Shown piece by piece: positions 1 through 29,328 of a stretch of DNA of 29,328 nt; the stretch's first letter is position 1; each line of letters opens with the position of its first letter. The stretch is from NCBI GenBank assembly GCA_947165795.1, contig CAMVBP010000002.1:1-29328 (forward strand), in the 5' to 3' direction. Both the position numbers and the translations under genes were made by a program. Under the pieces are notes generated by a model. The model saw only the letters and a program-made list of their open reading frames with translations. It was not told where the DNA came from and did not search any database. This stretch comes from an uncultured Treponema sp. Its GTDB lineage: Bacteria; Spirochaetota; Spirochaetia; Treponematales; Treponemataceae.

Positions 1-2
1 CT

Positions 3-635
3 GAATATATTGGAATTGCAGCAAGCTCTGTAGGAAAATTCCTTGTATGGACAACAAAACTTCATCCGTTCTGGATGGGAATCTTAGTTTCTGCTGTTGT
101 AGGAATTGCATTAACTTTGCCTATTAGCTCTGCCGCAATTTGTGCCGCATTTGGACTTACAGGCCTTGCAGGAGGCGCTGCAGTTGCCGGCTGTTGTGCA
201 CAGATGATTGGCTTTGCAGTTTTAAGCTTTAAAGAAAACAGATGGGGCGGAATCTTAAGCCAGGGACTTGGCACAAGTATGCTTCAGATGCCTAATATCG
301 TAAAAAATCCGAAAGTGTGGATTGCTCCAATTGTTACTTCTATGATTACCGGTCCAATTGCAACCTGCATTTTTAAAATGGAAATGAATGGTGCAGCCTT
401 GAGTTCCGGAATGGGAACCTGTGGATTAGTAGGACAGATTGGCGTAATTTCGGGATGGTTTGAACCAAGCGATGTTGCCATAAAACACGGCGCAGCAGCT
501 ATTCAACCGGGCTTTATTGACTGGTTAGGTCTTATATTAATTTGTTTTGTTTTACCTGCCGTATTATGCTGGCTTTTTGGAAAATTATTCCGAAAAATCG
601 GCTGGATTAAAGACGGCGACTTAGCTTTAAACTAG
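3..635 (+). CDS. PTS transporter subunit IIC-like permease (5' end outside window)
   Basis: The reading frame is open from the first base, so only about 210 C-terminal residues are visible; the ATG at 75 is internal. The visible part is a very hydrophobic, Gly/Ala-rich polytopic protein with repeated membrane segments and the phrase GMGTCGLVGQIG, ending in a basic tail (KLFRKIGWIKDGD). This matches my memory of the PTS_EIIC_2 type of permease, a group that includes Clostridium PfoR and often lacks clear IIA/IIB partners. It would sit in the inner membrane; the substrate cannot be told. No IIA or IIB gene is visible downstream. The next gene follows after 15 bases on the same strand and may be cotranscribed. 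Family assignment is moderately sure, function is not. Confidence 0.7.
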   Translation, partial: EYIGIAASSVGKFLVWTTKLHPFWMGILVSAVVGIALTLPISSAAICAAFGLTGLAGGAAVAGCCAQMIGFAVLSFKENRWGGILSQGLGTSMLQMPNIVKNPKVWIAPIVTSMITGPIATCIFKMEMNGAALSSGMGTCGLVGQIGVISGWFEPSDVAIKHGAAAIQPGFIDWLGLILICFVLPAVLCWLFGKLFRKIGWIKDGDLALN

Positions 636-650
636 AATCGAGATATACAC

Positions 651-1457
651 ATGAAACAGATTGCAATTATTACAGGTGCTTCGGGCGGACTTGGTAAAGA
701 ATTTGTTCGCCAGGTTTTAACTGATGCAGATGAAATTTGGGCAATAGGAAGAAATATTGCAAAGCTTGAAGCTTTAAAAAATGAATTTGCTGCCGGTGTT
801 GATAAGAACGACAAAAATACACGCATTGCGCAAATTATTCCTGTTCAAATGGATTTGTCAGACACAAAATCTTTGGAAGTGCTTTCCAATAAACTTAAGG
901 ATGAAGGCGGAAATTCTTCTGTAGAAATTCACTGGCTTATTAACAATGCCGGAGCAGGCCGTTTTGCGCCTTCTACAGATTTTTCTATTGAGGAAATTTC
1001 CGGAAACATTACTACTCACTGTACTTCAATTGCCGGCATCTGCAATATTTGCATTCCGTTTATGAAAAAAGGCGACCACATTATTAATGTGGCTTCTCAG
1101 TCTGCGTTCTGCCCGTTACCTTACATGAACCTTTACGCTGCTACAAAATCTTTTGTTTACAGCTATACGCGTTCACTTGGTGCAGAACTCAGACACACAG
1201 GAATAACTGTAACCGCTGTTTGTCCGGGATGGATAAAGACAAATCTTCTTCCGGAAACGTTAAACGGCAAAAAAGTTTATTTTCCGTTTATTGTTACCGC
1301 AGATAAGGTTGCTGCAAAAGCTGTAAAAGATGCCCGACGCAAAAAGCCTCTTTCCATCTTCAGTTTTGCTGTAAGGTACGTTATATGGGTTCAGCGCCAT
1401 ACTTCAATATCTTTTTCTTTAAAAGTCTGGTGCAGACTTGTAGAAAAATATTTGTAA
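651..1457 (+). CDS. Short-chain dehydrogenase/reductase (SDR), NAD(P)-dependent
   Basis: This 268-residue protein has all the classical SDR marks. The nucleotide-binding TGASGGLG motif lies at residues 8-15, followed by the NNAG motif (in LINNAGAGRF), a catalytic Ser in NVASQSAF, the catalytic YAATK (Tyr-x-x-x-Lys) and PGWIKT after the active site. Length is normal for a classical SDR. The C-terminal 40 residues (RRKKPLSIFSFAVRYVIWVQRH) are basic and hydrophobic, as in DltE/YqjQ-like SDRs that lie against the membrane. The substrate is unknown. It follows the PTS permease by 15 bases with only a weak ribosome site, so it may be the last gene of that operon. The enzyme class is secure; any pathway is a guess. 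Confidence 0.9.
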   Translation: MKQIAIITGASGGLGKEFVRQVLTDADEIWAIGRNIAKLEALKNEFAAGVDKNDKNTRIAQIIPVQMDLSDTKSLEVLSNKLKDEGGNSSVEIHWLINNAGAGRFAPSTDFSIEEISGNITTHCTSIAGICNICIPFMKKGDHIINVASQSAFCPLPYMNLYAATKSFVYSYTRSLGAELRHTGITVTAVCPGWIKTNLLPETLNGKKVYFPFIVTADKVAAKAVKDARRKKPLSIFSFAVRYVIWVQRHTSISFSLKVWCRLVEKYL

Positions 1458-1513
1458 TTCATATAATTAATAGTTTCTGCTTAGCAAAACATATTTTATA
1501 ATCTGCTCATTTC

Positions 1514-1522
1514 TGATATAAT
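1514..1522 (+). promoter_or_regulatory. Extended -10 promoter of the XPB helicase gene
   Basis: TGATATAAT is a perfect extended -10 element (TG-N-TATAAT). It ends 11 bases before the ATG at 1534, which predicts a leader of only about 4 bases. No Shine-Dalgarno sequence lies in between, and no good -35 is seen. Confidence 0.55.
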
Positions 1523-1533
1523 TCTCTGTTACG

Positions 1534-3276
1534 ATGAATTATGAAAATCCATTGATTGTTCAGGGTGATCGTTCTCTTCTTTTGGATGTACATGCTCCAC
1601 ATGCGGAAGAATGCCGTAATGCGCTTATTCCGTTTGCAGAGCTTGAAAAATCTCCTGAACATCTTCATACATATAAGCTTACTCCCCTTTCGCTCTGGAA
1701 TGCTGCGAGCGCAGGTTTTTCTGCCGAAGATGCAGTTGAAGTTCTACAGAAATATGCACGTTATGATGTTCCTCAGTCGGTTATAATGTGGCTTAAAGAA
1801 ACCGCAAGCCGTTTTGGAAAAATAAAACTGATTGAAGGTCCATCCATAGAAGTTCCTGTAAAAGAAGGAAGTGAAAGAAAAATTACCGAAAAATATCTTT
1901 ATCTTACAGCTGATTCCCTTCCGATTTTTAAGGAAATTGCAGCAAATCATTCCGTAAAAAAACTTTTAACAGGAACTCTGGAAGATAGTGATGCACCGCA
2001 ATATTCATTTTTGCTGAAGCTTACAGACCGCGGAACAATTAAACAGCTGCTTCTTCAGGCTGGCTGGCCTGTAAAAGACGAGGTTTCTCTTACAGATGGT
2101 GAACCTCTTGATTTTTCTTTACGTGAAAAGACTGCCTCGGGCCGTAATTTCGAAATCAGAGAATATCAGAAAGAAGCAGCCTGTGCGCTTGTCGGCGATA
2201 AAGGGCCTGGTACCGGTTTTGGAACAATTGTGCTTCCGTGTGGTGCCGGAAAAACCATTGTCGGCATGCAAATAATGGACATGCTTAAAACGTCCACATT
2301 AATAATAACAACAAATATTTCTGCAGTGCATCAGTGGATGGCAGAACTGCTTGATAAAACCACATTAACTTCTGACCAGATTGCAGAGTATTCCGGAGAA
2401 TCAAAAACTTTAAAACCGGTTACAGTTGCAACTTATCAGGTTTTAACATGGCGTCCAGATAAAGAAGGACCTTATCCTCATTTTTCAATTTTTCATCAAC
2501 GGCCGTGGGGTCTAATTATCTACGACGAAGTTCATATGCTTCCGGCACCTGTTTTTCGAGTTGTCGCAGATTTGCAGGCTGTTCGCCGCGTTGGCCTTAC
2601 AGCAACTCTTGTTCGCGAAGACGGCTGCGAAGGATATGTGTTCAGTCTTGTTGGGCCAAAACGTTATGATGTTCCATGGAAAGAGCTTGAACGCGACCAG
2701 TGGATTGCTACTGCAGAATGTATTGAAGTTCGTCTTGATTTGCCTTCTGCACAGGAAATCGATTATGCAGTTGCAGGAACCCGTGAAAAACATAAAATTG
2801 CAAGTATGAATCCAGATAAACTAACGATTGTTAGTAAAATTATAGAAAAATTCCCGGAAGAAAAAATTCTTGTAATTGGGCAGTATATCCAGCAGCTGGA
2901 TGAAATTGTTAAAATACTCGGTTGCCCGATCATAACTGGAAAAACTCCAACTTCTGAACGCGACAGAATTTACCAGGACTTTAGGGAAGGAAGAATCCGT
3001 GTACTTGTGGTTTCTAAGGTTGCAAATTTTGCAATCGATTTACCGGATGCTTCTCTTGCAATTCAGGTAAGCGGAACATTTGGAAGCCGCCAGGAAGAAG
3101 CACAGAGACTTGGACGTATTCTTAGACCGAAGGACAGGAAATCAAGATTTTTTACATTAATTACCCGAAATTCTGTAGAAGAAGAATTTGGCTCTAACCG
3201 TCAGAAATTTCTTGCAGAACAAGGTTACGAATATAAAATCATAAGATTCGATGGAGAGCTTAACCTCGATGAATGA
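1534..3276 (+). CDS. XPB/Rad25-type DNA repair helicase (SF2)
   Basis: This 580-residue ATP-dependent DNA helicase of superfamily 2 belongs to the XPB (ERCC3/Ssl2) group known from eukaryotes, archaea and some bacteria including treponemes and mycobacteria. Residues about 5-100 form an N-terminal domain like the Helicase_C_3 family (FAELEKS..TYKLTPLSLW..GFSAEDAVEVLQKY..VPQSV). Walker A is PCGAGKT at 235-241 and the Walker B box is DEVH at 331-334. GLTATLVREDG at 354-364 contains the XPB hallmark RED motif (361-363). Motif VI is QRLGRILRP from 524. It probably unwinds or remodels damaged DNA in the cytoplasm. The stop codon overlaps the start of the next gene, so the two are translationally coupled. 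Its promoter places the start codon almost at the 5' end of the mRNA. Confidence 0.92.
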   Translation: MNYENPLIVQGDRSLLLDVHAPHAEECRNALIPFAELEKSPEHLHTYKLTPLSLWNAASAGFSAEDAVEVLQKYARYDVPQSVIMWLKETASRFGKIKLIEGPSIEVPVKEGSERKITEKYLYLTADSLPIFKEIAANHSVKKLLTGTLEDSDAPQYSFLLKLTDRGTIKQLLLQAGWPVKDEVSLTDGEPLDFSLREKTASGRNFEIREYQKEAACALVGDKGPGTGFGTIVLPCGAGKTIVGMQIMDMLKTSTLIITTNISAVHQWMAELLDKTTLTSDQIAEYSGESKTLKPVTVATYQVLTWRPDKEGPYPHFSIFHQRPWGLIIYDEVHMLPAPVFRVVADLQAVRRVGLTATLVREDGCEGYVFSLVGPKRYDVPWKELERDQWIATAECIEVRLDLPSAQEIDYAVAGTREKHKIASMNPDKLTIVSKIIEKFPEEKILVIGQYIQQLDEIVKILGCPIITGKTPTSERDRIYQDFREGRIRVLVVSKVANFAIDLPDASLAIQVSGTFGSRQEEAQRLGRILRPKDRKSRFFTLITRNSVEEEFGSNRQKFLAEQGYEYKIIRFDGELNLDE

Positions 3277-5410
3277 ATTTAAAAATCACAAAGAAATACC
3301 GGGCCTCGATGAATGGATAGAACAGATAAGTTCTCTTGAAGATAAAAAGTTTTTTAACATAATGCATCTTTATCTTGGAGAAATAAGAACTCCATATAAT
3401 AAACAGAATCTTGTTTCCAAGCTGACATCATTATTAAAAAATCCGGAAAACATAAAAACTATAAAAGCTTATCTTTCAAATGAAGATTTAAAAATACTTG
3501 CCGCAATAAAATTCATTTCGTGCCCGACACATAATTTAATCGCAAGTTTTTTTAAAGACGAAATTCCACTCCCCAAAGTTTATTCCAAACTGCAGAATTT
3601 AAATGAACGTTTAATTATTTATTATTCAGACAATAAATATACAAAAGAAAAATATATAAAACTTAATCCAATTATAAAAAATGAAATAGATGAACTTCTT
3701 GTTCCGCAAATTCTTTTTTCGGAAAATAAAATTCAAACAGAAATTATTGAAGATTCATTCTGCCTTTCTCCGCTGCTGCTTGCCGCTTTTATTTCTTATC
3801 TTTCGATTAACGGCATCTCCTGCAAAATTGACGGTGTAATTAAAAAAAATGATATGGTCCGCTTATGCGAAATTTTTGGTGAACAGAATAAGCAGCAGAT
3901 TCAGCTGTTAATGAATGCCTTTATAAATCTTTCTTTAGTTCAGGAAGATGACAATAAATTTTCACCGAATTTTGCGCGCATAAAAAGCTTTGCAAATTAT
4001 GATTCAAATATTCAAAACGCTTTTATTTGCGCCGCTTCTGTTTCGCGATTCAGCAGAGAAGGATTAAGAAAAGAAGTTCAGCTTCTTTGTGACTGTCTTG
4101 GTTCGCTTGAAAATAAAACCTTTAATGAAAAGACTCTTATTCAATTATCTTATGTAATTCAGTCATTTCAGAATGAAAATAAAATTTTTAATCTGCCGGG
4201 GTCTTCCGGTAAAAAAAGCCGCTTTGAAATGATGCTGCAAAAATCTTTTGAAGCTGAAAAAATTGAAAAAGATGATTCTGCAAATAATGCAAATTATATT
4301 GATTCAATGTTTTCTTCTGCAGTTTCTTTGGGAATTATAAAAAAAGCAGGTTACGATGAAAACAGAAAATTAATTTACAGAATAAATAATTTAGATAACG
4401 ATTCCGGCGATGCGCGGGAAATTAAATGCGTAAATATAGATTCAATTTTTTCTGTAACAATTATGCCTGGACTGCAATTAAAAGAGCTGCTCGATTTTTC
4501 TCAGTTCCTTTGCGTAAAGAAAATTGATGTAATTGCTGAATTTGAAATTACAAAAAAATCAGTTTCTAAATATTTTGATGATTCAAAAACTCCGGAAAAT
4601 ATTTTTGAAATTTTAGAAAAATATTCTTATCACAAAGTTCCAGAAAATCTTAAATTCAATATTCAGGAATGGTATTCTTCTTACAATTCTGCAGTAATTT
4701 ACAAAGGATATGTTTTAAAGATTTCTGACCAGAATATTCGCATAATTGAAAGTGATGAACGCTTTAACAAATTCATAAAAGAAAAACTTGCAGACGGCCT
4801 GTACCTTTTAAATATTCCGGATGAAAAAGAATTTTCATATTTTCAGAAAAGCTGCGGGTTGGATTTCTTTGGAAAGATCAGAACTGCAAAAGACAATTCC
4901 TCTGAGGGCAATTTTCCTGTTATTCAAAAAAGAAATAATTTTTCGCTTCAGACTTCACCTCAAAATGCTTCGGAAACCGAAAATGAAATTCTTTTGCAGG
5001 AACAGAATAAACTGCTTCAGAAATTGCAGACTCTGAATATGACCGATGATGCAAAAGAGAATCTTAAAAAATCCATTCAAAATAAGATTATTATTAGTGA
5101 GTCACAGCTAACACCATATGCAGTTCGTACAGAAATTCTGGAAGCAAGCGGAATGGATTTTACCGGCAAATTCAGAATTCTTGAAGAAGCAGAAAAAAAT
5201 AAAAATCTTGTAGAAATTAAAATACCGGAAATTTTTGTAAGCAATACAATCACGGAAGAAAATCAAAGCTATACAACAATTCTTGCAACTCCTGTTTTAA
5301 TTTCCAGACAGGATGCAGATGCAATTGCAAAAATAGAAATTGAACCTTCCAAAGAAATTAAAAATATTCTTGTCAGCAAAATTACATATATAAAATGGCT
5401 GAAAGAATAA
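3269..5410 (+). CDS. XPB-partner protein with Helicase_C_3-like domain
   Basis: This protein of about 713 residues has no ATPase motif. The start at 3269 is preferred over 3251: GGAGAG lies 10 bases upstream and the ATGAATGA overlap with the helicase stop is typical of translational coupling. Residues about 395-475 (DFSQFLCVKKIDVIAEFEIT, then FEILEKYSYHKVPENLK and EWYSS) repeat the pattern of the N-terminal domain of the helicase just upstream, which marks it as Helicase_C_3-like. The N-terminal third looks like helical winged-helix segments (SNEDLKILAAIKF). The C-terminal third has a WYL-like look and is weaker. Mycobacteria carry a comparable pair next to XPB, from memory. A role as a helicase partner is inferred from the coupling and the shared domain; no enzymatic activity can be assigned. 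Confidence 0.75.
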   Translation: MNEFKNHKEIPGLDEWIEQISSLEDKKFFNIMHLYLGEIRTPYNKQNLVSKLTSLLKNPENIKTIKAYLSNEDLKILAAIKFISCPTHNLIASFFKDEIPLPKVYSKLQNLNERLIIYYSDNKYTKEKYIKLNPIIKNEIDELLVPQILFSENKIQTEIIEDSFCLSPLLLAAFISYLSINGISCKIDGVIKKNDMVRLCEIFGEQNKQQIQLLMNAFINLSLVQEDDNKFSPNFARIKSFANYDSNIQNAFICAASVSRFSREGLRKEVQLLCDCLGSLENKTFNEKTLIQLSYVIQSFQNENKIFNLPGSSGKKSRFEMMLQKSFEAEKIEKDDSANNANYIDSMFSSAVSLGIIKKAGYDENRKLIYRINNLDNDSGDAREIKCVNIDSIFSVTIMPGLQLKELLDFSQFLCVKKIDVIAEFEITKKSVSKYFDDSKTPENIFEILEKYSYHKVPENLKFNIQEWYSSYNSAVIYKGYVLKISDQNIRIIESDERFNKFIKEKLADGLYLLNIPDEKEFSYFQKSCGLDFFGKIRTAKDNSSEGNFPVIQKRNNFSLQTSPQNASETENEILLQEQNKLLQKLQTLNMTDDAKENLKKSIQNKIIISESQLTPYAVRTEILEASGMDFTGKFRILEEAEKNKNLVEIKIPEIFVSNTITEENQSYTTILATPVLISRQDADAIAKIEIEPSKEIKNILVSKITYIKWLKE

Positions 5411-5432
5411 TCTTCGACCTGGAGACTTAAAA

Positions 5433-6008
5433 ATGACAATCAATAAAAACGATGAAAATTCAATTTCTTTAACTTCTGATATTTTAAAAAAAGGCGGAAT
5501 TGTTATTTTACCTACAGACACAGTTTATGGTTTTAGCGGAATAACAGGCGGTTTTTCTACAGATAATAAAATCAGAGCAATAAAGGGGCGCGCAGAAAAT
5601 AAACCCTTAATTCAATTAATTGCAAATCCGGAAGATATTTTTAAATATACAGATGATAAAATTCCAGAAGAATTAATTTCTAAATGGCCGGGCTCGCTTT
5701 CTATTATCGTTCATTTAAAACCTGAATTGCCGGAATATAAAATTCAGCAGACAGTTGCTTTCCGCTGTCCAGGCGATGACTGGCTTAGAAAAATAATTTC
5801 TGAATGCAACAAACCGATTTACAGCACAAGTGTAAATAGAAGCGGGCAACCGGTGCTTGATGAAGAAAATTCAATCTGCAGTGAATTTGAAAAAGACTGT
5901 GATTTAGTAGTTTTAGATGGAGATAAAAAAAATGCCTGTCCTTCAACTTTAGTTTCCATCGAAAACGGAGAAATTAAAATCTTAAGACAAGGCAGTGTAA
6001 AAATTTAG
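5433..6008 (+). CDS. L-threonylcarbamoyladenylate synthase (TsaC/Sua5/YrdC family)
   Basis: This 191-residue YrdC-domain protein would make threonylcarbamoyl-AMP from threonine, bicarbonate and ATP, the first step of the t6A modification of tRNAs reading ANN codons. Evidence is the N-terminal [13 protein letters not shown] motif (21-33), the basic [10 protein letters not shown] segment, and the [10 protein letters not shown] motif near the C-terminus. The length fits the short TsaC form without the Sua5 domain. GGAGA lies 8-9 bases before the ATG, 22 bases after the XPB partner gene, so it is probably the third gene of that operon. Its stop codon TAG interlocks with the stop of the convergent phosphorylase gene. 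No other t6A gene is in the window. Confidence 0.87.
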
Positions 6009-7174
6009 TCAACAAGAAGCTTTAAATTTTTTTCAATTAATTCACATCTTTGCTTTACACAATCAGGACTTCTATGAGGATCCTGCGGAGTATTAAAAGT
6101 GTAATCCAAAAGGCGTTCAACAGTTGTTGTTGCTACATGCATTCTTGTATCGCTGCTTGCATAATAAATATATATTTTGCCATCATGCTCAATTGCGCCG
6201 TTTGTAAAAACAACATTACTAACATCGCCTGTTCTTTCGTTTCCAAGAGGAACAAGGAAAACTCCACCCGGTTCTGCAATTACTTTTGAAGGATCATCAA
6301 GAGCGGTTGCATAAACATATAAAACATAGCGAAGTCCGTCAGCCGTATTTCTAACTCCATGCGAAATATGTATCCAGCCGCGTTCTGTTTTTATTGGAGT
6401 TGCCCCTGCACCATTTTTTGCTTCGGTAATCGTATGGTAAATTCTTTTTGAAATTATTTTTTCTTCATCAATCACGGCATTTGTAATATCATCGCATAAT
6501 CCAAAACCAATTCCACCGCCGCTTCCTGTATTTATAAAATCATCCATTGGGCGCGTATAAAAAGCATATTTTCCATTTACAAATTCCGGATGAAGGCAAA
6601 CATTTCTTTGCTGCGGAGAATTCTTTGTAACAAGATTCGGAAGGCGTTCCCAGTTTTCCAAATCTTTTGTCCTTACAATTCCTGCAGCGGCAACTGCGGC
6701 TCCTAAATCAGGATTAGATTTATCTTTACTTTCTGAACAGAATACGCCGTAAATCCAGCCGTCTTCGTGCTGAGTTAATCGCATATCATAAACGTTTGTT
6801 TCTTCCGGGCAGGTATCTGGAAGCTTTACAGGATAATCACGAAATCTAAAATTATCAATTCCATTCGGACTTTCGGCAACTGCAAAAAAAGATTTACGGT
6901 CATTGCCTTCTACACGACAAACAAGATAAAATTTTCCGTTAAGAAAAATTGCTCCACTGTTCATAACGGCATTAATTCCAAGCCGTTCCATAAAAAATGG
7001 ATTTGTTTCTTTACATAAATCATATTTCCAGGTAAGCGGAATTGAATCTCTTGTTAAAACTGGATTTACATATCGCTCATAAATTCCGTTGTAAAAATGC
7101 TTATTTATTTTGTTTTTTCTCGCAAGGAATTTATCCTGCTTCTTTTTCATTTCATAAAATTTTTCATGAATCAT
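6005..7174 (-). CDS. GH130 4-O-beta-D-mannosyl-D-glucose phosphorylase-like enzyme
   Basis: This 389-residue cytoplasmic enzyme of glycoside hydrolase family 130 probably cleaves mannosyl-beta-1,4-glucose with phosphate, giving mannose-1-phosphate and glucose, a step in using beta-mannan or glucomannan. The features are the N-terminal MGP-type segment ([15 protein letters not shown]), [20 protein letters not shown] (71-90), ETNVYDMRL with the predicted proton donor Asp130, then RPMDDF, GAGATPI and [15 protein letters not shown]. The length is that of the known mannosyl-glucose phosphorylases; related mannosyl-GlcNAc phosphorylases are the main alternative. AAGAGG precedes the ATG. It has its own promoter at 7245-7272 and no mannan gene beside it, so it is a lone catabolic gene after recR. 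No signal peptide is present, so it acts on imported disaccharide. Confidence 0.88.
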
Positions 7175-7244
7175 ATTATACCTCTTAAAAAATCCGCGTT
7201 ACCGTAAAAAGACGAATACACACGAATTCAATGCTCTTATTAAA

Positions 7245-7272
7245 AGTATAATATTTTTTAAGTAAATTTCAA
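7245..7272 (-). promoter_or_regulatory. Sigma-70-type promoter of the GH130 phosphorylase
   Basis: Reading the minus strand, TTGAAA (7267-7272) and TATACT (7245-7250) are separated by 16 bases. Each hexamer differs from consensus at one position. The predicted leader is about 65 bases and ends in AAGAGG before the ATG. Confidence 0.55.
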
Positions 7273-7301
7273 GTAATATTTAGTTAAATTTCGATTAATT
7301 G

Positions 7302-7901
7302 TTAGATTTCCGTTCGGCCTCTAAAACTCAAAGCCAGTGTACGCTGATCAATATATTCAAGATCGCCGCCAACAGGAATTCCTGTTGCAAGTCTTGTTAC
7401 TTTGATTTTGTTTTCTGAATTCATTTCAGAAATAACTTTATTTAAATACAGTGCGGTTGTGTCACCTTCTACCGTCGGATTAGTTGCAATAATTACTTCC
7501 TTAATTTCATCTTTTTTGATTCTTTCGAGCAAAGAAGAAATTGCAAGCTGAGAAGGTCCAATTCCTTCAAGAGGTTTTATAAGACCGCCCAGAACATGAT
7601 AACGGCCTTTGAACTCTCCGTAAGATTCAATTGTAGAAATATCCTGAGGCTGCTCAACAACACAAATCATTGATTTATCGCGAAGTACATCCGTACAAAT
7701 AGGACATGGATCTGTTTCCGTCCAGTTTCCGCAAATACTGCAGGGTTTAATTTTTTCTTTTAATGTAGAAAGATTTTCTGCAAATTTTTTTACATATAAT
7801 TCATCTTGCCGCAAAAGCCAGTTTACCAGCCTAATAGAACTTTTTTTACCAATTCCAGGAAGTCGAGAAAAATTACCTACAAGTTCATCAAATGCATTCA
7901 T
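7302..7901 (-). CDS. recR: Recombination protein RecR
   Basis: RecR (199 residues) loads or mediates RecA at gaps together with RecF/RecO in single-strand gap repair. The domain order is canonical: a helix-hairpin-helix (FSRLPGIGKKSSIRL, about 11-25), a four-cysteine zinc finger (Cys54, Cys57, Cys66, Cys69), a Toprim domain (ICVVEQPQDI onward; ATNPTVEGDTTALYL), and the C-terminal ATGIPVGGDLEYIDQRTL. Length is normal. It lies 6 bases downstream of ybaB and two genes after dnaX, the widespread dnaX-ybaB-recR order. The ribosome site is weak, which suggests coupling to ybaB translation. Confidence 0.98.
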   Translation of the reverse strand: MNAFDELVGNFSRLPGIGKKSSIRLVNWLLRQDELYVKKFAENLSTLKEKIKPCSICGNWTETDPCPICTDVLRDKSMICVVEQPQDISTIESYGEFKGRYHVLGGLIKPLEGIGPSQLAISSLLERIKKDEIKEVIIATNPTVEGDTTALYLNKVISEMNSENKIKVTRLATGIPVGGDLEYIDQRTLALSFRGRTEI

Positions 7902-7907
7902 AAATAA

Positions 7908-8219
7908 TTACAATCCAAATTTAGATAAATCCATTCCACCTAACAAAGAAGAGGATTTTTGCTTTATCTGTTCCTGAACATTTTCCATTGCACTTTTGTG
8001 AGCAGAAACAATTAAATCTTCAAGCATCTGAACATCTCTGTTATCAACACAAATAGGATCAAGTTTTATACCAGTCATTTCGAATTTTCCATTCATGGTA
8101 ACTGTTACCATTCTTCCACCGGAAGACCCCTGAACAGAAATTTCTTCCAGCTCTTTCTGAAACTTTTCAGACTGTTCTTTTATTGCCTGAGTATTTTTTA
8201 ATAATTCAAATGGATTCAT
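7908..8219 (-). CDS. ybaB: YbaB/EbfC nucleoid-associated protein
   Basis: This small DNA-binding protein (103 residues) of the YbaB/EbfC family forms dimers that coat DNA. It opens with MNPFELLKNTQAIKEQSEKFQKELEE, the typical N-terminal helix, followed by the beta-strand core (GGRMVTVTMNGKFEMTGIKLD) and a C-terminal helix with LGGMDL. In Borrelia, the EbfC orthologue is a studied regulator of transcription and nucleoid structure. Here it sits between dnaX (10 bases upstream) and recR (6 bases downstream). GGGGG four bases before the ATG is a good ribosome site. Confidence 0.96.
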   Translation of the reverse strand: MNPFELLKNTQAIKEQSEKFQKELEEISVQGSSGGRMVTVTMNGKFEMTGIKLDPICVDNRDVQMLEDLIVSAHKSAMENVQEQIKQKSSSLLGGMDLSKFGL

Positions 8220-8229
8220 ATTTCCCCCA

Positions 8230-10245
8230 TTACATTTTTCCGGCTACAACAGTTCCTTTAAAAGCATTCACAAGAATTTTTACAGGAACAGGAAGCTCAG
8301 CATGTCCAATATTTTCCAGATCTTTTTTATCTTCAATTTTAATATTTATTTTAATTGGCTGCCCGCAGATCTTTGAAACTTCTTCTGTAATTACACTAAG
8401 CTTTTTATTTACCAGTTCATAATCATAATTATTTTCTACGGAAGTTTCCAAACTATCGTTAGTTATTTTCCATTCACCGGTTTTTTCAAGTGCAGATGCA
8501 GCAAAGCTGTCATTTACAGAAAGTGCTGCCATTACGTTTCCGCGTAATTGTGCAATAGAAAGTTTTGTTCCATCTGCGGTTGTAAAAATATCCTGCAATT
8601 GAACTGGAGCAGATTTTTCTTCCTGTTCTTCAAAATTATATTGAGACTCTTCCGGCTGCGATTCAGACCATTCTTCTTCTGAATTATCATAAGATTCGTA
8701 ACCATCATAATCTCCAGAATAATCATCATCTGGAGGTGCATCCATATTTGACCATTCCTGTATCGACTGAACATAAGAATCATTCGCTGATTGTTCAGGC
8801 GGCAGCGAACCGCCATTATAAAAAGGGGAGCTGTTTTCCCCCTGAGATTCTTCTTCTACGGGATCTTCCTGCTTATTCAGCATTGAAAGCCTAGGCAATC
8901 CATTAGGAATATGAATCTGATTTCCATCTGAATTAAATGTATTTGGCTGCGAAGCAGGAGCTGCATTTGAATTGAATGATGCGCCGTTATTTACATTTAC
9001 TGCAGAAGTATTTGCACCGGCTGTTCCAGAAACATTCTGAGCATTACCAGGCATCTGTGTACCGGCAGCTCCTGCACCACCAGCAGCACTTGCAGCAGCA
9101 CCTTTAAGTAAAAGTGCCTGAGCAGCATCAATTGCTTTTTTAACTTCGCTTGCAGAAACATATTCGCTTAAGAAACATATTCTTGAGAACGCAAGTTCAA
9201 GTTCATAACGCTGCGAAAGTGAATATCTTATATCACGATATAAATTCAAGAAGATAGAAAGTCCGCGCTCTATTTGAACTGTGTTCCATGCATTTAAAAC
9301 ATTCGAACTGAACCTTTCAACTTTATTTCCAAGCAACGATTCTTTTTGAACTCCGCTTTTTATAAGAAGCAGACTTCGTAAATAATCGGCAGAATTAGAA
9401 ACAAGCTGTTCAACAGGAACTCCATTCTGAATAAACTCATCAAGAAGATCTGTAACCTGAACTGTGTTTTTAGAAACACATGCTTCAAAAATTGAATTTA
9501 AGCGTTCAATTCCAACAAGACCAAGTTTATCGCGGATTTTTTCGTAAGTAATATGATTATCACTAAAAGCAACAACCTGATCAAAAAGAGTATATGCATC
9601 GCGCATAGAACCTGTAGATTCACGGGCAATCCAGAACAAAGCTTCATCGTCTGCCTGAATTCCAAGCTCAGCAGCAGCTTCTGCAAGACACTGTTTAACT
9701 TTATCAATTGCAACAAGCCTGAAGTTGAATTGCTGACATCGCGATTTTATAGTTGCCGGAACCTTCTGCAATTCTGTAGTTGCAAAAATAAAAATTACAT
9801 GTGCCGGCGGCTCTTCAATAGTTTTCAACAGTGCATTGAATGCAGAAATTGAAAGCATATGAACTTCGTCTATGATATAAATTTTATATTTTGAATTACT
9901 TGGAGGGAATAAAACTTCATCTTTAATACGACGGATATTTTCAACACTTGTATTTGAAGCACCATCTATTTCTATAACATCTAAAGATGAACCTTTTGTA
10001 ATTTCCTTACAATTTGAACATTCACCACATGGAGTTGCAGTTGGACCATTCTGACAATTTAATGCTTTTGCAAGAATTCTTGCGGTAGAAGTTTTTCCAC
10101 AACCTCGTGGACCAGAAAATAAATAAGCGTGGGCAATTTTTCCTGATTTTATTGAATTTGATAATGTAGCAGAAACAAATTCCTGACCGACCAGGTTTTC
10201 AAATTGCTGCGGACGTCGCCGAGTGGCAGTTACTTCATAAGACAT
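8230..10245 (-). CDS. dnaX: DNA polymerase III subunit gamma/tau
   Basis: This 671-residue clamp-loader ATPase belongs to the replicative polymerase. The N-terminus (SYEVTATRRRPQQFENLVGQ) matches the family. Walker A is GPRGCGKT at 45-52, zinc ligands are Cys64, Cys73, Cys76 and Cys79, Walker B is IIDEVHM (Asp126, Glu127), sensor 1 lies in FATTE and the arginine finger in SRCQQF. After about residue 370 comes a linker rich in Ala, Gly, Asn and Ser, then an acidic segment with many Glu, Asp, Ser and Tyr, and finally a folded tau-like tail. I did not identify a programmed frameshift signal. There is no Shine-Dalgarno sequence; a TTGCTT/TATAAT promoter ends 6 bases before the ATG, predicting a leaderless mRNA for dnaX-ybaB-recR. 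Confidence 0.97.
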   Translation of the reverse strand: MSYEVTATRRRPQQFENLVGQEFVSATLSNSIKSGKIAHAYLFSGPRGCGKTSTARILAKALNCQNGPTATPCGECSNCKEITKGSSLDVIEIDGASNTSVENIRRIKDEVLFPPSNSKYKIYIIDEVHMLSISAFNALLKTIEEPPAHVIFIFATTELQKVPATIKSRCQQFNFRLVAIDKVKQCLAEAAAELGIQADDEALFWIARESTGSMRDAYTLFDQVVAFSDNHITYEKIRDKLGLVGIERLNSIFEACVSKNTVQVTDLLDEFIQNGVPVEQLVSNSADYLRSLLLIKSGVQKESLLGNKVERFSSNVLNAWNTVQIERGLSIFLNLYRDIRYSLSQRYELELAFSRICFLSEYVSASEVKKAIDAAQALLLKGAAASAAGGAGAAGTQMPGNAQNVSGTAGANTSAVNVNNGASFNSNAAPASQPNTFNSDGNQIHIPNGLPRLSMLNKQEDPVEEESQGENSSPFYNGGSLPPEQSANDSYVQSIQEWSNMDAPPDDDYSGDYDGYESYDNSEEEWSESQPEESQYNFEEQEEKSAPVQLQDIFTTADGTKLSIAQLRGNVMAALSVNDSFAASALEKTGEWKITNDSLETSVENNYDYELVNKKLSVITEEVSKICGQPIKINIKIEDKKDLENIGHAELPVPVKILVNAFKGTVVAGKM

Positions 10246-10251
10246 ATTTTA

Positions 10252-10280
10252 ATTATAATGAGAAAACCTCTGAAAAGCAA
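10252..10280 (-). promoter_or_regulatory. Promoter of dnaX-ybaB-recR, predicted leaderless
   Basis: On the minus strand, TTGCTT (10275-10280) and a perfect TATAAT (10252-10257) are spaced by 17 bases. TATAAT is followed by TAAAAT and then the dnaX ATG, so transcription should begin at or next to the start codon. Confidence 0.65.
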
Positions 10281-10308
10281 CGCAACATATTTTTATTCAC
10301 AAAAAAAA

Positions 10309-10986
10309 TTATTTTTTACCAAGCAATGTGAATTTTTCTGCCCTGTTGCAGAAAATAATTCCGCTTCCCGCTTCGGCAAAACAAGGCAAAGCAATAACTG
10401 CATTAACAATATCATCTTTTTTCTCTTCAGGCGCAAGAATCATAAGCATATCTTTTTCGGGAACAATTTTCATGCCAAAGAATTTTTCATCGTCTTCTTT
10501 TGCGGTTCCTCTGGCTCCTATGATTGTACCTCCGTTTGCACCGGCTTTTCTTGCTGCTGCCATTGCGTCTTCTGCATAACCTTTATTCACAATAATATTT
10601 ATCATCTGATAAGAATTTTCCATATCGTTTTCTCCTTTTTTATTTTCTTTTGTAGCAACAGGATGAATGTTACCGGAACGCATAAACAAGTCTACATCAA
10701 CAGAAAAAATTACACCAAAATGATTCTTCTTTTCTGCAGCAGCAGATTTTATACTTTCAAAAATACTGTTTTCTTCGTTTTTATTAACAATGATAAAAAC
10801 AATATCCTTTGAAGAATCTCCAAAACCAAGAAGCTGTAAAACAGAATTAGAAGCCGTGCCACGTCCCATTACAATAGAACCGCCGTTTGCACCGGCCTTT
10901 CTTGCAGCGTCAACAATAAATTCTCCACTGTCATGAGGAACTATACTCACCAAAAGTGAATAAGAATTATACTCTTCCACTGTCAT
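10309..10986 (-). CDS. Tandem two-domain P-II-like regulatory protein
   Basis: This 225-residue protein is built from two P-II (GlnB-like) domains in a row, residues about 9-105 and 122-222. Each carries nearly the same core, ARKAGANGGSIVMGRGTA at 28-45 and ARKAGANGGTIIGARGTA at 145-162; the second half also ends in a P-II-like EAGSGIIFC. Ordinary P-II proteins are about 112 residues and form trimers that bind ATP/ADP and small effectors and control membrane transporters. The start codon lies inside the DUF1538 gene (20-base overlap) behind a strong AAGGAGGTG site, so the two are made together. The inferred role is a sensor and gate for that membrane protein. It lacks the Tyr51 T-loop environment of classical GlnB, so it is unlikely to be an uridylylated nitrogen regulator. 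Confidence 0.85.
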   Translation of the reverse strand: MTVEEYNSYSLLVSIVPHDSGEFIVDAARKAGANGGSIVMGRGTASNSVLQLLGFGDSSKDIVFIIVNKNEENSIFESIKSAAAEKKNHFGVIFSVDVDLFMRSGNIHPVATKENKKGENDMENSYQMINIIVNKGYAEDAMAAARKAGANGGTIIGARGTAKEDDEKFFGMKIVPEKDMLMILAPEEKKDDIVNAVIALPCFAEAGSGIIFCNRAEKFTLLGKK

Positions 10987-12547
10987 TCGTTACACCTCCT
11001 TCGGGCAAATTACCTTGTGAAGTTTTCTTTTGCTTGAATTTAAATATAATTCCCATAATCTGAATTGCAATTAACGGCATCATTGCAACAAGCGCAATTA
11101 CACCAAAAGAATCGTTTCCACCCTTGCCGGAAGAAGCCGCACCTAAAGTAAATGAAAGTACAAAGGTAGAAGTTAACGGACCGGAAGCAACGCCGCCGGA
11201 GTCAAATGCAATTCCCGAAAATAACGAAGGAGAAAAAATCATAAGAAGCATGGAAATTATATAACCAGGAATAAGAATCCATCTTAAATTAAAACCAAAT
11301 ACCGCACGGCACAAAGAAAGCGCAATTGCTATTGCGGTTCCTGCAGATAAAAATATAAGAAGAATTTTTCGCTTGATTGTACCGCCGCTGACAGCTTCTA
11401 CCTGCTCGCTTAATACCCACACCGCAGGTTCTGCACAGACAATAATTGCACCAAGAATAAATCCTATTATTAATAAAAGAGTAAAATAAAAACCGCCTTT
11501 ATTAATTGCGAGCTGTCCCAGAGTATCGCCAAGAGTTTTTCCTGCCTGCATAAATCCGCCGTTTACGCCGACCAGAAAAACAGTAAGACCAATGAACGCA
11601 TAAATAAATCCTATAGTAATTTTAATTACCTGTCGGAGAGTCATGCGCAAAAGAGAAAACTGAAATATTAAAAATAAAACAAAAAGCGGGAAAATAGAAA
11701 TTAATGCTTCTTTTAAAACATGCGAAAATGAGTTTCCAAAAGGCGAAAAAATCTGATAAAAAATTCCACCTGCGACAGAAGAATTCTGCAAAATGTTACC
11801 TGCAGACGAAGCGGCTGAATTAATTGAATTAGCAACCGTGTTCATTTCTGACTGATTAATTCTGCCGGTTTTAGCAATAAATATTGAATAAATTAAAACG
11901 GCCAGAACAGGTCCTACGGAACAGATTCCTGTAAGACCAAAACTGTTTTTATCGTCATCGCGTACAGAAGAAACACCAAGTCCTAAAGCCATAATAAATG
12001 GAACAGTCATTGGGCCGGTTGTTGCTCCGCCGGAATCAAATGCAATTCCAATAAAGCTTTCGGGAACAAAAACTGTAATTAAAAAAACTAATGAGTAAGA
12101 AATCAAAAAAGAAATTTTTAACGAAAGGTTTAATACAGATCTTAGAAGACCGATTGTAATGAATAATCCGACTCCAGCCGCAATTACAAAAGTAAGTAAT
12201 ATTTTATTAACGCCGGCAAAAATATTTTTTACCTGGTTTGCAAATACCTGAATATCCGGTTCGGCGGCAGTAACAATAAAACCGATTAAAAATGCAACGC
12301 AAAGAAGTAAAACCAATGAACGTTTTTTAGTTAATTCTGCACCGCATCGTTCACCCATCGGCTGAATACCTAAATCTACGCCAAGAAGAAAAACTGTCAG
12401 CCCAAAAATTAAAAGAATTCCTCCAATAAAAAATCTTATCAGAAGAATTCTCTCTAGAGGAACAATTGTAAGTCCAAGCAATATTACTATTGCCATTACC
12501 GGAATTACAGAAACAGCTGTTTCCTTTAATTTAGAAAGTATATTCAA
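10967..12547 (-). CDS. DUF1538 polytopic membrane protein, internally duplicated
   Basis: This 526-residue inner-membrane protein has a dozen or so hydrophobic segments, made of two homologous halves. The halves share FGLTVFLLGVDLG with GLTVFLVGVNGG, AAEP (94-97) with CAEP (371-374), and AFDSGGATTGPMT (169-181) with AFDSGGVASGPLT (447-459). This is the DUF1538 family; two inverted or direct halves with polar re-entrant motifs are typical of secondary transporters, but the substrate is unknown to me. The start is TTG at 12547, preceded by AAGTGG and 19 bases after luxS; no nearby in-frame ATG with a ribosome site was found. The P-II-like gene starts inside its 3' end. Operon position after luxS may be incidental. 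Confidence 0.85.
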   Translation of the reverse strand: MNILSKLKETAVSVIPVMAIVILLGLTIVPLERILLIRFFIGGILLIFGLTVFLLGVDLGIQPMGERCGAELTKKRSLVLLLCVAFLIGFIVTAAEPDIQVFANQVKNIFAGVNKILLTFVIAAGVGLFITIGLLRSVLNLSLKISFLISYSLVFLITVFVPESFIGIAFDSGGATTGPMTVPFIMALGLGVSSVRDDDKNSFGLTGICSVGPVLAVLIYSIFIAKTGRINQSEMNTVANSINSAASSAGNILQNSSVAGGIFYQIFSPFGNSFSHVLKEALISIFPLFVLFLIFQFSLLRMTLRQVIKITIGFIYAFIGLTVFLVGVNGGFMQAGKTLGDTLGQLAINKGGFYFTLLLIIGFILGAIIVCAEPAVWVLSEQVEAVSGGTIKRKILLIFLSAGTAIAIALSLCRAVFGFNLRWILIPGYIISMLLMIFSPSLFSGIAFDSGGVASGPLTSTFVLSFTLGAASSGKGGNDSFGVIALVAMMPLIAIQIMGIIFKFKQKKTSQGNLPEGGVTNDSGRV

Positions 12548-12566
12548 TTAAGTACCACTTTATCTG

Positions 12567-13037
12567 TTAAATAAAAGCAGACCAGCCTTTTTTCTCTATT
12601 CCATCGCACCATTTTTTTGCATAAAGCTTTGCGCCTTCAAGATCATGGTCACGATAATTTCCACATTCAATTTCATTTGTAGCAGGAATTTCTTTATCCC
12701 AAACTGCAACCTTTTTAAGAACGTTAAGAAGATGCTTTGTTATTTCTTCTTCATCCTGTTCACCAAAAACTGTAAAATAAAAGCCTGTTCTGCAGCCCAT
12801 TGGAGAAAGGTCAATTACGTTATCCATTTCGTCGCGAATATATTCTGCGATCAAATGCTCCAATGTATGAATGGCTCCTGTAGGCATAAATTCTTTATTT
12901 GGCTGACAGAAACGAATATCGAATTTAGAAACAACATCACCTTTTTCTCCGGTCTTGCGAGAAGCAAGTCTTACAAACGGAGCTGTAACTTTTGTGTGAT
13001 CAAGATTAAAAGAATCAACGTTATATTTCTTTTCCAT
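12567..13037 (-). CDS. luxS: S-ribosylhomocysteine lyase
   Basis: LuxS (156 residues) splits S-ribosylhomocysteine into homocysteine and DPD, the precursor of the AI-2 signal. The metal site HTLEH gives His57 and His61 with the base Glu60, Cys82 lies in SPMGCRTGFY, and the third metal ligand is Cys125 in ECGNYRDHDL. Length is normal. A strong AGGAGG stands 8 bases before the ATG. The gene for the preceding step, the nucleosidase, is directly upstream, so the two form a complete SAH detoxification route. AI-2 signalling, as opposed to methyl-cycle salvage, cannot be inferred from this alone. Confidence 0.98.
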   Translation of the reverse strand: MEKKYNVDSFNLDHTKVTAPFVRLASRKTGEKGDVVSKFDIRFCQPNKEFMPTGAIHTLEHLIAEYIRDEMDNVIDLSPMGCRTGFYFTVFGEQDEEEITKHLLNVLKKVAVWDKEIPATNEIECGNYRDHDLEGAKLYAKKWCDGIEKKGWSAFI

Positions 13038-13055
13038 TTTAATTCCTCCTGGAAA

Positions 13056-13751
13056 TTATATTAATTTTACAAAGGCTTCAATAAATTCTGCAGAAGCTTT
13101 TGCACATGTTTCTTCATTAAATGAATAAGTCTGCTCAACATCATCATCAGCCATATCAGACATGCAGCGGATAATTACGAACGGAACTTTATTTATAAAG
13201 CAGGTATGGGCAATTGCAGAACCTTCCATTTCTACACAAGCTGGATTAAATGTTGCTTTTATAAAATCTTTTTTCTCGCCGCCGGAAATGAACTGATCTC
13301 CACTGGCAATTAATCCGGGCTGAATTGAATGTTCTTTTGCAAAATCTGTTATATTGAAAATTTCAACTGCCTTTTTTACAAGTTCAGGATCTGCTTCAAA
13401 AGCTTCAGGAAGACCAGGAACCTGACCTATTTTATATCCAAAAGCTGTAGTATCAAAATCGTGGTAAACTGCTTTTGTAGAAACTACAAAGTCAAATACG
13501 CGCAAACCTTTTCCTGTTGCTCCGGCAATTCCAGTATTGATAATTTTATCTACTTTAAAATTCAAAATTAAAATCTGAGCGCATAAAGCAGCATTTACTT
13601 TTCCAATTCCACTTTTTACTACAACAACTTTTTTGTTAACTAATATGCCTTCATAAAAAGTCATTCCGCTAAAAACCGAAGTTTTTGAATTTTCAAGACA
13701 GGCTGTAAGATGTTTTACTTCGCTGTCCATTGCGCCAATTATACCAATCAT
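13056..13751 (-). CDS. mtnN: 5'-methylthioadenosine/S-adenosylhomocysteine nucleosidase
   Basis: MTA/SAH nucleosidase (Pfs, 231 residues) removes adenine from SAH and MTA, supplying S-ribosylhomocysteine to LuxS. The N-terminus MIGIIGAMDSEV has the catalytic Glu11; the phosphorylase core is INTGIAGATG; VEMEGSAIAH (173-181) holds the ribose-binding Glu176 and CMSDMADDD holds the proton donor Asp199, aligned with Asp197 of the E. coli enzyme. TAGGA precedes the ATG. The gene lies 18 bases upstream of luxS. Both appear to be transcribed with the lspA group. Confidence 0.96.
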   Translation of the reverse strand: MIGIIGAMDSEVKHLTACLENSKTSVFSGMTFYEGILVNKKVVVVKSGIGKVNAALCAQILILNFKVDKIINTGIAGATGKGLRVFDFVVSTKAVYHDFDTTAFGYKIGQVPGLPEAFEADPELVKKAVEIFNITDFAKEHSIQPGLIASGDQFISGGEKKDFIKATFNPACVEMEGSAIAHTCFINKVPFVIIRCMSDMADDDVEQTYSFNEETCAKASAEFIEAFVKLI

Positions 13752-13756
13752 AATTC

Positions 13757-14149
13757 CTACCGTTTATTTAATTTATCCTGTTCTTCTTTTAAATCTTCCT
13801 TTGATTTTAAATAATGAACAGTTATGCTATCCAGAAGTTTATCTTCTAGTTTGAATTTTCTAATAACGAAGCCCATAAGTTTTTTGAAAATGAAGAAACC
13901 AAGTACAAGGCCGCCAAAGAAACTGGCAATTAATAAAACACTGGAAATTATAGACTGCAGTTTTTCTGAAACATTAATTTTATCAATTATAATAATTGAC
14001 AGAATTATAAAAAAGAAAACAATTGCTGCTGTTTCTATAATTTCAAAAATTGTTGCAATGAATGTAAAAAGATTTGAATTTCTTTTTTTGTTTCTGTATT
14101 CTATCTGTTCTTTTCTTCGTCTTTTTTCTTCTTCATCTAATTCTTCCAT
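13757..14149 (-). CDS. Small two-helix membrane protein next to lspA, unknown function
   Basis: I do not recognise this 130-residue protein. It begins with a highly charged segment (MEELDEEEKRRRKEQIEYRNKKR) likely to be helical and cytoplasmic, followed by two membrane segments at about 27-58 (rich in Ile and Phe) and 66-92, and a charged tail rich in Lys and Glu (SKEDLKEEQDKLNK). It starts 5 bases after the lspA stop and ends 5 bases before the nucleosidase start, so it is embedded in the operon and probably expressed. The tight spacing and clean protein-like composition support a real gene. A link to lipoprotein processing is possible only by position. Confidence 0.7.
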   Translation of the reverse strand: MEELDEEEKRRRKEQIEYRNKKRNSNLFTFIATIFEIIETAAIVFFFIILSIIIIDKINVSEKLQSIISSVLLIASFFGGLVLGFFIFKKLMGFVIRKFKLEDKLLDSITVHYLKSKEDLKEEQDKLNKR

Positions 14150-14154
14150 AAAAA

Positions 14155-14697
14155 TTACATTTCCTCTTTTTCATTTTTTTTAGCTTTAATGTCTTTTATA
14201 AAAATTGCAATAAAAGAAATTATAAGCAAAATTCCACAGACAACAACTGCAGAGTCTGCAACATTAAAAGTTGGCCAGCGCTGATATCCAAAAATGCCAT
14301 AAAATTTTACATCAATAAAATCTACAACACCTTCTTTTCTAAAAAAACGGTCAATTAAATTTGCAAATCCACCGCCGACAATTCCCATAATTGCCCAATG
14401 TTGCAAAGCAGTAAATTCTTTATTTCTAAAATAAATGATACCTACAATTATAATTACAATAAGCGGAACAAAGCAAAATAAAATTGTACGTGAAATAGTT
14501 GACCAGTCTGCACCAACACTAAATGCAACACCTGTATTTGAAATATGAACTATTCTTAAAAAGTCGTCAAAAAATTGAAAGCCAATTGAACCGTAAGGAA
14601 TATTTTTTACTACAAGAAATTTTGTAATCTGATCTGCTAAAATTACGATTATTGCAAGTGAAATCGGGATAAGTTTTGATTTAATATTTTTTTCCAT
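14155..14697 (-). CDS. lspA: Lipoprotein signal peptidase (signal peptidase II)
   Basis: This inner-membrane aspartic protease (180 residues) removes signal peptides from diacylated prolipoproteins. Four membrane segments are visible. The conserved blocks are DQITK (Asp22), NTGVAFS (54-60), the NLIDR block (113-117), VVDFI with catalytic Asp126, and FNVADS with catalytic Asp148, matching the Asp124/Asp143 pair of the Pseudomonas enzyme. The tail is charged (KAKKNEKEE). There is no ribosome site before the ATG; TATATT ends 6 bases upstream, so a leaderless transcript from an internal promoter is predicted besides any read-through from the Nif3-type gene. Confidence 0.97.
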   Translation of the reverse strand: MEKNIKSKLIPISLAIIVILADQITKFLVVKNIPYGSIGFQFFDDFLRIVHISNTGVAFSVGADWSTISRTILFCFVPLIVIIIVGIIYFRNKEFTALQHWAIMGIVGGGFANLIDRFFRKEGVVDFIDVKFYGIFGYQRWPTFNVADSAVVVCGILLIISFIAIFIKDIKAKKNEKEEM

Positions 14698-14703
14698 ATT
14701 TTT

Positions 14704-14732
14704 AATATACCGCCAAAAATGTTTTTTTTAAA
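14704..14732 (-). promoter_or_regulatory. Predicted leaderless promoter of lspA
   Basis: On the minus strand TATATT (14704-14709) is followed by AAAAAT and the lspA ATG. TTTAAA (14727-14732) sits 17 bases upstream and matches the -35 consensus at four of six positions. The promoter overlaps the stop codon of the preceding gene. Confidence 0.45.
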
Positions 14733-15495
14733 GACCTGTAGCAAAATCAATAAAAACAGTCTGAATTCCAAGTTCCTTTTCGACCTTTTCTTTTAATAAA
14801 GAAACGCCGATTGTCTCGGTTCCATAATGACCGCCGCTTATTACATTAATTTTCATTTCTTTTGCATAATGAAAATCTTCGTGCATAAATTCGCCGGTTA
14901 TATACAAATCAAGATTCTGTTCTACAGCCTGCGTAATGTCTTCACTTGCACCGCCCGAAATAATTCCTGCAGTACGAATTTCCTTTTTTCCAAAATCAAA
15001 AACCTTGCATTCAGTGCCGGTTACTTTTTTAAGCTGCCCAGCCACTTCATTTATTGAACAGGCTTTTGAAAATTCACCTTTAGCACCAATGTTCATTCCG
15101 CGCCATAAACCAAACGGTTCTATATTTTTCAATTCAAGTTTATTTGCAATTCCAAAATTATTTCCGTAAGGATTATTTGCATCTAATGGAATGTGATAGG
15201 CAATTAAAGCTAAATCAGATTTTAAAAAGGTTGAAATGCGTTTATACATTGAACCTGTTATTGTTTTACAGTCTCCCCAGAATAATCCATGATGAACAAC
15301 AAGTACATCTGCATTTTCTGCGGCAGCCATACCTGCTGTCTGTTCACTTGCATCAACTGCAAATGCAATTTTTTTTATCTGCTTTTCAGCCGGCGCAGAA
15401 TTCTGAATTTGAATTCCATTTCGCGACGGATCTGATAAATAATTTTCTTTCTTTAAAAAATCATTAAAAAAATTATCTAATTCATAAAGATTCAT
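14728..15495 (-). CDS. Nif3-like dinuclear metal-centre protein
   Basis: This 255-residue Nif3/YbgI family protein (often labelled GTP cyclohydrolase I type 2) is expected to form a hexameric ring with a two-metal site facing the cavity. Metal-ligand motifs are present: VVHHGLFWGD (two His and an Asp), YHIPLDANNPYGNN in the middle, and GGHYGTETIG near the C-terminus (His and Glu). Its length is that of the short form without the inserted PII-like domain. Cellular function is not settled for the family. It overlaps the end of the upstream membrane-protein gene by 14 bases, which points to coupled translation, and lies 30 bases before lspA. Confidence 0.9.
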   Translation of the reverse strand: MNLYELDNFFNDFLKKENYLSDPSRNGIQIQNSAPAEKQIKKIAFAVDASEQTAGMAAAENADVLVVHHGLFWGDCKTITGSMYKRISTFLKSDLALIAYHIPLDANNPYGNNFGIANKLELKNIEPFGLWRGMNIGAKGEFSKACSINEVAGQLKKVTGTECKVFDFGKKEIRTAGIISGGASEDITQAVEQNLDLYITGEFMHEDFHYAKEMKINVISGGHYGTETIGVSLLKEKVEKELGIQTVFIDFATGL

Positions 15496-16636
15496 TATTT
15501 ATAATCTCCATTGTTTTTTCTGCAAGAATATCTGAAATATTTCTTGAAGAATCTTTTTCCATTCCAAGGGAAGTCAAAAGCAAAGGATTTGTCTGCTCAA
15601 TCATTCCATAACCAGCAGTTTTGTATTCAGGAATTTCATCCAGGAAAATAATTTTCTTTATTAAATCCGGATACTGCTTCTGCAATTCACTAAGTGCCGA
15701 ATGTCCCATAGCATCACAAATCATTATGCATGAAATTTTTTCTGACTCAGAAATATTTTCTGCCTGTGAATTTTCATCAGCTTCAGAAACTGCTGCTTCG
15801 CTAACTGCATTAGTAACAAGCTTATCTTCTTTGGCGAATTTTTCTTCTACATATTTTAACATTGCCTCGGCTTCGAGTTTAATGTTATATGAATAATATT
15901 CCCTCTGAGAAACAAAAAATGCTGGACGCACAAAATTCTGAATTAGCAAAATTGTACGGCGGAAAATTTTGTTATCGCCGAATGAATGAAGCCACTTGCA
16001 GTCATTTGAATAAAAATCTGCTGAATAAACAAGATTTCCTTTTAATGCAAGCTGCTGAAGATATGGTTTATAATTGATTGTATCGCCACGTTTATCCGGG
16101 AAAAAGAGAATAATTGATGAAGCATTATTTTCAGAATTTTCTGTCTGAGTATTTTCTTTAATAGACGGAAGAATAGAAAACTCATAAATGTAAGCATCAG
16201 CAAGCTTAAAACTTCCGGCTTCTTTAAATCCCGAACGGAAAGAGCCTTCCATTCTGTAAATATTTTCCTGCACGCCAATTTTATTACTCTTAGATTCATC
16301 TGGTGCAAAAATAATCAGAACTACAATAGAAAGCACAGATAAAGAAACGGTACACACCGCCCAAACCTTCATGAGCGCGCTGTAATGATCGATATATAAG
16401 CTTTCCATATATCTGAAAATGGCATGGAAGTTTGAAAGCAAAACCAGAAGAGCCAGAAAAAATGCAAACGCAGAAAAAATATCAATTCCCCACGCAAGAA
16501 TCTGAAGAATTGAAAGAATAAATGTAAACGGCGCTAAAACAACAAGAGGATCCCGCCTAACCTGACGCACAAAAAAAACTCTAAGATTTGTTACAAGAAG
16601 CATAACAAAAATCAGAAGTTCACCATGAAATTTCAT
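15482..16636 (-). CDS. Membrane protein with degenerate alpha/beta-hydrolase-like domain
   Basis: The start is placed at 16636 (MKFHGELL), not the ATG at 16657, because an excellent promoter ends six bases before it; 384 residues result. Four membrane segments fill about residues 5-110, then a soluble domain runs to the end, probably outside the membrane. That domain has hydrolase-like strands (SIILFFPDKRGDTINY, then NLVYSADFY) and an elbow-like CIMICDAMGHSA, where a nucleophile motif G-x-S-x-G would be expected but Cys-Asp-Ala-Met-Gly is found. A low-complexity insert of Ala, Glu and Ser (AVSEAAVSEADENSQAENIS) precedes the elbow. I cannot name the family. It heads the long minus-strand gene cluster. 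Confidence 0.7.
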   Translation of the reverse strand: MKFHGELLIFVMLLVTNLRVFFVRQVRRDPLVVLAPFTFILSILQILAWGIDIFSAFAFFLALLVLLSNFHAIFRYMESLYIDHYSALMKVWAVCTVSLSVLSIVVLIIFAPDESKSNKIGVQENIYRMEGSFRSGFKEAGSFKLADAYIYEFSILPSIKENTQTENSENNASSIILFFPDKRGDTINYKPYLQQLALKGNLVYSADFYSNDCKWLHSFGDNKIFRRTILLIQNFVRPAFFVSQREYYSYNIKLEAEAMLKYVEEKFAKEDKLVTNAVSEAAVSEADENSQAENISESEKISCIMICDAMGHSALSELQKQYPDLIKKIIFLDEIPEYKTAGYGMIEQTNPLLLTSLGMEKDSSRNISDILAEKTMEIINNESL

Positions 16637-16642
16637 AATAAG

Positions 16643-16671
16643 ATTATAACCGAGCAAAACGATAATGTGAA
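16643..16671 (-). promoter_or_regulatory. Strong promoter heading the minus-strand cluster, leaderless
   Basis: On the minus strand TTCACA (16666-16671, five of six matches) and a perfect TATAAT (16643-16648) are spaced by 17 bases. TATAAT is followed by CTTATT and then ATG at 16636. This is the clearest leaderless promoter in the window and overrules the upstream ATG at 16657, which would lie inside it. Confidence 0.72.
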
Positions 16672-16773
16672 GATGGGCATTTTCACCTTTTGTTTATGAC
16701 GTCAGATTCCTGAGGCAGATATGCGGCAGCCTTAGTGTTCATAATCTGCATGACAAAAAAAATAAAAAAACAC

Positions 16774-16802
16774 TTGCACAATTGTTCAAATGACGATATT
16801 AT
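16774..16802 (+). promoter_or_regulatory. Promoter of the metal-efflux operon
   Basis: TTGCAC (16774-16779) and TATTAT (16797-16802) are separated by exactly 17 bases. The operator of the ArsR-type repressor covers the spacer and the -10 box, the usual place for repression by blocking polymerase. The leader is about 100 bases long. Confidence 0.65.
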
Positions 16803-16809
16803 TTGAGCA
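16783..16809 (+). promoter_or_regulatory. Putative ArsR/SmtB operator
   Basis: An inverted repeat of TGTTCAAAT and ATTTGAGCA (one mismatch between the arms) with a 9-base spacer lies across the promoter. TGTTCAAATGA occurs again at 16828-16838, 45 bases downstream, and TATTCA-GT-TGAATA (16812-16825) forms a further short palindrome between them. AT-rich repeats with TGTTCA arms are the usual SmtB-family target. Exact binding limits are inferred. Confidence 0.55.
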
Positions 16810-16858
16810 GATATTCAGTTGAATAAATGTTCAAATGAATGACTAAACAAATTTAATT

Positions 16859-16876
16859 CGCTGCATCCCTGCAGCG
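16859..16876 (+). other. Leader hairpin before the ArsR gene
   Basis: CGCTGCA and TGCAGCG pair perfectly (7 bp) around the loop TCCC. A GC-rich CCGCGG palindrome follows, then the GAGGAGG ribosome site. No run of T follows the stem, so it is not a terminator. The role is unknown. Confidence 0.4.
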
Positions 16877-16907
16877 CCGCTACCGCGGTGGTTTATGAGG
16901 AGGCGTA

Positions 16908-17270
16908 ATGCAAAAAGCCGTTGAACTCTGTGAAAGCGAAATCATTCATGAGGAAATTGTCAAAAAAGTAAAAAAGACATTTCCTAAAGATGAAATGATT
17001 TTCGACCTTGCAGATTTTTATAAAATATTTGGAGATACTACCCGCGTAAAAATTCTTTATGCGCTGGATAAAAGCGAACTCTGCGTATGTGATATTTCGG
17101 CATTGCTTGGAATGTCTGTTTCGGCAGTTTCTCATCAGCTTAAGATTCTGCGCGATTCGAATCTTGTAAAAACAAAACGCGAAGGAAAAATTGTTTATTA
17201 CAGTCTTTCTGATGAACACGTAAAGAGCATTCTCGAATGTGGAATTGAACATATTTCAGAATTAAAATAG
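16908..17270 (+). CDS. ArsR/SmtB-family metal-sensing repressor with two metal sites
   Basis: This 120-residue winged-helix repressor should release DNA when it binds Zn, Cd or Pb, derepressing itself and the downstream ATPase. The core is FGDTTRVKILYALDKSELCVCDISALLGMSVSAVSHQLKILRDSNLVKTKREGK. The alpha3 site is ELCVCD (Cys59, Cys61, Asp62), completed by N-terminal Cys8 and possibly His14. The alpha5 site has Asp102, His104, His115 and Glu118, with exactly the spacing of SmtB (Asp104, His106, His117, Glu120). This combination resembles ZiaR. A strong GAGGAGG precedes the ATG. The ATPase gene follows by 27 bases. The metal is inferred, with Zn most likely because of the partner. Confidence 0.93.
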   Translation: MQKAVELCESEIIHEEIVKKVKKTFPKDEMIFDLADFYKIFGDTTRVKILYALDKSELCVCDISALLGMSVSAVSHQLKILRDSNLVKTKREGKIVYYSLSDEHVKSILECGIEHISELK

Positions 17271-17297
17271 AAATGAAACGCCATAAAGGAGATTATT

Positions 17298-19538
17298 ATG
17301 AGTAAAGAAATAGATGAAGAATTAAAGCATGAATATCATGATTATGATATTCATAATGAGCATAATCACGAGGAACATGAGCATCACCACGAACACGAGC
17401 ATCACCATGAGCATCACCACGAACACGAGCATCACCACGAGCATCACCACGAACACGAGCACCACGGGGAGCATGAACACCATCACCATGATCATGAAGA
17501 ATGTGAGTGTCATCATGAACACCATGAACATTCACATGGCGGCTGCAGCTGCGGACATGAGCATGGGCACCACCACGATCATTCACACGGCGAAGAAGAA
17601 AAAGAACTTTCTGTAAAGCAGCTTGTTTTTGCAGCCGTACTTTTTGTACTTGGCTTAGTTATTGAACACCTTCCTTTAGAAACATGGCTGAGTAACGTTG
17701 GTAAGATTGAATTAATTCACCGCGCTGTTTTTATGGTGCTTTACTTTATTGCCTTTATTATTACAGGAAAAGATATTGTAATCGGCGCTGTTTCTAATTT
17801 AATTCATGGTGAACTGATGGACGAATCCTTCTTAATGTCTGTTGCCGCTATCGGTGCAATTCTTCTTGGCGAATATGAAGAAGCCGTTGCAATTATGATT
17901 CTGTATCAGGTCGGAGAAAAATTCGAAGATTATGCAGTAGATAAATCCCGCGACTCTATTGAAGAAATTGCAAAACTCCGTCCCGATCACGCAACTATAA
18001 AAGTTGGTGCAGAAACCCGCGAGGTTGCCCCGGAAGATGTAGAAACAGATTCTGTAATTATTGTAAAACCGGGCGACAGAATTCCAATCGACGGTGTTGT
18101 TGTAGACGGAGAAAGCTTTGTAGACACTTCAGCACTTACAGGAGAAAGTATTCCGCGCCGCGTTGCAGTTGGAGATGAAGTTCTTTCCGGTTCGATTAAT
18201 AAACAGGGCGTTCTGGAAATCCGTACTACCAGACATGCTGGAGATTCTGCACTTTCACGTATTCTTGAACTTGTAGAAAATGCAACAGAAAACAAGACAA
18301 AGTCAGAACAGTTTGTAACTCGATTTGCAAGAGTTTACACTCCAATAGTTGTTTACTCAGCGCTTGTGCTTGCAATTATACCAAGCATCATTATCGGAAT
18401 TAAATCCGGAAACTGGGGCTGGCATGAAACCTGGAATACCTGGTTTTACCGCGCGCTCATGTTCCTTGTTGTAAGCTGCCCTTGTGCAATTGTAATTTCT
18501 ATTCCGCTTTCTTTCTGCGGCGGTATTACAGCAGCTGCACGCAAAGGAATCTTAATTAAAGGAAGCGTTTATCTGGAAGCGCTTGGCCGTACAAAAACTG
18601 CAGTTTTCGATAAAACAGGAACTCTTACAAAAGGAAACTTTGTTGTAACTCATATTCACGCAACAGATGCTGCAATTACAGAAACAGAACTTCTTGCACT
18701 TGCAACTCATACAGAAATGTTCTCAACTCACCCGATTTCTGCATCGCTAAAAGCCGCTCATCACGATAAATGCTGCGACCAGGTAAAGCTTGAAAATGTA
18801 GAAGAAATTGCAGGAAAAGGAATTAAAGCGCTTGTAAACGGCAAAGAGGTTCTTGCAGGAAACACACGTCTTATGGAGCACTTTGGCATAGCTTACAACG
18901 AGTGTGCAGAACATCAGGATGGAACAGTCATTCATGTTGCAAGCGAAGGAAAATACAGCGGCCACATTGTAATCAGTGATGAAATAAAAGATGACTCTGC
19001 TTCAACCGTTGAAGGCCTTCATAAAATTGGTGTAGAAAATGTTGTAATGCTTACAGGCGATAACGAGCGTGCTGCCCACACAGTTGCCGCAAAGCTCGGC
19101 CTTAAAAAAGCATATGGTCAGCTTTTGAGTGCAGACAAGCTTGCCAAAGTAGAAGAACTCCTTGCAGACCTTTCAAAATCAGGAAAAAAGCGTGGAACAC
19201 TTATTTTTGCAGGAGACGGAATTAACGATGCTCCCGTACTCGCCCGCGCCGATGCCGGAATTGCAATGGGTTCAATGGGAAGTGACGCTGCAATCGAAGC
19301 TGCTGACATAATCGTTATGGAAGATAAACCTAGTAAGATTGTTGAAGGAATTAAAATAAGCCGCCGCACACTCCGCATAGTTTATGAAAATCTTTACGGA
19401 GCACTGGGAATTAAAGGAACAATTCTCCTTCTCAGCGCAATCGGAATTTCTAATATGTGGATTGCAGTTTTTGGCGATGTTGGCGTTACAATTCTTGCTG
19501 TATTGAACAGCCTGAGGCTGCTTAAAAAACAGAAATAG
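17298..19538 (+). CDS. P1B-type Zn/Cd/Pb-exporting ATPase with histidine-rich N-terminus
   Basis: This 746-residue inner-membrane pump belongs to the ZntA/CadA class. Residues 11-98 are an extraordinary histidine tract with about 45 His, mixed with Glu and a few CxC pairs, in place of the usual GMTCxxC metal-binding domain. The rest is canonical: TGES at 281, CPC at 394-396 in the transport helix, DKTGT with the phosphorylated Asp438, HP at 478-479, GDGIND at 639-644, Lys in GIKG and Asp727 in the last helix (VFGDVGVTI), matching ZntA Asp714 and supporting Zn/Cd/Pb specificity. AAGGAG precedes the ATG. It is cotranscribed with the ArsR-type gene. Its last 17 bases overlap the convergent YcaQ-type gene. 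Confidence 0.94.
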   Translation: MSKEIDEELKHEYHDYDIHNEHNHEEHEHHHEHEHHHEHHHEHEHHHEHHHEHEHHGEHEHHHHDHEECECHHEHHEHSHGGCSCGHEHGHHHDHSHGEEEKELSVKQLVFAAVLFVLGLVIEHLPLETWLSNVGKIELIHRAVFMVLYFIAFIITGKDIVIGAVSNLIHGELMDESFLMSVAAIGAILLGEYEEAVAIMILYQVGEKFEDYAVDKSRDSIEEIAKLRPDHATIKVGAETREVAPEDVETDSVIIVKPGDRIPIDGVVVDGESFVDTSALTGESIPRRVAVGDEVLSGSINKQGVLEIRTTRHAGDSALSRILELVENATENKTKSEQFVTRFARVYTPIVVYSALVLAIIPSIIIGIKSGNWGWHETWNTWFYRALMFLVVSCPCAIVISIPLSFCGGITAAARKGILIKGSVYLEALGRTKTAVFDKTGTLTKGNFVVTHIHATDAAITETELLALATHTEMFSTHPISASLKAAHHDKCCDQVKLENVEEIAGKGIKALVNGKEVLAGNTRLMEHFGIAYNECAEHQDGTVIHVASEGKYSGHIVISDEIKDDSASTVEGLHKIGVENVVMLTGDNERAAHTVAAKLGLKKAYGQLLSADKLAKVEELLADLSKSGKKRGTLIFAGDGINDAPVLARADAGIAMGSMGSDAAIEAADIIVMEDKPSKIVEGIKISRRTLRIVYENLYGALGIKGTILLLSAIGISNMWIAVFGDVGVTILAVLNSLRLLKKQK
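17388..17465 (+). repeat. Tandem 30-bp repeat coding for the His/Glu tract
   Basis: Two 30-base units (17388-17417 and 17418-17447) differ at one silent position and both encode HEHEHHHEHH. A third unit starts at 17448 and runs in register for about six codons (HEHEHH) before diverging. Near-identity at the DNA level points to recent duplication and likely length variation between strains. Confidence 0.85.
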
Positions 19539-20742
19539 ATTCTGAATTTACGGGGACACCGAGGAAATTTGCAAAGCGTTCAATTTCTTTCTTAATTGCA
19601 GTCAGCATTTTTGAATCCGGTTGAACGCCTTCTTCCCACCACCAGTTTTTTATAACAAATTCTTTTGCCTTGCTGACATGCTCAGGTTCAAATCTTGCTA
19701 CAAAATTTCCGTTGTAAAGAACCGGCAGAACATAATAACCGTATTTTCGTTTTTCTGCCGGAGTGTAAACTTCCCAGCGATATTCAAAATTAAAAAGAGT
19801 TTCCAGCAGCTGTCTATCCCACATAATATTATCAAGCGGAGCGATAAAGCGTGCATAACCTTCTGGTAAATCCGCTTTCAAATATTTGCCAAAATCTTTT
19901 ACCGTATAAAACGGTTCTTTTATTCCTTCGATTGCTATTTTTTTAATCCGGCCTTTTTCTTCAAGCGCCGCAAGTATTTTTGTACGGTTTTCCGAATTAC
20001 TCAGATAATGGCCCTGCCAGATTCCGCCGGATTTATTCCATGCAATTCCTACGCTTTTTATTCGGCGTTCAACATACCATTCAAGAAATTCTTCCAGAGG
20101 AATTTCCGGATTACAGACAAGATCTTTACTGTTGGAAATACTATCAACAAGGCGTCCGGCTTCTCCAAAAACACGCTCGCTTAAATCAAAATATTTTTGA
20201 GTTCCGTGACGTTCAACTACAGAAATAACTCCGGTATTAAAAAGATAATCCAAAGCCATGCTTGAAAGTTTTTTATGCCCCCAGCTGTTTCCATGCGATT
20301 TTCCAATAGAAAGATCCTTTGTTCCCGTCTTACCATTCTGTGCAACAAAATCCCGGACTTCATCCAAAAGTTCAAGTACATCAAGCTGTCTGCGCCATTG
20401 CAGAATATTGTGCATCATTTTTTTATTTTCAAAACGTATATAACCAAACTGCTTAAAATCCGCAGCATTGTAAATACACATTTCCTTATCATAACCGTCG
20501 ACAAGTTTATGGTCTTTATATAAAAGTTCATACAGCTGCGATTCGTTATAATCATTTACGCGGGCCTGCAAAACAAGATCTGCATTTCTGGAAACTACAT
20601 TGAGCGGATCATACTGAATAGTTCCAAGCTTTTGCATGATTTTTTGTGCACCCTTTTTTCCGCACAAACAGTCTGCACCATCGAGATTATGATAGCGGCA
20701 TAAAGCCTTTTTTATTTCTTCTTTTGAATAAGTTTTTTTCAT
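19522..20742 (-). CDS. YcaQ-like (AZL/HTH_42) DNA glycosylase family protein
   Basis: This 406-residue winged-helix protein belongs to the HTH_42 superfamily, whose E. coli member YcaQ unhooks interstrand crosslinks and removes bulky alkylated bases. The catalytic QxD motif of the YcaQ branch is present as Gln43-Tyr-Asp45 (GTIQYDPLNVV). Other family blocks are the RNADLVLQARV segment, the YDKEMCIYNAADF segment and the C-terminal APLDNIMWDRQLLETLFNFEYRWEVYTPAEKRKYGYYVLPVLY. The HNLDGADCLCGKKG insert near the N-terminus is unlike E. coli YcaQ. There is no clear ribosome site (GAG about ten bases upstream). It lies between a metal pump and a membrane protein with no operon link, and its 3' end overlaps that of the ATPase. 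Confidence 0.88.
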   Translation of the reverse strand: MKKTYSKEEIKKALCRYHNLDGADCLCGKKGAQKIMQKLGTIQYDPLNVVSRNADLVLQARVNDYNESQLYELLYKDHKLVDGYDKEMCIYNAADFKQFGYIRFENKKMMHNILQWRRQLDVLELLDEVRDFVAQNGKTGTKDLSIGKSHGNSWGHKKLSSMALDYLFNTGVISVVERHGTQKYFDLSERVFGEAGRLVDSISNSKDLVCNPEIPLEEFLEWYVERRIKSVGIAWNKSGGIWQGHYLSNSENRTKILAALEEKGRIKKIAIEGIKEPFYTVKDFGKYLKADLPEGYARFIAPLDNIMWDRQLLETLFNFEYRWEVYTPAEKRKYGYYVLPVLYNGNFVARFEPEHVSKAKEFVIKNWWWEEGVQPDSKMLTAIKKEIERFANFLGVPVNSESISVF

Positions 20743-20815
20743 AACTACTGCTCAAAATAATAGAAAATATTTGTGAACTGACTGATAATAATAAGGCAGA
20801 TGCCATTTTTTTGTA

Positions 20816-21460
20816 TTACAAAACAAACATCAGCCACAAAATAACGTATGCTTTTTTAATATCGCGGTTTACAAGAAGATAAACACTTCCAAAAGCAAGA
20901 CCGGAAAGCATAGTAATAAAACCTGTTGCAACGTCCTTTGTAAAAAAATGTCCAACGCCCCAGGTAAGCGCAACAATAATTCCGCCATACGGAATATATG
21001 GATTTTTAAACCATTCTTCAAAAGCCTTCTGACTGAACACAAGAATCAGAGTAACCAGCAGTACTTCAAATACATAGTAAATATACTGGAAGACAAAACG
21101 AAGCGGTCCGTTAGCCTTGAATTCCTTTACAACCTTAAAGCCGTTCCAATCCAAATAGGAAACAATCAGGCTTCCAATAACTATCAGAATAATCACAATC
21201 CACTTCCAGAGTTCAACCTTCTTTCCCTTCTGAAAAATATCAAAACCGCCTTTTTTCTTAGCGAGAGTAATTACACCAAAAGCCGAAGCTCCCCACAAAA
21301 TACAGGTAAAAATCCAATGGAGAATCTGCTGGACAACAGTCCATTCTTTCATTTCAGCTCCATAAAGAAGAGGCTCAATTCCAAAAGCAAGAAGCACCTC
21401 AAGTCCAATTCCACAAAAAGCAAGCAAAGCCATAGCAAGATAAAAAAATCCCTTTTTCAT
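20816..21460 (-). CDS. Polytopic membrane protein, CPBP-like
   Basis: This 214-residue protein has six or seven membrane segments. The part NPYIPYGGIIVALTWGVGHF, then FITMLSGLAFGSVYLLVNRD, has the spacing of the CPBP/Abi family (Trp..His, then a Gly-rich helix), but the EExxxR motif of the proteolytic members is absent: the equivalent stretch reads QKAFEEWFKNPY, where the two Glu are not followed by Arg. It may be a non-proteolytic relative. AAGAGG precedes the ATG, and a TATAAT about 27 bases upstream lies at the edge of the hairpin-rich element. Function unknown. Confidence 0.65.
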   Translation of the reverse strand: MKKGFFYLAMALLAFCGIGLEVLLAFGIEPLLYGAEMKEWTVVQQILHWIFTCILWGASAFGVITLAKKKGGFDIFQKGKKVELWKWIVIILIVIGSLIVSYLDWNGFKVVKEFKANGPLRFVFQYIYYVFEVLLVTLILVFSQKAFEEWFKNPYIPYGGIIVALTWGVGHFFTKDVATGFITMLSGLAFGSVYLLVNRDIKKAYVILWLMFVL

Positions 21461-21481
21461 AAAAAATTAACCTCTTTTTGA

Positions 21482-21510
21482 ATTATATTGTCTTGGGCCA
21501 TTTTTGCCTA
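21482..21510 (-). promoter_or_regulatory. Promoter of the CPBP-like gene
   Basis: On the minus strand TATAAT (21482-21487) stands 17 bases from TAGGCA (21505-21510, four of six matches), which lies inside the first hairpin of the adjacent element. AAGAGG follows before the start. Confidence 0.45.
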
Positions 21511-21586
21511 CGGCAAAAACCGCGCTATTCCAGGTTCCGCCTTTCGGCTCCATTCCTCCGCTCCGCTGCGGAACGCACTTCGTGCG
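21501..21586. repeat. Hairpin-rich, GC-rich intergenic element
   Basis: Within 86 bases several stems occur in a row: TTTTTGCC/GGCAAAAA with loop TAC (21501-21519), a short GCC/GGC stem (21539-21548), TCCGC/GCGGA (21557-21572) and CGCAC/GTGCG with loop TTC (21574-21586). Base composition is far richer in G and C than its surroundings. It lies between two divergent genes and does not look coding. Hairpin clusters of this style are usually dispersed chromosomal repeats; no second copy is present in this window, so the repeat nature is inferred. Confidence 0.5.
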
Positions 21587-21613
21587 CCCTTCATATCGCT
21601 TGTCCATTTTTTG

Positions 21614-21642
21614 TTGTTAAAACGCAAACCTCAGATTACAAT
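21614..21642 (+). promoter_or_regulatory. Promoter of the exported-protein gene
   Basis: TTGTTA (21614-21619) and TACAAT (21637-21642) are separated by 17 bases. A short leader with GAGGTGA precedes the ATG at 21666. Confidence 0.5.
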
Positions 21643-21665
21643 AATATTCTGAACGAGGTGATAAA

Positions 21666-22418
21666 ATGAAAAAAATTATTTTTGTATTTCTATTAGTTTT
21701 ATTCTCCATGAATCTCTACTCACAGGATTTAAAAAAAATCAAAATTGAAGAATATAAACTTAATCCTGTTATTACTTCTCTTTTTGTTGAAGAAACAAAG
21801 TATGATAAAAATTTAAATATTTACGGACAGAACAATGATATTTACGTACTCGGCTGGTCCAAAGACGGGAAAATGGCATTTATAAATAACAAATCTGTCG
21901 ACGGCCGAGGAGGTCATGATCTTTATTTTACAATTCAGGATATGGTAGAAGATGAGAATGTTTATTATAAGGAAATACGCTGGTACGACAATGATGACTA
22001 TGGAGAAAATCCGGAACTCGCCCAAACTTTTGAAGAATGCATAATAAACAATTCCCAGGAATTTAATAAGGCTTTGAAAAAAAACAAAATAATCCTTAAG
22101 CCTGTAAAAACCGAATTATTGCCCGCAGTTGATAAGAATGGAAATCAAATTAATTTTAAAATAATTAACCAGAAAGAGTACATAGGAGATTTTGGTTTAC
22201 AGCACATGGATTATGAAATAATTGCAATAAAAAATGAAAAGCATAAAACAGTCAGCAAAATTAATAATAAACTCTGTTGCGGTGTAATGCCGACTGCATA
22301 TATAAAAAGTCCATATGAAGACAGAATCGCATTGATAGTAGCAAATGCAGAATATGTGTTTGAAGGCGAAGAAGTATTTGCTAACTTCTATGGATGCCAT
22401 CTTAGTTCAGGCTTTTAA
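21666..22418 (+). CDS. Exported protein of unknown function
   Basis: This 250-residue protein begins with a clear Sec signal peptide (MKKIIFVFLLVLFSMNLYSQ), with cleavage likely after YS or YSQ; no lipobox Cys is present, so it should be periplasmic or outer-surface. The mature part is rich in Lys, Asp, Asn and Tyr, with a short DGRGGHDLYF motif and a Trp-containing LGWSKDGKMAF strand that recalls propeller-like or WG-type repeats, too weak to name. Two Cys (LCCG) and a third near the C-terminus could bridge. A strong GAGGTGA precedes the ATG. The stop codon interlocks with that of the convergent deaminase gene. Family not recognised. Confidence 0.75.
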   Translation: MKKIIFVFLLVLFSMNLYSQDLKKIKIEEYKLNPVITSLFVEETKYDKNLNIYGQNNDIYVLGWSKDGKMAFINNKSVDGRGGHDLYFTIQDMVEDENVYYKEIRWYDNDDYGENPELAQTFEECIINNSQEFNKALKKNKIILKPVKTELLPAVDKNGNQINFKIINQKEYIGDFGLQHMDYEIIAIKNEKHKTVSKINNKLCCGVMPTAYIKSPYEDRIALIVANAEYVFEGEEVFANFYGCHLSSGF

Positions 22419-22906
22419 TATCCCATAGTGCCATCTACAGATTCATCATTTTCAACCCAGGATGAAACTTCAACTGTTTTATACTCATCGTGATTTAATC
22501 GAATGACAACAGATTTTATTCCTGCATTAATGACAAGTCTTTTACACATAGAACAGCTGTTTGCATTATTGATATAAGATTTATCGCTTACTTCAAGGCC
22601 TGTCAAATATAATGTTGAATCTATCATTCTGTCCCTTGGTGCCGAGATGATGGCATTAGCTTCTGCATGAACGCTTCGGCAAAGCTCATAACGCTCTCCG
22701 CGGGGAATATTTAATTTTGCCCTGATGCAATAACCAAGATCCGTACAATTTGCCCTGCCTCTTGGAGCACCAACATATCCTGTCGAAACAATCTCATCAT
22801 TCTTAACAATGACAGCTCCATAATGTCTGCGCAGACAGGTACTTCGTTTAGAAACTTCCTCTGCTATATCCAGATAATAATTTGTCTTGTCTCTTCGTGT
22901 GTCCAT
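22415..22906 (-). CDS. dCMP/cytidine deaminase-like zinc protein
   Basis: This protein belongs to the dCMP deaminase (ComEB-like) family, with about 163 residues from the preferred start MDTRRDK at 22906; the ATG at 22915 is three codons upstream, but GGGA lies 8 bases from the downstream ATG. Zinc ligands are in VHAEANAI (His and catalytic Glu) and CSMCKR (two Cys). The usual Pro before the first Cys is Ser here (NSCSMC). GAPRGRANCTDLGYCIR is the typical substrate-side segment. It probably converts dCMP to dUMP for dTMP synthesis. It overlaps the convergent exported-protein gene by four bases. The tail after KSVVIRL is divergent. Confidence 0.85.
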   Translation of the reverse strand: MDTRRDKTNYYLDIAEEVSKRSTCLRRHYGAVIVKNDEIVSTGYVGAPRGRANCTDLGYCIRAKLNIPRGERYELCRSVHAEANAIISAPRDRMIDSTLYLTGLEVSDKSYINNANSCSMCKRLVINAGIKSVVIRLNHDEYKTVEVSSWVENDESVDGTMGY

Positions 22907-22967
22907 TTTTTTCATCCCATATTTTAAATTTTATTTAGTTTCAGCCGGGTATTCCCAGAATTTTCCT

Positions 22968-23126
22968 TTATGAAAATTCTCGTTTCCAAGCGGTTTTGCC
23001 GTAAGTACAGGTATATTTATCGCCAGGTTCTTCACCATTGCGGCAAAAACGTTCTGTGTAGTCTCAGTACAAAAAGCCTGTTACATCAACTGTAAACTCA
23101 TATTCTTAGTCGTACCATTTTTTCAT
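22968..23126 (-). pseudogene. Decayed small cysteine-containing protein gene (TIGR04076-like)
   Basis: On the minus strand an ATG at 23126 behind GGAG opens MKKWYD, then TAA (23106-23108), EYEFTVDVTGFLY, TGA (23064-23066), then DYTERFCRNGEEPGDKYTCTYG. I recall this pattern as the start of a roughly 100-residue family labelled TIGR04076. After TCTYG (around 22998) the similarity ends and the frame closes at 22968. Two in-frame stops plus the lost C-terminal half make it a pseudogene. The remaining bases up to the deaminase start hold nothing I recognise, apart from a short open stretch in another frame (ending KGKFWEYPAETK). Confidence 0.6.
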
Positions 23127-23240
23127 GAACTACTCCTGATTTTATTATATATAATTTGCCCAAAGATTTACATCACAAAAGTTGCCGTGAATAAGCATTT
23201 TTTTTGACATGAACACTCCAAGCACTCAAAAAACTTTTAA

Positions 23241-23268
23241 TTCAAAAATTCAAATATCATGTTATAAT
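23241..23268 (+). promoter_or_regulatory. Promoter of the EAL gene, near-leaderless
   Basis: TTCAAA (23241-23246) and TATAAT (23263-23268) are 16 bases apart, and the -10 is extended (TGT before it). The ATG at 23276 begins only seven bases after TATAAT, with no ribosome site between. Confidence 0.6.
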
Positions 23269-23275
23269 TATATTA

Positions 23276-23995
23276 ATGTGTGAAGAAAATATTTCTATTT
23301 TTGAGTTGATGTCACAACCGGAAAAAATTAATTTCGCATATCAGCCGATCTTTGAAATCGCAACAAATACTATTTACGGCTATGAAGCACTTATGCGACC
23401 GGCACCTTATACTCCAATGGAAGTCATAGCGGAATATGCACGCCACAATCGCTTAAATGAAATTGAAGAGTTTACCACCTATTATGGAGCAAAACATTTT
23501 TTGGAGAATAATCTTACTGGAAAACTGTTTTTAAATTCATTTCCATCCGCTTTTGTTTCAGATGAGATGATGGAAAAAGTTCATCAGCTTGTACAGCGCA
23601 GATTAAAGAACCGCCTTGTTGTAGAAATGCTTGAGTACACAGAGTTTGACAATCATGCCCACAACAAAAAAACAGCACAATTTAAAAGATCACAGACAGG
23701 TCAATTTATAGCAATTGACGATTACGGAACGGGAAAAAACATCGACGAGGAATGTATAGATTTCTACAATCCCGATATCGTAAAAATTGACCGCCAGCTA
23801 ATTACAAATATTCATACAAACGTTACAAATCAAAAAGCACTCGTTGATATTTGTACTTATCTGCAGAAAAAAAATATCATAATTCTTGCAGAAGGCGTTG
23901 AGACTCAAGAAGAATATGACTATCTGAAAAATTATCCAATAAAACTTATGCAGGGATACTTTTTAGGCAAGCCACAAATCTATGATATACAGTGA
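23276..23995 (+). CDS. Stand-alone EAL-domain c-di-GMP phosphodiesterase
   Basis: This 239-residue protein consists of one EAL domain without sensor or GGDEF parts. The catalytic set appears complete: Glu37 in YEALMRP, Asn87 in FLNSF, Glu117 in VVEMLE, the DDYGTG block (Asp148, Asp149), Lys170 in VKID, Glu206 in AEGVET and QGYF at 226-229. It should hydrolyse cyclic di-GMP to pGpG in the cytoplasm, affecting motility and surface behaviour. It is monocistronic with its own extended -10 promoter. Neighbours give no clue about the input. Activity is predicted from residues, not proven. Confidence 0.93.
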   Translation: MCEENISIFELMSQPEKINFAYQPIFEIATNTIYGYEALMRPAPYTPMEVIAEYARHNRLNEIEEFTTYYGAKHFLENNLTGKLFLNSFPSAFVSDEMMEKVHQLVQRRLKNRLVVEMLEYTEFDNHAHNKKTAQFKRSQTGQFIAIDDYGTGKNIDEECIDFYNPDIVKIDRQLITNIHTNVTNQKALVDICTYLQKKNIIILAEGVETQEEYDYLKNYPIKLMQGYFLGKPQIYDIQ

Positions 23996-24011
23996 TGATA
24001 ATGGCTTCTGC

Positions 24012-24224
24012 TTAATAATGCGGTGGCTTTCGATTAGGAATATCCCCTTCCATTGCGTTAGACATTTCGCGGACTCTGTCGGACATTAGTTTCATTTCTT
24101 TCTGCAACTTATCAATAATCTTTGCCTGTTCAACTGCAACGTTTTGAATCTGGTTTACAAAGTCTTCCATGTAAGCAAGTTTCATTTCGATTGCGGTTAA
24201 TCGTTCGTCTGTTTCTTTTTCCAT
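24012..24224 (-). CDS. slyX: SlyX family coiled-coil protein
   Basis: This 70-residue coiled-coil protein has the SlyX signature: an N-terminal heptad helix (DERLTAIEMKLAYMEDFVNQ), a second helix with KIIDKLQKEMKLMSDRV, and the characteristic C-terminal PPHY. GGAAAG lies about 6 bases before the ATG. The function of SlyX is not established. It lies 31 bases after the AraC-type gene on the same strand and may be its operon partner. Confidence 0.9.
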   Translation of the reverse strand: MEKETDERLTAIEMKLAYMEDFVNQIQNVAVEQAKIIDKLQKEMKLMSDRVREMSNAMEGDIPNRKPPHY

Positions 24225-24255
24225 ATTCTTTCCCTAGATTTTGTGCACATATATT

Positions 24256-25140
24256 CTACTTCTTCTTTACCGGAATCCAGATTGCGCTGTGATAATCTGA
24301 AGCGGCAGGATCGCCATCGCCGTACCACTCAAGGTTTACGCGGCCCGGGAACTCAAAATCTGCATTTCCTGGCAGCCATTCCTTAAAGATTTTTGTATTT
24401 ACATCCTGAAGCGCCTTAGGGCATGGACCATAACAGTCGAAGACAGCCCAGTCAAAATCAGGAAGCTCATAAACTGTCATGCCTTCCGGAACTTCGCCGC
24501 CCTTGTAAATACCTGCAACCATATAGCGGAACTTGCTGCCGCCAACATCATCAATACAAACTCCGTATTCGCCGATATTATTTTCTGCAATAATTTTTTC
24601 ATACTTGCTTTCAGGGGTCTCGCCACTCCAGACACGGGCTGCATATTTTTCGCCAATTTCGTCCCAGAACTTTGGAATCTCTACATAAGAAGTTTCGCCG
24701 TCAAACTCACGCGCAAAACCAATCACTTTAAAGCCAGTCATAGTTCTAATTTTGTAATCCATCTGATTACCTCCGTGAATAAAAATCTCAATTTTCAGAG
24801 GAAGAAATGGTTTTACCGGAGAGCCTTCCCGCACCTGCGATGGACTCACTCCATGAAAGCGCGAAAAAGCTTTTGTAAAACTTTCGGGAGTTTCATAGCA
24901 GTAACGAAGCGCAATGTCGATTATTTTTTCATCAGTTTTCTGAAGGTCCAGCGCCGCCTGGTATAAACGTCGGTTTCTGATATATTCACCAAGCCCGTAC
25001 CCCGTCATCAGCGAAAATCCCTTCTGAAAAAAGAATGAGGACATAAACACCTGGTCGGCAACATCCTGCGCAGTGATGTTTTCTTCGAGATGTGATTCCA
25101 TGTAATCAATTGCCTTTCTGATATTGGTCAGCCACTCCAA
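24256..25140 (-). CDS. AraC-family regulator with GyrI-like effector domain
   Basis: This 294-residue transcription factor of the Rob type has an N-terminal AraC DNA-binding domain (about 5-105, with two helix-turn-helix units and IIDIALRYCYETPESFTKAFSRFHGVSPSQ) and a C-terminal GyrI/effector-binding domain (about 126-292, MDYKIRTMTGFKVIGFAREF to YHSAIWIPVKK). Such proteins sense small hydrophobic or cationic molecules and often control multidrug efflux. The start is TTG at 25140, with AAAGGAG eight bases upstream; the nearby ATG at 25147 is in another frame. No efflux gene is adjacent, apart from the distant FtsX-type permease. Its targets are unknown. Confidence 0.92.
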   Translation of the reverse strand: MEWLTNIRKAIDYMESHLEENITAQDVADQVFMSSFFFQKGFSLMTGYGLGEYIRNRRLYQAALDLQKTDEKIIDIALRYCYETPESFTKAFSRFHGVSPSQVREGSPVKPFLPLKIEIFIHGGNQMDYKIRTMTGFKVIGFAREFDGETSYVEIPKFWDEIGEKYAARVWSGETPESKYEKIIAENNIGEYGVCIDDVGGSKFRYMVAGIYKGGEVPEGMTVYELPDFDWAVFDCYGPCPKALQDVNTKIFKEWLPGNADFEFPGRVNLEWYGDGDPAASDYHSAIWIPVKKK

Positions 25141-25229
25141 TTGTCATACTCCTTTCTCTGTGATGATTTTATTCTACGCCTGGTCGCGCCGGAAATCTTG
25201 TCAAATATTGTTCAGTTTTGTCCTGCTAA

Positions 25230-25255
25230 AGTTTATAGCCACGAATTTATAAACT
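25230..25255. terminator. AT-rich hairpin at the end of the small-protein gene
   Basis: AGTTTATA (25230-25237) and TATAAACT (25248-25255) form a perfect 8-bp inverted repeat around a 10-base loop, overlapping the stop codon of the small-protein gene. No T tract follows on either strand, so it is a weak terminator or mRNA end-stabilising stem at best. Confidence 0.35.
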
Positions 25256-25499
25256 GCTTTGTAATCAACATTTTGCCGTGCTCAGTTGTTAATGGATATG
25301 CGTCACCAAAGTCCAGACATTTTCCAGTGTTGTCAAAAACTTTGCGACCTTTTACAAGCAGGGCTTTTTTGCTTATGCTGCCGTTGTCATCTATTTCCAT
25401 TATTAAAAATGAACAGTCTTCGTTGCCGGGTTTTAAAAGCAGGCGAACCTTGAGACCATTTTTCATTTCTATCCAGATATTCAGGATTATGTTGTCCAT
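25233..25499 (-). CDS. Small hypothetical protein (88 aa)
   Basis: I do not recognise this protein. It reads as a compact beta-rich domain (ILNIWIEMKNGLKVRLLLK, then CSFLIMEIDDNGSISKKALLVKGRKVF) with a closing helix, has no membrane segment and no low-complexity run, and its composition is protein-like. An extended -10 (TGTTATAAT, 25510-25518) ends 10 bases before the ATG with no ribosome site, so a near-leaderless mRNA is expected. The gene lies between the nucleotidyltransferase-like and AraC-type genes, all on the minus strand. The promoter evidence raises the odds that it is real. Confidence 0.6.
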   Translation of the reverse strand: MDNIILNIWIEMKNGLKVRLLLKPGNEDCSFLIMEIDDNGSISKKALLVKGRKVFDNTGKCLDFGDAYPLTTEHGKMLITKQFINSWL

Positions 25500-25509
25500 T
25501 TTTGAATTT

Positions 25510-25518
25510 ATTATAACA
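25510..25518 (-). promoter_or_regulatory. Extended -10 promoter of the small-protein gene
   Basis: TGTTATAAT on the minus strand matches the extended -10 consensus exactly. The ATG at 25499 begins 10 bases after TATAAT. No -35 was identified. Confidence 0.5.
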
Positions 25519-25527
25519 TAAGTTTTT

Positions 25528-26358
25528 TCACGTCTGGTGAAAAATTAAATCAATTTCGTAATTATTCTCAATAAACCCGACAATTTTTTCCATAAAAACT
25601 TTTTCTCGCCTGAAATAATCTTCTTCCGAACTAATATCCTGCTTATAGATTTGCAAAATTAAATCGTCATAATTGGCAGGAAGGTTTGGAAGACTGTGCG
25701 AATAATAAAGAGCCCTGTCTTCTGCAGGAGAATAAAATCCATTTATATAAAACAAGGCACGGATTCCAGCTCTGATTGCAGTGTTCAGATTTTCATGCAG
25801 CTGGACAAATGCATCCCGTCGATACCAGCGGTCTTTTTTGTAATCTGAAATCAGATAATGAATGTAGCCCAAAGCACCATCAAGATTATTTTTCAAATCC
25901 TGCTTTACAAATTGATTGATTTTTAAAAGTTCATTTTTATATGAATCATTCGGGTCGTACAAAATCTGGGATTCCAGAATTGAAAATTTCCGAGGTTCTT
26001 CAAATTTAGAAAACGCATCTGTGTCTATAAAATCCGTAAATAAAATTGCAAACCACAAATTATCAACTTTTATACAATGGTATGGAATCGGCGGATCCTG
26101 ATCTGGTCCAAAAATTTCTTCGGCCGTAATCTTGCTTCCGTGTTTTTTCATTACGATTAAATCAACCATGCCGTCATACTCACCATTTTCTTTTATACGA
26201 GGAAAGAAATCTGAGCGCGAAACACTTCCCGAAAGCAGGATCGTTTCAATTTCTGTTTTATCAATTGTGTTTAGGAAATCCCTAGTTTTGTTTTTGAGTT
26301 CCTGAATAAAAGCTTTCTGTTGTTCAATTATGACTTCTTTTGTTTTCATTATTTTCAT
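25528..26358 (-). CDS. Nucleotidyltransferase-domain protein
   Basis: This 276-residue protein has a nucleotidyltransferase core near its N-terminus: LLSGSVSRSDFFPR (the GS..R.D signature of the pol-beta/MNT fold) followed by DGMVDLIVM for the metal-binding acidic strand. It is followed by a helical C-terminal part with many aromatic residues (HYLISDYKKDRWYRRDAF, then NTAIRAGIRALFYINGFY), the pattern of an HEPN-like or substrate-binding helical domain, as in antibiotic nucleotidyltransferases. No antitoxin partner is next to it, although an MNT/HEPN fusion is possible. GGGG precedes the first ATG closely. Substrate unknown. A HAD gene is divergent from it. Confidence 0.75.
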   Translation of the reverse strand: MKIMKTKEVIIEQQKAFIQELKNKTRDFLNTIDKTEIETILLSGSVSRSDFFPRIKENGEYDGMVDLIVMKKHGSKITAEEIFGPDQDPPIPYHCIKVDNLWFAILFTDFIDTDAFSKFEEPRKFSILESQILYDPNDSYKNELLKINQFVKQDLKNNLDGALGYIHYLISDYKKDRWYRRDAFVQLHENLNTAIRAGIRALFYINGFYSPAEDRALYYSHSLPNLPANYDDLILQIYKQDISSEEDYFRREKVFMEKIVGFIENNYEIDLIFHQT

Positions 26359-26449
26359 TTTTCCCCATATAACAGCATTCCTAAAAATTCTATCTGCTCA
26401 AATAAGATTTTGCAAGAAAAAAAAACTGTAAGAAAAGAATCTAATGAGG

Positions 26450-26455
26450 TATAAT
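26450..26455 (+). promoter_or_regulatory. -10 box of the HAD hydrolase gene, leaderless
   Basis: A perfect TATAAT is followed by TCTGGC and then ATG at 26462. No ribosome site is seen and the -35 is poor. Confidence 0.5.
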
Positions 26456-26461
26456 TCTGGC

Positions 26462-27181
26462 ATGGCAGAAATGAAATATAAAGTTGTTGTTTTTGATTTG
26501 GGCGAAACTCTTATGGAATATAAGGGGATGCATTTAAGCTGGGACGGATATTATCAGCCGGCTTTTGAATATGTAAATCAGAAACTTGGATTAAACCTTT
26601 CCGACCAACAAATCAAAACTTCTGTCCAAATCTTAAAAAATTATAATCCCCGGATTAAAATGAGGGAAAAAGAAATCTCTGCACAAAAAATCTTTACAGA
26701 GGCTGTGCAAAATTGGAATTATGATTCGACCACAATTCCGCTTGAAAAAATCATTAATACATTTTTTGAATCGCTCAAGCTTGAGCCGGTAATTTATGAA
26801 GATTCAATCCCCGCACTTAAGAAGCTTCGCGCAGCTCATCTCAAAACCGCCATTTTGACAGATGTCGCAAGTGCCATGCCCGATTCACTTCATAAGGCTT
26901 ACGTAGAACCTCTGCTTCCATATTTTGATTTATATGCTTCTTCTGTTACCTGTGGATGGAGAAAACCAAATCCAAAAGGACTTGCAGATATTGCCGCATT
27001 TTTTAATTCAGCACCAACAGAAATGGTAATGATAGGCGATAATCAGAGGGACATTCAGGCAGCTAAAAACTTTGGTTGTACCTCGGTTTTAATTTCCAGA
27101 AATGAAAAGTCTCCCACTGACTTAGGTCAGGATTTTACGGTTCACTCCGCAATTGAAGCAGCTGATTTGATTACGAAATAA
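26462..27181 (+). CDS. HAD-superfamily hydrolase
   Basis: The start is set at 26462 because the upstream ATG at 26444 would place the -10 box inside the coding region; 239 residues result. HAD motifs are in order: VVFDLGETL with nucleophile Asp12, TDVAS with Thr133, WRKPNPKG with Lys168, and MIGDNQRD with Asp193. The residue two after the nucleophile is Gly14 in place of the general-acid Asp of phosphatases, the D-x-G form seen in one subset of the family. The helical cap between motif I and II is of the C1 type. It could be a phosphatase or a dehalogenase-like enzyme; substrate unknown. It is divergent from the nucleotidyltransferase-like gene. Confidence 0.88.
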   Translation: MAEMKYKVVVFDLGETLMEYKGMHLSWDGYYQPAFEYVNQKLGLNLSDQQIKTSVQILKNYNPRIKMREKEISAQKIFTEAVQNWNYDSTTIPLEKIINTFFESLKLEPVIYEDSIPALKKLRAAHLKTAILTDVASAMPDSLHKAYVEPLLPYFDLYASSVTCGWRKPNPKGLADIAAFFNSAPTEMVMIGDNQRDIQAAKNFGCTSVLISRNEKSPTDLGQDFTVHSAIEAADLITK

Positions 27182-27219
27182 TCAAGCTTATTTCCATATC
27201 AATGCATTCCCTATCTGAA

Positions 27220-27396
27220 TCAAGAATCCGCACAATTCTTGTGCTCACGGGCGTAATTCTCATTTAATTCATTTCCCAGCAAAGGAAACTTCCCGATTCT
27301 GTCAGCCGACCATTGGAACAAAGTTTTTTCATCGTTTATCCAGCTGCAGATAATTTGAGAATCTTCGAGTTTGTAAGGTCATAGTTTTATATTCAT
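27220..27396 (-). pseudogene. Truncated GNAT acetyltransferase remnant
   Basis: On the minus strand, ATG at 27396 starts MNIKL, then TGA (27379-27381), then PYKLEDSQIICSWINDEKTL, FQWSADRIGKFPLLGNELNE and NYAREHKN before a stop at 27220. This is the start of a GNAT-type N-acetyltransferase (LRPYK..D...I..WI.DE), with the Arg codon turned into TGA and the acetyl-CoA-binding half lost. It begins three bases after the stop of the DinB-DUF3795 gene, so it was probably the last gene of that operon. The intergenic bases from 27182 to 27219 hold nothing else. Confidence 0.65.
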
Positions 27397-27399
27397 ATT

Positions 27400-28467
27400 T
27401 TATAACGCTTTGCTCGAAAATTTTTCCAGAATCTTCATGCCTTCTTCAACATCATCACCAAGGACTTCCTGAATTTTTTCGAACTTCTTTTTTGAATGCA
27501 TGGTATCCATGACTTTCAGTAATTCTTTTTTGTTGTGTCTCTGGATGAACAGGGCCATTACCCTTATTGCGTTTGTTTCTTTGCCCAGGGAGTAGAAGCC
27601 TTTCTTACAATTATAAAGCTCGTCGCATTCATAGCAGCCGTCCAGGCCTTTTTGTTTACAGCAGGCAGCGTTAGGGCATACGCCATCAGGTGAAGAGAGT
27701 GCATAGGAACAGGTGTTGTAAATTGTCCTGCAAGAACCGCACCAGGAAGTCAAAAAGCAGTGTCCACATGAAAGTCCGCAGTAGGCAATCTGGTCTACGC
27801 CTTTTTTGGCTTGCTGGCACAGCTTGTTTTTTATGCGGCGCATTGCTTCTACATGCATAATCCAGTGGCGGGAAAAAGGCATCTGAATTAAACCTTTGAT
27901 ATTTTTACCGCACCAAAAGTCAATCAGCCAGACGGAGCTTTCTTCAGGGCTAACGCTCTTACTGGCGACAACCCGTTCCCTGTCCGCATCAGAAAAAGTC
28001 TTTTTCAAATCCGCAAACTGCAGCTTCCCAAGCATTTTATTTGTAGACTCCATCACAGCCTTGCAGTATTCATAAACGCCTTTGACATCCAGCTTCTTTG
28101 AAAACTCAATCATTGCATCGCCGTCGAGTTCGTTGGCAGTTGTGATAATCGGGCTGGCTGTTTTTTTGAGCCAAGCGCCCGTAAGAAGAATCTGCTTGCC
28201 CTTCAAAATCAATTCATGCGCAACAATATCTTCAATTCTAAAAGTATGCCAGAGTGACCAGGCAAGAGTTGTGCGATGCGAACCTTCACCGGCACCAAAA
28301 GGCATCTGGTAAAAAGCCACTGCAGGAAAAGTTTTTACAATCGAAGTTATCTGCTCAAAAAGCTCGGCGCGCAGTTCCAGAAGCAGGTTTATGCCTTTGG
28401 AAAAACTCCCCTCCTTTGAAATGAGCTCCTGCATTTTTTTATTCTTTTCTGACCACTCTTTATTCAT
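27400..28467 (-). CDS. Fused DinB-like and DUF3795 protein
   Basis: This 355-residue protein joins two parts. The first (about 1-225) is a DinB-like four-helix metal domain, with His in RTTLAWSLWHTFRIEDIVAH and a late SRHWIMHVEAMRRI. The second (about 232-320) is a DUF3795 cysteine-rich module: AYCGLSCGHCFLTSWCGSCR, then CPNAACCKQKGLDGCYECDELYNCKKGF, with Cys spaced for zinc or a cluster. DinB-like domains often belong to thiol-dependent transferases, and DUF3795 has no settled function. An extended -10 and a 5' hairpin lie upstream, with AAGGA before the ATG. A truncated acetyltransferase follows it. The fusion gives no obvious substrate. Confidence 0.82.
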   Translation of the reverse strand: MNKEWSEKNKKMQELISKEGSFSKGINLLLELRAELFEQITSIVKTFPAVAFYQMPFGAGEGSHRTTLAWSLWHTFRIEDIVAHELILKGKQILLTGAWLKKTASPIITTANELDGDAMIEFSKKLDVKGVYEYCKAVMESTNKMLGKLQFADLKKTFSDADRERVVASKSVSPEESSVWLIDFWCGKNIKGLIQMPFSRHWIMHVEAMRRIKNKLCQQAKKGVDQIAYCGLSCGHCFLTSWCGSCRTIYNTCSYALSSPDGVCPNAACCKQKGLDGCYECDELYNCKKGFYSLGKETNAIRVMALFIQRHNKKELLKVMDTMHSKKKFEKIQEVLGDDVEEGMKILEKFSSKAL

Positions 28468-28485
28468 TCTTTATTCCTTTTTTTC

Positions 28486-28503
28486 TTCGCTCGGAATAGC
28501 GAA
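28486..28503 (-). other. 5' leader hairpin of the DinB-DUF3795 gene
   Basis: TTCGCT and AGCGAA pair perfectly around a 6-base loop. The stem should lie at the extreme 5' end of the mRNA, a few bases after the start site expected from the -10 at 28512-28517. A transcript-stabilising or regulatory role is possible. Confidence 0.4.
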
Positions 28504-28511
28504 CCTATATT

Positions 28512-28520
28512 ATTATAACA
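28512..28520 (-). promoter_or_regulatory. Extended -10 promoter of the DinB-DUF3795 gene
   Basis: TGTTATAAT on the minus strand is an exact extended -10. No clear -35 is present. The same nonamer stands before the EAL gene and the 88-residue gene. Confidence 0.5.
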
Positions 28521-28549
28521 TGCATTTGATTTTTTGAATAAATATCTAT

Positions 28550-29328
28550 TTACACCTCTGCAACACGAAGTCTTTCTACAACAGATGCTTTCATAACTCT
28601 ATTGTAGATGATTACGGGCAGCACAAGTGTAATCACAATCATAATCGGGAAAACTACAGCCACAGGAAGCAGCGAAAAGTTCCATTCAAAATACCACATA
28701 CCGGCTCCAAACGGTTTGATGAGCACTGCAGAAAAAATGCTGCACAAAAAGATTCCTGCAACTCCGGTAAAAATGGCATACAAAAGTCCTTCGATGCACA
28801 TTCCGTTTATCTGAGTTCGTTTTGTCATGCCTACTGCTTCAAGCATAGCAAGTTCAAGACGGCGGGAAATAATAGAAGTGGTCATTGTGTTTGCAAGGTT
28901 CAAAAGTCCTATGAGGGCCAGGATGCCTGTCAAAAGCCCGCCTATAATCATAATCATGCTTGTAAAGCTTTTAAATTCCTGTTTGTAGCTTTTTCGTGAA
29001 ACATAAGTAAGCGCAGGTTCTGTTTCTGTAGTGTAGGTCTCCATCCACTCTTCAATATTTTCTTCTACATCATCAGACACATTAAAGAGACAGCGCATTG
29101 GAGTACGTGGTGTGCAGAAACCGTTAAACTCTTGAGATGGAAGAATGTAAAACATATCAAGAGTATCAAAAATCTGAAGTCGGAAGGCGTAAGGAAGCTG
29201 AACAGTTGCCATTACTTCATACTGCTTTGTGTTTCCGTCATTTGTTGTTACACTGATTTTTTCTCCCGGCATAAAATATGGAATTGGAGCCTGCCCCGAA
29301 GGAAGCCGAATGTCATATTCATTTACAA
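28550..29328 (-). CDS. FtsX-like ABC transporter permease, C-terminal part (5' end outside window)
   Basis: The frame is open to the right edge, so the apparent ATG at 29272 is internal; about 259 residues are visible. It ends with a classic FtsX-type core: a loop with beta-like segments (MPGEKISV, then EVMATVQLPYAF), a helix block IIGGLLTGILALIGLLNLANTM, the SRRLELAMLEAVGMTKRTQI loop characteristic of the family, two more membrane helices and a short cytoplasmic tail (KASVVERLRVAEV). It should be the membrane part of an exporter or lipoprotein-releasing ABC system; the ATPase would lie outside the window. Family is sure, cargo is not. Confidence 0.9.
   Translation of the reverse strand, partial: VNEYDIRLPSGQAPIPYFMPGEKISVTTNDGNTKQYEVMATVQLPYAFRLQIFDTLDMFYILPSQEFNGFCTPRTPMRCLFNVSDDVEENIEEWMETYTTETEPALTYVSRKSYKQEFKSFTSMIMIIGGLLTGILALIGLLNLANTMTTSIISRRLELAMLEAVGMTKRTQINGMCIEGLLYAIFTGVAGIFLCSIFSAVLIKPFGAGMWYFEWNFSLLPVAVVFPIMIVITLVLPVIIYNRVMKASVVERLRVAEV

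Follow-up and report, generated by a model that had tools for sequence, protein, structure and literature searches.

What does a DUF1538 membrane protein do together with a P-II-like protein whose gene overlaps its own? The window, i.e., the whole stretch of 29,328 nucleotides from an uncultured Treponema sp. that was analysed, carries two such genes, which an earlier note had interpreted as a two-fold or pseudo-symmetric channel or transporter gated by a tandem P-II protein. We consider it rather probable that the two genes form one unit, a P-II-gated cation/proton antiporter built as an inverted repeat, of which the gating, the substrate, and the ligand are the parts that we infer. The genes and their junction are laid out as follows.

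10967..12547, minus strand: DUF1538 membrane protein (PF07556), 526 aa, two homologous domains in one chain, TTG start
10309..10986, minus strand: tandem P-II-like protein, 225 aa, soluble, ATG start (PF00543 in two stretches; AlphaFold2 fold)
10967..10986, minus strand: overlap of both genes, 20 bases
10995..11000, minus strand: AGGAGG ribosome-binding site of the P-II gene, within the last DUF1538 codons, 8 nt before the ATG

Both frames read in the earlier note, their 20-base overlap, and a strong ribosome site were recovered at these positions; the site lies inside the membrane gene, in the sequence upstream of the P-II gene ATG, gaaggaggtgtaacgaATG. Since it falls in the last codons of the DUF1538 gene, translation of the P-II gene is probably coupled to that of DUF1538. 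The Pfam model of DUF1538 scores 416 bits on the 526-aa protein (cutoff 22.6) and that of P-II scores 50.3 bits on the 225-aa protein (cutoff 25), each in two stretches. Alignment of half against half (33% identity over 224 columns, E 7e-40, for DUF1538; 31% over 100 columns, E 3e-13, for P-II) likewise bears out the internal duplication noticed in both proteins, and the P-II cores called near-identical are so over the short core ARKAGANGG..RGTA, not over whole domains at 31% identity. The nearest relative among the matches listed comes from a Spirochaetales MAG (94% identity over DUF1538), with the other close relatives there being mostly titled Treponema.

Directly upstream of DUF1538, on the same strand, lie luxS and an MTA/SAH-nucleosidase-type gene (window 12567-13751; PF02664, PF01048), so that the antiporter genes of these Treponema may share a transcript with the AI-2 pathway. 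As a general partner of the DUF1538/P-II unit, luxS was rejected, being directly 5' of DUF1538 in only 30 of the 55 loci with room for it. Elsewhere in the window, an ArsR-family regulator gene (16908-17270) precedes one (17298-19538) for a 746-aa protein with a very His/Glu-rich N terminus that resembles, by eye, a heavy-metal P-type ATPase. A scan of the window against Rfam gave no family at gathering score.

Is the pair peculiar to this contig? A search of genome contigs with the DUF1538 protein gave 59 loci, 58 of them with a P-II gene directly downstream; in the sole other (L058), the contig stops 6 nt after the DUF1538 domain. PF07556 was also surveyed by phylum around T. bryantii (G001), a Clostridiales genome (G002), and a Verrucomicrobia genome (G003), for which the group labels Spirochaetota, Bacillota, and Verrucomicrobiota were taken from the titles of the survey centre loci. 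The family was present in 27 of 149 genomes (26 above cutoff), 67 of 199, and 12 of 145, respectively, and in 0 of 14 control genomes. Domains were placed by DNA position, and rows with a common first/last 150 nt of the DUF1538 part were merged, which reduced 236 rows to 181 distinct DUF1538 units among the matches listed; outside this count stand G260 (E 6.7e-7) and a sub-cutoff fragment of G060 (L091), in which our own profile finds no DUF1538 domain at E <= 1. Among the matches listed, a P-II-like domain lies directly downstream on the same strand in 173 of the 181 units, many of which are close Treponema relatives and hence not independent, at 31 to 358 nt from the DUF1538 domain. Co-occurrence of the two families in other genomes, which the earlier note had proposed as a check, is thus near-universal.

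Eight units have no P-II gene downstream. Five of these (L058, L126, L192, L248, and L259) reach contig ends, the second half of the L126 unit extending to the end of its contig (L146/L161). A sixth, L272, is a fetched region that was cut; it contains a DUF1538 fragment of 88 residues with no P-II gene next to it, along with the start of a pair whose P-II genes lie in L097. L271 (2-1049, G306:C87) is the only unit found with the order reversed, P-II and then a single 230-aa DUF1538 protein, with the P-II gene about 130 nt upstream and neither P-II nor DUF1538 in the 4.6 kb downstream. L184 (G209) is a decayed DUF1538 relic in two short frames, without a P-II neighbour.

The pairing extends across the Spirochaetota, Bacillota, and Verrucomicrobiota surveys and to two alphaproteobacterial plasmids, from Chelativorans and Methylocystis, with the gene order DUF1538, DUF1538, P-II; a Peptoclostridium plasmid carries a fused DUF1538 gene plus a tandem P-II gene. 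The plasmid gene tables already label these neighbours as "DUF1538 domain-containing protein" or "DUF1538 family protein" and "P-II family nitrogen regulator". Approached from the P-II side, 193 of 5329 ORFs scanned are P-II-like, and by our first rule 12 of these do not directly follow a DUF1538 ORF. Eleven are frames that extend upstream over the DUF1538 gene (domain positions were resolved directly in eight, the rest coming from other locus analyses), and the remaining one, L113, sits at a locus edge, adjoining a second DUF1538 unit of G229. High-GC Verrucomicrobia loci were considered as exceptions to the pairing and rejected, their frames being overextended upstream across the DUF1538 gene. 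A scan of the ORFs in loci up to L191 found no in-frame DUF1538/P-II fusion. On one Verrucomicrobia contig (L058:2021-4981), two DUF1538 domains about 1.6 kb apart share one open frame that runs off the contig.

Within this constant adjacency, the domain layout varies. The 173 units comprise (i) a fused DUF1538 pair with a tandem P-II (106), (ii) a split DUF1538 pair with one single P-II (20), (iii) fused DUF1538 with a three-domain P-II (14), (iv) a split pair with a tandem P-II (10), (v) one visible DUF1538 domain with a tandem P-II (7; L057 and six that the upstream locus edge truncates), (vi) one DUF1538 with one P-II (6; L171, L187, L224, L238, L251, and L252), and (vii) a split pair with two single P-II genes (4); six further layouts occur once each, mostly as truncated units or profile-split domains. 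The tandem P-II partner is thus real in the window without being a defining trait, as partners elsewhere carry one, two, or three domains.

The three-domain form was the least apparent. With PF00543 alone, in the Spirochaetota survey, a P-II neighbour was seen for 17 of 18 compact DUF1538 proteins (G120 at E 0.058 only) and for 0 of 11 long ones, a count based on the stronger PF00543 rows plus G120, the weaker rows left out being from contigs without long DUF1538 genes. That the long proteins lack a P-II neighbour was considered and rejected: they do have one, a P-II-like protein of three domains that largely escapes PF00543. Next after a long DUF1538 gene comes a protein that measures, where complete, 364-392 aa and in which an iterated profile finds three P-II domains, with E-values inflated by the inclusion of these same proteins. 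Independently of that profile, Pfam gave P-II for five of eight such partners at E <= 10 (one above cutoff, in two stretches) and no family for the other three. In profile-profile comparison with 25 canonical P-II proteins, the first, second, and third domains reach probabilities of 93%, 70%, and 61%. Tandem halves and singles reach 95-97% in this comparison, and five unrelated window proteins stay at <1%. The third domain is the least certain assignment.

What kind of transporter the DUF1538 protein might be is suggested by its own duplication, of which the elements are these.

11879..12499, minus strand: first DUF1538 domain, residues 17-223, predicted cytoplasmic N terminus (Pfam stretch; positive-inside counts)
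11021..11722, minus strand: second DUF1538 domain, residues 276-509, predicted opposite orientation (NCBIfam UmpB match; positive-inside counts)
12257..12265, minus strand: AEP motif of the first half, E96, at a helix break (alignment and AlphaFold2 model)
12026..12040, minus strand: FDSGG motif of the first half (D171), with a helix break right after it (alignment and AlphaFold2 model)
11426..11434, minus strand: AEP motif of the second half, E373
11192..11206, minus strand: FDSGG motif of the second half, D449

The paired motifs picked out in the earlier note are indeed distributed one of each per half (AEP from residues 95 and 372, FDSGG from 170 and 448), and E96, D171, E373, and D449 are invariant in an alignment of 66 sequences. 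The AlphaFold2 model has a mean pLDDT of 91.7 and a pTM of 0.90; seven helices are predicted each in UmpA and UmpB, and the helix breaks in the model of the window protein permit other counts. Against the NCBIfam profiles of UmpA and UmpB (NF041627 and NF041628), the window halves score 171.3 and 173.8 bits, below both equivalog cutoffs (490 and 500). A sequence search of solved PDB chains found no DUF1538 homologue, nothing in a library of viral structures matched at E <= 0.001, and searches of viral contigs gave 0 and 1 loci. A CLC-like fold, as in CLC Cl-/H+ exchangers, was considered for DUF1538 and not adopted.

For the ANTIPARALLEL halves, loops were set from the helices of the window protein and mapped to its homologues, and Lys plus Arg were counted on two sides, A and B. 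The window protein has 8 on A and 5 on B in its N half and 4 and 9, respectively, in its C half. Across 102 distinct sequences out of 137 fused ORFs, N halves have A>B in 101 (1 tie) and C halves A<B in all 102; with the reference halves swapped, the N half gives A>B in 99, the reverse in 1, and ties in 2, and the C half gives A<B in 100 with 2 ties. Of 23 split pairs, 20 have A>B in the first gene (3 ties), and 22 have A<B in the second (1 tie). Seven single-domain proteins, a small set for a test with self-chosen loop limits and related sequences, have biases of +1, +2, -3, 0, +1, -2, and, for L271, +1 by the N-half reference, and of -1, 0, -3, +1, +1, -3, and -1 by the C-half reference. Such a protein is the only DUF1538 match in genomes G484, G307, G335, and G257; G193 and G235 have a fused copy as well, and G306 (L271) has a further match on another contig.

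Under the positive-inside rule, these opposite biases place the two DUF1538 domains in predicted opposite orientations and, together with the near-unbiased singles, imply an antiparallel inverted-repeat transporter. The pseudo-symmetry suggested in the earlier note is thereby sharpened, and the opposite positive-charge bias of homologous DUF1538 loops is new in this analysis. For scale, the available part of one report gives five dual-topology proteins with biases of -2 to +1, whereas antiparallel partners reach 6 to 7 with either sign (PMC3962082).

The soluble partner divides as follows.

10687..10965, minus strand: first P-II domain, about residues 8-100
10321..10614, minus strand: second P-II domain, about residues 125-222

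An AlphaFold2 single-chain model has a beta-alpha-beta-beta-alpha-beta fold in both halves, and Foldseek and VIA match it to GlnK/GlnB/SbtB; thus, neither outcome that the earlier note had named as fatal to its interpretation, i.e., families that do not co-occur or halves without P-II folds, was found, and that interpretation stands in part. The canonical binding residues are another matter. Position Lys90 is K in 24 and R in 1 of 25 canonical controls, compared with K in 0 and R in 2 (both third domains) of 258 partner domains, so that the GDGKI nucleotide motif with Lys90 is absent from these 258 domains and ligand binding by the partners is probably unusual. Nor is the canonical combination of Arg101 and Arg103 generally kept: Arg101 occurs in 24 of 25 controls, in 0 of 29 single partners, and in 0 of 92 second tandem halves, but of the 90 first tandem halves 14 have R and 42 K at this position (the first P-II half of the window protein reads FMRSG here). 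Arg103 occurs in 24 of 25 controls, in 3 of 90 first and 3 of 92 second tandem halves, and in 0 of 29 singles. The T-loop (G37-K58) has a median length of 14-15 in single and tandem partners, not the canonical value of 20 seen in the 25 controls; in the first domain of three-domain partners it has 20 residues. A tree of P-II domains does not separate tandem N from C halves, which leaves either one or several tandem fusion events.

How, then, might the unit work? The DUF1538 protein would act as a secondary antiporter, exchanging Na+, K+, or Li+ against H+, with two homologous halves, probably of seven helices each, lying antiparallel and each contributing to an ion site the invariant glutamate of AEP and aspartate of FDSGG, both close to helix breaks. 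The P-II-like protein, made by coupled translation from a presumed common transcript, would dock at the cytoplasmic face by its T-loops and set transporter activity, probably by inhibition, according to a bound small ligand. That ligand would most likely be an adenine nucleotide held otherwise than in canonical P-II; c-di-AMP was also considered. With two domains per chain in a three-fold ring, two stacked rings from three chains are one possibility.

The substrate assignment draws on another family member. The earlier note had taken the substrate to be undescribed, and this did not wholly hold for the family: the DUF1538 pair UmpAB of Halomonas zhaodongensis has been published as a Na+(Li+,K+)/H+ antiporter (PMC5484666), from which the same activity may be supposed, by analogy, for the window protein. 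UmpAB showed activity in E. coli when expressed from clones that lacked a P-II gene. The P-II targets under direct control listed in the available part of one review are ammonium, nitrate, urea, and bicarbonate transporters, with GlnK controlling AmtB and AMP-bound SbtB controlling SbtA (PMC10710835). Because UmpAB was active from such clones and the cases listed there inhibit, the P-II partner more likely inhibits than activates DUF1538. The strongest rival is that the P-II-gated DUF1538 protein moves an anion, bicarbonate, or a small metabolite, antiport by UmpAB being Halomonas-specific or indirect; we regard this as rather unlikely. Less probable still is that DUF1538 serves as a sensor that sequesters P-II, whose main target would be another protein or transcription.

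AmtB is known to sequester GlnK, which lends the sensor reading its precedent, and 3 of 120 P-II homologues listed (P0017, P0078, and P0081) bear the source name "transcriptional regulator", a matter of names only. Against it, no constant third gene emerged by eye from 40 loci read gene by gene; the constant neighbour of P-II is the DUF1538 gene, with luxS upstream in just 30 of 55 loci. That the two genes are only co-transcribed for shared expression, without direct contact, is highly improbable. Overlap and coupled translation alone would yield matched expression, yet 173 of 181 units keep the genes adjacent whether the layout is split, fused, single, or multi-domain, which is difficult to account for unless the two have a joint function.

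Eight loci were also sampled from PF00543 matches away from DUF1538 (L263-L268, L269, and L270). Another P-II-like subfamily, of 115-140 aa, directly adjoins Na+/H+-exchanger-type proteins in genomes from the survey around the Clostridiales genome (L263:1630-3212, L264:1817-3383, L265:1858-3207, L266:1747-3386, L267:2949-4580, and L268:2912-6700). PF00999 matched in five of these scanned loci (L263-L266 and L268), L267 was judged by eye, and L268 has the pair twice; PF00999 proteins are a second antiporter-type family with a P-II-like neighbour, which speaks for the reading as a P-II-gated antiporter. At L270:2796-4083, in a survey genome (G045) that also has a long DUF1538 protein, the neighbour of a 99-aa P-II-like protein is a bicarbonate transporter of the SbtA type (PF05982, E 1.2e-115). 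Separately, in T. bryantii (L060, G001:C11:484758-485072) and the genome nearest the window (L061, G004:C11:17577-17891), the best P-II match falls within an open frame of 558 or 562 aa, which could be P-II fused to another protein, e.g., an ammonium transporter.

The recurrent pairing points to a P-II-controlled transporter of a kind for which we found no description: no DUF1538-P-II system emerged among titles and abstract starts, and none of the papers found to contain DUF1538 or "P-II family nitrogen regulator" showed both terms, most subscription papers lying outside the search, so that a prior description is possible. Were a cation/proton antiporter to have a conserved P-II partner, P-II sensing would be tied, in gut as in environmental bacteria, to the balance of sodium, potassium, and pH. 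A bolder reading, which we advance tentatively and at somewhat less than even chances, is that DUF1538 forms a full series of an antiparallel cation/proton antiporter (dual-topology single, split pair, inverted-repeat fusion), P-II-controlled at each stage, with a partner that grew from one to two to three domains, the last being a single-chain P-II ring; this would be the first P-II-gated antiporter family, with a ligand or binding site that departs from the ATP/2-oxoglutarate one of canonical P-II. As single, paired, and fused transporters occur naturally with one-, two-, and three-domain regulators, antiparallel topology and P-II stoichiometry are directly testable.

Among known systems, UmpAB, reported as a heterodimer, shares with the window protein two homologous DUF1538 domains, both needed (PMC5484666); unlike the window fusion, which scores below the equivalog cutoffs, UmpA and UmpB are separate genes, and the term P-II has 0 occurrences in the main text of that paper. 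The tandem partner resembles the PG0541 type of divergent P-II-like protein, although its match to this transporter-associated profile (NF045581) is weak (E 0.0041, 17.1 bits, cutoff 45). The partner of PG0541-type proteins is an RND metal pump (PII-NG type). One RND-type neighbour of a P-II-like gene was seen by eye, at L269. GlnK-AmtB and SbtB-SbtA, as far as the available part of the review covers them, also place a P-II-fold protein beside a transporter gene (glnK-amtB) (PMC10710835), and the adjacency and co-conservation of P-II-gated transporters are found here in 173 of 181 units downstream and one more upstream, among the matches listed. DUF1538 differs in having no sequence match to any solved chain, and its partner in having two (elsewhere one or three) P-II domains per chain and no Lys90. 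Finally, in the parts of the reports available, DUF606 (PMC3962082) and UPF0016 (PMC4067407) display the same series of single gene, gene pair, and inverted-repeat fusion, to which the near-zero bias of DUF1538 singles and the opposite bias of its halves correspond. The DUF1538 halves, with seven predicted helices in UmpA/UmpB, are larger than the three-span UPF0016 clusters (PMC4067407), and, as a further difference, a P-II-like gene stays next to DUF1538, being downstream in 173 of 181 units among the matches listed.
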